Below, piece by piece: positions 1 to 54,798 of a DNA stretch of 54,798 bases (the stretch's first letter is position 1; each line of letters opens with the position of its first letter). The notes beneath the pieces are model-generated. The model was given only the letters and a program-made list of their open reading frames with translations. It made no database searches and had not been told where the DNA came from. The position numbers and the translations under genes are program-made. The stretch lies in assembly GCA_905233285.1 (NCBI GenBank), contig CAJODY010000016.1, positions 1 through 54,798 on the forward strand. The letters are read 5' to 3'. The stretch comes from an uncultured Bacteroidaceae bacterium (lineage in GTDB: Bacteria; Bacteroidota; Bacteroidia; Bacteroidales; Bacteroidaceae).

Positions 1-1
1 T

Positions 2-442
2 GCAGTAATAGCTACTGAGAAAGCCCTCAAGCAACTCAACGAGGAATTGAAGCAGCGCGCTAATAAGATTGCAAAGATTAAGGCTGACGCAGAAGCAGAG
101 GCTGCTAAGTATCAGGGCGTTTCGCTCCAGATCAAGGCAAAGGTTTCTGAAGGTCGTAATATTTATGGTTCTGTAGGTCCGAAGGAAATCGCAGACGCTC
201 TTGCAGCTCAGGGTTTGGAGACAAATCCAAAGATTATCACTATGAAGGCTGCAAAGGCTCTCGGTTCGTACGAGGCTACTATTCACTTCCACAGAGAGAT
301 TTCTGCTGTAGTACCTGTTGAGGTAGTATCGGCTGAACCTCTGAAGAAGGCTCCAAAGGCTGCTCCTGCTCCAGTAGTAGAGGAGGCTCCAGCTGTTGAA
401 GAGGAGATCGAAGAGGAAGTAGAAGAAGCTCCAGCAGAATAA
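2..442 (+). CDS. rplI: 50S ribosomal protein L9, 5' end missing
   Basis: This is the C-terminal part of ribosomal protein L9, a 23S rRNA-binding protein of the large subunit. The frame is open from base 2, so the true start lies left of the window and 146 codons plus stop or fewer are seen. The central helix (rich in Lys, Ala and Glu) is followed by the C-terminal RNA-binding domain, with motifs such as GRNIYGSVGPKEIADAL. The protein ends in a Pro/Ala/Glu-rich acidic tail of about 30 residues that E. coli L9 lacks; such tails occur in Bacteroidetes L9. In this phylum rplI usually closes an rpsF-rpsR-rplI operon, which fits the terminator just downstream. Confidence 0.95.
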   Translation, partial: AVIATEKALKQLNEELKQRANKIAKIKADAEAEAAKYQGVSLQIKAKVSEGRNIYGSVGPKEIADALAAQGLETNPKIITMKAAKALGSYEATIHFHREISAVVPVEVVSAEPLKKAPKAAPAPVVEEAPAVEEEIEEEVEEAPAE

Positions 443-462
443 TTCATCAGATTATAGATATG

Positions 463-497
463 AGGTGGCTGTCACTCGTGTGATTGCCACCTTTTTT
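463..497 (+). terminator. Rho-independent terminator after rplI
   Basis: A perfect 7-base stem, AGGTGGC at 463-469 and GCCACCT at 486-492, is followed by a run of six T at 492-497. The 16-base loop can itself fold (TCAC with GTGA). It lies 20 bases after the rplI stop and separates the ribosomal operon from nth. Confidence 0.85.
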
Positions 498-558
498 ATG
501 TCGATTGTGTGGAAATGTCATTTCTCTTTTATATCTTTGTCGGCAAATTCATGAATTG

Positions 559-1197
559 ATGAAAAAGCAGGAACTTTATAACGCTATAGTTGACTATTTC
601 ACCCGTGAAATGCCCGATGTGGATACCGAACTGGAGTATGGGAGTCCGTTTCAGTTGCTTGTGGCTGTGATTCTCTCGGCACAATGTACGGACAAGCGTG
701 TGAATATGGTTACCCCTGCTTTGTTCCGTGATTATTCCACGGCTGAGGAAATGGCGGAAGCCACTCCCGAGGTAATATCTGAATATGTGAAGAGTGTCAG
801 TTATCCGAATAATAAGGCAAAACATCTCGTTGGAATGGCACAAATGCTGGTGAATGAGTATGGAGGTGAGGTGCCAAGCGACTTGGACGATTTGGTACGT
901 CTGCCCGGTGTGGGCAGGAAGACTGCCAATGTGGTTCAGGCTGTGGTGTTCGGCAAGTCGGCTATGGCTGTGGATACTCATATTTTCCGTGTGAGTCACA
1001 GACTTGGGCTGGTGGGTGATAAAGCGAAGACTCCGTATGCCGTAGAGAAGGAATTGGTAAAGTATTTTCCGGCAGAAATCATTCCAAAGGCTCATCATTG
1101 GTTGCTGCTGCATGGGCGGTATGTTTGTCAGGCACGCACTCCGAAGTGCGGAAAGTGTGGTTTGACGGGTTTGTGTAAATATTTCAGAAGCGTATGA
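559..1197 (+). CDS. nth: Endonuclease III
   Basis: Endonuclease III is a DNA glycosylase/AP lyase that removes oxidised pyrimidines in base excision repair. The 212-residue reading matches the family length. The helix-hairpin-helix motif LPGVGRKTANVV carries the catalytic lysine (about Lys121), and the catalytic aspartate follows in VDTHIFRVSHRLG (about Asp139). The four C-terminal cysteines are spaced C-x6-C-x2-C-x5-C, the standard 4Fe-4S ligand set. An in-frame start exists at 484, but it would translate the rplI terminator and add 25 unrelated residues, so ATG 559 is preferred. The stop overlaps the next gene by four bases (ATGA), indicating translational coupling. Confidence 0.95.
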   Translation: MKKQELYNAIVDYFTREMPDVDTELEYGSPFQLLVAVILSAQCTDKRVNMVTPALFRDYSTAEEMAEATPEVISEYVKSVSYPNNKAKHLVGMAQMLVNEYGGEVPSDLDDLVRLPGVGRKTANVVQAVVFGKSAMAVDTHIFRVSHRLGLVGDKAKTPYAVEKELVKYFPAEIIPKAHHWLLLHGRYVCQARTPKCGKCGLTGLCKYFRSV

Positions 1198-1973
1198 TTA
1201 AGGCTTTGTTTTTTGATATAGACGGTACACTTGTGTCGTTCAATACTCACAAGATACCTCAGAGTACGATTGATGCTGTGAGCGAGGCTCGCAGAAAGGG
1301 TATCAAGGTGTATATCGCAACGGGTCGTCCGCGTCCGTATGTAGATAATCTGGGTGAAATGGAGTATGACGGCATAATGTGTGTTAACGGTGCCAGTTGT
1401 ACCACAAGGGAAGGGGAGGTGATAGTAAGCAAGAATATCCCGAAGGAGGATGTGGCCCGTATGGTGGAATATGTAAACAAATACAAACTGCCGATAGCCA
1501 TAGCCGACGACGATATGTCGTTTGCCGTGAATATTGACGACTCGTTCCGTGAGGTTTATGCTCTGCTCGATTTGGATATTCCTGAGAACCGTCCTGCTGA
1601 GGATGCCCTGAAGATGGATGTGAAGCAGTTTGTGGCATTTTTCCCCGAGGAACTGGACTACGAGATAAAGGGCAAGGTTCTGACCCATTGCAATGTGTTC
1701 CGTTGGCATCCTGCCTTTGCCGACTGTATCATAAACAACACGAGCAAGGCTACGGGTATCGATGCCGTGTGCAGGTATTACGGTTTTACGGCTGGCGATG
1801 CTATGGCTTTCGGCGATGGGGGTAATGACATCGAGATGCTCCGCCACGTCGGGATAGGTGTAGCTATGGGTAATGCAAAGGACGAAGTGAAGGCATGTGC
1901 CGACTATGTCACTACCTCGGTGGATGATGACGGCATAGTGAATGCCCTCAGACATTTTGGTGTAATAAACTAA
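1194..1973 (+). CDS. Cof-type HAD-IIB phosphatase
   Basis: This is a 259-residue HAD-superfamily hydrolase of the Cof/type IIB group, which usually dephosphorylate sugar phosphates or cofactor phosphates such as pyridoxal or flavin phosphates. Motif I is FFDIDGTL, with nucleophile Asp8 and general acid Asp10. Motif IV is GDGGNDIEML near residue 208. The region between forms the alpha/beta cap typical of type IIB, with a conserved GVAMGNA segment following motif IV. It overlaps nth by ATGA and is followed 14 bases later by the FHA-like gene, so the three are probably co-transcribed. The natural substrate cannot be read from the sequence. Confidence 0.9.
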   Translation: MIKALFFDIDGTLVSFNTHKIPQSTIDAVSEARRKGIKVYIATGRPRPYVDNLGEMEYDGIMCVNGASCTTREGEVIVSKNIPKEDVARMVEYVNKYKLPIAIADDDMSFAVNIDDSFREVYALLDLDIPENRPAEDALKMDVKQFVAFFPEELDYEIKGKVLTHCNVFRWHPAFADCIINNTSKATGIDAVCRYYGFTAGDAMAFGDGGNDIEMLRHVGIGVAMGNAKDEVKACADYVTTSVDDDGIVNALRHFGVIN

Positions 1974-1987
1974 AAACGCAATATACT

Positions 1988-2416
1988 ATGAGAACACAGT
2001 TGACAGTAGGAGATAATGTATTTGTCCTTGAGAAAATGGTATCTGCTTCCAGGACAATCATAACGATTGGCCGGGAAACGGACGAGACATATAACGTGAT
2101 TACTACAGGTGGGGAAGGAGAGATGTTCCAGTGCCAGCTGACACGTGCCGAAGGCGGATGGCTGTTGCGTAACGGACAATGGCGAACTGAGTGTCCGAAA
2201 GGAATACGTTCGCGCCTCCAGCATGCCTGTGCGTTGTGCAGGGGATGCTGTGTGAATGTGCGTACGGCGAATCCGACATATTCGTGGCGTTTCCCTGAAA
2301 AGCCGACTCTGCTCAACGGTGAGACTATACCCGAGAAAGGGGTAGTGGTCAAGGAGGGAGATGTGATTTCGGTTGGCTGTTTTCAAATAAAAGTTAGCGT
2401 TGAAATGGGCGAATAG
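1988..2416 (+). CDS. FHA-like domain protein with a cysteine cluster
   Basis: A 142-residue protein without signal peptide or membrane segment. The ends look like an FHA (forkhead-associated) fold: ITIGRETD near residues 25-32, GGWLLRNGQW near 56-65, then LLNGETIP and EGDVISVGCFQIKV near the C-terminus, matching the conserved Gly-Arg, Asn-Gly and Gly-Asp positions. The SxxH phosphothreonine-reading motif expected after the Gly-Arg turn is not evident. An insert at residues 81-88 holds four cysteines (CALCRGCC), and there are further cysteines at 49, 69 and 131, which suggests metal binding or disulfides. It follows the HAD gene by 14 bases. FHA assignment is by motif reading only. Confidence 0.55.
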   Translation: MRTQLTVGDNVFVLEKMVSASRTIITIGRETDETYNVITTGGEGEMFQCQLTRAEGGWLLRNGQWRTECPKGIRSRLQHACALCRGCCVNVRTANPTYSWRFPEKPTLLNGETIPEKGVVVKEGDVISVGCFQIKVSVEMGE

Positions 2417-2564
2417 GCGGGGTTTTCTTAGTGACATTCAAAATAGGTCTTAAAATTTCTCGTTTTTGTGGTGTTTTGTTTTGTCATGTGAATTAAATTT
2501 CGTTTCTTCGCAGTCCGAATAAGTGACATATTATCTAATACAAACAATTTAATTTATCCAATTT

Positions 2565-4580
2565 ATGAAAAAGATCAGTTCTATGCTTGCAACTCTTTTG
2601 GTTGCTACAGGTTTGCAGGCACAGACACACACTTTCGATATCAATACATCGAAGGTAGGTGGAGCTATTCCTAGCACTATGTATGGTATTTTCTTCGAGG
2701 ATATCAACTATGCTGCCGACGGCGGTCTGTATGGTGAACTCGTGAAGAACCGTTCGTTCGAATTTCCTCAGCATTTCATGGGCTGGAAGGCATTCGGAAA
2801 GTTTGAGTTGAAGAACGACGGACCATTCGACAAGAATCCGCATTATGTACGTCTGCGTGACGCAGGTCACTCTGATAAGTTTACCGGACTGGAGAACGAA
2901 GGCTTCTTCGGCATCGGCTACAAGAAAGATGCCGACTATCGTTTCTCAGTATGGGCACGTAACCCGAACGGTGACGGTGACGTGACTATCCGTGTGTTGC
3001 TCTGTAATCCCAATACGATGGGTGAACGTCAGCAGTTCTCAGAGGAGAAGGTTGTCGTTTCAGGCAAGGAATGGAAGAAGTATGAAGTCATCATCAAGTC
3101 TAAAGCTACAGTTGACAAGGGTACTCTCCGCTTGATGCTGACACGCAAGTCGAAGACTGTCGATGTAGAGCATATCTCCCTCTTCCCTGTGGATGTTTAT
3201 AAGGGTGACGAAAATGGTATGCGCAAAGACCTTGCTGAGGCTCTCGAACAGCTGAAGCCTGGTGTGTTCCGTTTCCCAGGTGGATGTATCGTAGAAGGTT
3301 GCGACCTTGCATCACGCTATCAGTGGAAGAATTCCGTAGGTCCTGTTGAGAACCGTCCGCTGAACGAAAACCGTTGGCACTATACATTTGACTACCGTTT
3401 CTTCCCTGATTACTATCAGAGCTACGGACTGGGATTCTATGAGTATTTCCGTCTGAGCGAGGAGATTGGTGCCGAACCGCTGCCGGTTTTGAGTGTGGGT
3501 CTGTCGTGTGAGTTCCAGAACGGTTCGAAGCGTACCGATGCACATGTTCCGGTTGACCAGCTTCAGCCATACATCGACGATGTACTCGACCTGATTGAAT
3601 TTGCAAATGGCGACCCAGCCAAAAACAGTTGGGCAAAGCTCCGTGCCGACATGGGTCATCCGGCTCCGTTCAACCTGAAATATGTTGCAATAGGTAATGA
3701 GCAGTGGGGTGAGATTTATGTTGAAAACCTCAAGCCGTTCGTAGAACAGGTACGTAAAAAATATCCAAACATCAAGATTATCGGTACTTCCGGTCCTGAC
3801 TCTGAAGGTAAGGAGTTTGAATACCTCTGGCCTAAGATGCGTGAAATCGGTGCCGACCTGGTTGACGAACATTTCTACAGAAACGAATCGTGGTTCCTTG
3901 CTACTCCCGATGCAAAAGCTCGCTATGGTAATTGTGGAGCAAACCGCTACGACAGCTATCCACGTGGAAAGAAACAGCCAAAGGTATTTGCAGGTGAATA
4001 TGCTTGTCACGGAAAGGGAAAGAAGTGGAACCACTTCAATGCAGCCCTCATGGAGGCAGCATTCATGACTGGTCTGGAGCGTAATGCAGATGTAGTCGAG
4101 ATGGCTACTTATGCTCCTCTGTTTGCTCATGTTGACGGATGGCAGTGGCGTCCGGATGCTATCTGGTATGACAACCTCCGTTCGTTCAATTCCTGCTCTT
4201 ACTATGTTCAGCAGCTCTACTCCCTGAATAAGGGTACTAATATGCTTAGTCTCACAATGAACAAGAAGGCTGTGGCTGGCAATGAAGATCAGGACGGACT
4301 CTTTGCAAGCGCCGTATTTGACAAGAATACAAACGAAGTGATTGTAAAGGTTGTCAATGCCGGTGACAAGGCTCAGCCCATTACTCTTAACCTGAAAGGC
4401 ATGAAGGGTGACCACAGTGCCCAGCTCATCTCGTTCCATAGCGACAAGCTCACAGATGAGAACACACTCGACGCCCCGAAGAAGATTGTGCCACAGGAGA
4501 GCAACATCACCGTCAGTGCACCTTCGTTCAATACAGAGGTTCCAGCACGCACATTCTACATTTACAAGATAAAAAAATAA
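2565..4580 (+). CDS. Secreted GH51 alpha-L-arabinofuranosidase
   Basis: A 671-residue alpha-L-arabinofuranosidase that should release terminal arabinose from arabinan, arabinoxylan or arabinogalactan. A signal peptide (MKKISSMLATLLVATGLQAQ) sends it to the periplasm or cell surface. After an N-terminal beta-sandwich/CBM-like region (about 30-210) comes the TIM barrel, with FRFPGGCIVEG, the acid/base Glu379 in AIGNEQWGE and the nucleophile Glu478 in VFAGEYACH, then a C-terminal beta domain. It is the first gene of a forward operon: rhaB starts 13 bases after its stop. That pairing with rhamnose catabolism points to rhamnogalacturonan-I as the source material. The 148-base spacer upstream is AT-rich, but I see no full promoter match there. 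Confidence 0.92.
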   Translation: MKKISSMLATLLVATGLQAQTHTFDINTSKVGGAIPSTMYGIFFEDINYAADGGLYGELVKNRSFEFPQHFMGWKAFGKFELKNDGPFDKNPHYVRLRDAGHSDKFTGLENEGFFGIGYKKDADYRFSVWARNPNGDGDVTIRVLLCNPNTMGERQQFSEEKVVVSGKEWKKYEVIIKSKATVDKGTLRLMLTRKSKTVDVEHISLFPVDVYKGDENGMRKDLAEALEQLKPGVFRFPGGCIVEGCDLASRYQWKNSVGPVENRPLNENRWHYTFDYRFFPDYYQSYGLGFYEYFRLSEEIGAEPLPVLSVGLSCEFQNGSKRTDAHVPVDQLQPYIDDVLDLIEFANGDPAKNSWAKLRADMGHPAPFNLKYVAIGNEQWGEIYVENLKPFVEQVRKKYPNIKIIGTSGPDSEGKEFEYLWPKMREIGADLVDEHFYRNESWFLATPDAKARYGNCGANRYDSYPRGKKQPKVFAGEYACHGKGKKWNHFNAALMEAAFMTGLERNADVVEMATYAPLFAHVDGWQWRPDAIWYDNLRSFNSCSYYVQQLYSLNKGTNMLSLTMNKKAVAGNEDQDGLFASAVFDKNTNEVIVKVVNAGDKAQPITLNLKGMKGDHSAQLISFHSDKLTDENTLDAPKKIVPQESNITVSAPSFNTEVPARTFYIYKIKK

Positions 4581-4593
4581 ATCACACACACCT

Positions 4594-6063
4594 ATGGCAA
4601 ATACTAATTTCTTTGCAGTTGACCTTGGTGCTACAAGTGGACGTACCATCTTAGGGTCAATAGTTAATGGGAAACTGGAGCAGCGTGAGCTTACCCGTTT
4701 CCCGAATACAATAATCCAGACCGGAGGGCATTTCTTCTGGGACATATTTGCTCTTTACAACGAGATTATAAAGGGTCTGAAGGTTGTGGCAGAAGAGAAG
4801 ATTGAGATTGCATCAATCGGTATCGATACATGGGGATGCGACTTCGTACTCATCGGCAAGGACGGTGGAGTGCTCCGCAATCCGTACTGCTATCGCGACC
4901 CTCATACAGACAACGCTATGGAGGAGTATTTCAAACTCATTCCGAAGGAGAAGGTATATGAGAAGACTGGTATCCAGTTCATGCAATTCAATTCCCTTTT
5001 CCAGTTGTCAACGTTGAAGAAGAACAACGACTCTGCTTTGGAGGGTGCCAATAAGATTCTCTTCATCCCTGATGCACTGATGTATATGTTGACTGGTGAG
5101 GCTGTATGTGAATATACAGTTCTTTCGACAAGTCAGTTGCTTGACCCGCGTACCAAGAAAATAGATAAAGAGTTGCTCGATGTCATCGGACTGAAGGAGA
5201 GCCAGTTTGGTCGTTATGTCAATCCTTCCGACAAGGTAGGAGTCCTCACCCCAGAGGTACAGAAGATGACAGGACTGGGCGCTGTTCCGGTAGTTGCTGT
5301 AGCTGGTCATGACACAGGTGCTGCTGTAGCTGCCGTTCCGGCACAGAACGAGAAGTTCGCATATCTGAGCTGTGGCACCTGGTCGTTGCTCGGTATAGAA
5401 ACCAAGGATGCCATCATTTCCAACAAGAGTTTTGAATACAACTTCACCAACGAAGGTGGCATCGAAGGAACAACCCGTTTCCTGAAGAATATCTGTGGCA
5501 TGTGGCTCCTGGAGCGTAGCCGTAAGGAGTTCAAGAATGCTCCTGAAAATGTGAACGTACTGAATGCAAGTGCTATGGAAGCTCCTGCATTCCGCAGTTT
5601 CATCTTCCCCGATGCTCCCGACTTTGCCAATCCTGCAAGTATGATTGATGCTATCCAGAACTATTGCAAGAAGACTGGCCAGCCGGTTCCTGAGACACAT
5701 CAGGAAATAGCACGTTGCATTTTCGAAAGTCTTGCAATGCGTTACCGTCAGGTAATCGGTTATCTGAAAGATCTGGCTCCGTTCCCAATCGAACGGCTCC
5801 ATGTCATCGGCGGCGGTGTTTGGAACTCGTTCCTCATGCAGTTTGCTGCAAACTCCACAGGTCTGCAGGTTGTCACCGGTCCTATCGAAGGTACTGCTAT
5901 CGGTAATATCATGCTTCAGGCAAAGGCTGCCGGACTGGTAAGCGATATGTTCGAGATGCGTAAGATTATCGCTAATTCGATAGAGATGAAGACTTACAAT
6001 CCACAGGACACTGCTGCCTGGAATGCCGCATACGAGAAATATCTCAAAGTAACTAAATCATAA
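4594..6063 (+). CDS. rhaB: Rhamnulokinase
   Basis: Rhamnulokinase phosphorylates L-rhamnulose to L-rhamnulose-1-phosphate using ATP. The 489-residue protein is an FGGY-family sugar kinase, with the N-terminal ATPase signature FFAVDLGATSGRTILGSI, the sugar-binding segment SIGIDTWGCDFVLI, and the second domain VPVVAVAGHDTGAAVAAVP and LSCGTWSLLGIE. A late glycine motif, HVIGGGVWNSFLMQFAAN, completes the nucleotide site. The frame is intact over the full family length, unlike rhaA and rhaT downstream. It sits 13 bases after the GH51 gene and 33 bases before rhaA. Confidence 0.95.
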   Translation: MANTNFFAVDLGATSGRTILGSIVNGKLEQRELTRFPNTIIQTGGHFFWDIFALYNEIIKGLKVVAEEKIEIASIGIDTWGCDFVLIGKDGGVLRNPYCYRDPHTDNAMEEYFKLIPKEKVYEKTGIQFMQFNSLFQLSTLKKNNDSALEGANKILFIPDALMYMLTGEAVCEYTVLSTSQLLDPRTKKIDKELLDVIGLKESQFGRYVNPSDKVGVLTPEVQKMTGLGAVPVVAVAGHDTGAAVAAVPAQNEKFAYLSCGTWSLLGIETKDAIISNKSFEYNFTNEGGIEGTTRFLKNICGMWLLERSRKEFKNAPENVNVLNASAMEAPAFRSFIFPDAPDFANPASMIDAIQNYCKKTGQPVPETHQEIARCIFESLAMRYRQVIGYLKDLAPFPIERLHVIGGGVWNSFLMQFAANSTGLQVVTGPIEGTAIGNIMLQAKAAGLVSDMFEMRKIIANSIEMKTYNPQDTAAWNAAYEKYLKVTKS

Positions 6064-6096
6064 TTTTTTTATTAACAAAAAACCCTATTAACTAAC

Positions 6097-7339
6097 ATGA
6101 AAGAATCACTCGTTAATTCAGCTTATGAAGTAGCAAAAGCACGCTACGCTGAAATTGGTATTGACACAGAAGCTGTTCTCAAGCAACTTCAGGACTTCCA
6201 CCTCTCTCTCCACTGCTGGCAGGCAGACGACGTACACGGCTTCGAAGTACAGGCCGGAGCTATGTCGGGCGGTATTCAGTCAACTGGTGACTTCCCAGGT
6301 GCTGCTCGCAATATCGACGAACTCCGTCAGGACATCTTGAAGGCAAAGAGCCTTATTCCTGGTAACCACCGTCTCAACCTTCACGAAATCTATGGTGACT
6401 TCAAGGGTAAGGTAGTTGACCGCGACGAGGTTACAGTTGAATACTTCCAGTCTTGGATTGATTGGGCAAAGGAGAACAACACATATCTCGACTTCAACTC
6501 TTCAAGTTTCTCTCATCCGAAGTCAGGCAGCCTGTCACTTGCTAATCCTAATGACAGCATCCGTAAATTCTGGATTGAGCACACAAAGCGTTGCCGTGAT
6601 ATTGCTAACGCAATGGGTGAAGCACAGGGCGACCCATGTATCATGAACCTTTGGGTACACGACGGTTGCAAGGATGTAAGTGTGAACCACGCTCTCTACC
6701 GTAACCTCCTGAAGCAGTCGCTCGACGAGATTTTCACTAAGAAGCAGCCTCTGTATCGAAGGTAAGGTATTCGGTATCGGTCTTGAAAGCTTCACAGTAG
6801 GTAGCCACGACTTCTATACTGCATACGCAGCTAAGTACGACAAGATTCTGACTATCGATACAGGTCACTATCATCCGACAGAAATGCCAGGTGATAAGGT
6901 AAGTGCCGTGCTTCCATTCGTAAAGGAACTCATGCTTCACGTAAGCCGTCCGGTACGTTGGGACTCCGACCACGTAACTATCATGGACGACCCAACTCAG
7001 GACCTCTTCTTCGAAATCGTACGTGCCGGTGCTCTCGACCGCGTACACTACGGTCTTGACTTCTTCGACGGAAGCATCAACCGTATCGGTGCATACGTCA
7101 TCGGTTCACGTTCTGCACAGAAGTGTATGCTCCGTGCTCTCCTTGAGCCACGCGACATCATCTCTAAGTACGAACTTGCTGGTGAAGGCTACAAAGTGCT
7201 CGCACTCGTTGAGGAGCAGAAGGCTATGCCTTGGCAGGCTGTTTACGACGAATTCTGTGTTCGCAACAACGTTCCGGTTGGTCAGGACTTCATCAAGGAC
7301 ATCGACAAGTACGTTGCTGATGTGACTAGCAAACGATAA
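6097..7339 (+). pseudogene. rhaA: L-rhamnose isomerase, one frameshift
   Basis: L-rhamnose isomerase converts L-rhamnose to L-rhamnulose. Two overlapping frames together give a full-length enzyme of about 414 residues. The first (6097 to about 6750, 218 residues) starts MKESLVNSAYEVAKARY and includes WVHDGCKD. The second resumes at 6752 with CIEGKVFGIGLESFTVGSHD and runs to the stop at 7339. The total length is one base over a multiple of three, so two bases are missing or one is extra near 6748-6752. Loss of a CT pair from a CCTCTCTGT-like repeat would explain it. As read, translation ends at a TAA at 6763-6765 after 222 residues. It may be a sequencing or assembly error, since the downstream half shows no other damage. 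Confidence 0.85.
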
Positions 7340-7344
7340 GACTT

Positions 7345-8380
7345 ATGATTCTTCTCGGACTTTTAATCATCGCTATAGGTGCATTCTGCCAGTCCAGCTG
7401 TTACGTACCAATCAATAAGATAAAGGATTGGTCGTGGGAGAGTTACTGGATTGTGCAGGGTGTGTTTGCATGCATGGCTTGTGCTACCTTTCCTCGGTGC
7501 TTTGCTTGCAGTACCGGCAGACCACTCGTTCTGTGAACTGTTCACCGCTGAGAACTCATTCAACATCTGGATGACTATCTTCTTCGGTGTGCTCTGGGGT
7601 GTCGGCGGACTCACATTTGGTCTGTCCATGCGTTACCTCGGTGTGGCACTGGGTCAGAGTATAGCACTCGGAACTTGTGCCGGACTGGGTACTATCATGG
7701 GCCCCGTACTGCTCAATATTTTCTTCCCCGAACTGAATGCCTTGGATTCGCTTACCTTTGCCGTTCTCGTTGGTGTGGCAGTCACCCTTCTGGGTATTGC
7801 TATCATCGGTGTGGCAGGTTCGATGAAGGCTTCTTCACTCTCTGAGGAGGAAAAGAAAGCAGCCGTGAAGGACTTCAATTTCCCGAAGGGCTTGGCTATT
7901 GCGCTGTTGGCAGGTTTTATGAGCGGCTGCTTCAATGTCGGACTTGAGTTTGGTAAGGAGATTAACTTCGGTGAACTGACCGACCCGATGTTCCGCACCC
8001 TTCCTGCTACGTTCCTGGTAACGCTCGGTGGATTCGTTACAAATGCCATCTATTGCTTCTACCAGAACCAGAAGAACCGTACTTGGGGCGACTACAGGAA
8101 GTGCAGCGTATGGGCTAACAACATCTTGTTCTGTCTCTTGGCAGGTGCCCTCTGGTACAGTCAGTTCTTCGGACTTTCTTTGGGCAAAGGTTTCCTCACA
8201 GAATCGCCTACGCTGCTCACACTCTCTTTCTGCATCCTTATGGCACTCAACGTAGTATTCTCCAACGTGTGGGGTATCATCCTTAAGGAATGGAAAGGTT
8301 GTAGCAAGCAGACAATCATCGTATTATTGATTGGAATCGTCGTACTTATCGTATCGTCATTCCTTCCACAACTTATTTAA
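7345..8380 (+). pseudogene. rhaT: L-rhamnose/proton symporter, one frameshift
   Basis: RhaT imports L-rhamnose across the inner membrane with a proton. Residues 1-42 are read from ATG 7345 (MILLGLLIIAIGAFCQSSCY, then WSWESYWIVQGVFA). The frame is then broken and resumes at 7475 with WLVLPFLGALLAVPADHSF, ending at 8380. Joining the two gives about 343 residues, close to the 344 of E. coli RhaT, with about ten hydrophobic helices. The break is an apparent 4-base tandem duplication, TGCATGCA at 7467-7474, where a single copy would restore the frame. As read, translation stops at 7536 after 63 residues. It starts 5 bases after rhaA. A sequencing error is possible. Confidence 0.85.
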
Positions 8381-8390
8381 CGAAAGAAAA

Positions 8391-9212
8391 ATGAAAAGTA
8401 TATTAGACGGACGTCCAGGCTTGAAAGCTGTAGTTGACCAGATTGCTGAAGTGACCGGTTACCTTTGGCAGAAGGGCTGGGCAGAACGCAACGGCGGAAA
8501 TATCACCGTTAACGTTACAGAGTTCATGGATGCAGAGTGCAAGGCTATGCCAGCCATTGCTCCTGTGAAGCAGATTGGTATGGTGCTTCCGCAACTCAAA
8601 GGCAAGTATTTCTATTGCAAGGGTACAGGCAAGCGTATGCGTGACCTTGCTAAGTTCCCGATGCAGAACGGTTCTATCGTACGTATCTGCGACGACTGCG
8701 CAAGTTATGAGATTATAGCTGACGAACCGGTAGTTCCAACCAGCGAACTTCCTACTCACCTTGCTCTGCAGAACTATCTGCTCGAGACGGGTTCATGCTA
8801 CAAGGCAACACTCCATACCCACCCAATCGAACTCGTTGCTATGTCCCACATTCAGCGATTCCTTCGTGGCGACGAGATGACACGTGTTCTCTGGTCAATG
8901 ATTCCTGAGACACTTGCATTCGCTCCGCTCGGCATCGGTATCGTTCCTTACGCATTGCCTTCTTCTGTAGAGTTGGCTGAGGCTACACTCGAGAAGATTA
9001 AGAAGCACGACGTCGTTCTTTGGGAGAAGCACGGAACGGTGGCTGTAGGTACAGACATCATGGATGCGTTCGACCAGACCGATGTGCTCTGCAAGGCAGC
9101 AAATATATATATGTGTGCCCGTAACATGGGTTCTGAACCAGACGGTATGACAGCTGAGGCAATGAAGGAGGTGCAGGATGTATTCAACCTGCCAAAGACT
9201 CGTCCTTGCTAA
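8391..9212 (+). CDS. rhaD: Rhamnulose-1-phosphate aldolase
   Basis: This class II aldolase splits L-rhamnulose-1-phosphate into dihydroxyacetone phosphate and L-lactaldehyde, the last dedicated step of rhamnose breakdown. From ATG 8391 it is 273 residues, the expected family size; the longer frame starting at 8331 would overlap rhaT and adds unrelated residues. NGGNITVNVTEF near the N-terminus forms the phosphate pocket, and LHTHPIELVAMSHIQ contains the His-x-His zinc ligands. A further conserved histidine is in VVLWEKHGTVAVG. The gene is intact, starts 10 bases after rhaT and ends the operon before a strong hairpin. Confidence 0.93.
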   Translation: MKSILDGRPGLKAVVDQIAEVTGYLWQKGWAERNGGNITVNVTEFMDAECKAMPAIAPVKQIGMVLPQLKGKYFYCKGTGKRMRDLAKFPMQNGSIVRICDDCASYEIIADEPVVPTSELPTHLALQNYLLETGSCYKATLHTHPIELVAMSHIQRFLRGDEMTRVLWSMIPETLAFAPLGIGIVPYALPSSVELAEATLEKIKKHDVVLWEKHGTVAVGTDIMDAFDQTDVLCKAANIYMCARNMGSEPDGMTAEAMKEVQDVFNLPKTRPC

Positions 9213-9232
9213 GCCTTTCTATTATGATAACA

Positions 9233-9267
9233 GAAACGCCCCGCAGCAATTGCGAGGCGTTTCGTTT
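9233..9267. terminator. Bidirectional terminator between rhaD and the sigma gene
   Basis: A perfect 8-base stem, GAAACGCC at 9233-9240 and GGCGTTTC at 9256-9263, is followed by GTTT on the forward strand. It lies between the convergent rhaD (stop 9212) and ECF sigma factor (stop 9286). The loop contains the palindrome GCAATTGC. It probably ends the rhamnose operon and may serve both directions. Confidence 0.75.
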
Positions 9268-9285
9268 GTATATGGTGTTCTGCTT

Positions 9286-9864
9286 TTATGCGATGTTCTT
9301 CGACATCTTCTTCAGGTTGAGCAGGGCATAGCGCATTCTTCCTAGTGCAGTATTGATGCTGCAGTTTGTCTGCTGTGCTATCTCTTTGAACGACATATCC
9401 TCGTAGTATCTCATCAGGAGCACCTGACGTTGGCTCTCCGGCAGTTTGGCGATGAGTTCTTTGATGTCGCTTATCATCTGCTCCTTTATCATCTCCTGTT
9501 CACGGTTTTCGTTTACTGCGAGCGATGGGTCGTTGAACAAATCCTGTTCGCCTTCGTCGTTCGAGATAACCTTGTCGTCGGTTGCCTTTCTGAAATGGTC
9601 GATGACGAGGTTATGTGCCACGCGCATTATCCATGCGTTGAACTTGCCGGTTTCCTGGTATTGACCGTTTCTCAGTCGGACAACGACTTTAACGAATACG
9701 TCTTGGAACAGGTCTTCTGCCAGTTCCTGATTCTTTACTGCGTAATAGATGTACGAATAGACTTTGCTTTCGTATCGTTTCATTAAAACATCGAAAGCGA
9801 TATCATTACCTTTTATATACATGTCAACCAACATCTCGTCGGTTGCAGCATTCAGATTTTTCAT
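9286..9864 (-). CDS. ECF-type RNA polymerase sigma factor
   Basis: A 192-residue sigma-70 family factor with only regions 2 and 4, the ECF pattern. Region 2 (about residues 22-90) includes LAEDLFQDVFVKVVVRLR and FNAWIMRVAHNLVIDHFRK, which bind core polymerase and the -10 region. Region 4 (about 130-185) includes LPESQRQVLLMRYYEDMSF and the helix-turn-helix FKEIAQQTNCSINTALGRM for -35 recognition. An acidic linker joins the two. No anti-sigma gene or TonB-dependent receptor lies next to it, so it is not a SusC-linked ECF system. What it controls cannot be told from here. Confidence 0.93.
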   Translation of the reverse strand: MKNLNAATDEMLVDMYIKGNDIAFDVLMKRYESKVYSYIYYAVKNQELAEDLFQDVFVKVVVRLRNGQYQETGKFNAWIMRVAHNLVIDHFRKATDDKVISNDEGEQDLFNDPSLAVNENREQEMIKEQMISDIKELIAKLPESQRQVLLMRYYEDMSFKEIAQQTNCSINTALGRMRYALLNLKKMSKNIA

Positions 9865-9963
9865 TATGCTACTAGTTTAAAGTTTCGCGTAATGTTTCTT
9901 CTATAGGCAATGATGTTTTAGATAGTTAATAATTTAAGTTGTTTTAATGAAATTTTGTCCTCG

Positions 9964-9998
9964 GAACACAATGTTCTTTGCGCAAAAACGTTGCAAAG
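9964..9998. repeat. Two short inverted repeats upstream of the sigma gene
   Basis: In the 165-base gap between fmt (stop at 10030) and the ECF sigma gene (start at 9864) there are two perfect small dyads: GAACA-N3-TGTTC at 9964-9976 and CTTTGC-N11-GCAAAG at 9976-9998. They could be operator sites or a weak terminator for fmt. No T-run follows, so a terminator is less likely. Confidence 0.35.
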
Positions 9999-10029
9999 AA
10001 AGGCGTTTTAGAAGTAACTGCCAAATTTT

Positions 10030-11001
10030 TTAACAAAAAAATGCGTTTTCGGGCAGTTGCATACCCCTCAAAACGTCTTCTACAGGCATTTTCTTCTTTC
10101 CTTCGAGCTGCAAAGTGAGTATATTAAGTGAGCCGTCTGAGGTCTGAACTCGCAGGAATGTCTTGCCGTCCGAAGTTATGGTGCCGGGCTTGTTCTGAGT
10201 ATTCGGAATATTCTGATTATTCAGATTATTCTGAGATACCTCATATATTTTTACCGACTTGCCTCCGAGCATAGTCCATGCAGCAGGGTAGGGCGACAGA
10301 CCTCTGACGAAGTCGTATATCCGCTTTGTGGGTTGGTTCCAGTCGATGCGGCATGTGTCGCGGAATATCTTTGGAGCCGGCGTGGGTTCTACGTCCTTGA
10401 TGTCGTCCTGAGGTGTTGTCTTGAACGTGCCGTCGATGATGCTGTCCACGGTCTTGAGTACTAGCTCGCCGCTAAGTGCCATCAGTTTGTCGTGAACCAC
10501 TTCCACATTGTCGCTTTCAGCAATAGGTATGCGCACCTGGTCTATGATGTCGCCTGTGTCTATCTCGTGTTTCAGCAGGAAAGTTGTCACTCCTGTCTCT
10601 GTCTCTCCGTTTATTACGGCCCAGTTGATGGGTGCGGCACCTCTGTACTTAGGCAGCAGACTGGCATGAGCGTTGATAGTACCGAATCTAGGCATGCTCC
10701 ACACCACTTCGGGCAGCATCCTGAATGCTACTACTACTTGCAGGTCTGCGTTCAGTCCGCGCAGTTCCTCCACAAACTCCGGGTCTTTCAGTTTCTCCGG
10801 CTGCAACACTTTCAGTCCGTGCTCTGTAGCATACTGCTTCACCGGACTTGGTTGCAGCACACTTCCGTGTCTGCCCATCGGTTTGTCCGGCATCGTCACT
10901 ACAGCTACCACGTTGTATCCTCCTTCTACCAATGCACGCAGACTTTCTACTGCGAAGTCCGGCGTACCCATATATACTATGCGCAAAGTCTCTTTTGTCA
11001 T
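10030..11001 (-). CDS. fmt: Methionyl-tRNA formyltransferase
   Basis: Fmt formylates initiator Met-tRNA using 10-formyltetrahydrofolate. The 323-residue protein has the N-terminal Rossmann-like formyltransferase fold, with RIVYMGTPDFAVESL at the start. The active-site segment is INAHASLLPKYRGAAPINWA, holding the catalytic Asn and His, and the conserved Asp follows in KHEIDTGDI. The C-terminal tRNA-binding domain contains an unusual Asn/Gln-rich stretch, SQNNLNNQNIPNTQNKPG, encoded by an imperfect 9-base tandem repeat. The start ATG overlaps the ancestral stop of the upstream chloride-channel gene as ATGA, so fmt is the last gene of the prfC-tsaC-clcA-fmt run. Confidence 0.95.
   Translation of the reverse strand: MTKETLRIVYMGTPDFAVESLRALVEGGYNVVAVVTMPDKPMGRHGSVLQPSPVKQYATEHGLKVLQPEKLKDPEFVEELRGLNADLQVVVAFRMLPEVVWSMPRFGTINAHASLLPKYRGAAPINWAVINGETETGVTTFLLKHEIDTGDIIDQVRIPIAESDNVEVVHDKLMALSGELVLKTVDSIIDGTFKTTPQDDIKDVEPTPAPKIFRDTCRIDWNQPTKRIYDFVRGLSPYPAAWTMLGGKSVKIYEVSQNNLNNQNIPNTQNKPGTITSDGKTFLRVQTSDGSLNILTLQLEGKKKMPVEDVLRGMQLPENAFFC
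10193..10237. repeat. In-frame 9-base tandem repeat inside fmt
   Basis: Five consecutive 9-base units begin with TTC on the forward strand: TTCTGAGTA, TTCGGAATA, TTCTGATTA, TTCAGATTA and TTCTGAGAT. The period of nine keeps the fmt frame and encodes Asn/Gln-rich tripeptides. Copy-number change would lengthen or shorten the protein by three residues without breaking it. Confidence 0.8.
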
Positions 11002-12802
11002 TCCTGGCTGAATTCTTTAAGTGTCTGTCTGTATGAGTTGAAAACGAACGACTTACAAATCCCACATATCTCTTTCCCTCGTCAACGATGGGCAGGTTCC
11101 ATGCTCCTGTATCCTCAAACTTCTTCGTCACGGTCTTCAGAGTGTCGTTGATATTGAGCAGCGCGGGCGGTTCCTTCATGAACGAACTCACCTTGTAGTT
11201 GTGGTACAGTTCGCTGCGGAACATGACATTCCTCACGGTGTCGAGCGATACCACACCGAGGAACACACCTGCGCTACTTACTACGGGGAACAGGTTTCGG
11301 TGCGATTTCGATATAATCGTCGTGAGTTGTCTCAGGTCCATATCGGGAGTTACCGTCTTATAGTCGCGTTCTACGAGCGATTCCAGACTCAGTACCGTCA
11401 GAATGGCTTTATCCTTGTCGTGGGTTATGAGGTCACCTCTGCGTGCCAGTCGCATGGCATAGATGCTGTGAGGCTCAAACATATTGATGACGAGGAAGCT
11501 GATTGCCGACACAATCATCAATGGTACGAACAGCTTGTATCCTCCTGTCAGTTCGGCAATGAGGAAGATACCTGTCATCGGGGCATGCATCACCCCCGAC
11601 ATCAGTCCTGCCATACCGTACAGTCCGCAGTTCTTAGCCGATACGAAACAGCTTGAGCCGTACTGAAGTCCCAGCGTCATGTCCCAGATGTGGGCAAATA
11701 CGAATCCGGCGATACATCCCAGGAAAAGACTCGGAGCAAACGTACCACCACATCCACCTCCTCCGTTCGTCGCACTTGTGGCAAATACCTTGAACACCAT
11801 CACCAGTCCCAGATAGAGCAGCATGTTCGTTTCGTCGCCGTAGAACAGCGAATGACTCGTTATCTCCAGTGCCGAAGCCTCGTTGATGAGTTGGTTTATC
11901 ACGTCGTAACCTTCACCATACATGGCAGGGAAGAAGAATATGAGTGTGCTCAGCACCGTAGCTCCCATCAGGAACTTATAGACGGGGTTGTTCAGTCGTC
12001 CGAATATTCCCTCGAACCAGTTCATCATCCTGGTGAAATAGAGCGAAAGCAATCCGCAGAAGATACCCAGCACGATACATGCCGGTATGATGTCGATTGA
12101 GAATTCCTTTGTCAGGTTGAAGTCGAACTGCGGTGATGTGCCATACAGGGCGTACGACACACATACCGACGTGATGCTCGTAGTGAGCAGAGGCAGGAGC
12201 GATGCCATATTCAGTTCGAGCATCAGTACTTCAATCACGAACATAACACCGGCTATCGGAGCCTTGAACACTCCGGCTATGGCTCCGGCAGCACCACAGC
12301 CCACGAGCAGCATCATCGTCTTGGGCGGCAGGTGGAAACGCTTTCCGAATTCCGAACCCCAAGCCGAACCTGTCAATACGATAGGTGCCTCGGCTCCTAC
12401 CGAACCACCGAATCCGATAGTGATGGCGCTGGCTATGATGCTCGACCAGCGGTTGTGCGATTTTATCCTGCTCCGTCCTCTCGACATCGCATACAGAATC
12501 TTCGTCACTCCGTGACTGATGTCGCCCCGCACGATATACTTGACGAAGAGCATCGTAATCAGGATACCCACAGCCGGATATACCAGATAGAGCCAGTTGG
12601 CTTCGTGTTCCTGGAATCTCGATGTCAGCAACAGCTGAATATTTCTGATTATCCATTTCAGCACGAAGGCTGTCAGACCCGTACACACACCCACAACCAC
12701 GCTGAGCATCAGCACTACCTGCTGTTGTGTGTGTCCGCCCTTCAGCCATTCCGTTATGGCATTGAACAGTCTTATTTCACGTCTTCTGAAATTCCAAAGC
12801 AT
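10998..12802 (-). pseudogene. ClC-family chloride channel/antiporter with CBS domains, frameshift near the 3' end
   Basis: A voltage-gated-type ClC membrane protein that moves chloride, or exchanges it for protons. The first 430 or so residues hold the hydrophobic ClC core, with GSVGAEAPIVLTG (gating glutamate region) and GGGGCGGTFAPSLFLG (GxFxP ion-pore motif). Two CBS domains follow (about 465-590). Near 11041-11053 the frame breaks: after YVGFVSRS the expected ending VFNSYRQTLKEFSQE is in another frame, and its TGA (10998-11000) overlaps the fmt ATG by four bases. The length from start to that stop is two bases over a multiple of three, fitting loss of one base or of one 4-base CGTT unit. 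As read, translation would continue about 110 residues inside fmt in a wrong frame. Confidence 0.85.
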
Positions 12803-12813
12803 ATACTTCGTAT

Positions 12814-13380
12814 TTATTTCCTTATGATGGTGAACGCTCCGTTCTCGTCAATCTTGATTATGCTCGACGGCTTATGCTTCTCCTTGCAGCGCTGGTTATA
12901 GCGTACCACATAATCTACAGCCTCTTTTATCTCGTCTGAAATCTCGTCGAACGTCTGCGGAGTGGGTTCGCCGCTTATGTTTGCACTCGTCGAAACAATA
13001 GGTTTCTGAAAGCGGAAGCACAGCTCTTTCGAGAATTCCTCACGGGTGATGCGTATGCCTGCCGACCCGTCCTCGGCAATGAGGTTCGGAGCCAGCCCCG
13101 TCACATTATTATATATAACGGTCAGCGGTTTGTCGCTCATCTCTATCAGGTCCCAGGTCACGTCAGCCACCCTCCTCACGTATCTCGACAGTCGTGCCTC
13201 GCTGTCTATCAGACAAAGCATGGCTTTCGAGTCCTCACGTCGTTTTATCTCGTAAATCTTCTTCACGGCTTCGGCATTCGTGGCGTCGCATCCGATGCCC
13301 CATACCGTATCGGTAGGGTAGAGTATCACTCCTCCTGCCTTCATCACCTCTATGGCTTTCTTTACTTCGTCCTGTAGCAT
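12814..13380 (-). CDS. tsaC: Threonylcarbamoyl-AMP synthase (Sua5/YrdC family)
   Basis: This enzyme makes threonylcarbamoyl-AMP from threonine, bicarbonate and ATP, the first step of the universal t6A37 tRNA modification. The 188-residue protein covers the YrdC fold: GGVILYPTDTVWGIGCDAT near the start, the KRR segment in IYEIKRREDSKAM, and the late conserved PIVSTSANISGEPT. There is no C-terminal Sua5 domain, so it is the short form. It lies 12 bases after prfC and 11 bases before the chloride-channel gene, all in one direction. Confidence 0.92.
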   Translation of the reverse strand: MLQDEVKKAIEVMKAGGVILYPTDTVWGIGCDATNAEAVKKIYEIKRREDSKAMLCLIDSEARLSRYVRRVADVTWDLIEMSDKPLTVIYNNVTGLAPNLIAEDGSAGIRITREEFSKELCFRFQKPIVSTSANISGEPTPQTFDEISDEIKEAVDYVVRYNQRCKEKHKPSSIIKIDENGAFTIIRK

Positions 13381-13392
13381 ATCCGTTCTGTT

Positions 13393-14982
13393 TTAGAAAT
13401 CGCTGTTGAAATGGAACTTTATGTTCTTGAAATCCTGCTGAGCCATCTGGAGCACGTAGTTCGAGTCGGCTAGGAATACATCCCTTCCGTCCTTGTCCTT
13501 TGCCATATACTGATACTTGCGCTTCTTGAAAGCCTCGAGTTCTGCCTCGTCGTCGCTCTCCACCCAGCACGCCTTATAGAGCGAAACCGGTTCCCAACGG
13601 CACTTGGCATTATACTCGTTCTCCAGTCGGTACTGGATTACCTCAAACTGCAGCTGTCCCACCGTTCCGATGAGTTTCCTGCCGTTGAACTGGTTCACGA
13701 ACATCTGAGCCACACCCTCGTCCATCAGTTGGTTGATACCCTTTTCCAACTGCTTCGTCTTCATCGGGTCTGCATTCTCGATATACTTGAACATCTCGGG
13801 CGAGAACGAAGGCAGTCCTTTGAAATGCAACTGTTCACCCTCGGTCAGCGTGTCGCCAATCTTGAAGATTCCGCTGTCCGGCAGACCTACGATGTCGCCT
13901 GCCCATGCCTCGTCGATAGTCGATTTTTTCTGAGCCATAAACTGCGTCGGACTCGAGAAGCGTACTGTCTTTCCGTTTCTTACGTGCAGATACGGAGCGT
14001 TCCTTACGAAACGTCCTGAACACACCTTGCAGAAAGCCGTACAACTGCGGTGGTTCGGGTCGATATTGGCTGTAATCTTGAATATGAAGCCTGTGAACTT
14101 AGGCTCTTCAGGTTTCACCATTCGTTCTACGGCTGTCGTCGGACGTGGGTTCGGAGCTATCTCCACGAAACAGTCGAGCAGTTCCTGCACTCCGAAGTTG
14201 TTCAGAGCCGAACCGAAGAACACAGGAGCTATGTCGGCGTCGAGATACGTCTGCACGTCGAACGGGTCATAAACCCCGTCAATCATCTCCAAGTCCTCGC
14301 GCAATTTCTCAGCATCCTCCTTGCCCACCTTCTCGTCCAGTTCCTCCGAGTTTAGGTCCACGTTCACTTTCTCCGTCACCATCTGCTTGTTCGGAGTGAA
14401 CAGGTTCAGATTATTCTCATAGATGTTATACACGCCCTTGAACCTCGCGCCCTGATTGATGGGCCAGCTGAGCGGACGCACATGAATCTGCAATTCGTTT
14501 TCCACCTCGTCCAGCAGGTCGAAAGGGTCCTTACCCTCGCGGTCCATCTTATTGATGAACACTATTACGGGAGTCTTCCTCATTCGGCACACCGTCATCA
14601 GTTTCCTCGTCTGAGCCTCCACACCCTTCGCTCCGTCAATCACGATGATAGCCGAATCCACAGCTGTCAGCGTGCGGAACGTATCCTCGGCAAAGTCCTG
14701 GTGACCCGGAGTGTCCAGGATGTTCACCTTGTAAGGCAGCTGTCCCTCCTTTGCTGGCGGACAATAGTCGAATTCCATCACCGACGTACTCACAGAGATA
14801 CCTCTCTGTTTCTCAATCTCCATCCAGTCCGACGTTGCCGTTTTTTTTATCTTGTTCGATTTTACCGCTCCTGCCACTTGAATCTGTCCTCCGAACAGCA
14901 GCAACTTCTCCGTCAGCGTCGTCTTTCCTGCGTCCGGGTGTGAAATAATTGCAAAAGTCCTTCTTCTTTCAATCTCGTTCAT
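13393..14982 (-). CDS. prfC: Peptide chain release factor 3
   Basis: RF3 is a translational GTPase that removes RF1/RF2 from the ribosome after termination. The 529-residue protein starts [20 protein letters not shown] and shows all G motifs: P-loop [13 protein letters not shown] (G1), the DTPGHQDF segment (G3) and [14 protein letters not shown] (G4). The RF3-specific beta-barrel and C-terminal domains follow, with [19 protein letters not shown]. It is the first gene of a reverse run with tsaC, the chloride channel and fmt, and has a clear promoter directly upstream. Confidence 0.96.
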
Positions 14983-15007
14983 TCTTTACCTTAATTAATA
15001 ATGTGTG

Positions 15008-15039
15008 CAAAGGTAGTGTAAAACAAGCACAATGCCAAA
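15008..15039 (-). promoter_or_regulatory. Promoter of the prfC run
   Basis: Read on the reverse strand, a -33 box TTTG (15036-15039) and a -7 box TACCTTTG (15008-15015) are separated by 20 bases. This matches the known Bacteroidetes consensus TTTG-N19-21-TAnnTTTG exactly and lies 25 bases upstream of the prfC start. Confidence 0.8.
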
Positions 15040-15110
15040 TTTATTTTCCCCTTTCCCCTTATCTGCATCTTCATTCCTCAGTAAAGACCTTCTCGCGCCT
15101 TAGTTTTGAA

Positions 15111-15214
15111 ATAAAATCGCGTCGGGATTTTTAAAAATCCCCTCGCGATTAATAAAAATCCCTAGGGGATTATTATTATTCCCCTCGCGATTTTTTATTG
15201 TTACTGGGACGTGA
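15111..15214 (+). repeat. Dispersed 104-base palindrome-rich repeat, copy 1
   Basis: The element begins ATAAAATCGC and ends TACTGGGACGTGA. Inside are AT-rich spacers and several inverted boxes of the type ATCCCC/GGGGAT and TCGCGA, which can fold into hairpins (for example around 15114-15150). A second copy of exactly the same length lies at 36352-36455 in the same orientation. No coding frame is present. It occupies part of the 450-base gap between prfC and the YitT gene. It resembles a REP- or MITE-like intergenic element; I do not recognise a named family. Confidence 0.7.
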
Positions 15215-15233
15215 AAATCAAAAACCTCAGACG

Positions 15234-15299
15234 TTGCGACTCAATTTCTGCGATATTGCGGCTCAATCTTTGCGACATCGCGACTTTTCTTCTGCGATG
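15234..15299 (+). repeat. Three tandem 22-base imperfect repeats
   Basis: Units at 15234-15255, 15256-15277 and 15278-15299 each read TTGCGACTC or a close variant followed by a pyrimidine-rich stretch and TGCGA. The core TGCGA/TCGCA-type words recur in each half unit. The tract sits directly after the dispersed repeat and about 100 bases before the YitT promoter. It could be a protein-binding array or simply repetitive spacer. Confidence 0.7.
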
Positions 15300-15370
15300 T
15301 CACTACCTGGCGCCTTAGAAGAGTCTGTCCTTTTCGTGCTTCCATTGTTTTGCAAATAATTGCCGTAAGT

Positions 15371-15403
15371 GTTGTGCCGAATAATATTGATTCATTATCT
15401 TTG
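15371..15403 (+). promoter_or_regulatory. Promoter of the YitT gene
   Basis: GTTG at 15371-15374 (three of four matches to TTTG), a 21-base spacer, and TATCTTTG at 15396-15403, an exact TAnnTTTG. The start codon at 15434 follows 30 bases later. Confidence 0.65.
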
Positions 15404-15433
15404 CAAACGCAAAAACAAAAGAATAAGCAGAAT

Positions 15434-16663
15434 ATGAATGCGATGAAGATAAAGGTTATGCAGGAGATGAAGGATTATTTCTTCATCGCCGTAGGAGTGA
15501 TGATGTACTCCGTCGGAGTGACTCTGTTCATGTTGCCTTACGGATTGACGACGGGCGGTGTGGCTGGTATTGCCTCGATTGTGTATTATTCGACAGGTGT
15601 TGAGGTGCAGGTGACCTATATGGCCATCAATGTGTTGCTTCTGCTGCTGGCTATAAAGGTGCTTGGTGCGAAATTCTGCGTGAAGACCATCTATGCCGTT
15701 GCCGTGATGACGTTCGGTCTGTGGCTTATGCAACGACTGATTGAGCAACCTATGCCCGACAATCCTGCAAAGATGTTTCTGCCGAAGGTCCTGGGCGATG
15801 AAGTTTTCATGTCCTGTGTATTGGCCGGTATAATCGAGGGTCTGGGATTGGCATTCTGTTTCGAAAACAACGGTTCCACCGGTGGAACGGACATTATTGC
15901 ACTTATCGTGAATAAGTACCGCCAGATGACGTTGGGTTCTGTCATTTTGGCGTGCGACTGTATAATCATCTCGTCGTGTTATTTCGTATTCCACGACTGG
16001 AATCGTGTCATCTGTGGTTTCGTGATGCTCTTCATCTGCTCGATGACGCTCGACTATGCGATACGACGCAGACACCAGTCCGTTCAGTTCATGATTTTCT
16101 CACGCAATCCGGAGGCTATAGCCGATGCCATCGTGAGAACACATCATGGTGCCACAATACTCGATGGAACCGGCTGGTTTACGAAGACTAACCGCAAGGT
16201 GGTGGTCAGCATCATACGACGCAGGGATCAAAACCTGATACTGAGAATGCTGAAGAATATAGACCCGTATGCTTTCGTCAGCATGACTGATGCCAGCGGA
16301 GTGTGGGGCGAGGGATTCGATGCGATGAAGGTGAGGGATAAGAAGAGAAAGGAACGCCGCATTCTGGTGTGTGCTACCAACAACCAGACGAAGATAGAGG
16401 CTGCACGTCTGGCGCTTGGTGATGACTACGACGTGCGTTCGCTTTACGACGTAGGATGCGATACGCGTCAGGAGTTCTATTCCGTCGTCCTCGGACAGTC
16501 AGGTAGCGCCCGTTGTTCGTTCGTGAAGAAGTTCTTCGGCTTCGACTCTTTCTATATTGACTCGGATGGTGTCATAACCCTTGTACAGGGCAGTTATGAC
16601 GACGAGGTGTACAAGATAACGGAGTATAAGAGTCTCGAAGAACTGAAGAAGTTCTTGGGCTAA
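15434..16663 (+). CDS. YitT-family membrane protein with a Ham1-like C-terminal remnant
   Basis: A 409-residue protein. Residues 1 to about 200 carry five or six membrane helices of the YitT family (GVTLFMLPYGLTTGGVAGIA; NNGSTGGTDIIALIVNKY). A DUF2179-type cytoplasmic domain follows (about 205-300, with ATILDGTGWFTKTNRKVV). The function of the family is not established. From about residue 309 an extra 100 residues read RILVCATNNQTKIEAARLAL and later SFYIDSDG. These line up with the start of Ham1/RdgB inosine-triphosphate pyrophosphatases, but the internal substrate-binding motif is altered and the enzyme's C-terminal half is missing. ATG 15434 is chosen because it lies just after the promoter; the frame also opens at 15350. 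It converges with the carbonic-anhydrase-like gene, overlapping by four bases. Confidence 0.85.
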   Translation: MNAMKIKVMQEMKDYFFIAVGVMMYSVGVTLFMLPYGLTTGGVAGIASIVYYSTGVEVQVTYMAINVLLLLLAIKVLGAKFCVKTIYAVAVMTFGLWLMQRLIEQPMPDNPAKMFLPKVLGDEVFMSCVLAGIIEGLGLAFCFENNGSTGGTDIIALIVNKYRQMTLGSVILACDCIIISSCYFVFHDWNRVICGFVMLFICSMTLDYAIRRRHQSVQFMIFSRNPEAIADAIVRTHHGATILDGTGWFTKTNRKVVVSIIRRRDQNLILRMLKNIDPYAFVSMTDASGVWGEGFDAMKVRDKKRKERRILVCATNNQTKIEAARLALGDDYDVRSLYDVGCDTRQEFYSVVLGQSGSARCSFVKKFFGFDSFYIDSDGVITLVQGSYDDEVYKITEYKSLEELKKFLG

Positions 16664-17190
16664 GGCATTGGTGTACTGTCGCGATACCAGTCGGCATACA
16701 TGGCATAGTGTTTGGCTATGCCGATATTCAGTTCCTTTGCCTGTTCGGGATCAACTTTCTTTATGAATTTTGCAGGAACTCCTCCCCAGAGTTCGCCGGC
16801 TCCTATCTGCGTGTTTTTCAGAACGAGAGCCCCAGCTGCTACGATGGCTCCCTCGCCGATGACGGCATCGTCGAGGACGGTGGCTCCCATACCTATGAGT
16901 GCGCCTGAATGGACTGTACAGCCGTGAAGGGTCACGTTGTGTCCGATGGTGACGTCGTCGCCAATCTCGATGGGTGCTTTCTTATATAATGTGTGAAGGC
17001 AGGAGCCGTCTTGTATGTTGACGCGGTTGCCTATGCGGATGTAGTGGACGTCGCCTCTGACTACGGCGTTGAACCAGACGGTACAGCCATCGCCCATAGT
17101 TACGTCGCCTACGATAGTTGCGTTTTCGCTGAAATAGCAGTCCTTGCCCCAGCGTGGGGTGAGACCGAGTACGGATTTGATAAGTGCCAT
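16660..17190 (-). CDS. Gamma carbonic anhydrase-family hexapeptide protein
   Basis: A left-handed beta-helix protein of 176 residues built from hexapeptide repeats, of the gamma carbonic anhydrase/YrdA/PaaY group. ATIVGDVTMGDGCTVWFNAV and VRGDVHYIRIGNRVNIQD carry the conserved Arg, Asp and Gln, and HNVTLHGC holds metal-binding histidines. Family members bind zinc or iron, and many are not active carbonic anhydrases, so the activity is uncertain. ATG 17190 (MALIKSVLGL) is preferred to a start at 17241 because the longer form would begin upstream of the putative -7 box. Confidence 0.88.
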   Translation of the reverse strand: MALIKSVLGLTPRWGKDCYFSENATIVGDVTMGDGCTVWFNAVVRGDVHYIRIGNRVNIQDGSCLHTLYKKAPIEIGDDVTIGHNVTLHGCTVHSGALIGMGATVLDDAVIGEGAIVAAGALVLKNTQIGAGELWGGVPAKFIKKVDPEQAKELNIGIAKHYAMYADWYRDSTPMP

Positions 17191-17207
17191 AAAATGTTTT
17201 GTTTTTG

Positions 17208-17215
17208 CAAAAGTA
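17208..17215 (-). promoter_or_regulatory. -7 box for the carbonic-anhydrase-like gene
   Basis: On the reverse strand TACTTTTG matches the TAnnTTTG -7 consensus, 17 bases before the ATG at 17190. No TTTG is found at the right distance upstream, so only half of the promoter is supported. Confidence 0.45.
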
Positions 17216-17308
17216 CCGTTTTTGCAAAACATAAGTAGCATTAATCGGGGAAAAAGCGAAGGAAAATGTGATTTTGGGAAGATTGTATAATAAAAAGTCC
17301 GCGTTAAT

Positions 17309-17340
17309 GTTGCTTGTAATAAAAAAGAAGGATAAATTTG
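17309..17340 (+). promoter_or_regulatory. Promoter of mdh
   Basis: GTTG at 17309-17312, a 20-base spacer and TAAATTTG at 17333-17340, an exact -7 consensus. The mdh ATG follows 35 bases downstream. Confidence 0.65.
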
Positions 17341-17375
17341 CGGAAGTGTAAAATCTTTTAAAAATCAAAATACTT

Positions 17376-18365
17376 ATGGCACTTACAAACGAAAAACTCG
17401 TTATCGTCGGAGCTGCCGGAATGATCGGCTCTAACATGGTTCAGTCTGCATTGATGATGAATCTTACAACTAACATTTGTCTTTATGATGTGTTCTCACC
17501 GGAAGGTGTTGCTGAGGAGATGCGTCAGTCAGGTTTCTGCGATGCTAATATCGTAGCTACTACTGATGTGGCTGAGGCATTCAAGGATGCAAAATATATC
17601 ATCTCTTCGGGTGGTGCACCACGTAAGGCTGGTATGACTCGTGAGGACCTTCTCGCAGGCAACTGTAAGATTGCTCAGGAACTGGGTGAGAACATCAAGA
17701 AGTATTGTCCGGACGTAAAGCACGTAGTTATCATCTTCAATCCTGCTGACTTGACAGGTCTGGTTACTCTGCTCTATTCAGGTCTGAAACCAGGACAGGT
17801 TACTACTCTCGCAGGCCTTGACTCTACTCGTCTGCAGTCGGCTCTGGCTAAGAAGTTCGGCGTAATGCAGAATCAGGTTACAGGTGCTCACACATTCGGT
17901 GGACACGGCGAACAGATGGCTGTATTCGGAAGCGCTGTTAAGATTTCAGGCAAGCCTCTGACTGATTTCATCGGTACTGCTCAGTTCCCTGCTGAAGAAT
18001 GGGAACAGATGAAGGTTGACGTAACCAAGGGTGGTGCAAAGATTATCGAACTGCGCGGACGCAGCTCATTCCAGAGCCCGTCACTCCTCTCTGTCGAGAT
18101 GATTGCAAGCGTAATGGGTGGTCCTAAGTTCCAGTATCCTGCTGGTACCTACGTATCAAACGGTAAGTACAACCACATCATGATGGCTATGGATACTACA
18201 CTCGACAAGAACGGTTGCTCATACGAGATGCCAAAGGGTACAGCTGAGGAACTCGCTAAGCTCGATGCAAGTTATGAGCACCTCTGCAAGATGCGCGACG
18301 AGTTGGTTACTCTCAACATCGTTCCGCCAATCAGCGAGTGGAGCAAAATCAATCCAAATCTCTGA
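17376..18365 (+). CDS. mdh: Malate dehydrogenase
   Basis: NAD-dependent malate dehydrogenase interconverts malate and oxaloacetate; in Bacteroidales it belongs to the reductive branch that leads to succinate. The 329-residue lactate/malate dehydrogenase fold starts with the dinucleotide motif KLVIVGAAGMIGSNMV. The region IIFNPADLTGLVTLLYSG and the catalytic histidine in VTGAHTFGGHGEQMAVF follow, with substrate-binding arginines around GGAPRKAGMTRE. Its TGA shares one base with the ATG of the next gene (TGATG), so the galactanase may be translationally coupled to it. Confidence 0.93.
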   Translation: MALTNEKLVIVGAAGMIGSNMVQSALMMNLTTNICLYDVFSPEGVAEEMRQSGFCDANIVATTDVAEAFKDAKYIISSGGAPRKAGMTREDLLAGNCKIAQELGENIKKYCPDVKHVVIIFNPADLTGLVTLLYSGLKPGQVTTLAGLDSTRLQSALAKKFGVMQNQVTGAHTFGGHGEQMAVFGSAVKISGKPLTDFIGTAQFPAEEWEQMKVDVTKGGAKIIELRGRSSFQSPSLLSVEMIASVMGGPKFQYPAGTYVSNGKYNHIMMAMDTTLDKNGCSYEMPKGTAEELAKLDASYEHLCKMRDELVTLNIVPPISEWSKINPNL

Positions 18366-19690
18366 TGAACAGCAGAAATATGAATCTAAAGAAGTTAAAG
18401 GGAAGACACCTTCCCTTTATCTTTCTTTTTATATGTATGATGTCTGTCGTGGGCATCAAGGCTTCGGCTCAGGATAGGGTGCTCGGCGCAGACTTGTCGT
18501 TACTACCTGCTTACGAGGCTGCCGGTACAGACTATTATCCGCAAAGCGGTAATAAGGCGATACCCGATGTTTTGGAGCATGTGAAGACTGTGGCAGGACT
18601 GAATGCCGTGCGTCTGCGTCTGTTCGTAGAACCGGACGGGAGCGACCCCAGCGTGTGTCAGACCCTAGGCTACGTAAAGGACATGGGCAAGCGGATAAAG
18701 GATGCAGGAATGCTGTTCCTGCTCGATTTCCATTATTGCGACACGTGGGCAGACCCCTCAAACCAGTCGATACCTGCCAGTTGGTACAATCTGGACGAAA
18801 TCGGCGACTTGGATTATCTGACCGATTGGACGGTGGAACAAAAAGTGTATAACTACACGAAGGACTGTCTGAATGAGCTGGTCGATTATGGTGCGGCTCC
18901 CGACTTCGTGCAGATCGGTAACGAAATCAGTTATGGTATGCTGTGGAGAAAGGAATATGACAAGGTTTACCCAAAGTTGCCCCAAAGCGAACGCGACTGG
19001 CAATGGGAGAGACTTGGAAAATTCTTGAATGCCGGAGCAAAGGCTGTAAGAGAGGTGACGCCGGATGCGAAGATTATCATACATACGGAACGAGTAGCAG
19101 AAGAGGATGCAACGGAAAACTTCTATACTTACCTGGAGAATCTGGAAGTAGATTACGACATAATCGGACTGAGTTACTATCCTTTCTATCAGGGGTCGTT
19201 GCAACAACTGAGTACCACGCTTGAACGCTTGCAACAGGCTATGCCCCAACGAAAGGTGCATATCGTGGAGACGGCATATAACTATGCATATTATCCTACA
19301 GATGCTGAGTACGACTTGCAGGAAACATGGCCTGCAACTGTAGCTGGACAGCAGGCCTACGTGGAAGACCTGACGGAAGAACTGTGGCGCCATAGTAATG
19401 TTACGGGACTCTATTGGTGGTTTGCCGAAGAGAACGGTAACGGCAAGAATAAGACAGTCATTACTTCGTGGTTGAACCGTGGACTCTGGAACAACAGTAC
19501 ACACAGGGCTTTGCCGGCACTTTACAAGATGCAGGATTTTCTTAGTGTGCCGACATCGGTGATGGATGTACAGGGGAAAACGAATAATACGACGAAACAG
19601 GGTGATTTGTTCGATATGTCCGGCAGAAAGACGCGGAGGAGTGGTTCCGGAATATATGTCGGTGCCGGAGCATCGTTCATTATAAGGTAA
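18365..19690 (+). CDS. GH53 endo-beta-1,4-galactanase
   Basis: A secreted arabinogalactan endo-beta-1,4-galactanase of 441 residues that should cut the galactan side chains of rhamnogalacturonan-I. A signal peptide with hydrophobic core HLPFIFLFICMMSVVGI ends near ASAQ. The GH53 barrel shows RVLGADLSLLPAYE, LNAVRLRLFVEPDG, DFHYCDTWADP, the acid/base Glu187 in QIGNEISYGMLW and the nucleophile Glu302 in HIVETAYNYAYYP. A short C-terminal tail (KQGDLFDMSGRKTR) resembles the Por-type sorting tails of Bacteroidetes. The start could also be ATG 18380, which trims five residues; 18365 is chosen for the TGATG coupling to mdh. Confidence 0.92.
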   Translation: MNSRNMNLKKLKGRHLPFIFLFICMMSVVGIKASAQDRVLGADLSLLPAYEAAGTDYYPQSGNKAIPDVLEHVKTVAGLNAVRLRLFVEPDGSDPSVCQTLGYVKDMGKRIKDAGMLFLLDFHYCDTWADPSNQSIPASWYNLDEIGDLDYLTDWTVEQKVYNYTKDCLNELVDYGAAPDFVQIGNEISYGMLWRKEYDKVYPKLPQSERDWQWERLGKFLNAGAKAVREVTPDAKIIIHTERVAEEDATENFYTYLENLEVDYDIIGLSYYPFYQGSLQQLSTTLERLQQAMPQRKVHIVETAYNYAYYPTDAEYDLQETWPATVAGQQAYVEDLTEELWRHSNVTGLYWWFAEENGNGKNKTVITSWLNRGLWNNSTHRALPALYKMQDFLSVPTSVMDVQGKTNNTTKQGDLFDMSGRKTRRSGSGIYVGAGASFIIR

Positions 19691-19705
19691 AAGGCTCAAA
19701 ACGGA

Positions 19706-22700
19706 ATGAAACTTAAAGGACGATATAGCGTGTGGGGATGGGTATGGCGCATAGGGTTAACCCTGGTGCTGCTCCCATTAGTTCTGTTAGCTATATTGTC
19801 CGTTCTGCTATATATTCCTCCTGTCCAGAAATGGGCAGTTGATACGGCATCCGATGTTCTGAGCGATGAGATGCAGATGGAGGTAAGCATAGAGAAGGTG
19901 AGACTGAAATGTCCACTTGACCTCTGTCTGAACGGAATGCTTGCCGTACAGGAGGGTGATACGGTGCTCGATGCAGAGGAACTGGCACTTAGCGTAAGGT
20001 TCATCCCCCTGCTGAGTGGAAATGTGGAAGTAGATGATGTTCATCTCACTAATACCAAACTGAATACACGCGAACTCATCGAGGCTTGCAGGATAAAAGG
20101 AAAGGTGGGCAAGTTGTCGCTTGTTTCCCACTCGACCAGTCTGACCGACGAACTGGCAGTGGTGAATCGTGCCTTATTGAAAGATGCGGACGTGAGTATA
20201 TCGATGGCAGACTCCATACCGGAGGATACGACCACGACGGAATCGGAACCTGTGAACTGGCAGATAGACCTGCGAGATGTGCAGTTTGACAATGTAAGGG
20301 TAGCGTTCGATATGCCGATGGATACGACTCGTATGTCGGTTTATGCACATATCGGGAAAGCCAAACTGCATGGTCTTGTTGACTTGGGACATGAGCTGTA
20401 TAGGATTGATGAATTGGATATTTTGGGCTCGGAACTGGGATACGAAGGTATGGTGAGAGCAGAAGATTTGGTTATAGATGTGGATTCGTTCAGCTATCGT
20501 GGTACGGGTGACATGTCGCTCATAGTGAACCAGCTGGCTGCAAAGGTTTATCCTATGATGGAGGGAGTTAACGAAGGCTATAGCATACCTGTCATGGAAA
20601 CCAAGGGTAGGGTGGAGATGGATTCGACATCGCTGAGTATTCCCATGCTGACCCTGAAGACAGAAGAATCTCGCATGAAGGTTAGGATGGATATGGACTT
20701 TACGGCTTTCGACTCCATCAATCCTGGACAGATGAGGCTCGACGCAAAGGCGTTGATAGGACGTGGGGATATTCAATCGGCCATATTCGGATTCATGCCT
20801 GAACAGGATGCGCGTGACCTGAACGGAACTCTGAACCAATACCTGCCTAACAAACCAATTATAGCTGTGGTTGAGGCTGAGGGAAATATGCAGCACCTTG
20901 AGGTGAAGACGATGGATGCTGTGATTGAGGGATTTGCGAAACTGAAATCCTCGGCAACGCTCGACCACGATGACCTGGCTGCAAATGCTGATTTGTCTGT
21001 GATGGGTGGAAACGTATCAGCAATAGCCGACTATAACATGGCGAATGATGCATACGACGTGAAAGTCGGAATACGTGATTTGGCTGTCGGAAAACTGGCG
21101 AGTCTGGAAGACGACTGTAATGTGACAGGTACTATCGATGCCAAAGGACGTGGATTCGATTTCTTTGAACGCAGCACATTCATGAATGCACGCATAGCCC
21201 TCGATGAGGCTAACTTCGGCAAGATTGACCTGAGCAGGATAGTGGCTGATGCCAGTCTGTCGGGCGGTGTGCTGAAGAGTAGGGTGAACTCCGATAACGA
21301 ACAACTGAAGGCAGACATACAATTGGATGCGAATCTCGGCAATGTGATTCAGAACCGATTGAAGGAGAAGTCGGTAAAGGAAAGTGTTGAAGGTAAGATG
21401 GTGCTCGATGTGGATCATGCCGACATAATGGCTATGGGCTTTATCGACACGACACTGGTAGTACGTACCGAGGGCTCTGCCGATTTTTCGTTGGCAGACT
21501 GGAGTAGTAAGCATCCTCTGTTTCAGTGCGATGTGGACATACGTGGAGTGGATATACGGACTTATTCCGATTCTCTCACTACCAATGCTTTTATGCTGAA
21601 AGCCCTGACTACGGTGGACACTACGGATGTTCAGTTTGGCGCGGGAGATATAAGTGTCGATTTCCGTACTCCTAACAATATCATGACATTCGTTGATCAG
21701 TCGATGAAGTGTGCTGATGCGTTTGCGAAACAGTTTAAGGAAAGAAAGGTAAACATTGATGACCTGAAGGAGCATATGCCTGTTTTGTTCGTAGAAGCAC
21801 AAGCCGGCAAAAACAACCCCGTAACACCCCTATTGAAAGAATACGGGGTGGCATTTTCGGAATTATCGGTCAAGATGCGTACCACACCTGAGCACGGAAT
21901 CTCCGGACATGGACATCTTTATGCCTTGCAGTATGACACAATCAGGATAGACAGTACATATTTCATAGTTAAACAGGATTCCGACCTGATGACGTTCCGT
22001 ATGGCAGTCATCACCGACGACCAACCTATGGTGCCCGGATTCAAGGCTTTCCTCGACGGATATACAGCACCGAAGGCTACGGATGCTCATCTGCGTTTCT
22101 TCAATAAGCAGAGAGAGCAGGGTATCGACCTTGGACTGCATCTGCAAACGGTTGACAGTGCTATACTGGTGAATTTATACCCAGATGAACCTATACTGGG
22201 TTTCAAACGATTCAGACTGAACGATGACAACCATGTGACGATTCAGCTTTTACGCCCCAATCTTAACGAAGCACCTGAGTTTGGACTTGTCAATGCGGAT
22301 ATACAGCTGAATTCGCTTGAAGACAGTTGTAACATCGCGTTGCAGGCACAGCCCAATGAATGGAACGAACAGATGGCTCATGCCATAATCCGGAATCTGA
22401 ATCTTCAGGAACTGATGAAGGTGATACCTTTTGCTCCACATATGGCAGGATTATTCAATCTGGATGCAACCTATGACGTGCATGACGAGCAATTTAAGGT
22501 TCTCGGTGATGTGTCGTTGAAAGATTTTATGTATGAAGATATGGCTGTGGGCAATCTTCACTCCAATCTTGTCTATACTCCGCAGGGAACAGATGTTCAT
22601 ACCGTGGATGCAACCCTAGACTACAACGATATCCCTATCGCAATGATGAAGGGTAGTTACAGTACTCAGACTCCCGAGGGGTATCTCGATACCAATCTGA

Positions 22701-24277
22701 AACTGGCAGAAGTACCGCTTTCGCTGATATCTCCGTTTGTGCCAGATAAACTGATGGGATTCAGTGGTTACATGACTGGCGACTTGACGGTTAAAGGATC
22801 GACTGACAAACTTGCTTTTGACGGCAAGGTTGTTACGACCGATGTGCATGTACTTTCGGAACCGTATTCGCTCGACCTTCGACTGGCGAACGATACGGCA
22901 TATATAGAGAACAGCCGTATAAAGTTCGACCATTACAAGATTTACGGTGCCGGTGACACCCCGCTCGACTTCGATGGTTATTTCGATTTTGCTGATTTCG
23001 ACAACATGTATATGTCGCTGTCGCTCTATGGTTACGGATTCAAGTTGATAGAAGCAAAACGTAGCAGGAAAGCCGTACTCTTCGGTGATATATACGGAGA
23101 TATCATGTTTAGGGTAAACGGTTCGATGACAGACCTCTCGATACGTGGAGCCATCAATATCCTAAGTAAGACGAACATGACTTATATCATGACGGAAACT
23201 CCACTTTCGCAGGGTGACCGTCTTGAAGATGTAGTCACATTCGTAGATTTCAATGCCCCTCCTGATACGGTAACGGTAAAACCTAAGGCAATGGGTATAG
23301 ACATGAGGGTGGCGCTGAGAATTGAGGAAGGTGCGAAGTTCAACTGCGAATTCTCGTCAGATCGTCAGAGTTATATCACTTTGCGTAGTGGAGGTCAGGT
23401 AACGATGACTTATACCCCTGAGGGTGTGCTCAGTGTGATAGGACGTATAACGGTGGTGGAGGGTGAAATGAAATATACTCTGCCCATCATCCCTCTTAGG
23501 ACATTCGTGATTGCTTCAGGCAGTTATATCGATTTCAACGGTGATGTGACGAATCCTGTCCTCAATATAGCTGCGACAGAACGTATGAAAGCGTATGTCA
23601 GCGAAGAAGGTGCATCGGCTCGAAGCGTCATCTTCGATGTGGGTGTGAAGATAACAAACTCACTCTCTGATATGGGACTCCAGTTTACGATTGATGCTCC
23701 TCAAGATCCGGTGGTAAAAGAAGAACTGTCTGGCTATACAGATGAAGATAAGAATAAACTTGCGGTGGCTTTGATGGCTACGGGTATGTATCTGTCGGCA
23801 AGCAATACTTCAAGCACTGCATCGAATGGTGCCCTTAACAGTTTCCTGCAGTCAGAAATCAACTCTCTGACAGGTAAGACACTCGGTTCGGTGGTGGATG
23901 TAAGTGTGGGAATAGACAATACGACATATTCCAATGGCGAAACAGGCACGGACTACTCGTTTAAATTCTCGAAACGGTTCTTCAACGAACGTCTTAACGT
24001 TGTGATAGGCGGAAAGGTATCGAGCAACAAAAACGCATACCAGCAGTCAAATCAGGGTTCGTTTATAGATGACGTATCGCTCGAATGGCGACTTGACAAC
24101 AGTGCCACCCGATATGTGCGTATCTTCTATGCAAACGATTATAATAATATAGTGGATGGTGTACTTCAGAAGAGTGGTGCCGGATTGCTTCTACGCAAGA
24201 AAGTGGATAAGGTGACCGACCTGTTTATATTCAAACGGAATAGAAAAGAAACCGCTAATGAGAAAAATGAGAAATAA
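19706..24277 (+). CDS. tamB: TamB-type translocation and assembly protein (DUF490)
   Basis: A 1523-residue AsmA/TamB-like protein that probably bridges the inner and outer membranes and helps insert outer-membrane proteins or move lipids. One N-terminal membrane anchor (residues 14-36, LTLVLLPLVLLAILSVLLYI) is followed by a very long, mainly beta-strand region with no cysteine motifs, as expected for a hydrophobic groove. The C-terminal DUF490 domain (about 1180-1480) has the typical ending with YSFKFSKRFFNERLNVVIGG. It overlaps the start of tamL by 20 bases, which supports the paired function. It lies 15 bases after the GH53 stop. Confidence 0.93.
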   Translation: MKLKGRYSVWGWVWRIGLTLVLLPLVLLAILSVLLYIPPVQKWAVDTASDVLSDEMQMEVSIEKVRLKCPLDLCLNGMLAVQEGDTVLDAEELALSVRFIPLLSGNVEVDDVHLTNTKLNTRELIEACRIKGKVGKLSLVSHSTSLTDELAVVNRALLKDADVSISMADSIPEDTTTTESEPVNWQIDLRDVQFDNVRVAFDMPMDTTRMSVYAHIGKAKLHGLVDLGHELYRIDELDILGSELGYEGMVRAEDLVIDVDSFSYRGTGDMSLIVNQLAAKVYPMMEGVNEGYSIPVMETKGRVEMDSTSLSIPMLTLKTEESRMKVRMDMDFTAFDSINPGQMRLDAKALIGRGDIQSAIFGFMPEQDARDLNGTLNQYLPNKPIIAVVEAEGNMQHLEVKTMDAVIEGFAKLKSSATLDHDDLAANADLSVMGGNVSAIADYNMANDAYDVKVGIRDLAVGKLASLEDDCNVTGTIDAKGRGFDFFERSTFMNARIALDEANFGKIDLSRIVADASLSGGVLKSRVNSDNEQLKADIQLDANLGNVIQNRLKEKSVKESVEGKMVLDVDHADIMAMGFIDTTLVVRTEGSADFSLADWSSKHPLFQCDVDIRGVDIRTYSDSLTTNAFMLKALTTVDTTDVQFGAGDISVDFRTPNNIMTFVDQSMKCADAFAKQFKERKVNIDDLKEHMPVLFVEAQAGKNNPVTPLLKEYGVAFSELSVKMRTTPEHGISGHGHLYALQYDTIRIDSTYFIVKQDSDLMTFRMAVITDDQPMVPGFKAFLDGYTAPKATDAHLRFFNKQREQGIDLGLHLQTVDSAILVNLYPDEPILGFKRFRLNDDNHVTIQLLRPNLNEAPEFGLVNADIQLNSLEDSCNIALQAQPNEWNEQMAHAIIRNLNLQELMKVIPFAPHMAGLFNLDATYDVHDEQFKVLGDVSLKDFMYEDMAVGNLHSNLVYTPQGTDVHTVDATLDYNDIPIAMMKGSYSTQTPEGYLDTNLKLAEVPLSLISPFVPDKLMGFSGYMTGDLTVKGSTDKLAFDGKVVTTDVHVLSEPYSLDLRLANDTAYIENSRIKFDHYKIYGAGDTPLDFDGYFDFADFDNMYMSLSLYGYGFKLIEAKRSRKAVLFGDIYGDIMFRVNGSMTDLSIRGAINILSKTNMTYIMTETPLSQGDRLEDVVTFVDFNAPPDTVTVKPKAMGIDMRVALRIEEGAKFNCEFSSDRQSYITLRSGGQVTMTYTPEGVLSVIGRITVVEGEMKYTLPIIPLRTFVIASGSYIDFNGDVTNPVLNIAATERMKAYVSEEGASARSVIFDVGVKITNSLSDMGLQFTIDAPQDPVVKEELSGYTDEDKNKLAVALMATGMYLSASNTSSTASNGALNSFLQSEINSLTGKTLGSVVDVSVGIDNTTYSNGETGTDYSFKFSKRFFNERLNVVIGGKVSSNKNAYQQSNQGSFIDDVSLEWRLDNSATRYVRIFYANDYNNIVDGVLQKSGAGLLLRKKVDKVTDLFIFKRNRKETANEKNEK

Positions 24278-26624
24278 ATCATACATATTGATTCTTTCCT
24301 TTGCAGCATGTCTGTTTGTCGGGTGCTCCACTACGAGCAACCTGCCGGAGGGGGAGTGCCTTTATACAGGTATCAAAGCTATCAATGTGGATGATAAGCA
24401 GAATACTTCGGCTGAGGCAGCGGCACTTGACGAAGTAGAGGCAGCCCTGGCTTATGCTCCCAACAACTCTCTGTTTGGCAGTTCGTCGTTACGTTCTCCT
24501 CTCCCCATTGGACTATGGATTTACAACTCGATGGTAAACAAGGAGATGAAAGGATTCCGTAAGTGGTTCTTCAACTCTTTTGCTGCCACTCCTAGGACTA
24601 TTACATCAGCTTCACCCGAAACACGAGTGATGGTGGCGAAGAACCTATTGCAGAACTACGGCTATTTCGGGGCTGACGTGAAGTATAAACTTATCAGCGG
24701 AAAGAATCCCCGGAAACAGAAAATAGAGTATGATATACATCTGGGTAAAGCATATATGTGGGATTCCATCGTATATATCTTTCCTACGATTGAGGACAGT
24801 ATTATAAAGGCAACTCAGGATGCCAGTATGCTGCATCAGGGAAACCAGTTCTCGGTATTGGACCTCCAGAACGAGAAGATTCGACTGAACAAGGAATTCC
24901 ATAATAACGGTCTGTATTATTTCCGTACCGAGTATATCGATTATCTTGCCGATTCGATTAATAATCCGGGTAAGGTAAAACTGCTTGTCGCAGCTGACAG
25001 ACAACTGCCAGAACGTGCCAAAAGACAGTGGACTATAGGAAAGCGCGATGTCTTCATTCGCGACAATAAGATAAGGGGTGTTCCAGCAGGGGGCAACCGG
25101 CAACGTATGATGAACTACGACGACACCCTTTCATTCCGCAATCTGACAATAGCTTATCAGGGGAAACGTCTTCCCGTGTCGCCGCGTGTTATATACCGTG
25201 GACTGAAGTTCCGTACAGGTCAGATGTATAACGAAGAAAGAGTGTCGCAAACTCTCAATTCCCTGTCGAGTATGAACATATTCTCCAACGTTCAGCTCTC
25301 GTTCACCCCACGCGACACAACAGACACATGTACTGTACTCGATTCGCGTATCAACCTGACGATGGATAAACTCATCGATGCCGCACTTGAATTCAACCTG
25401 TCGTACAAGAGTAATACACAGTTTGGTCCAGATATGGCGCTCACTCTCTCGAAGCGTAACGCATTCCATCGTGGCGAGACATTGTCGATGACTTTGCGCG
25501 GACTCTACTACTGGCGACTCTCCGGAAGTGAAGGAGTTGACGTTAATCGCCGTAATACCTACGAATATGGTGTGGACCTCGGTTATACTATACCTTGGAT
25601 TGGTTTTCCTGGGCTTGCAAACCGTCGTTACCGCTATCCTACATCTACGAAATTCTCGGCTGGGTTTACACGCTCGAATGTGGCAAACGTATATCGTTAT
25701 AACCGTCTGCAGTTCGGTATCGACTATTCGTTCCAGACCTCTAAATACATAACTCATACCTTTACTCCAATCGGTATCGACCTGCTCGATGTGCGGGATA
25801 TTTCAGATGATTATATAAAGTCAGCTAATATAATTACGGTACTCTCACAGGCATTTGCCGACCGATACACACCATCGATGCAGTATGTATTCTGTTATGA
25901 TAATTCATCAAATCATTTCAACCCTGTTTCGACCCACTTCACGGCAACGGTAAAGGAGGGTGGAAACCTAATAGCTACGGCACAGGCTATTGCAGGAAAG
26001 TCGTGGAACGAAAAGGAGAAGAATTTTATATTTGAAAATTACAGTCAGTTTCTGAAGGTTATCCTCGAATTGCGTAACCGTTTCCGTCTTACTCCACGTA
26101 GCGAACTCGCTACACGTGCTTATCTGGGTTTCTGCCGTCCGTATGGCAACTCAGATGTCACTCCTATTACAGAATGGTTTTATGTGGGCGGTGCGAATAG
26201 TATCCGTGCATTCGGTACCCGCTCTATCGGACCTGGTGGATTCTATACCGAAAAGTACAACCACTACCTGATTCATAGTGGAGACATACGTATCGAGATG
26301 AATGCCGAGTACCGTTTCCCAATGTTCGGAAACCTCTACGGAGCTTTGTTTGTTGATGCCGGAAACGTATGGGGCTGGAAAAACTCAGACTCTGACGGTA
26401 CACCATTCGCAATAACGGAGTTGCGTTCCGATACATTCTTCAAACAGATTGCCCTCGGTACTGGCTTCGGTATCCGCTATGACTTGGAATTCCTCGTACT
26501 CCGTTTCGATGTGGGTGTGGCCATACATGCTCCATACGAAACAAGTAAATCGGGCTACTATAACATTGAAAATTTCTGGAAAGACGGTGTGGCAGTCCAT
26601 TTCGCCGTCGGATATCCGTTCTAA
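24258..26624 (+). CDS. tamL: TamA/BamA-like outer-membrane lipoprotein (TamL)
   Basis: A 788-residue outer-membrane protein of the Omp85 family. The N-terminus is a lipoprotein signal, with lipobox LFVGCS (cysteine near residue 22), unlike enterobacterial TamA, which has a plain signal peptide; lipidated versions called TamL are known in Bacteroidetes. POTRA-like regions span about 100-400, including IYRGLKFRTGQMYNEERVSQ. The C-terminal 16-stranded barrel contains YVGGANSIRAFGTRSIGPGG (the Omp85 RGF-like loop) and ends in an aromatic residue (AVGYPF). It starts within the last 20 bases of tamB. The start could also be ATG 24267. Confidence 0.92.
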   Translation: MRKMRNKSYILILSFAACLFVGCSTTSNLPEGECLYTGIKAINVDDKQNTSAEAAALDEVEAALAYAPNNSLFGSSSLRSPLPIGLWIYNSMVNKEMKGFRKWFFNSFAATPRTITSASPETRVMVAKNLLQNYGYFGADVKYKLISGKNPRKQKIEYDIHLGKAYMWDSIVYIFPTIEDSIIKATQDASMLHQGNQFSVLDLQNEKIRLNKEFHNNGLYYFRTEYIDYLADSINNPGKVKLLVAADRQLPERAKRQWTIGKRDVFIRDNKIRGVPAGGNRQRMMNYDDTLSFRNLTIAYQGKRLPVSPRVIYRGLKFRTGQMYNEERVSQTLNSLSSMNIFSNVQLSFTPRDTTDTCTVLDSRINLTMDKLIDAALEFNLSYKSNTQFGPDMALTLSKRNAFHRGETLSMTLRGLYYWRLSGSEGVDVNRRNTYEYGVDLGYTIPWIGFPGLANRRYRYPTSTKFSAGFTRSNVANVYRYNRLQFGIDYSFQTSKYITHTFTPIGIDLLDVRDISDDYIKSANIITVLSQAFADRYTPSMQYVFCYDNSSNHFNPVSTHFTATVKEGGNLIATAQAIAGKSWNEKEKNFIFENYSQFLKVILELRNRFRLTPRSELATRAYLGFCRPYGNSDVTPITEWFYVGGANSIRAFGTRSIGPGGFYTEKYNHYLIHSGDIRIEMNAEYRFPMFGNLYGALFVDAGNVWGWKNSDSDGTPFAITELRSDTFFKQIALGTGFGIRYDLEFLVLRFDVGVAIHAPYETSKSGYYNIENFWKDGVAVHFAVGYPF

Positions 26625-26628
26625 TCTC

Positions 26629-26655
26629 TTAACTTTCAACTATCAACACTTATAA
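26629..26655. repeat. Heptamer tandem repeat between tamL and manA
   Basis: Units TTAACTT, TCAACTA, TCAACAC and TTATAAA follow with a 7-base period and fill nearly the whole 31-base gap between the tamL stop and the manA start. Confidence 0.65.
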
Positions 26656-27699
26656 ATGCTATATCCTCTCCTATTCGAACCAAATCTCCATCCTACAGTA
26701 TGGGGTGGCAACCAGATAGAACCGTACAAACAGCTGCAACCCTCCCGTCAGCCGATAGGTGAGAGTTGGGAAATCAGTGTTGTCCCTTCATCAGTCAGCG
26801 TCATCAGCAACGGAGCTTTTCGAGGTCGTCGGTTTGATGATGTGGTAAAGGAGTTTGGGGCAGACCTGTTGGGCAAGAGTGTATTTGAGAAGTATAACGG
26901 GGAATTTCCTCTGCTTATTAAGTTTATCGATGCAGCAGCCGACCTCAGCATACAGGTACACCCTGACGATGAGATGGCTCAGCGCGAAGAGGGCAAGAAC
27001 GGAAAGACTGAATGTTGGTACATCATCGATGCTAAGCCTGGTTCCTTCCTCTATGCTGGAATGAAAGAAAGGATTTCCTTGGAAGAGTATGTGCGTAGGG
27101 TAGAGGACGGTACAATTTGCGACGTATTGGCGAAACATGAGGTAAAAACCGGTGACGTGTTCTATCTCCCTGCAGGTCGTGTTCATGCCATCTGCGGAGG
27201 CATACTTCTTGCCGAGGTGCAGCAGAACAGCGATATCACATATCGCATATTCGACTACAACCGGCCTGGTCTTGACGGCAAGCCTCGCCAACTGCATACA
27301 GCTCAGGCTATGCGTGCCATCGATTTCAATGTGCAGGACGAATACCGTACTATATATAATAATGAGAAGGAACGTGCCAATCCCTGTATCGAATCCCCGT
27401 ACTTTACTGTTCGTATCGTGGAGACGGCCCGTGCCTTCCATCGCAATCTGCTGAAGTACGACTCCTTCATCGTCACCATGTGTCTTGAGGGGGACTGTCA
27501 GATACAGATTCGTTCCACCGGCGACAGCATCACCCTCCGTCAGGGATATACCTGTCTCATTCCTGCCAGCATAGCCGACTACGATGTTATACCTCAGAAC
27601 CCAGCAGGGAAGACCCGTCTTCTCGATGCTTTTATCAACAACAAAAATAAGAACCTTGTCAATATAGTAACAAGGTTCTTGAAGATAACTGACAAATAA
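26656..27699 (+). CDS. manA: Mannose-6-phosphate isomerase, class I
   Basis: A zinc-dependent cupin isomerase of 347 residues that interconverts mannose-6-phosphate and fructose-6-phosphate. Family features are FEPNLHPTVWGG at the start, GESWEIS, the metal-binding SIQVHPDDEMA, and KTECWYIIDAKPGSFLYAGM. The second metal ligand group is in AGRVHAICGGILLAEVQQNS, followed by the conserved YRIFDYNRPGLDGKPRQLH. A C-terminal cupin half-domain completes the length. It follows tamL by 31 bases of heptamer repeat. The last 50 bases of the gene include a perfect 11-base hairpin, directly followed by a terminator whose loop holds the stop codon. Confidence 0.95.
   Translation: MLYPLLFEPNLHPTVWGGNQIEPYKQLQPSRQPIGESWEISVVPSSVSVISNGAFRGRRFDDVVKEFGADLLGKSVFEKYNGEFPLLIKFIDAAADLSIQVHPDDEMAQREEGKNGKTECWYIIDAKPGSFLYAGMKERISLEEYVRRVEDGTICDVLAKHEVKTGDVFYLPAGRVHAICGGILLAEVQQNSDITYRIFDYNRPGLDGKPRQLHTAQAMRAIDFNVQDEYRTIYNNEKERANPCIESPYFTVRIVETARAFHRNLLKYDSFIVTMCLEGDCQIQIRSTGDSITLRQGYTCLIPASIADYDVIPQNPAGKTRLLDAFINNKNKNLVNIVTRFLKITDK
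27649..27680 (+). other. Perfect 11-base hairpin within the 3' end of manA
   Basis: AAGAACCTTGT at 27649-27659 and ACAAGGTTCTT at 27670-27680 form an 11-base perfect stem with a 10-base loop, all inside the coding region. It is followed 7 bases later by the terminator hairpin. It could protect the 3' end of the mRNA or act as a pause site. Confidence 0.7.
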
Positions 27700-27716
27700 A
27701 CATTGTCAGTTTTTTA
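27688..27716. terminator. Terminator between manA and the convergent DUF5723 gene
   Basis: ACTGACAA (27688-27695) and TTGTCAGT (27703-27710) form an 8-base stem with a 7-base loop containing the manA stop codon; T5 follows at 27711-27715. Terminator and coding end overlap. The A-rich 5' flank is short, so the forward direction is favoured. Confidence 0.8.
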
Positions 27717-27724
27717 TTGCTTAT

Positions 27725-29104
27725 TTAGAATGTGACATTGAAACCAAGGTTCAGGTTTGCGCGTCCTGAGAGGGGCAGACCCTGTTTAGCCAGTTTGCCA
27801 AGTGTGTGGTCCATACCGATGAAGAAATTGAATCCGTAAGGATGCACATTGATTACCCATCCGAAGCTTGTGCCGAATGTGGTGAATGCAAGGTTTGCAG
27901 ATGCTGAGAATGCTTTAGTTGGAGCTACGTTTGCAGAGAAACGGAAATCCGTCCAGCTATACTTGCCAGCAATGCGTGTAGTGTTCAGGAAGCCGAACTT
28001 CAGTTTGTCGTAGAACTTAGTCTTGTATTCAGCACCCCAGCTCCAGGTTGCTCCAAGAGCACGTGAACGACCGCCTGTGTCACCCTTATCCTTCAGTTCG
28101 TATAGTGATGCCAGCTCTGCTGTGAAGTCGTCCATTTCATCGGAGAAAGACTTCGTGTTGTCTCCGTCTGAAAGGTTGAATCTGTGGCTGTCAGATTCAA
28201 CTTGGTGCTCACCATCAGTCGATGCTACGAAGTTCTTACTCCAGCTAATCCATCCGAGGTCAACCAACGACATCGAAACCTTCCAGTTTTCATTAATCGT
28301 GTACTCAGCACCGAGGTCGAATGCCATACCGAATCCGCAGACACCCCACTTCGTCTTGTCAATACCTGACACATAATCGTGTTGCTGCTCGTTTCCTTCC
28401 GAACCACGCATCTTCGAATCAATCTTGTATTGTACGTCCTTGAGGCTGGTCTGTACAATAGCGTCGCTTACACCGATGAAATTATCGTTAAGCAGCTGAA
28501 GCTGACCTTTGTTTACGTTTGCATCGATGTTTCCGATACCGAACAGGAACTTAATTTTAGCACCTACACGCCATTTCTCGTCAAGCTGACGGCTGTGACC
28601 GAATGCCATCTCAACATATGCATCAGCATGTGCGTTTAAGTTCGACAAATCATAGGTCTGGTTCTCGACTCCCTGCTTTGCAACTCTTATCAGGTCGCCG
28701 GGGACATTTGCATATACGTTTTCTCTGGCATTGAGCTCAAAGGTGTTATAGCCGCCCCATGCTTTGAAGCCTGCACCCAGAATTTGCATTCTCAGGTTTT
28801 GTGTTATGCGATGTTTGTCCTTTATATTGTCAAGCACTTCGCCTGGATCTACCATTGGGTTTGTAAACAGCACGGTCTTTCCGCCACGGTTAAACAGGAT
28901 GTGTTTTACTTTCAAGTTGCTGTTCATGTTAATATCCAGATTACCTATTACTGGTATCGACACATAATTTCTATCGTTTCCTATGGCAGGGTTTATATCG
29001 TGACGGTACAGATTCCCTTCCGTATAGTAGCCCGAAAGTAGGTTTTGTGCTGTTGCAGTTGTAGCTATGCAAAGAACTGCAACCATATATATTATTCTTT
29101 TCAT
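27725..29104 (-). CDS. DUF5723-type outer-membrane protein
   Basis: A 459-residue exported protein with a clean signal peptide, MKRIIYMVAVLCIATTATAQ. The rest is rich in alternating hydrophobic and polar strands, with repeated WRVGAKIKFLFG and WKVSMSLVDLGW patterns, and ends in a phenylalanine (NLGFNVTF) as outer-membrane barrels do. It resembles the DUF5723 group of Bacteroidetes proteins, related to PorV/FadL-like barrels. The function is not known. It lies 27 bases downstream of a large lipoprotein gene in the same direction, and the two are probably one unit. Confidence 0.7.
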   Translation of the reverse strand: MKRIIYMVAVLCIATTATAQNLLSGYYTEGNLYRHDINPAIGNDRNYVSIPVIGNLDINMNSNLKVKHILFNRGGKTVLFTNPMVDPGEVLDNIKDKHRITQNLRMQILGAGFKAWGGYNTFELNARENVYANVPGDLIRVAKQGVENQTYDLSNLNAHADAYVEMAFGHSRQLDEKWRVGAKIKFLFGIGNIDANVNKGQLQLLNDNFIGVSDAIVQTSLKDVQYKIDSKMRGSEGNEQQHDYVSGIDKTKWGVCGFGMAFDLGAEYTINENWKVSMSLVDLGWISWSKNFVASTDGEHQVESDSHRFNLSDGDNTKSFSDEMDDFTAELASLYELKDKGDTGGRSRALGATWSWGAEYKTKFYDKLKFGFLNTTRIAGKYSWTDFRFSANVAPTKAFSASANLAFTTFGTSFGWVINVHPYGFNFFIGMDHTLGKLAKQGLPLSGRANLNLGFNVTF

Positions 29105-29131
29105 ACTTTTCTGTGTTTTAAAGGTTAATGG

Positions 29132-30976
29132 TTAGAGTTCTTTTTCGTAGTAGCCGGTTATGGTAGCCTTGCTGTTTTTGAGTTTAAGCTCCATGTTCGG
29201 GTTGAGGATGGCATTCGGGTCACTATTGATTATTCTAGCTTCCAATATGATGCCGTCGAGATGTTTGAATGGTGTTACCGAGCCGTCAAGTACAATCTGA
29301 ATCTTCTGACCCTGTGCCAGAGCCTTGATGGTTTCCGGGTCAGATTTCTTTCCTATTGGTTTTGCATCTAATCCTATAGGCTGTATTTGCAACGCAACAG
29401 GGAATGAAACATCTGACGTAACTTCCATGGTTATTGTCAGATTTGTAATTGTCATGGCATCTACGTCTTCGTCATTCCATCCGTCAACAGTATCGTTGTA
29501 GCAGATTTGTGTTCCTGCTGAAAGTTGCAGCGGAGAATAGAATGTGTAGCGTCCTTCAACCTTACCGAGGTCTGTACCGAGAGTGAACTTGGAAACATCC
29601 TGTGCTGGCAGTTCCGGTTCAGCTTTCACTTCAATCTTCGTCGGAATACCATCAACTACGGGGTCTTGCAGGACATCCTTCAAACCCGTATATTTCACAT
29701 ATGTGAACGGCAGTCCTGATGGGTTGTTAAATCCTTGATAGTATTTGGGTTTCGGGTCAGTTGGAGCCATTACGAACAGCTGTTCTGCGGTTGTTCCACC
29801 TGGAACCTCGAATATACCTGGAGGATCAAGTACATAATCAGAGCCGATATGGAGATTACCATTTTTGTCCTCGCGTTGCGGTGTCATCTTGAAAGTGCTT
29901 TGCAGATATACATAATCGTTAGGGCCGTATGTCTGTAAGTGGAAATTACCTACCGGGTTGTTCAGTCCGAGATAAATCTGTGGATTCTCCAGTCCCAGTT
30001 TTGTTCCTTCCTGATTCAGGAAGTCAGGCAGATTGCTAAGGTCGATTGGGTCTATATTGAAATCTTTAACCTTGTAGTTGACCTTTCCAGTGAAAGTCTC
30101 TACTACGAGGTCGTCCATCGTCGGAGCAATGTTGAAGTTGATGCTTGAAGGGAATGAACCACCTGCATTGTAAAGTTCAATTGTACCAGACTGAATCTTT
30201 ACTTGGTCAGAAATTGTAAGAGTTCCTGCCAATGGGTCGAAATCGATGTTCTGTGTATTGTCACTCTTCGTAACAGTATAATAATCTGTTATGTTCAGTG
30301 TAATTTCAATTTTTCCGCTGGAATTAGGTTTAAGATCCACTGTGCTCAGGTCAAGCAGACTGTAGTCCTTCATCGTAGGATTTGTCTCAATGAATTTACC
30401 TTGTGTTGTAGTACATTTCATACCTGCAGGGAATTCAATTTTGAGTCCTTTTATTGTAACGGCACTTGCCCATGCAATACTACCTGAAGCTGTCAAAGTG
30501 ATGGTAGTTTTCAGAGTACTGTTCACTCCCAATGTGTCTATTTCTTTAATTGACTCATCGATGTCTGTTGCATTTGCTGTGAAAATAGTTGGTGCCACTC
30601 CTATAATGGCAAATTCCGCAGTCAAACCACCTGGCAGTGTACCCGTCTGTGAGAGTACAGCCGAACTTGATCCAATCGATGGATGTGCAGTAATCTTATC
30701 GACATTGATTTCGCTTGAGTTGAACGTGCCTTCTTTCTTTACTACGTAAATTTCCTTGCCATCGACAACTTCCTTTTTGATTTCGCTGTTCTCGTCCAAA
30801 TCCAATACTTGGCTGAATGTCAGTGCGTTCAGGTTAATGGGCACAGTCAGTTTATTTGCTTGGAATCTTGCTGTCGTGTCAACATTGTTCAGGTCGTAGC
30901 TGCTGTCTGTACATGATGACACCACGATTAACGATAGGGTCGCAAGTCCGCCTATCAGAAAATGTTTGGTTTTCAT
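29132..30976 (-). CDS. Large hypothetical lipoprotein
   Basis: A 614-residue protein that I cannot assign to a named family. It has a lipoprotein signal, MKTKHFLIGGLATLSLIVVS, ending in the lipobox VSSC with Cys at about residue 22. The mature part is Ser/Thr/Asn-rich and mostly predicted beta strand, with no catalytic motif that I recognise, and looks like repeated beta-sandwich modules. It is the first gene before the DUF5723-type barrel, so a surface lipoprotein acting with that barrel is a reasonable guess. Its own promoter is visible upstream. Confidence 0.8.
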   Translation of the reverse strand: MKTKHFLIGGLATLSLIVVSSCTDSSYDLNNVDTTARFQANKLTVPINLNALTFSQVLDLDENSEIKKEVVDGKEIYVVKKEGTFNSSEINVDKITAHPSIGSSSAVLSQTGTLPGGLTAEFAIIGVAPTIFTANATDIDESIKEIDTLGVNSTLKTTITLTASGSIAWASAVTIKGLKIEFPAGMKCTTTQGKFIETNPTMKDYSLLDLSTVDLKPNSSGKIEITLNITDYYTVTKSDNTQNIDFDPLAGTLTISDQVKIQSGTIELYNAGGSFPSSINFNIAPTMDDLVVETFTGKVNYKVKDFNIDPIDLSNLPDFLNQEGTKLGLENPQIYLGLNNPVGNFHLQTYGPNDYVYLQSTFKMTPQREDKNGNLHIGSDYVLDPPGIFEVPGGTTAEQLFVMAPTDPKPKYYQGFNNPSGLPFTYVKYTGLKDVLQDPVVDGIPTKIEVKAEPELPAQDVSKFTLGTDLGKVEGRYTFYSPLQLSAGTQICYNDTVDGWNDEDVDAMTITNLTITMEVTSDVSFPVALQIQPIGLDAKPIGKKSDPETIKALAQGQKIQIVLDGSVTPFKHLDGIILEARIINSDPNAILNPNMELKLKNSKATITGYYEKEL

Positions 30977-31032
30977 AGTGTTTTTTAGAATGTTTTGGTT
31001 ATTAAAAGTTGGTTGTTAACACTTCTTATCTG

Positions 31033-31065
31033 CGAAGATATATATTTATAACATATATTTGCAAA
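31033..31065 (-). promoter_or_regulatory. Promoter of the lipoprotein/DUF5723 pair
   Basis: On the reverse strand TTTG (31062-31065), a 21-base spacer, and TATCTTCG (31033-31040), which matches TAnnTTTG at all but one position. It lies 56 bases upstream of the ATG, leaving an AT-rich leader. Confidence 0.55.
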
Positions 31066-31168
31066 AGAAAAAAGGCAAAAATTAACCCCAAGAGGAAAAT
31101 TCTTAACTTGTGAATGCTTTATAGGCAAAAATGAGAATGATATTTGCTGATTTTGCAATCTTGATGCG

Positions 31169-32698
31169 CTAATTCTTGAATGTAGTAATCGAACGTGCTT
31201 TCAGCGTTACTCCTTTGCCGTCGGTCACTCCCACATTCTTTAGGTTTTCGCCTTCTGTGTCTGATGTCCTATACATGGTGGTTTTTCCGGAATTACCCAT
31301 TCCATCGATGTTTACTTCTACATCCTTGTTTGAGTAGTTGATAGCTACCACTACTGTGCTGCCGTCCTCGTTCCTGTATGCTGACACCATCACGCCGTAT
31401 GGGTCGCCGTCGTTGCCTTCCACTTCCAGTCGTACGGCTCCGGGACGTACGAAACGGCTGTAGTTACCTACCGACCACAGCAGCTTTGAGTCTCTAACCC
31501 TGTATCCCTGTCTGCCCCTGCCGCTGCCCATCAGCAGTCCGTCGCGATAGTTGCCGCCCAGGGCTCTCCACCATTGCCAGCTGCAGGCATTGGCTGCCGT
31601 CAGGTCGTAGTGCATCACTCGAGCTACGTAAAGTGCCGTTTTCATCGTGAAGTCGTATGGTGTTCCTCCGCCAATCTCATGGTCGTTCCCCATGATGCAG
31701 AGTTCCGACATCCAGAACTTCACACCCACCTCTTTCATTGCCTTGTCCAGTCGTTTCCTTATTCCGTACAGTCCTCGCCGTTCATATCCTCTGTCCTTCG
31801 GTTTCAGCACAGGGGTATTCGTCCAGTACGAATGTCCTGCCATGATATGTGCCACGTTGGGCAGATTACCTACATAAGTATCGGTGGAATCGCTGTTCCA
31901 GAATGCCTGAATCTCGTTGCCGCGTTGCCAATCTGTGTCGTGAATGCCCAGCATACAGCGTATGTCGCTCGATTCGTTCACCATAATCTGAGTGGTCAGG
32001 CCGCGCTGCGAAAACTCCTTACTCATCTCCCGGGTAATCCTTGCTATCTCTCGGTTCGTAGCCGGAGTGCCTTCCTGCTTCGGCCCCTGCCAGTTCCAAC
32101 TGCCGTCGGGTTCGTTCACCGGACACAGATAGTCGAACTTCACGCCGTCTTCCCGTTCTATCGTTTCTACCATGTCGGCAGCATAGCGGGCAAAGTCGTC
32201 GTACATATCCTCCTTCAGGTTGAACGTACCTCCGCGTCCTGTGTTGGTGCCCAGTCCGTTTATCGTCATGCTTACAGGCGGACTGTTGAAGAATGCCAGC
32301 ATCACGGGCACACCTCTCTCCTTTGCCATCTTCAGGAAGAGTCGCTGACCCGTCTGGTTCTGGTAATACTCCGTTCGGGTGTCGCGGTTTATCTTGGCTG
32401 AGTCGCCCTGAGTGGCACTTCCTGCTCCGGCATTGAATCGCCAAATCGACAGTCCTATGCCCTTGGGGTTGCCGTCCTTGTCTGTCTCGCTCGAAAACAG
32501 CCAGTCGGCAATCTGGGTGCGCAGCGAGTCCGACCACCACGTGGCTCTCCACATGCTCCATGCGTCGCTCGCGCCGAATCCGTCAATCCGTTGCCGCTCC
32601 TCCTGTGTGATTCTGAACGTTTGGGTGTCCTTCTTCTTTGCTGTCGCAAAACTGCCTGTCAGCAAAGCAAATACAATAATAACCGATATTCTTTTCAT
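31169..32698 (-). CDS. Secreted GH30 glycoside hydrolase
   Basis: A 509-residue exported enzyme (signal MKRISVIIVFALLTGSFATA) of glycoside hydrolase family 30. The barrel shows QRIDGFGASDAWSMW at the start, the acid/base Glu196 in DYLCPVNEPDGSW and the nucleophile Glu332 in KFWMSELCIMGND, then the side beta domain (VVVAINYSNKDVEVNIDG). GH30 members include endo-beta-1,6-galactanases, xylanases and glucosylceramidases. The full set of pectin-side-chain enzymes in the window makes a beta-1,6-galactanase role plausible, but the subfamily cannot be settled by eye. It is transcribed alone, away from the HD-domain gene. Confidence 0.85.
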   Translation of the reverse strand: MKRISVIIVFALLTGSFATAKKKDTQTFRITQEERQRIDGFGASDAWSMWRATWWSDSLRTQIADWLFSSETDKDGNPKGIGLSIWRFNAGAGSATQGDSAKINRDTRTEYYQNQTGQRLFLKMAKERGVPVMLAFFNSPPVSMTINGLGTNTGRGGTFNLKEDMYDDFARYAADMVETIEREDGVKFDYLCPVNEPDGSWNWQGPKQEGTPATNREIARITREMSKEFSQRGLTTQIMVNESSDIRCMLGIHDTDWQRGNEIQAFWNSDSTDTYVGNLPNVAHIMAGHSYWTNTPVLKPKDRGYERRGLYGIRKRLDKAMKEVGVKFWMSELCIMGNDHEIGGGTPYDFTMKTALYVARVMHYDLTAANACSWQWWRALGGNYRDGLLMGSGRGRQGYRVRDSKLLWSVGNYSRFVRPGAVRLEVEGNDGDPYGVMVSAYRNEDGSTVVVAINYSNKDVEVNIDGMGNSGKTTMYRTSDTEGENLKNVGVTDGKGVTLKARSITTFKN

Positions 32699-32721
32699 AA
32701 CTCTTAGAATTTAAGGTGCTA

Positions 32722-32729
32722 CAAAGATA
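32722..32729 (-). promoter_or_regulatory. -7 box of the GH30 gene
   Basis: TATCTTTG on the reverse strand matches TAnnTTTG exactly, 23 bases before the ATG. I see no TTTG at the right distance, so the upstream box is unassigned. Confidence 0.5.
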
Positions 32730-32783
32730 GAGTATATTTTTCATTATTTGATTAATTATGTGTCCCTTTTAATTAATAATGTG

Positions 32784-32791
32784 TAACTTTG
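32784..32791 (+). promoter_or_regulatory. -7 box of the HD-domain gene
   Basis: TAACTTTG matches the -7 consensus 19 bases before the ATG at 32811. The upstream box is not evident. Together with the box at 32722-32729 it marks a divergent promoter region of about 110 bases. Confidence 0.5.
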
Positions 32792-32810
32792 CGCATCAAA
32801 AATTTTTCTC

Positions 32811-33674
32811 ATGGCAAAAGAGTATATCGTAATCAGTCGTCAGGACGGAGTGACCAGCAAGGGTTCGCCCTTCGTTTCCCTCAAATGTGCAAACCTCGAC
32901 GGAGTGGAGAACATCAGCGTGTGGGACGTACCCAAGACTTCCGGTCCCAAGGTCGGACAGCTCATCACCTTCATCAATATCCGCGACTACCAAGGGAAGA
33001 AGTCTGCCGGACAGCTCGACATCGTCCTCGGCAAATTTCCTACCGAAGACCACCCGCTCTATCCGCTCATTCCGCGTCCTATCAAGCGCAGCCAGTGGGA
33101 TGCAACCATCAGCCGTCTGCTTGAGTTCTGCACCGATGAGGCGCTGATTGCCATCATCCGGAAATACGCAGCCGAACTCTTCGACCCCTACAGCAAATAC
33201 CCTGCTGCCACCAGCGTACACCACGCCTTCCCGGGCGGACTCCTCAACCACACGTGGCAGATGCTCCATATGTTCGAAGGGCTCTATCCCGTCTATCCCT
33301 ATCAGGAAGAGATAAAACCCGAACGCATCATCGTCTCCATCCTCTTCCACGACTGGGGCAAGCTCTGCGAATACAATACCGAAGGCGAAAGCCAGGAGAA
33401 CATGTACCTGCTCGGACACATATACATGTCGGCAAACTACCTCAACGGCATACTCCGCGAGGCAGGCATCGACAAACGTGAAATCAACTTCATCATCCAT
33501 TGCGTACTGGCACACCACGGCGAACTGGAATTCGGCTCGCCCGTTACCCCATGCATACCCGAGGCATCGCTCGTCAACTTCCTCGACAACATCTCAGCCA
33601 AGGCCGACGTCTTCAAGACCACCGGCAACATGGAGAAAGCCTTCGCACTCGGAACCCACGTAGTGAAATTCTAA
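32811..33674 (+). CDS. OB-fold/HD-domain protein (YhaM-like)
   Basis: A 287-residue cytoplasmic protein with an N-terminal OB-like domain (about 1-80, EYIVISRQDGVTSKGSPFVS) and an HD metal-phosphohydrolase domain (about 120-270). Metal ligands are visible in ATSVHHAFPGGLLNHTWQM, SILFHDWGKLCEYN (His-Asp pair), HCVLAHHGELEFGSP and FLDNISAKAD. This order is that of YhaM-type 3'-5' exoribonucleases. It lies 29 bases upstream of gpmI, so the two may be co-transcribed. The RNase activity is inferred from the domain order. Confidence 0.82.
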   Translation: MAKEYIVISRQDGVTSKGSPFVSLKCANLDGVENISVWDVPKTSGPKVGQLITFINIRDYQGKKSAGQLDIVLGKFPTEDHPLYPLIPRPIKRSQWDATISRLLEFCTDEALIAIIRKYAAELFDPYSKYPAATSVHHAFPGGLLNHTWQMLHMFEGLYPVYPYQEEIKPERIIVSILFHDWGKLCEYNTEGESQENMYLLGHIYMSANYLNGILREAGIDKREINFIIHCVLAHHGELEFGSPVTPCIPEASLVNFLDNISAKADVFKTTGNMEKAFALGTHVVKF

Positions 33675-33703
33675 AAACTAACAACTAAAAACAAAATACA
33701 ACT
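33673..33703. repeat. Heptamer-like repeat between the HD gene and gpmI
   Basis: AAAAACT, AACAACT, AAAAACA and AAATACA follow with a 7-base period and fill the gap before gpmI. It is A-rich, and chance low complexity cannot be excluded for this one. Confidence 0.4.
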
Positions 33704-35239
33704 ATGGCAAAGAAAGCACTTCTTATGATTCTCGACGGATGGGGAATCGGCGACAAGGGAAAAGGTGACGTCATCTATCAGACTCCCACTCCCTACATGG
33801 ACTATCTCAACGCAACCTACCCACACTCCGAACTCCAGGCCAGTGGTGAAAACGTGGGCCTGCCCGACGGACAGATGGGTAACTCCGAAGTCGGACACCT
33901 CAACATCGGTGCCGGACGCATCGTTTATCAGGACCTCGTAAAGATTAACCGCGCATGTGCCGACAACAGCATCCTCAAGAACCCCGAAATCCAGTCGGCA
34001 TACGGCTATGCTCAGAAGACCGGACACTCCGTCCACCTCATGGGACTCACCTCTACCGGTGGCGTACACTCCAGCTTCGACCACATCCTCAAACTCGTTG
34101 ACATAGCAAAGGAATACGGAGTGAAGAACTGCTTCGTCCACTGCTTCATGGACGGACGCGACACCGACCCCAAGTCGGGTAAGGGATTCATCGCCGACCT
34201 CCAGCGCCACATCGACGAGGTAGGCGTAGGAGCCATCGCTTCCATCATCGGACGTTTCTATGCAATGGATCGCGACAAGCGTTGGGACCGCATCAAGGTA
34301 GCCTACGACCAGCTCATCGAGGGCAAGGGTCGCAAGTGTACCGATATGGTCGAAGGCGTTCAGTCGTGCTACGACTCCCACACCGAGGAGCACAAGAACA
34401 CCGACGAGTTCATGGAGCCACTCGTAAACGCAAATGTTGACGGACGCATCAAAGAGGGCGACGTAGTCATCTTCTACAACTACCGCAACGACCGCGCCAA
34501 GGAACTCACCATCGTGCTCACCCAGCAGGACATGCCGGAACAGGGCATGAAGACCATTCCGGGTCTCCAGTACTACTGCATGACTCCTTACGACGCCAGC
34601 TTCAAGGGCGTACACATACTCTTCCCGAAAGAGAACGTTGATAACACACTTGGCGAATACATCTCAAGCCTCGGACTCAAGCAGCTCCACACGGCAGAGA
34701 CAGAGAAATACGCACACGTCACCTTCTTCTTCAACGGCGGACGCGAAGCTCCGTTCGAGGGCGAAGACCGCATCCTCGTCAACTCTCCTAAGGTGGCAAC
34801 CTACGACCTCAAACCCGAGATGTCAGCCTTCGAAGTAAAGGACAAGCTCTGCGAAGCCATCAAGACTGGCAAATACGACTGGATAGTCGTTAACTTCGCC
34901 AACGGCGACATGGTAGGCCACACAGGCGTATATCCTGCAATCGAGAAGGCCGTCGTAGCCATCGACCAGTGTGTACACGACGTAGTCGAGACAGCAAAGC
35001 AGATGGACTACGAGACCATCATCATCGCCGACCACGGAAATGCAGACAACGCACTCAACCCCGACGGCACTCCGAATACAGCCCACTCCCTCAACGCCGT
35101 TCCGTTCATCTACGTAACAGAGAACAAGAACGCCCGCGTAAAGAACGGAGTGCTTGCCGACGTCGCACCTTCCATCCTCCACATTATGGGACTTCCACAG
35201 CCCAAGGAGATGACAGGCAACGACCTCATCGAAGATTAA
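33704..35239 (+). CDS. gpmI: Cofactor-independent phosphoglycerate mutase
   Basis: GpmI interconverts 3- and 2-phosphoglycerate in glycolysis and needs two manganese ions. The 511-residue protein shows [11 protein letters not shown] at the N-terminus, the phosphorylated serine Ser61 in [16 protein letters not shown], the substrate segment [26 protein letters not shown], and the C-terminal metal site [15 protein letters not shown]. Length and order are standard. A strong terminator follows. The codons are unusually rich in third-position C, as expected for a highly expressed gene. Confidence 0.97.
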
Positions 35240-35241
35240 AT

Positions 35242-35270
35242 CATTGACCATTGAACATTGACCATTGATG
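35242..35270. repeat. Heptamer tandem repeat after gpmI
   Basis: CATTGAC, CATTGAA, CATTGAC and CATTGAT follow without gaps, a 7-base period, starting three bases after the gpmI stop and ending before the terminator. Confidence 0.75.
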
Positions 35271-35277
35271 GTCTTAT

Positions 35278-35308
35278 AGAGTGACTTCAGAACGAAGTCA
35301 CTCTTTTT
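35278..35308 (+). terminator. Terminator of gpmI
   Basis: AGAGTGACTTC (35278-35288) and GAAGTCACTCT (35294-35304) form a perfect 11-base stem with a 5-base loop, followed by a T-run to 35308. Confidence 0.9.
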
Positions 35309-35389
35309 GTTATTTCATACTTTATGCTCATGTTTATGTTATTGTATATGCAAGTTTTTAATTAAATTAAAAAGTATTTGACATAATAA

Positions 35390-35421
35390 TTTGGAATATA
35401 AAAAACAAACATGTACTTTTG
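35390..35421 (+). promoter_or_regulatory. Promoter of the candidate structured RNA
   Basis: TTTG at 35390-35393, a 20-base spacer, and TACTTTTG at 35414-35421: both boxes match the Bacteroidetes consensus exactly. Transcription should start at about 35425-35428, right where the first hairpin of the RNA begins. No coding start lies within 230 bases downstream. Confidence 0.8.
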
Positions 35422-35425
35422 TAGC

Positions 35426-35600
35426 GCATTAAGTTTTAAATTAATGCATTTTGCTCAATCGCTCTCGAATCACCACCTCGAAATGATGCGAGCAAAAGAA
35501 TATACATTGGGAACGTGCCGTATATGGCGCGGACTTAACCCATAGTATATTCGGCTTGTGGTGAGCCAGAGAGCGTATGGCGAGGGTCTGCGCTTTTGTT
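35426..35600 (+). ncRNA. Candidate structured RNA of unknown class
   Basis: Several perfect stems lie behind an exact promoter. They are: GCATTAA/TTAATGC (35426-35432 with 35441-35447); CGCTCTC/GAGAGCG (35460-35466 with 35569-35575); CACCAC/GTGGTG (35471-35476 with 35558-35563); GAATATAC/GTATATTC (35498-35505 with 35545-35552); TGGG/CCCA (35508-35511 with 35539-35542); CGTGCC/GGCGCG (35514-35519 with 35526-35531, one G-U). TTTTGCTC (35449-35456) also pairs perfectly with GAGCAAAA (35490-35497), which crosses the first long stem as a pseudoknot or competes with it. The 3' end is T-rich (35594-35605). It could be a free RNA or the leader of the next gene. It is not a tRNA or tmRNA by eye. 6S RNA is an alternative, but the internal bubble is lopsided for that class. 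Confidence 0.5.
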
Positions 35601-35660
35601 ATTTAAGGCAGTTGCGCAGAAAAAATGCAATATTGTACAACAACTTAAATAATAGTGATT

Positions 35661-36230
35661 ATGAAAACAAAACTTTTATTTTTAATACTGGCTTTTACTG
35701 TTATGAGTATGAGTAGTATAGCTCAATCTATTGTAAACTTTCATGTAACTGAAGATGGAACATTTAAAACGAGCGATGGTGCAGACTTTGTTATTGTAAC
35801 ATATGAAGGAAAAGATGCCCATCAGATATTTCAAGAACTTGCTGCAAATGTGGGGTCGATTTATAACAATCCATCAAAAGTGATGTCTGTCGTTGATGAT
35901 ATTTCTATCAAAATCCGGGCATTAGATGATTTTCTTACAAATAGTACGATGGGAATTCCCGTTGGGACGTGGCGAGGTTACTACCAACTTGAATTTAGAA
36001 TAAAAGATGGACGTGTCCGCGTTGAAGCACCTCTTATAGAGCCGTATTTCCATGATTCCAACTATACAAAACCAAATAAAAGTTATACAAAATATGCAAA
36101 AGGACTTTTCAAGAATGGCGAAGTTAAAGACAACAAGAAGAAAGAATATTATAGGCTTAATTATATGATGAATAGCACAATCAACGCAATACTTGGAAGT
36201 ACAAAGACCAAAGAAGAAATAGATTGGTAA
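35661..36230 (+). CDS. Small secreted protein, DUF4468-like at best
   Basis: A 189-residue protein with a signal peptide (MKTKLLFLILAFTVMSMSSIAQ). An upstream in-frame GTG at 35655 is less likely as the start. The mature part has one alpha/beta domain: VNFHVTEDGTFKTSDGADF, then KDAHQIFQELAANVGSIY, and a basic tail. The layout recalls the DUF4468 TBP-like domain found in Bacteroidetes secreted proteins, but I am not sure of the assignment. The gene is markedly AT-richer than gpmI, with many A/T-ending codons, suggesting transfer. It lies 60 bases behind the candidate structured RNA, and no separate promoter is evident. Confidence 0.65.
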   Translation: MKTKLLFLILAFTVMSMSSIAQSIVNFHVTEDGTFKTSDGADFVIVTYEGKDAHQIFQELAANVGSIYNNPSKVMSVVDDISIKIRALDDFLTNSTMGIPVGTWRGYYQLEFRIKDGRVRVEAPLIEPYFHDSNYTKPNKSYTKYAKGLFKNGEVKDNKKKEYYRLNYMMNSTINAILGSTKTKEEIDW

Positions 36231-36351
36231 ACACCTGTAAATAATTTATCCTTATGTTTTTTATTAATGGTCTCATCGGGTGTAAGTCACTTCGACGAAG
36301 TCTGTACGTTTCGCCTCCTATGCTTTATTGTTTTTACATATCAGCCTTAAT

Positions 36352-36455
36352 ATAAAATCGCGAGGGGAATAAAAATAATCCCTATGGGATTTTTATTAAT
36401 CGCTATGGGATTATTAAAAATACCTACGGGATTATTTCTTCCTACTGGGACGTGA
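36352..36455 (+). repeat. Dispersed 104-base palindrome-rich repeat, copy 2
   Basis: Same ends (ATAAAATCGC and TACTGGGACGTGA), length and orientation as the copy at 15111-15214, with diverged interior boxes of the ATCCC/GGGAT type. The 338 bases between the stop at 36230 and the toxin remnant contain this copy, an 8-G run at 36474-36481 and a hairpin repeat, with no coding frame. Confidence 0.7.
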
Positions 36456-36490
36456 GAAAGTATTATGTGTGAAGGGGGGGGACTACCGGA

Positions 36491-36552
36491 ATACAAAACA
36501 CTCGCATCGGGAACCTACCTGGTGCGAGTGTTGTATATATAAATAATGTGTA
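36491..36552. repeat. Hairpin repeat, copy 1
   Basis: A 62-base unit with stem AACACTCGCA/TGCGAGTGTT around the loop TCGGGAACCTACCTGG. A copy of equal length and orientation lies at 36987-37048. It sits just past the stop of the toxin remnant and could act as its terminator. Confidence 0.75.
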
Positions 36553-36568
36553 GGGCGAGAATGGGTGT

Positions 36569-36685
36569 TTAGACGTTGAAATACTGCCCGTTGATGTGAT
36601 TGTTGGTGATATCTTTTTCGACAAGTATTCTTACCAACTGATAGAGATCTTCTTCAACCTCGGGGGCAAATAAAACCTGTTTCAT
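36569..36685 (-). pseudogene. RelE/ParE-type toxin remnant with an internal deletion
   Basis: An open frame of 38 codons starts at an ATG that overlaps the antitoxin stop (ATGA). The first 25 residues (MKQVLFAPEVEEDLYQLVRI and LVEKD) look like the N-terminus of a Bacteroidetes RelE/ParE-family toxin. They run straight into ITNNHINGQYFNV, which resembles the C-terminal end of the same family (about 100 residues long). The catalytic middle, perhaps 60-70 residues, seems to be missing in frame. The family match is from memory of the motifs, so it needs a search. The product should be inactive as a toxin. Confidence 0.55.
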
Positions 36686-36843
36686 TGGAATAGGCTCTTG
36701 ATTCTCGGACGTAAACGATTAAGTAGTTCATCTCCTGTGATGGCACGATTAATATCATTTCTGTTATTCATGACATTCATGATTAAAGGCTCGTTTGCCA
36801 TCATGGATTCGTTTTCCTCTAATGGTTTGTCGTACGTCTTCAT
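36682..36843 (-). CDS. Putative antitoxin of a broken toxin-antitoxin pair
   Basis: A 53-residue protein starting MKTYDKPLEENES, with a charged C-terminal helix (AITGDELLNRLRPRIKSLFQ). It has no membrane segment or signal. Size, position directly before the toxin-like frame, the four-base ATGA overlap and a perfect promoter all fit a type II antitoxin. I cannot name its DNA-binding fold. The frame extends upstream to 36936, but that part would cover the promoter, so ATG 36843 is preferred. Confidence 0.6.
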   Translation of the reverse strand: MKTYDKPLEENESMMANEPLIMNVMNNRNDINRAITGDELLNRLRPRIKSLFQ

Positions 36844-36863
36844 TTCATTTGGATTATGATTTG

Positions 36864-36894
36864 CAAAGGTACGAATAAATGAGTGAAAACCAAA
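36864..36894 (-). promoter_or_regulatory. Promoter of the toxin-antitoxin remnant
   Basis: On the reverse strand TTTG (36891-36894), a 19-base spacer and TACCTTTG (36864-36871) match the Bacteroidetes consensus exactly. The antitoxin ATG follows 20 bases later. Confidence 0.8.
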
Positions 36895-36986
36895 CTTGTT
36901 TGAACTTTTCCAAATGTGCGGTTGAAAATTATGCATATTTCTATAGTTTTGCTTTATATTGGCGAGAAAACGACGGTCTTATTTCA

Positions 36987-37048
36987 ATACAAAATCACTC
37001 GCATCGGGAACATCCTGGTGCGAGTGCTGTATATATAGATAATGTGTA
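36987..37048. repeat. Hairpin repeat, copy 2, at the end of comF
   Basis: Stem CACTCGCA/TGCGAGTG around TCGGGAACATCCTGG. It abuts the comF stop codon (37049-37051) directly and is probably used as the terminator of the long reverse run ending in comF. It pairs with the copy at 36491-36552 as a direct repeat about 500 bases apart. Confidence 0.75.
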
Positions 37049-37759
37049 TTATTCCGCTATAGCTAAGGCGAGGATACTGACGCGGACGGAGGAACGGATG
37101 TTGAGTCCGTCGTCGGTATAGTCGCCGAGGGCACGGAGGATGGAGAGGGCGCAGGAAGTGGTGGTGGCTCCGGTGGTGATGACGTCGTCGATGATGAGGA
37201 TGTGTTTACCTCGTAGGCGTTCGGGATGGGTGCAGCGGAAGATGTCTTGTACGTTACGCTGGCGCTCTTCGTGGGTGAGGTGGGTCTGACTTTCGTTGTC
37301 GATGACGCGACGGACGACTCCTGTGAGGATGGGCAGATGAGTCACCTTACGGATGCCGCGGGCTATGTAGTAACACTGGTTGTAGCCGCGATGGAGCTGA
37401 CGATGCCAATGGAGGGGGAGGGGGATGATGCAGTCGATGTCGGAGAAGAATGTGGAGGCGTCCTTGATTTCCTGTGCTGCGAGACTGCCGAAGTATTCAC
37501 CGATAGTTGTGTTGCCATCGTATTTGAGGGAGTGGATGATGCGCTTGAAACTTTCGGTGTATTTCATAAGCGCGGCAGCTCGGACGATGGGTATTTTGCC
37601 CCAGTAGTTCTTTTCCAGACGACTATGCTCGTCAATGTGGTAGAGGGTACGGGGCATGTCCATGAAGCAGCGGATGCAGACGTGCTGTTCGCTCCGATGG
37701 AGAACTGTTCCGCATACTGCACAATGGCGTGGAAAGAGAAAATCAAGGACATTGAACAT
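37049..37759 (-). CDS. comF: ComF-family phosphoribosyltransferase-like protein
   Basis: A 236-residue protein of the ComF/GntX family, which in other bacteria supports DNA uptake. The N-terminal zinc finger is visible as HCAVCG and HVCIRC (residues about 12-34). The phosphoribosyltransferase domain contains IIPLPLHWHRQLHRGYNQC and the PRPP-binding loop ILIIDDVITTGATTTSCA. It is the last gene of a long reverse run and is followed by a hairpin repeat. Its start is 49 bases downstream of the rnr stop, across a short tandem repeat tract. Confidence 0.92.
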   Translation of the reverse strand: MFNVLDFLFPRHCAVCGTVLHRSEQHVCIRCFMDMPRTLYHIDEHSRLEKNYWGKIPIVRAAALMKYTESFKRIIHSLKYDGNTTIGEYFGSLAAQEIKDASTFFSDIDCIIPLPLHWHRQLHRGYNQCYYIARGIRKVTHLPILTGVVRRVIDNESQTHLTHEERQRNVQDIFRCTHPERLRGKHILIIDDVITTGATTTSCALSILRALGDYTDDGLNIRSSVRVSILALAIAE

Positions 37760-37808
37760 TTAGCTTACAGCTTACGGCTTACAGTTAGGGTTAACGTTAT
37801 CGTTAAGG
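37750..37808. repeat. Short tandem repeats between rnr and comF
   Basis: Units such as ATTTAGC, TTACAGC, TTACGGC and TTACAGT with a 7-base period pass into 6-base units GGTTAA, CGTTAT, CGTTAA, GGTTAT. The tract fills the whole gap and the first codons of comF. Confidence 0.65.
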
Positions 37809-40199
37809 TTATTTTCTTTTCTTGCCTTTCTTTTTCTTTTCTTTCTTTCCCTTCGGTTTCTTGCTGGGGGCATTGGTATAGAAGGCAGGACGGATAGTGG
37901 CTGCGTCGTCTTTATCGTCGGTTAGCTTGCGCACGAATTCGTAGTCGAGTTGCTTGCGGAAGAGGTTTGCTGCTGCGACACGGATGCGGATGGGGTCGCC
38001 GAGGGTGAAGCGGTGATGACTCTGACGACCGATGAGTGTGTAGTTGCTGTCGTCGTAGTCGAAGGCTTCATCGCCCAGATTACGCACGGAGATAAGTCCT
38101 TCGCATTTGTTGTCGTCTATCTCGGCATAGACTCCGAATTCACTCACGCCACTGATATGTGCATCGAATTCTTCTCCCAGTTTGTCTGCCATGAATTCAA
38201 CCTGCTTGTATTTGATGCTGGCACGTTCGGCCTGAGCAGCCAACTGCTCCATGTCGGAGCTGTGGGTGCAGAGGTCTTCGTAGTATTTCTGACTGACGTT
38301 CTTCTCGGGGTTGTCTTCGTAGAGGGTGAGCAGACGATGGACCATGAGGTCGGGATAGCGACGGATAGGGCTGGTGAAGTGGGTGTAGTAGTCGAAGGCA
38401 AGTCCGTAGTGCCCGATGTTGAAGGTGGAGTAACGGGCTTTCTGCATGGCACGCAGGGATACGTTCTCGACGAGGTTTTCCCAACGCTCACCCCTGACGT
38501 CGTGGAGCAGGCGGTTGAGGCTCTTTGCCACTTCGACCCTGCTGCCCTGGGTGATGAGGACATGACCCAGACGACTGGCCATAACTGCGAGGTTGTCGAG
38601 TTTTGTTGGGTCGGGCAGGTCGTGAATACGGTAGGGGAGCACTTTGGCTTTCTCGCCTTTCTTTACTTTTCCGATGCTCTCGGCTACGGTGCGGTTGGCA
38701 AGCAGCATGAATTCCTCAACGAGTTTATTTGCGTCTTTTGCACGTTTGAAATAGACGCTGAGGGGTTTGCCGTCCTTGTCTATCTCGAAGCGCACTTCTT
38801 CGCGGTCGAAGTTGATGGCTCCTTCCTTGAACCGCTGTTCGCGCAGGCGACGTGCAAAGCGGTTGAGGGTGATGAGTTCGTCGGCAAAGGTCTCGGCATC
38901 GGGCTGCACGGTGCCGTCGCTGCAGAGGCACTGGCCTTGGGCGTTTACCGTCACCTCTTGTGCGAGGACGGGTTCGGTGGGTTTCATCTCGCCCTTGCGG
39001 ATGGCTTCGCATTCGGTGGCTTCGCCATGGGCTTCGAGCACAGCCTGCACCTCTTCGTAGGTGAAGCGGCGACGACTCTTGATGACGGTGTGGCGGATGC
39101 GGCTGTCGAGCACTTCGGCGTTGTCGTTCATGTCGAAGACGACGGAGAAGGTGAGTTTCTCTTCGCCCGGACGAAGGGAGCAGATGCCGTTGCAGAGGTG
39201 CTCGGGCAGCATGGGGATGGTGCGGTCGACGAGGTAGATGCTGGTGGCACGTTTTTCGGCTTCCTGATCGATGAGTCCGTCTTTTACGACGTAATGGCTC
39301 ACGTCGGCTATGTGGACTCCGATTTCCCAGACTTTGGAGCCGTCGGAACGGCTGTATTTCGAAGATACGTCGCGAATGGATATGGCGTCGTCGAAGTCTT
39401 TGGCATCGCGAGGGTCGATGGTCATGGTCAGGACATCGCGGAAGTCCTCGCGCTTGGCTATCTCTGTCTTTGTGATGCCGGCGTCGATGAGGTCGGCTGC
39501 CTCTTCCACTTCCTTGGGATAGGAGTAGGGGAGTCCGAACTCTGCCAGTATGGCGTGCATCTCGGTTTCGTTCTCTCCTTCCTTACCCAGTACCTGAACA
39601 ACTTCGCCGATAGGATTGCGTGAGGTGACAGGCCATTCCACTATGCGCACTACTACTTTGTCGCCGTTGACTCCGCCGCCGAGCATACGCTGCGGTATGA
39701 GTATGTCCTGCGGCAGGACGCTGGAGGGATTGATGAGGAAAGCGGTATCGTGTTGTATCTGAAGGGTGCCGACAAAGGGACGTTCGGAGTGTTGTAGAAT
39801 CTCGGTGACCTGTCCGCGAATTCTGTTGCTGTCGCGACGCTTTGCCAGTACGCTCACTCTGACCCTGTCGCCCGGAAGGGCATGGAGTGTGTCTTCATCA
39901 TAAACGGATATGCCTACGCCATCGTCGGTATCGACAAAGTTTCTGCCTCCGCTGGTGCGATAGAATGTGCCTTCGGCTATGTGTGCCACTTTCTCTACGT
40001 AGTAGTCGTCGCGGTCGTCTTCGAGGATGGTGCCGAGCACATCGACGCACATCATGCGTACGGGATGGGAGGAGTAATGGAGCTCCTGGAAGATTCGCTT
40101 CATGGAGAACTTGAACCCGGCATTGGCTTCAAGGAGTTCGATGACCTGACGGGTGAGTTCTTTTTTGTTTATATTGGCTTTTGTGAGTCCTTTTTTCAT
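37809..40199 (-). CDS. rnr: Ribonuclease R
   Basis: RNase R is a processive 3'-5' exoribonuclease that digests structured RNA. The 796-residue protein has an N-terminal winged-helix-like region, cold-shock domains, and the RNB catalytic domain with the aspartate cluster TIDPRDAKDFDDAISI and VHIADVSHYV. The S1 domain (FDAHISGVSEFGVYAEID) and a basic Lys-rich tail follow. The length is close to the 813 of E. coli. The frame is intact. A long antisense open frame on the forward strand is only a shadow of its codon use. Confidence 0.96.
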   Translation of the reverse strand: MKKGLTKANINKKELTRQVIELLEANAGFKFSMKRIFQELHYSSHPVRMMCVDVLGTILEDDRDDYYVEKVAHIAEGTFYRTSGGRNFVDTDDGVGISVYDEDTLHALPGDRVRVSVLAKRRDSNRIRGQVTEILQHSERPFVGTLQIQHDTAFLINPSSVLPQDILIPQRMLGGGVNGDKVVVRIVEWPVTSRNPIGEVVQVLGKEGENETEMHAILAEFGLPYSYPKEVEEAADLIDAGITKTEIAKREDFRDVLTMTIDPRDAKDFDDAISIRDVSSKYSRSDGSKVWEIGVHIADVSHYVVKDGLIDQEAEKRATSIYLVDRTIPMLPEHLCNGICSLRPGEEKLTFSVVFDMNDNAEVLDSRIRHTVIKSRRRFTYEEVQAVLEAHGEATECEAIRKGEMKPTEPVLAQEVTVNAQGQCLCSDGTVQPDAETFADELITLNRFARRLREQRFKEGAINFDREEVRFEIDKDGKPLSVYFKRAKDANKLVEEFMLLANRTVAESIGKVKKGEKAKVLPYRIHDLPDPTKLDNLAVMASRLGHVLITQGSRVEVAKSLNRLLHDVRGERWENLVENVSLRAMQKARYSTFNIGHYGLAFDYYTHFTSPIRRYPDLMVHRLLTLYEDNPEKNVSQKYYEDLCTHSSDMEQLAAQAERASIKYKQVEFMADKLGEEFDAHISGVSEFGVYAEIDDNKCEGLISVRNLGDEAFDYDDSNYTLIGRQSHHRFTLGDPIRIRVAAANLFRKQLDYEFVRKLTDDKDDAATIRPAFYTNAPSKKPKGKKEKKKKGKKRK

Positions 40200-40203
40200 T
40201 TTA

Positions 40204-40241
40204 GTTTACGGTTTACAGTTTAGCGTTTACAGTTTTGGGTT
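40204..40241. repeat. Heptamer tandem repeat between the M13 peptidase and rnr
   Basis: GTTTACG, GTTTACA, GTTTAGC, GTTTACA and GTTTTGG follow with a 7-base period. They fill the gap between the peptidase stop at 40242 and the rnr start at 40199. Confidence 0.75.
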
Positions 40242-42269
40242 TTACCAGATTTTCACGCGCTTATCGGATGGGACGTAGAGTGGGTCGGAGGGTGTGATAT
40301 GGAAGGCATCGTACCAGGAGTCGATGAGGGGGAGTGCTCCGTTGACTCGCCATTCGCCGAGGGAGTGGGGGTCCATGGTGGTGCGACGACGTATTTCGGC
40401 TTCGGTGATGTTCTGTGCCCATACTCCGGCATAGGCAAGGAAGAAGCGCTGCTCGGGGGTGAAGCCTTCCTTGACGCTGAGGGGGCGGGTCTTCATGGCG
40501 TTCTGCAGGGCTGCATAGGCGAATTTCAGTCCGCCGTGGTCGCCAAGGTTTTCTCCGCAGCAGAGGTCGCCGTTACCGTTGAGGTCGGGCAGTACCTTTA
40601 TGGCTGAGAAGAAATCCTTTATGACTTGTGCCCGTTCCTTATATTGTGCTGCGTCTTCGGGTGTCCACCAGTCGCGGAAGTTACCCTCCTTGTCGAACTG
40701 GCGACCCTGGTCGTCGAAGCCGTGAGACATCTCATGTCCGATGACTACGCCTATGGCTCCGTAGTTGAAGGCATCGTCGGCTTCCATGTCGAAGAAAGGA
40801 TACTGGAGTATGCCGGCAGGGAAGCAGATTTCGTTGGTGGTGGGGTTGTAGTAGGCGTTGACAGTCTGCGGTGTCATGTGCCACTCGGTAGGGTCAACGG
40901 GTTGTTTCCAGCGACGCTTCACGTAGTCGTTGTGTGCCCAGATGCGTATCTGCTTCATGTTGTCGTAGAGCGACTTGTGAGGGTCTATGTCGAGTGCAGA
41001 GTAGTCACGCCATTTGTCGGGATAGCCTACCTTGACGGTGAAGGCATCCAACTTTTCGTGGGCTGCACGTTTGGTCTCGGCACTCATCCATTCCTGTGCG
41101 TCGATGCGTTCGCCGAGTGCGGTCTGGAGGTTGCGTATCATCTCGAGCATTCGCTCTTTGTTGGCTGCAGGGAAGTATTTCTCGACGTAGAGCTGTCCGA
41201 CGGCCTCGCCGAGGATGCCGTTGACGGAAGATACGGAACGCTGCCAGCGCGGTTTGGGCTCCTGTGCTCCTGTCATTTTACGACCGTAGAAGTCGAATAC
41301 CTCGGCATATACCTCGTCGCCGAGGAGGTTGCCAGAACTGTCGAGTACCTGCCATTCGGTGAGGTCTTTCAGAGCCTCTACATCGGTTTCGGCTATGACA
41401 CGGAGGGCTTCATGGGTAGCTTCGGGCTGACCCACATCTATGCTGTCGATGTCGGTGTAGCCGAGGTTGGTGAAGTATGTGGTCCAGTCGAATCCGGGGT
41501 AGTCGCGTAGGAAGTCGGCATAGGTCATCTTATGGTAGTTGGATGCGGGGTCGCGACGCTCGGCATTGCTTTTGGCTATCTTTGCCATGCGGCTTTCGAT
41601 GGCGAGTATGTTCTGCATCTTCTGTTCTGCCACGGTTTTCTTATAGCCTACGAGCTGGAGCATGTTGACGATGTGCTGACGGTAGTAGTCGAGTATCTGA
41701 CGGTTGGCGTCGTCGTCTTTGACGTAGTAGTCGCGCTGTATGCTGAATCCGCCTTGGGTGATGTGGAGGATGTTCTGACGGGAGTTCATCATGTCGGCAC
41801 TTACACCGCAGCCCCATAGTTCGCCGAAGCTGATGCCGGAGGCGTTGAGGGTGTTGAGGAGACGGAACCACTGCTCTTTGTTCTTAACCTTGGAAATGAG
41901 CTTCAACTCCTTCATGATGGGTTTCACCCCTTCGCGGTTGAGACGAGTGGAGTCCATGCGGAGAGTGTAGAGGTCGCCGATTTTCTGTGCCAGCGAGCCG
42001 CGTTCGTTTTTCTGACGGGAGAATCCCTCAATGATTTCACGGATGCGGCGGTCGTTCTCTTCATCGACGATGTCGAAGGAGCCGTAGCGTGCGTATTCGG
42101 GTTTGAGGGGGTTGGCCTTTATCCATCCACCGCAGGCGTAGCGGTAGAAGTCGGTACCCGGCTGCTGTGTTGTGTCCATGTTGGCAAGTTTGAATCCGAT
42201 GCCCTGTGCGGAGGCTGTGAGGGAAAGTGCCATAGTGAGTGATGGTAGGATGATGTGTTTAATGTTCAT
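40242..42269 (-). CDS. Secreted M13-family zinc metallopeptidase (PepO-like)
   Basis: A 675-residue neprilysin/PepO-type peptidase that cleaves short peptides. The signal peptide MNIKHIILPSLTMALSLTAS suggests periplasmic action. The zinc site is VIGHEMSHGFDDQGRQ (His512, Glu513, His516), with the third ligand in ENLGDHGGLKFAY. The family marker NAYYNPTTNEICFPAGIL lies upstream of it. An in-frame ATG at 42302 adds 11 residues before the signal; 42269 gives the better signal. The start overlaps the end of the preceding gene by 11 bases. Confidence 0.93.
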   Translation of the reverse strand: MNIKHIILPSLTMALSLTASAQGIGFKLANMDTTQQPGTDFYRYACGGWIKANPLKPEYARYGSFDIVDEENDRRIREIIEGFSRQKNERGSLAQKIGDLYTLRMDSTRLNREGVKPIMKELKLISKVKNKEQWFRLLNTLNASGISFGELWGCGVSADMMNSRQNILHITQGGFSIQRDYYVKDDDANRQILDYYRQHIVNMLQLVGYKKTVAEQKMQNILAIESRMAKIAKSNAERRDPASNYHKMTYADFLRDYPGFDWTTYFTNLGYTDIDSIDVGQPEATHEALRVIAETDVEALKDLTEWQVLDSSGNLLGDEVYAEVFDFYGRKMTGAQEPKPRWQRSVSSVNGILGEAVGQLYVEKYFPAANKERMLEMIRNLQTALGERIDAQEWMSAETKRAAHEKLDAFTVKVGYPDKWRDYSALDIDPHKSLYDNMKQIRIWAHNDYVKRRWKQPVDPTEWHMTPQTVNAYYNPTTNEICFPAGILQYPFFDMEADDAFNYGAIGVVIGHEMSHGFDDQGRQFDKEGNFRDWWTPEDAAQYKERAQVIKDFFSAIKVLPDLNGNGDLCCGENLGDHGGLKFAYAALQNAMKTRPLSVKEGFTPEQRFFLAYAGVWAQNITEAEIRRRTTMDPHSLGEWRVNGALPLIDSWYDAFHITPSDPLYVPSDKRVKIW

Positions 42270-43224
42270 TATATGTCTGTTTTTGTTTTGTATATGTAGC
42301 ATGCAGGAAATGGAGGAGTGCGGGCAGGAGGAGGTAGCCTATGTAGATGAGTGTGGTCCAGCTGACAGCCAGATAGACTATCATGCCCACTCCGAGGAGT
42401 TCGAAGAGGTAGATGGCTCCATCGACGATGTCGAAGTTGTGGTACACCTCGTCGATGACTGCCAGGAAGGTGATGATAAGTAACCATACGAGCAGGACGA
42501 GGAGCGCCATGACGGGAGGGAGAACGAGGGGATTGAGCGAGGGATGGAAGTAGTATTCCTGCCAGTATTCGGGTATGAAGTTCTGGACGAAGGAATAGAG
42601 GGCTGCCATGAGGGCGATGAGTGCCAGCAGCATGTTGGGATAGGGCGACTGCATCTGGTCCCAGCGTACCAGACGGAGTTTGCGGTTTTTGCCTCGACGT
42701 ATGAAGAAGGCTCCCAGTCCGATAGCTGCAAAGATGGACATCCATATGCCTCTGGAACCGGAAAGGGCATAGAGTATCTCGGAGATGGGGTCGTCGGGGG
42801 ATGTATGTCGCAGCAGTTCGTTCTCAGGGATCCATCCCATGGTGTTCTGGTCGTGTGCCACCTTTATCCAGATAGTGTCCATACGGTCGGTGATGGCTGC
42901 TACGGCTATGAGGCTGCCTTCACGGACGTAGCAGGTGTCGATGGCGACATCGCCCTCACGGGGTATGAGCATAATGGAGTCGGCTTTGACGACGAAGTTG
43001 GAGTTGATGGTGTAGTGGTGGGAGAGCCGGAAGATGAGTGAGTCGCGCTGCCATGGGGTAAGACTAAAGAGTGTGCTGTCGGCCTCGATGGTGGTAGTGG
43101 TATCGACGATGGTCACGATGGTGTCGGCTGTGGGCTGACTTTCGGTCACGCTGCCTCCCACACAGGCTGTCACGGTGAGCAGCAGAAGGGGCATGAGGAG
43201 CCAGAGGCTGCGCAGCACTTTCAT
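42259..43224 (-). other. Possible separate start for the lipoprotein-like half
   Basis: ATG at 43222-43224 lies exactly at the junction and would begin a 321-residue protein with a good lipoprotein signal: MKVLRSLWLLMPLLLLTVTA followed by Cys21 in a VTAC lipobox. In the neighbouring frame the same bases read ATGA, the four-base overlap common in this genome. The ancestral arrangement was therefore probably two coupled genes, and internal initiation may still make the second protein alone. Confidence 0.5.
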
Positions 43225-44838
43225 GGTGCATTGCCTGCAGTCGAAGTCGAGCAGCAGACGTTTGCCGTTGGCAAGGCGCAGGGCCAGGTTACGTCGTACG
43301 GCTCCGGGGCTTTTCAGACACATGCCTAACTGACGCCGCAGACAGTATTTCGTAATCATGAGAGGTTCGGATTTGTCGTGTGTCTCTTCGTATGGCTGTT
43401 CCCTCTCCACCTGGATGGGGCGGTGGATGTGTGTCTCTCTCGGATATGCGGCTTCACGTTTCTCGTCCATCATCGCGACCAGTGCCCTGCGGCACGAGGA
43501 GAGTGACTTTGCCGGAATGAAGAGGGTGTCGGCGAAGTGGAAGTCGATACGTACGGCTTTGTATATACTGTCGCCAAGACGGCTGAGGTTGGTCTTTATG
43601 GTTTCGTGTTGAGGGGTCTTGGCCGGTTCGCTCTCAATCGGCATGCTTACCTGTATGCCTTCGCTGTCGCTCATCTCAATATGGTCGGAATAGACATCGA
43701 AGGAAACTGGGATGCGGCGCTGGGCAGTGGGATGTGTCAGCATCTTCTCCCATTCCACGTCTTTGTTGCGGAAGTATTGTATGCCTTTGACGGGACGGAA
43801 GGCGGCAGCATTGTCGAGCTGCATGCCGCAGAGTTTGCTGTCTTGTATGTAGCAGATGCCGTCACCGTTGTGGAGTGTGCTGAACGAGGTGATGGGTTCG
43901 CCCATGGACTTCGGGGTAAGCACGTTGGCATCGGGATGGGACACATCGGTGACGAATCCACGGTTGAAGCTTTTCCTCACGTCGGGAGTAAAGTTGTATT
44001 CCACATCACCTTCGGATTCGCGGCAATAGTCGTTGGGATGAGCGGCTATGAAACGGTTGAGAGCCTGAGAGTAGGCTGCGGTAACGTTCTTGACGTAGTC
44101 GGCTCCTTTCAGACGGCCTTCAATCTTGAACGATGTGGCTCCAGCAGCGATGAGAGTGTCGAGGTTCTGCAGCTGGCAGTTATCTTTGAGCGAAAGGAGG
44201 TGCTGCTTGGAAACGAGTAACTGGTCGTTATCGCTGTCGATGAGGTCGAACTCCATGCGGCATACTTGTGCACACTCGCCTCGATTGGCACTGCGCGAGA
44301 AGAGGTATTCGCTGGCATTGCAGCGTCCGCTCAGACTGACACAGAGTGCTCCGTGAACGAACACTTCGAGCCGGACATCGGGTACGGCACGATGAATAGC
44401 TGCAATCTCATCGGTTGACAGTTCACGAGCCAGGACTACCTGATTGAAACCTAGTTCTTTCAGTCGTGCAACCTTTTCGGTTGTGCGGTTGTCCATCTGA
44501 GTGGAGGCATGGAGCGGAATGGGGGGAAAGTCGAAACTCAGGAGTCGGAGGTCTTGTACGATGAGTGCGTCGCATCCTACTTCGTAGAGTTCACGGCACA
44601 GACGCTCCACCCGTTCACGTTCGTCGTCGAATATTATTGTATTTACGGTGACATAGACCTTTGCCTTGTAACTGTGGGCAAACCTAATCAGTCTGGCTAT
44701 GTCGGCTACCGCATTACCGGCAGCAGCTCTGGCTCCAAACTCCTCCGCACCAATATATACTGCATCGGCCCCGTGGCGGATGGCTTCGATTCCGATGTCA
44801 GCGTTTTTTGCAGGTGCAAGCAGTTCAAGCCTCGTCAT
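42259..44838 (-). CDS. U32-family peptidase fused to a lipoprotein-like membrane protein
   Basis: The N-terminal 538 residues form a peptidase U32 protein: MTRLELLAPAKNADIGIEAI, GADAVYIGAEEFGARAAAGN, the signature SLSGRCNASEYLFSRSANRG and EFVHG-type collagenase motifs. The region ends LLLDFDCRQCTM. No stop follows. The frame runs on into KVLRSLWLLMPLLLLTVTAC, which looks like a separate lipoprotein signal, then a Thr/Asp-rich region, an SH3-like stretch (SLIAVAAITDRMDTIWIKVA) and four C-terminal membrane helices. So this is either a real fusion or two genes whose boundary has lost a stop. U32 members modify or cleave ribosomal and RNA-linked proteins; the exact role is unknown. The start overlaps metA by ATGA. 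Confidence 0.75.
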   Translation of the reverse strand: MTRLELLAPAKNADIGIEAIRHGADAVYIGAEEFGARAAAGNAVADIARLIRFAHSYKAKVYVTVNTIIFDDERERVERLCRELYEVGCDALIVQDLRLLSFDFPPIPLHASTQMDNRTTEKVARLKELGFNQVVLARELSTDEIAAIHRAVPDVRLEVFVHGALCVSLSGRCNASEYLFSRSANRGECAQVCRMEFDLIDSDNDQLLVSKQHLLSLKDNCQLQNLDTLIAAGATSFKIEGRLKGADYVKNVTAAYSQALNRFIAAHPNDYCRESEGDVEYNFTPDVRKSFNRGFVTDVSHPDANVLTPKSMGEPITSFSTLHNGDGICYIQDSKLCGMQLDNAAAFRPVKGIQYFRNKDVEWEKMLTHPTAQRRIPVSFDVYSDHIEMSDSEGIQVSMPIESEPAKTPQHETIKTNLSRLGDSIYKAVRIDFHFADTLFIPAKSLSSCRRALVAMMDEKREAAYPRETHIHRPIQVEREQPYEETHDKSEPLMITKYCLRRQLGMCLKSPGAVRRNLALRLANGKRLLLDFDCRQCTMKVLRSLWLLMPLLLLTVTACVGGSVTESQPTADTIVTIVDTTTTIEADSTLFSLTPWQRDSLIFRLSHHYTINSNFVVKADSIMLIPREGDVAIDTCYVREGSLIAVAAITDRMDTIWIKVAHDQNTMGWIPENELLRHTSPDDPISEILYALSGSRGIWMSIFAAIGLGAFFIRRGKNRKLRLVRWDQMQSPYPNMLLALIALMAALYSFVQNFIPEYWQEYYFHPSLNPLVLPPVMALLVLLVWLLIITFLAVIDEVYHNFDIVDGAIYLFELLGVGMIVYLAVSWTTLIYIGYLLLPALLHFLHATYTKQKQTYNEH

Positions 44839-45758
44839 TCTATTTCGTTGATGTTGTAAGGTGTTTCCTGGTAAACGTAGTAATTGAGCCAGTTGGTGTA
44901 GAGCAGGTTGGCTGCAGCCCTCCACCGCACTATTGGGTGGTTCTTGGGGTTGTCGTCGGGGTAGTAGTTCTTAGGGATGTTTATCGGTTTCCCTTTGGCT
45001 ACGTCGCGCCAATATTCATCGTTAAGGGTCATCGGCGAGTATTCGAGGTGGCATGTGATGAAGAACTCTCTTCCGTTACGTCCCTCGACAATGGTTACTC
45101 CTGCCTCGTCGCTTTCGGCAATTATCTGCAGGTTTTGGGACGACATTTTCAGTATGTCCTCACGGTCAACATCGAAGTAGCGGCTGTGAGGAGCGAAGAA
45201 CTCGTCGTCGAATCCGCGGAAGATAGGCAGTTCGGGTGCCAGCATCTTATGGTTGAAGACACCGAAGACCTTTCCGTCGGTATTACGTTTGGGTACGCCG
45301 TAGAAGTGGTAGAGAGCAGCACAGGCAGCCCAGCATACGTAGATGGTACTGGTTACGTTGTGGTGAGCCCAGTCGAACACTTCTCTCAATTCGTTCCAAT
45401 AGGTTACGTCTTCAAAGTTGATGAATTCGAGTGGTGCTCCTGTCACTATCAGTCCGTCGTATTTCTCCTTCTTCATGTCCTCGAAGGTACGGTAGAATGC
45501 CAGCATGTGCTCGATGGGTGTATTCTTCGATGTGTGCGACTTTATCTTCATGAATTCAACCTGAATCTGAAGGGCTGAGTTGGACAGAATTCGTATGAAG
45601 TCGGTCTCGGTGGTTATCTTCAGTGGCATCAGGTTGAGCACGGCAAGGCGCAGCGGACGTATCTGCTGGCTGTCGGCACGTTTGTAGCCCATCGTGAATA
45701 TGTTCTCCTGCTTCAGTGTGTTGATGGCAGGCAGTTGGTCTGGCAATATAAGTGGCAT
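44835..45758 (-). CDS. metA: Homoserine O-acyltransferase (MetA), likely acetyl-CoA-using
   Basis: MetA activates homoserine in methionine synthesis. The 307-residue protein has the catalytic Cys142 in YVCWAACAALYHFYG, the conserved Lys47 and the later His/Glu pair in the region FFITCHLEYSP. Residue 111 is glutamate (GAPLEFINFEDV). In studied members glutamate at this position goes with acetyl-CoA and glycine, as in E. coli, with succinyl-CoA. Acetyl transfer is therefore the better guess despite the family name. The gene is followed by the U32 gene with an ATGA overlap. Confidence 0.95.
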   Translation of the reverse strand: MPLILPDQLPAINTLKQENIFTMGYKRADSQQIRPLRLAVLNLMPLKITTETDFIRILSNSALQIQVEFMKIKSHTSKNTPIEHMLAFYRTFEDMKKEKYDGLIVTGAPLEFINFEDVTYWNELREVFDWAHHNVTSTIYVCWAACAALYHFYGVPKRNTDGKVFGVFNHKMLAPELPIFRGFDDEFFAPHSRYFDVDREDILKMSSQNLQIIAESDEAGVTIVEGRNGREFFITCHLEYSPMTLNDEYWRDVAKGKPINIPKNYYPDDNPKNHPIVRWRAAANLLYTNWLNYYVYQETPYNINEIE

Positions 45759-45762
45759 CTTC

Positions 45763-45802
45763 TCTTATCTTTCAACTTTAAACTATCAACTATCAACTTT
45801 CC
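45763..45802. repeat. Heptamer tandem repeat between the leuA-like gene and metA
   Basis: TCTTATC, TTTCAAC, TTTAAAC, TATCAAC, TATCAAC and TTTCCAT follow with a 7-base period. They fill all but a few bases of the gap between the two genes. Confidence 0.75.
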
Positions 45803-45803
45803 A

Positions 45804-47327
45804 TCACGGTTCTATAATGTTCAGCATCTTTATGGTTGCCTTGATTGCAGCCTCCGTCTGGTCAGCATCGAGAGCACGGGTTCGGTATGACTTGTCGTTG
45901 TAGGTCCAAGTGATGTTTGTCTGTACGAGTGCATCGGTGCGTCCGCCTGGTGGTATGCTGACCTGGTAGTTGCTGAGCCATGGGAACGGACGTTGGAGTT
46001 TATTCTTATAGATGTGGCGTACGGCACGCACGAAAGCATCGTATTGTCCGTCGCCCATTGCACTCTCTTCATACAGTTCGCCGTTTATTTCCAGTTTGAC
46101 GGATGCCATAGGTTTCAGTCCGTAGGCGGTGGAAACCATATATGATATGAGTTTCACTTTGTCGTCGGGGGCCGTATGCTTCAGTACGTCGCTGATGATA
46201 TACGGCAGATCTTCCTGTGTAACAAGCTGTTTCTTGTCGCCCAGTTCGATGATTCGGTCTGTCACTCTGCGAGTCTGTTCCGGTGTGAGTTCCAGTCCCA
46301 ATTCTTCAAGGTTCTTCAGTATGTTTGCTTTTCCTGAGTTCTTACCGAGTGCATATTCGCGTTTTCTTCCGAAGCGTTCGGGAAGGAGTTCGTTGCAATA
46401 AAGGTTGTTTTTATTGTCGCCGTCGGCATGTACTCCTGCCACTTGTGTAAATACGCTGTCGCCGATGATGGGTTTGTTTGGTGGCACGGCAATGCCTGAG
46501 AGGTTTTCCACCAGTTTGCTTGCTTCGCCCAGCATGGCTTCGTTTATGTTGGTCGTGACGTGAAGATGATCTTTCAGAATAGCCTGAATGCTTGAGAGCG
46601 GAGCGTTACCGGCTCTTTCGCCGAGTCCGTTGAGTGATGTGTGGACTCCCCGTGCTCCGTTGTTTACGGCTGCCAGTACGTTGCTTGTAGCAAGGTCATA
46701 GTCGTTGTGGGCATGAAAGTCGAAGTGAATATCGGGCCACCGCTCTGTCATAACTTTGAAATACTCGGCAGTGAGCATGGGGTTCAGGATGCCAAGTGTG
46801 TCGGGCAGCATGAATCGTTCGATGCTTTCGTCTTTGAGTGAATCGACAAACTGGAATACGTATTCGGGGGAGTCTTTCATGCCGTTAGACCAGTCCTCCA
46901 TATACACGTTTACATTGATGCCTAGTTTCTTTGCATATGCTATCGACTGACGTATGTCGGCAATGTGCTCTTCCGGTGTCTTCTTCAGTTGGAAGCGGCA
47001 GTGTTTCTCCGAACCTTTGCACAACAGGTTTATCACTCTGCATCCTGTGTCGTTTATCCAATCGAGCGAAGTAGTTCCATCGATGAATCCCAACACTTCC
47101 ACACTATCCAGACGACCAGCCTGCTTTGCCCAGCGACATATCATTGTAACGGCTTCTTTCTCGCCTTCGCTTACTCGTGCACTTGCCACTTCTATGCGAT
47201 CTACGTTGAGTTGCTGCAACAGCATGCGTGCAATGAGCAGTTTCTCGTGTGGCACGAAGCTCACTCCGTTTGTCTGCTCACCGTCGCGGAGCGTGGTGTC
47301 CATTATTTCTACACTCTTCACTTCCAT
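45804..47327 (-). CDS. 2-isopropylmalate/citramalate synthase family protein
   Basis: A 507-residue DRE-TIM acyltransferase. The catalytic barrel starts IMDTTLRDGEQTNGVSFVP and carries the metal-binding HFDFHAHNDYDLATSN and GLGERAGNAPLSS. The C-terminal regulatory LeuA-type domain follows from about residue 390. It is the second LeuA-like type of Bacteroidales, often annotated only as having an alpha-isopropylmalate synthase regulatory domain. Lying next to leuB it may make isopropylmalate or citramalate for leucine/isoleucine synthesis; which of the two cannot be settled from the sequence. leuB is 20 bases upstream in the same direction. Confidence 0.85.
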   Translation of the reverse strand: MEVKSVEIMDTTLRDGEQTNGVSFVPHEKLLIARMLLQQLNVDRIEVASARVSEGEKEAVTMICRWAKQAGRLDSVEVLGFIDGTTSLDWINDTGCRVINLLCKGSEKHCRFQLKKTPEEHIADIRQSIAYAKKLGINVNVYMEDWSNGMKDSPEYVFQFVDSLKDESIERFMLPDTLGILNPMLTAEYFKVMTERWPDIHFDFHAHNDYDLATSNVLAAVNNGARGVHTSLNGLGERAGNAPLSSIQAILKDHLHVTTNINEAMLGEASKLVENLSGIAVPPNKPIIGDSVFTQVAGVHADGDNKNNLYCNELLPERFGRKREYALGKNSGKANILKNLEELGLELTPEQTRRVTDRIIELGDKKQLVTQEDLPYIISDVLKHTAPDDKVKLISYMVSTAYGLKPMASVKLEINGELYEESAMGDGQYDAFVRAVRHIYKNKLQRPFPWLSNYQVSIPPGGRTDALVQTNITWTYNDKSYRTRALDADQTEAAIKATIKMLNIIEP

Positions 47328-47353
47328 TAACTCCTAACTATCAACTTTTAACT
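47328..47353. repeat. Heptamer tandem repeat between leuB and the leuA-like gene
   Basis: ATTAACT (from 47326), CCTAACT, ATCAACT and TTTAACT have a 7-base period. The last unit supplies the stop codon of leuB, so the repeat reaches into the coding end. Confidence 0.75.
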
Positions 47354-48409
47354 CTTCTTGATATAATCAACAATCCAGGCTCCGACTTCCTTTGTGCCGT
47401 ACTTCTTGCCACCTTCAACCTGAATTTCAGGGGTACGTACGTTTTGGTCGAGACTTGCATTGACTGCCTTGCGTATCAGTGCTCCTTCTTCCTTCAGTCC
47501 GAAGTATTCATAGAGCATTGCAACTGAAAGAATCTGAGCCAACGGGTTTGCTATATTCAGACCCTTAGCCTGCGGCCAGCTTCCGTGGATAGGTTCGAAT
47601 ACCGGGGTGTGTTCTCCGGTAGAAGCCGATGGCAGCAGACCCATTGAACCGGTGATGCATGAACCTTCGTCTGTCAGGATGTCGCCGAATGTGTTTTCTG
47701 TCACCATAACATCAAAGAATGTAGGTTCCTGAATCATACGCATTGAAGCGTTGTCAACATACATGAAGTCTGTCTTTACGTCAGGATATTTCGGAGCCAT
47801 CTCCTGTGCTACTGCTCTCCACAGACGGCTTGATGCCAGCACGTTTGCCTTATCTACTACGGTAAGGTGCTTCTTGCGCTGCTGGGCATACTGATATGCA
47901 ACCTTCAAGATTCGTTCCACTTCGGCACGACTGTATGCATTTGTGTCGTAGGCATAGTCGGTACCTTCTTTCTTCTCACCGAAATACATACCACCTGTCA
48001 GTTCTCGAATACAGATAAAATCGGCACCTTTTACCAGTTCATCCTTCAGCGGTGACTTGTGGATAAGGCAGTCGAATGTGGTAACAGGACGTACGTTGGC
48101 AAACAATCCCAGTTTCTTTCTCATAGCCAGCAGACCCTGCTCGGGACGTACCTTAGCGTTAGGGTTGTTGTCAAATTTCGGATCACCTACGCTGGCAAAA
48201 AGCACAGCGTCAGACTCCATACATGTCTTGAATGTATCTTCAGGGAATGGGTCGCCAACCTCATCAATGGCATGAGCACCACAAATAGCTTCCTTGTAAC
48301 TTACTGTGTGACCGAACTTCTCAGCTACTGCGCTACACACAGCCACACCTTGTTCCATAATTTCGGGACCGATACCATCGCCCGCTAAAACTGCAATTTT
48401 CAGATTCAT
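47348..48409 (-). CDS. leuB: 3-isopropylmalate dehydrogenase
   Basis: LeuB oxidises and decarboxylates 3-isopropylmalate to 2-oxoisocaproate in leucine synthesis. The 353-residue protein has the NAD site and family motifs: [15 protein letters not shown]-like start ([20 protein letters not shown]), [29 protein letters not shown] and the signature [19 protein letters not shown]. leuA, leuC and leuD are not in the window upstream, so leuB heads this reverse run. A weak -7-like TACCTTCG lies on the reverse strand near 48440-48447. Confidence 0.95.
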
Positions 48410-48461
48410 AACTAATACATATTTTATAATTTCCGCGCGAAGGTACGATATTTAATTGAAT

Positions 48462-48490
48462 ATAGAACATTGAACATTGAACATTTTAAC
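48462..48490. repeat. Heptamer tandem repeat upstream of leuB
   Basis: ATAGAAC, ATTGAAC, ATTGAAC and ATTTTAAC give a 7-base period in the 146-base gap between ugd and leuB. A small 6-base stem, CGATAC/GTATCG at 48517-48534, with a T-run further on may be the weak terminator of ugd. Confidence 0.65.
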
Positions 48491-48555
48491 CAATCAAAGG
48501 AAAAAATGCCTGTCTGCGATACAAGTTGGTATCGTTGAAACTATGTTCTTAAGCT

Positions 48556-49884
48556 TTAATCGCGGCGGAAGATGTCTCGAGTATATACTTTATTTTGGAC
48601 GTCGTCGAGGACGGTGTCGTAACGGTTGGCAATGATAGCATTGCTTTGGCGCTTGAAGTCGCAGAGGTTATTGACAACGGGTGAACCGAAGAATGTGGTG
48701 CCGTCTTCAAGGGTGGGTTCGTAAATGATGATGTTAGCTCCTTTTGCCTTGATACGTTTCATGATGCCCTGAATGGAGGACTGACGGAAGTTGTCGGAGT
48801 TGGACTTCATGGTGAGACGATAGACTCCGATGGTGACCTGGCGCTCCTGCTGCTGGTTCCAGTGGGTGCGGTTAGTATAACTGTAGTAGCCTGCCATCTG
48901 GAGTACACGGTCGGCGATGAAGTCTTTGCGAGTACGGTTGGAATCGACGATGGCTGACATCATGGTCTGGGGCACGTCCTGATAGTTAGCAAGCAGCTGC
49001 TTGGTGTCTTTCGGCAGACAGTAGCCTCCGTAACCGAATGATGGGTTGTTGTAATGAGTGCCGATACGAGGGTCGAGTCCGACTCCTTGGATTATGGCTT
49101 CGGTGTCGAGTCCTTTGACTTCGGCATATGTGTCTAGTTCGTTGAAGTAGCTGACACGCAGGGCTAAATAGGTATTGGCGAAGAGTTTTACAGCTTCAGC
49201 CTCTTTAGTACCCATGAAAAGGGTAGGGATGTCCTGTTTGAGTGCTCCTTCCTGCAGAAGTGCCGCAAATTCATGTGCTGCTTCTTCGAGGTGCTCACCG
49301 CAGATGGCGAGTATAGTCTGGTTTTCTGTCTCGTTCTCTTTACCTTTAATCAGTCTGGGATATCCCACGATGATACGGCTGGGGTAGAGGTTGTCGTAGA
49401 GCGCTTTCGACTCACGCAAGAATTCGGGTGAGAAAAGGAGGTTGAATTTTTTGCCTGCCAGCGAAGGAGTAGTCATGAATTTAATGGCATAGCGGCAATA
49501 CAGACTGCGACAATAGCCTACTGGAATGGTACTTTTTATGACCATGACGGCGTTGGGGTTGACTTCTAGAACGAGGTCGATAACTTCTTCGACGTGGCTC
49601 GTGTCGAAGTAGTTTTTGACGGGGTCGTAGTTGGTGGGTGCCGCAATGACAACGAAATCTGCATCACGGTAAGCAGACTTGCCATCGAGTGTAGCTGTGA
49701 GGTTAAGTTCTTTCTCGGATAGGTATTTTTCGATGTATTCGTCTTGGATAGGCGAACGGTGATTGTTGATGAGGTCAACTTTCTCCTTTACGACATCGAC
49801 TGCAACGACTTCGTTGTGCTGCGCCAAAAGGGTGGCGATACTGAGACCGACATATCCTGTGCCGGCTACTGCAATTTTTTTCAT
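48556..49884 (-). CDS. ugd: UDP-glucose 6-dehydrogenase
   Basis: Ugd oxidises UDP-glucose to UDP-glucuronate, a precursor for capsule and other surface glycans. The 442-residue protein starts with the dinucleotide motif [20 protein letters not shown]. It includes [29 protein letters not shown] and the catalytic Cys289 in [14 protein letters not shown]. It is the last gene of a reverse run: the GH51 gene stops 4 bases before its start. This pairing of a biosynthetic enzyme with a degradative one is unexpected and may be positional only. Confidence 0.95.
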
Positions 49885-49888
49885 GTTG

Positions 49889-52354
49889 TTATTTGTTGTT
49901 TGCTTTAATTCTAATTACTGCGAATGAATAGGCAGGAAGACTGACTTTGAACGACTTGCCTATGCTGATTGTCTTCGTTTCGTTCTGACTCCACATGTTG
50001 GCACGGTTCGGGTCACCATTCTCGCTGAGTAGGAGCATCGATGCCTCCGATTGGTACTGTGTAGGATTGAAGTCGGAGGAGAAATTGATGCAGACTTCGT
50101 TGTCTTTGCCTAGCAGACTGACTATCTTTATGATGAGGTCGCCGGACTTGGAATCGCTGACTACAGATGTGCGTACCCGAAGGTCAATATCGCCGCGGTC
50201 GATTCGCTTGTCGCTGACGGGCGATGCTTTAGTTGTTGAGTATATATAATGGTCGCCGGCATTCTGTCCGAAGGCACGATGTACGAAATAGTTGGCTGTG
50301 GGGTCAGCCTTGGTCTCGTTGAAATATATCATGTCGGGGTTCCAATTCTTGTGGTCGTAATGACAGAGCAGAGGCGCGTAGCTTGACATGCATACTACGT
50401 CGGCATTACGTTCAACATTAGTGAGGTAGAGTGCTTCAACTAGTGCGTTGGTGACACGATTTCCTTTAGATGCCCATTCACCCAGATATACCTTAGTGCC
50501 TTGACGGCTGTAATTATCATAGAAGTCCTGATGGTGGAAGTACCAACCCGGAGAGTTGTAATAGTGTTCATCAACTATTTCTATGCCGTGTTGCCGTGCT
50601 GCTGTCCATCCGTATTCGTAGTCGCTGCCTTCCCAGAATGGACCTACGGTTCCGACGATAGTGATTTCAGGATGTACTCGTTTTACACCCTCGATGAGGA
50701 AGAGGTAACGACGCATGAAAGTGTCGCTGATGAGGTCTTCGTTACCTATGCCAAGATATTTGAGGTTGAATGGTTTCGGATGACCTGCCTTGGCACGCAT
50801 AGCTGCGAGAGGACTGGTCTTGGCATCGCCATTAGCCCACTCGATGAGGTCGAGCAGTTCCAGAAGGTAGGACTCCATGGTGAGCGGTTTGCCGTTATAA
50901 GTATAGGGTGACGGCTTGCCTGCGAGTTCCTTTTCGAATGGTATGCCACCCTGCTGTCCGTTGCCTCCACGTTGTGAGTTCTGACAGGGGACACCGGCAG
51001 CCAGTACGGGTAGAGGTTCGGCACCCATGTCCTCGCAGAAGAGGAAATACTCATAGAAACCGAGTCCGCGACTCTGATGATAGTGCCAGATGTTCATGTC
51101 GGGCTGTCGTTCCCAGAGTTCGCCTATGGTTGCCTGCCAATGGTAGATATTGTCAATCCCCTGTCCGTGGGATGCACAACCGCCAGGGAAACGCACGAAA
51201 CGCGGGTGAAGGTCGGCGATTAGTTCGGCAAGATCGCGACGCAGTCCGTTCTTATGTCCTTTATATGTATCCTGTGGGAAGAGGCTGACGAAGTCGATAT
51301 CGAGCCATCCACGCTGCAGTGATTCGATGACAAGTTGTGCCTTATCAGCAGATGTCGATGGAATGAGAACGGCTTTAGACTGGCGCCATTCTTTCTTGGC
51401 AGAGAGTGTGGTAGATGCCAGTGTCTGTCCGTTGGCTACGAGGCTGACGCGAACTTTACCTGCTCCACGAACGAATGCAGAGAAATCGTACTTTGCCTTT
51501 GCCTTAACTGCTATGCCGTTCCAACCCTCATTAATGAGTTTAGTACCGATTTCATCGGAGGTTAGAGTTATGTAATGGGGATTGTTAGGATGGAGTGGAG
51601 CGTCGGTTTTAATAGTCCAGTCTCCCTTACCTTCAAATCGCCATGCAGTCTTGGAATTCCATCCTCCGTGGTCGTCAGCTGTGTATTCGAAATCGCGGTT
51701 CTGAAGTAGTTCGGCATAAAGTCCACCGTCGGCTGCATAGCTTATGTCCTCAAAGAATACTCCAAAGAGGAGTGGTGAAATGTCTTTCCTGTCGTTGAAA
51801 TCGATGTCTATATCGGTACGGAACGACTCTGCGCTGTTGGCCAGAGCTTCGCCGCTACGTATGATATTCTCTGCTTCGTTTCTTGCATTGGCAGCAGCCA
51901 GTTTAGCACGATTCTGCAGGCGCTTGATGTCACGATAGGGAACACGCAATATATTCTCTTTGCTCTGAGCAGCGAGTTCGTTGCACTTAGCTTCGAATGC
52001 TGAAGCAGACAGACGTGGGTAGTCTTGTGGTTTCCAAAGTACAAGGTCGGCACTTTCGGTGACGCCTATCTGTGGATTTTTAGGACTTGGGATGAACTCG
52101 GCATAGTATTTTGTGCCGTCGTAACGCAACACTACGTCGTGGAGTTTCTTCTCGCTTCCCCATGCTCCATAGTCGCTACTGAAGATGGCATAGTCTATGA
52201 GTGTCCAGTGATGTCCGTCGATGGAGTATTCAATCTTACAGGGCGAGGTGCCATTCTTGTATGAAGGTCGTATGAACACCGAATCGGGATTCATGTCACC
52301 GGCCCAAGCAATCATATGGACTGCAAAGAGGAGAAGAGAAAAGAACTTTTTCAT
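49889..52354 (-). CDS. Secreted GH51 arabinofuranosidase with an N-terminal extra domain
   Basis: An 821-residue exported enzyme (signal [19 protein letters not shown]). Residues about 20-115 form an extra beta-rich domain ([34 protein letters not shown]) that resembles blades of the GH43/GH117 propeller type. A helical linker follows (about 118-185, many Ala and Asn). The GH51 part begins about residue 190 with [20 protein letters not shown]. It carries the acid/base Glu539 in [11 protein letters not shown] and the nucleophile Glu626 in [11 protein letters not shown]. Compared with the first GH51 enzyme (671 residues) it is 150 residues longer at the N-terminus. It is 2 bases after the lipoprotein gene and 4 bases before ugd. 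Confidence 0.9.
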
Positions 52355-52356
52355 AG

Positions 52357-53355
52357 CTATTCTGTGTATTTATTTGTAATGATAATTTGGTCGCCTTTTA
52401 AAGTAATGACAACAGTAATCGTGGTGTTGTTTCCTTTCTGCGGACAGAGGAAAGAATAGCTGGTTACATCGCCCGCAACAAGGCCTGTAAGGAATTTTTT
52501 CCAACTTTCTGTGGTGTCTACGTCAGCAAGATGCCCATATGTAGCCATTGCGGTAGTGGGGTCGTATACATCGCTTAGATATTCTTCAACAGTTCCGAGC
52601 GTGAAGAGTGAGTTAGCTTGTTTCTGTACTTGGCCTGCGTCTTCATTTGTGATTTCAGCACTTATGATGTTGCCGTTATCATCTCTGGTAATACCGTTAA
52701 GAGTATAACCGTAGATGTCATCTACTTGTTTCAGATGATTTCCGCTGAACTTATACAATATCTGATGAGTGAATCCGTCGGAAGTAGTAGAGATTTCTGA
52801 AGTTTTGCCCTCGGAATCGAAACCGGAATCGGTAATGGTGACATCGCTTACGGTGAGGTAGGTCGCTACCATTTCGCGACTGTCGCCGAAGTTGGCATTT
52901 ATGGCACCAGCCTGGATAACTCTGATGGTAGTCTGTTTGGTGAGTGGTGGGAAGTAAATTGCTTCGCCTTCCTTGCTTGTACTGCTCTTGTTGATGGATG
53001 GTGTACGTAAAGTCAGTTGGTAAGTGCCGGGAGTGAGTGGCAGAACTATTTGAAAGGAGAAATCGTGAGGTATGACACCTCCTGTCTGATCGACAGGTAT
53101 GTTGATTGTTTCGCTGTAGCCATTTCTATCACTGATTGTACAGGTAAAAGATGCTGAAGAAGCAAAATAGACGTGTTCGCCAAGGTTGGAGAATGTGACG
53201 TTTACTATAGCTTTCTGTCCGGTGTGGAGTTTTGCGGGTGAAACGGACAATGTGCCAAGCTCTGGACTTGTAGATGACGCATCCTTGTCCGAACAATTTG
53301 TGAAGAGTAATACTGTCAGTGCAGCAAAAATAATGAGTTGAAGTGAAGTTTTCAT
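52357..53355 (-). CDS. Hypothetical lipoprotein upstream of the GH51 gene
   Basis: A 332-residue protein with a lipoprotein signal (MKTSLQLIIFAALTVLLFTN with Cys21). The N-terminal half reads as Ig-like strands (LSVSPAKLHTGQKAIVNVTF; PLTPGTYQLTLR). The C-terminal half (about 155-330) looks like an unassigned beta-rich domain with HQILYKFSGNHLKQVDD and GYTLNGITRDDNGNI. I do not recognise a family for it. Being first in the run with GH51 and ugd, it may be a surface glycan-binding or accessory lipoprotein, which is only inference. Confidence 0.75.
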   Translation of the reverse strand: MKTSLQLIIFAALTVLLFTNCSDKDASSTSPELGTLSVSPAKLHTGQKAIVNVTFSNLGEHVYFASSASFTCTISDRNGYSETINIPVDQTGGVIPHDFSFQIVLPLTPGTYQLTLRTPSINKSSTSKEGEAIYFPPLTKQTTIRVIQAGAINANFGDSREMVATYLTVSDVTITDSGFDSEGKTSEISTTSDGFTHQILYKFSGNHLKQVDDIYGYTLNGITRDDNGNIISAEITNEDAGQVQKQANSLFTLGTVEEYLSDVYDPTTAMATYGHLADVDTTESWKKFLTGLVAGDVTSYSFLCPQKGNNTTITVVITLKGDQIIITNKYTE

Positions 53356-53378
53356 AAGTCAAATATACATATTTGGCA

Positions 53379-53386
53379 CAAAGTTA
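53379..53386 (-). promoter_or_regulatory. -7 box of the lipoprotein-GH51-ugd run
   Basis: TAACTTTG on the reverse strand, 23 bases before the ATG at 53355. The -33 box is not clear. Confidence 0.5.
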
Positions 53387-53409
53387 TAATATAATTTGAT
53401 AATTTTCCA

Positions 53410-53417
53410 TATCTTTG
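53410..53417 (+). promoter_or_regulatory. -7 box of ribE
   Basis: TATCTTTG, an exact -7 consensus, 26 bases before the ribE ATG. It lies only 23 bases from the divergent box at 53379-53386, so the two promoters share one short region. No FMN riboswitch fits in the 88-base gap. Confidence 0.55.
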
Positions 53418-53443
53418 CCACGAAAATGTAAATTTGGAGAATT

Positions 53444-54049
53444 ATGTTTAGTGGAATAGTTGAAGAAACTGCAATTGTAGTTGGCATAGAGCGTGAATTG
53501 GAGAATATTCATCTGACGCTGACCTGTTCGTTTGTAGGAGAACTGAAGATTGACCAAAGCGTGGCTCACAATGGTGTATGCTTGACAGTGGTGCGTCTCA
53601 AGGATGATACATATACGGTGACTGCGATGAAAGAAACTCTAGATAAGTCGAACCTCGGTCTTCTGAAGGTGGGTGATAAAGTGAACGTAGAACGCTCAAT
53701 GATGATGAACGGCAGACTGGACGGCCATATCGTTCAGGGACATGTTGATCAGACGGCTGTGTGCGTGTCGAAGAAAGACCAGCAGGGTAGTTGGACGTTC
53801 CGTTTCTCATATAATTTCGACCGTGACATGGCACGCAAGGGCTATTTCACGGTGGATAAAGGCAGTGTGACTGTGAACGGAGTGAGTCTGACGGTATGCA
53901 ACAGCACAAACAACTCGTTTGAGGTGAATATCATTCCTTATACTTTCGATAATACCAATTTCAGCCAGATAGAGGTGGGCAGTACGGTAAACCTCGAATT
54001 TGACATCATCGGAAAATATATAGCAAGATTATCACAACTGACTCAATAG
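53444..54049 (+). CDS. ribE: Riboflavin synthase, alpha chain
   Basis: Riboflavin synthase joins two lumazine molecules to give riboflavin and a diaminouracil. The 201-residue protein has the typical two similar lumazine-binding halves: MFSGIVEETAIVVGIE with VAHNGVCLTVV, and GHIVQGHVDQTAVCV with SVTVNGVSLTVCN. The length matches the family. The following secreted protein starts 14 bases later in the same direction, but without an obvious link. Confidence 0.95.
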   Translation: MFSGIVEETAIVVGIERELENIHLTLTCSFVGELKIDQSVAHNGVCLTVVRLKDDTYTVTAMKETLDKSNLGLLKVGDKVNVERSMMMNGRLDGHIVQGHVDQTAVCVSKKDQQGSWTFRFSYNFDRDMARKGYFTVDKGSVTVNGVSLTVCNSTNNSFEVNIIPYTFDNTNFSQIEVGSTVNLEFDIIGKYIARLSQLTQ

Positions 54050-54063
54050 AATTATCACCACTT

Positions 54064-54798
54064 ATGAAAAAACTGTTATCTATCTTTAGCCTTATGCTTA
54101 TTGCTGTAGCTGTGACGGCTCAGCAGAAAATAAGTGTTAAATGGGAACTGAGCGATGCTACTAATCTCAAAGCAACCATTATTACAGGCGACACAGAAGG
54201 CGTGTTGTCAACAAATTATCTGAATGGTACAAATATTGCATCTGCCGAGCCTATGGCTTCTGGTAATGCGGAATCTGGTTATACAGTTCCAGTGTACGAC
54301 CCTGTGTTCATGAAGTTCAATGTGAAAACAAAGGTAACAGGAAAGACTGCTGGACACAATATTGCAATGAGTGTAGGTCCTGCAACTGGACATACTTTTA
54401 AACCTACAAAGATTTCGTTCGACGCTGCTAAGTGTGGTACTGACGGTGGAAACTTCGACGTGTATATCAAAGGAGGTGCCGTGACTTCAGAAAAAGCTTT
54501 GGCTACTAATGTATCACCTCTGCGTAACAGGACAGGACAGAGTAACCCTAATGGCTATTCACACCACGAATATGTAGTGAGCGACATTCTTGTAGAGAGC
54601 GGAAACTTCGTGCTTTTCCTGTATATCTACAACATAAACGGTGTTGACGATGCTAATCCAAAACAGATTGCTTTCAGAAATGTAGTAATCGAAGGCGTGC
54701 TCGACGAACCGATTTACGATGTAAGTCACTATGCCACTGCTGTTGCATGCAAGACTGCTGGAGGCGAAGATGTCAATCTGTATGATATTACGAAAAAT
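54064..54798 (+). CDS. Secreted protein, 3' end beyond the window
   Basis: The first 245 codons of a longer gene; no stop occurs before base 54798. The signal peptide is MKKLLSIFSLMLIAVAVTAQ. The next region (about 22-220) is Thr/Asn/Gly-rich and beta-strand-like: SVKWELSDATNLKATIITGD, then GTDGGNFDVYIKGGAV and VLFLYIYNINGVDDANP. This looks like a carbohydrate-binding or adhesin-type N-terminal domain, perhaps of another pectin-active enzyme, but I cannot identify the family without the rest. Confidence 0.75.
   Translation, partial: MKKLLSIFSLMLIAVAVTAQQKISVKWELSDATNLKATIITGDTEGVLSTNYLNGTNIASAEPMASGNAESGYTVPVYDPVFMKFNVKTKVTGKTAGHNIAMSVGPATGHTFKPTKISFDAAKCGTDGGNFDVYIKGGAVTSEKALATNVSPLRNRTGQSNPNGYSHHEYVVSDILVESGNFVLFLYIYNINGVDDANPKQIAFRNVVIEGVLDEPIYDVSHYATAVACKTAGGEDVNLYDITKN

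Follow-up and report, generated by a model that had tools for sequence, protein, structure and literature searches.

Transcription-attenuating riboswitches combine a structured 5′ domain with a strand common to an antiterminator and a terminator helix and with a U run, and type III toxin–antitoxin loci join the pseudoknot repeats of ToxI, a terminator and toxN. The RNA described here, found in a 54,798-nt stretch of DNA (the window) from an uncultured Bacteroidaceae bacterium, is like the former in its shared strand, its predicted terminator with a U run, its place in a 5′ untranslated region and its several copies per genome, but differs from them in having no known ligand, no conserved unpaired pocket that we could see and downstream genes that share export, not a pathway. 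Like type III toxin–antitoxin systems, its loci run from promoter to pseudoknotted RNA, putative terminator and then gene; unlike ToxI, the RNA is normally a single unit of ~170 nt, and the downstream proteins are mostly of exported type and belong to many families. No ToxN-like endoribonuclease is among the Pfam and PADLOC matches listed (25 of 41 and 25 of 27 families, respectively) for 87 downstream proteins, and the window's own downstream protein does not fit a type III toxin, as it begins with a signal-peptide-like sequence and matches only DUF4468, weakly.

Closer in host range are the Bacteroidetes or Bacteroidales RNAs Bacteroidales-1 (RF01693), 6S-Flavo (RF01685), Bacteroides-1 and Flavo-1, as described in the 2010 survey by Weinberg (PMC2864571). 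No match to any of these families was found in the window, nor to the RNA when 60 related loci were scanned, 40 of them at gathering level and 20 at E ≤ 0.1. Candidate structured RNAs from the human microbiome, as excerpted from PMC8040213, also resemble the leader RNA in that some are Bacteroidetes-only and terminator-like, but the examples in those passages differ from it, being 40-132 bp long and lying near other genes, and the supplementary candidates of that source may overlap with ours. The leader RNA was not surfaced by full-text literature searching, the reach of which ends before supplementary motif lists, nor was it found in the accessible portion of PMC8632094, and the accessible portion of PMC11109978 makes no mention of Prevotella or Bacteroid-.

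The RNA family is absent from Rfam 15. The window had no match at the gathering threshold, the RNA region produced only chance-like matches at E ≤ 10 (the best, at 0.78, to a microRNA family), 40 related loci showed nothing overlapping the RNA at gathering level (two tRNAs lay elsewhere in these loci), and 20 loci of a second subfamily (type II, below) had no match at E ≤ 0.1. An initial annotation of the window, made from its letters alone, had held that a strong Rfam hit would remove the novelty of the RNA; cmscan matched no family, so no such hit does. The same annotation had raised a divergent form of 6S RNA, which we reject on the Rfam scans, on copy number (up to 11 per genome) and on the regular position before genes for proteins of exported type. 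A search of the window's own genome with RF01685 gave no match, but as control genomes likewise gave none, it carries no weight either way.

The region at 35390-35660 sits between a gene at 33704-35239, which we name as a putative gpmI from the initial annotation and from its own sequence, and a gene from 35661 for a 189-aa protein of exported type. Its features are as follows:

35390-35421, + strand: Bacteroidetes-type promoter (−33 box TTTG at 35390-35393, 20-base spacer, −7 box TACTTTTG at 35414-35421)
35426-35432 with 35441-35447, + strand: 5′ hairpin P1, at the predicted transcription start
35449-35456 with 35490-35497, + strand: pseudoknot helix P2, 8 bp, exact (TTTTGCTC/GAGCAAAA), conserved in sequence
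35460-35466 with 35569-35575, + strand: helix P3, 7 bp, crossing P2
35470-35476 (TCACCAC) with 35558-35564 (GTGGTGA), + strand: helix PK1, 7 bp, its 3′ strand being the loop of a short hairpin
35498-35505 with 35545-35552, + strand: outer helix of P4, 8 bp
35508-35511 with 35539-35542, + strand: inner part of P4, 4 bp
35508-35531, + strand: strand a and hairpin P5
35514-35519 with 35526-35531, + strand: hairpin P5 (a·b), 6 bp including one GU
35526-35544, + strand: strand b (GGCGCGGACTTAACCCATA), complementary to both a and c
35576-35594, + strand: strand c (TATGGCGAGGGTCTGCGCT), 3′ strand of the predicted terminator helix b·c
35594-35605, + strand: U-rich stretch after strand c
35610-35614 (AGTTG) with 35641-35645 (CAACT), + strand: possible hairpin P6, seen by eye, just before the start region
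35661-36230, + strand: gene proposed to be led by the RNA, encoding 189 aa with a signal-peptide-like N terminus and a weak DUF4468 match

Both boxes of the promoter are exactly where the initial annotation had put them, with a spacer of exactly 20 bases, and transcription from a Bacteroidetes-type promoter is expected to start ~5 bases past the −7 box, which places the predicted start at the foot of hairpin P1, the first stem, as that annotation had also predicted. Every stem that it had named is present in the window, and its perfect 8-base pair (P2) is exact and crosses P3 and PK1; one of its nested pairs, PK1, measures 7 bp and not the 6 given. Folding of 35423-35597 yields −63.5 kcal/mol, compared with −45.5 ± 4.1 kcal/mol for dinucleotide shuffles (z = −4.43; 0 of 200 shuffles as low), and the comparative support for the structure, given below, is far stronger than this folding energy. 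The annotation missed that strand b is complementary to strand c, which is itself followed by a U-rich stretch. As strand b is also complementary to the 5′ strand of P5 (a), a and c compete for it. Directly after gpmI, at 35242-35268, lies a ~27-base repeat that recurs, sometimes in overlapping tandem units, in the window's own genome and in two others (G001 and G048).

Homologues in the genus came from searching the DNA of 61 genomes, the window's own and 60 relatives; one match (L017, G021:C8) was left out as unrelated by eye, being a different leader that resembles a cobalamin riboswitch. A covariance model built from 16 sequences (R1) found 96 copies in 28 of the 45 genus genomes, with up to 11 in a single genome (G020), and matched 10 of 198 sampled genomes of the order at E ≤ 0.01, 7 of them credible after the loci were read; the matches in G222, G199 and G219 (L067-L069) do not look like copies. 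The initial annotation's proposal to look for homologues in related genomes was thereby borne out across genus and order. Most of the analyses below use a set of 102 copies, comprising the window copy and 101 R1 copies from 100 flanked loci (98 distinct, some of them orthologues). A second model built from 66 sequences (R2), for which few candidates per genome were scored, matched at least 28 of 393 order genomes and at least 17 of 207 genera, including the window's own, and, in a sample of the phylum, at least 3 of 395 genomes, namely the window's own and two from another family of the class.

From this wider search we read 26 loci (24 of the 37 R2 matches in the order and 2 outside it), which had z scores against swapped strand pairs of −12.0 for P3/PK1 and −10.0 for b·c; the 16 most divergent still had −9.4 and −8.2, with controls at −0.6 and −0.2. 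An ATG-initiated open reading frame (ORF) of at least 60 aa began within 200 nt in 20 of the 26, and the architecture was also recognized by eye in G186:C17 (L073), G072:C1 (L074), G099:C69 (L260), G253:C15 (L262) and G195:C12 (L263). In named genomes, a pattern scan picked out 44 loci; every one belonged to Prevotella, Xylanibacter or a record with Bacteroidaceae, Prevotellaceae or Bacteroidales in its title, many were of ruminant-gut origin, and the carriers include the cultured organisms Prevotella sp. ne3005 and Xylanibacter brevis ATCC 19188. As for a phage or plasmid element, which we rejected, a loose pattern matched 7 viral contigs, none of which scored with the model; the window copy had no DNA match in phage or plasmid collections, a search that a diverged family could escape.

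The promoter recurs with the RNA. In 84 of the 102 copies, a −7 box of the TAnnTTTG type (a few variants allowed) precedes the RNA by no more than 16 nt, compared with 7 of 404 control windows, and 61 of these 84 also have TTG in the −33 zone; the pattern is missing from the other 18. At the opposite end, the site of the possible hairpin P6 carries a GTTwGTG motif in 35 of the 102 copies (28 with the 3′ part as well; control stretches, 0), whereas the window copy has a variant and not GTTwGTG itself. In many copies (for example, L092, L113 and L125) the putative P6 has the form GTTAGTGC...TTAAC/CTAAC and stands between the predicted terminator and the start codon.

Compensatory changes were assessed by comparing the duplex energies of native and swapped strand pairs among 80 copies less than 80% identical (L162, L166, L167 and L168 were omitted from the duplex and energy tests, and further rows were dropped by identity); swapping leaves relatedness in place, and off-target segment pairs are the fair control. 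Seven helices stood out, with z scores of −39 for the outer helix of P4, −29 for P3, −21 for PK1, −15 for P1, −14.5 for a·b, −11.6 for b·c and −5.6 for P2, compared with −2.0 to +3.2 for other segment pairs, except for P2b–P4b (−23), a segment that overlaps P4a. At 70% identity (58 copies), the seven helices kept the same order, from −29.5 for P4 down to −5.3 for P2. The 5′ strand of P3 also showed a weak local pairing (z = −3.2), which disappeared with a wider segment (P3a–P2b, z = −0.2) and was rejected.

Column statistics from an alignment of 66 sequences (A4; L105, L137, L158, L160, L162, L166, L167, L168, L174 and L175 were excluded before representatives were picked), which was fitted to the body structure and hence is biased towards it, gave 85.8% of cells paired (shuffled, 58.6%; 0 of 500 as high), a covariation of 0.748 (shuffled, 0.230 ± 0.008; 0 of 500 as high; slid versions ≤0.137) and two-sided changes in 37 of 38 pairs, which is mildly above shuffles (mean 34.0; 7 of 500 as high). 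By helix, paired cells amounted to 95.2% in P1 and 92% in P3 (two-sided changes in 7 of 7 pairs each), 99.8% in PK1 (6 of 7 pairs, the remaining one invariant), and 95.8% and 73.7% in the outer and inner parts of P4. The count for P5 is poor (38.2%), a misalignment that we put down to differing loop lengths, so that support for P5 comes from the duplex test, and the GG..CC stem flanking the PK1 loop is weak (62.6%). The b·c columns, which lie outside the fitted structure, were 94.0% paired (shuffled, 89.8%), with two-sided changes in 6 of 8 pairs and a covariation of 0.347 (shuffled, 0.249 ± 0.012; slid versions ≤0.165).

Compensatory changes among homologues, seen in both duplex energies and alignment columns, thus back P1, P3, P4 and PK1 strongly and P2 modestly, and also support the two helices with a common strand, a·b and b·c. 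The pseudoknot of the initial annotation, for which it had proposed a covariation test, is overwhelmingly supported in PK1 and P3 and modestly in P2; its alternative idea of a switch between two folds also gains backing, but the decisive alternatives are a·b and b·c, a pair it had not seen. Wobbles are asymmetric, with 107 GU and 24 AC cells in P1, P3, PK1 and P4, 72 GU and 7 AC among the 520 cells of b·c in fixed alignment columns, and 41 GU and 0 AC in a b·c core that was itself chosen by a GU-favouring score. This asymmetry implies selection on the + strand transcript and favours RNA over a DNA hairpin or recombination site, a reading that we rejected. On the comparison of copies, then, the helices, the double use of strand b and selection for a + strand RNA are established.

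A base-pairing descriptor, which made no match in 396 kb of block-shuffled sequence, gave 102 distinct matches in the loci, 76 of them known copies and most of the other 26 in loci from the scan of named genomes. A second subfamily, type II, has a PK1 that reads TCGCCAA with TTTGGCGA and was first seen in L082, L121 and L198; in each of L082 and L121, R1 had found one copy besides the type II match. A strict type II pattern occurs in 26 of the 45 genus genomes and, across the order, in 36 of 295 genomes and 26 of 184 genera, with no match to the reversed pattern in either set. Among 59 distinct type II copies taken from 60 fetched loci, covariation gave z scores of −25.2 for P3 (59 copies) and −15.4 for b·c (the 53 with a U run); PK1 was fixed by the search pattern and provides no evidence. 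An ORF lies within 220 nt in 51 of the 59, 34 of these being export-like, and a promoter box is present, under looser placement rules, in 28 and absent from 31.

The RNA has a regular genomic setting. The 102 copies were found from the RNA only. In 92 of them the first ORF downstream lies on the same strand, in 9 on the opposite strand, and 1 has none, whereas the first ORF upstream gives 54, 46 and 2; an ORF lies 10-178 nt downstream (median 62) in 95 copies, 74 of them export-like, and 7 have none. Of the 71 distinct adjacent ORFs that are 100 aa or longer, 60 have an export-like N terminus by a crude pattern, compared with 110 of 381 others from the same loci (P = 9 × 10−19). That the RNA might be the leader of the gene at 35661, one of the roles raised by the initial annotation, is supported by this strand bias and by the strong enrichment of export signals. 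The position in a 5′ untranslated region before a same-strand gene (92 of 102 copies) is that of a transcription attenuator, as is the combination of a terminator-like helix and U run with an alternative helix through a common strand. A promoter in most copies and a place before genes mostly for exported proteins, as predicted from their N termini, are likewise established by the comparison.

The downstream proteins do not share a pathway. When they were cut to 450 aa and near-identical starts were removed, 87 remained, which matched 41 Pfam families with no common pathway (for example, Big_2 in 8, outer-membrane barrels in 3 and secretion tails in 3, with several families, including dockerin and SusD-like, in 2 each); PADLOC matches to defence genes among the 87 were only scattered. 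The window's own protein matched DUF4468 at E = 0.0013, below the Pfam cut-off. Within the genus, proteins related to it (35% identity in G034, 26% in G021) occur in genomes in which R1 found no copy, so the RNA does not track that gene. Genes resembling EcoRI-type adenine methyltransferases lie behind the RNA at three loci (L097, L237 and L255) in three genomes and two genera; PF13651 was matched by one downstream protein, taken as that of L097, and the other two were assigned by similar protein starts.

Leaders and genes also occur in differing combinations. Three genomes have a common RNA–gene unit (L110, L114 and L153; 97-98% identical), with the likeness beginning ~60 nt upstream of the RNA in L153 and ~220 nt upstream between L110 and L114, and the gene of L110 occurs in 3 of the 45 genomes, with the RNA in front of it in all three. 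L083 and L091 have a common 400-nt upstream flank and RNA (92%) followed by a different gene, and L083 and L088 have a common gene with a different flank. Judging from these alignments, genes have evidently been exchanged behind shared leaders, probably by recombination.

Several copies depart from the standard arrangement. In L259 (G403:C3, ~5230-5750 of the reverse complement) we saw by eye at least three divergent tandem copies behind a single promoter and with no adjacent gene; these copies all have a b·c helix and a U run of their own, and a fourth may lie ~1 kb further on. The 3′ part is missing in L162, L166, L167 and L261, which stand in front of genes; L261 (G009:C62) and L167 retain promoter and 5′ half but lead directly into the gene, without P4, b or c, and we read them as decayed or rewired leaders. 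In L168 (929-1120, − strand) a 24-nt stretch of the start region repeats the 5′ strand of P3/PK1, and in L257 (1501-1711, + strand) a 17-nt stretch does so, possibly as a second, translational arm; L267, a type II copy with the repeat motif, has the same downstream protein start as L168. In L155 and L157, from −913 to +19 of the RNA, a small gene pair resembling a nucleotidyltransferase and HepT-type toxin–antitoxin is flanked on both sides by the promoter and P1, in two identical copies of 103 nt, and L119 has a similar flank without the pair.

The b·c helix has the properties of an intrinsic terminator, with a mean native duplex energy of −22.0 kcal/mol over 80 copies (swapped pairs, −18.8) and a T fraction of 0.67 in the 12 positions after c, compared with 0.30 further downstream (102 copies). 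A U run directly after a helix is typical of terminators. The need for strand b to pair with a as well as with c would account for the conserved sequence of b and c while P3 and P4 vary freely. In P3, PK1 and P4, one strand lies upstream of b and its partner between b and c, and all three helices therefore cross b·c. In the mechanism that we propose, RNA polymerase would start at P1, the 5′ part would fold into a pseudoknotted body (P2, P3, PK1 and P4), and a would pair with b inside P4. As long as the body holds, b would be occupied as c emerges, the terminator would not form and the gene would be transcribed; with the body unformed or opened, a b·c helix of ~17 bp and its U run would stop transcription before the gene.

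We infer from this arrangement that b·c terminates transcription and a·b prevents termination, that these helices are mutually exclusive in the cell, and that some signal chooses between them and sets the direction of the response, although b·c and the body might instead coexist as a larger pseudoknot. By calculation, the body is more stable than the alternative of upstream fold and terminator, with a mean margin of 8.4 kcal/mol and only 3 of 97 copies in which the terminator state comes out lower, so the resting state may be ON, in which case a signal might open the body, and switching would need a signal or kinetics. By eye, conserved nucleotides outside the helices are few in divergent members and no conserved unpaired pocket was seen across them, which makes the RNA unlike a classical ligand aptamer; if it is not a metabolite, the signal might be physical, or a protein, and linked to the cell envelope. 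NusG paralogues were considered as partners, with matches in 41 of the 45 genomes, but their distribution, read beside the table of R1 copies, showed no evident pattern; the matches could include factors, and nothing ties them to the RNA. The apparent ability to form either an internal hairpin or a transcription stop suggests a kind of RNA switch not known before.

On balance, we think it probable that the RNA is a cis-acting leader of the gene at 35661 and belongs to a large switch family in which a pseudoknotted antiterminator competes with an intrinsic terminator. The initial annotation had also offered a free small RNA, and an independent transcript of ~170 nt from P1 to the b·c terminator, acting in trans or binding protein, with the gene reached by leak-through or from its own promoter, would make use of the same promoter and predicted terminator, of the stable, compact, pseudoknotted body and of the tandem array without an adjacent gene seen by eye in G403; termination at b·c would indeed release ~170 nt. 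We nevertheless rank it second and consider it unlikely, because a same-strand ORF comes first downstream in 92 of the 102 copies (median distance 62 nt in 95), because the genes behind the RNA are strongly enriched for exported proteins and because a plain small RNA has no need of the double use of strand b.

Less likely still is a leader whose main effect is on translation or on the stability of the mRNA, with the body and the 3′ strands of P3 and PK1 exposing or hiding the start and with b·c as a structural arm. The start-codon regions of L168 and L257, which could pair with those 3′ strands, speak for it, and Bacteroidetes are reported generally to lack Shine–Dalgarno sites (PMC3155529), so that structure in the 5′ untranslated region could matter. 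Against it, such a repeat stands out only in L168 among the 102 copies and in L257 among 26 further loci (L066 is borderline) and, by motif, in L267, L304 and L305 among 59 type II copies, and the U run right after c is typical of terminators; as a general mechanism, the start-codon repeat was rejected, with a mean score of 5.0 over 101 copies against 5.2 for control stretches. About equally improbable is a mobile promoter–leader module that spreads before accessory genes, its structure serving spread or a recombination hot spot and regulation being secondary. RNA–gene units and flanks are swapped among L110, L114 and L153 and among L083, L091 and L088, and a number of copy pairs share only the stretch from promoter to start codon, but plain homologous recombination through the leader accounts for the swaps, the GU over AC asymmetry indicates selection as RNA and not as a DNA hairpin, no recombinase beside the copies was noticed in passing, and the window copy is without a DNA match in the phage and plasmid collections (which a diverged family could escape). 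Many-copy regulons of c-di-GMP riboswitches are known elsewhere, and by analogy a second-messenger riboswitch of this type for surface proteins could explain the many copies per genome before diverse surface or exported proteins; we give this reading almost no weight, and c-di-GMP is unlikely as the signal, as a GGDEF match (PF00990, E ≤ 0.001) was found in 0 of the 45 genomes (control genomes, 8 of 14 positive) and Rfam gave no match.

The switch family of cis-acting leaders that we favour would have a broader form, which we advance tentatively and rate below an even chance: a new class of transcription attenuators, pseudoknotted and responsive to a signal, that comprises two or more subfamilies and probably several hundred copies in Bacteroidales (an extrapolation from the genomes sampled) and acts as one switch for much of each cell's exported-protein repertoire. 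In that one-switch reading, and with the same reserve, the sequence would have diverged almost completely while the fold and the logic of the three strands a, b and c were kept. Bacteroidales are major bacteria of the gut and rumen, and to our knowledge little is known of RNA-based control in them. If the proposal is true, this many-copy leader family would be a regulatory layer of the exportome unseen by Rfam-based annotation, and the copies in cultured Prevotella sp. ne3005 and Xylanibacter brevis ATCC 19188 make the leader RNA a concrete, testable object. Gene swapping behind a shared leader may, in addition, help to account for the movement of such genes between species.
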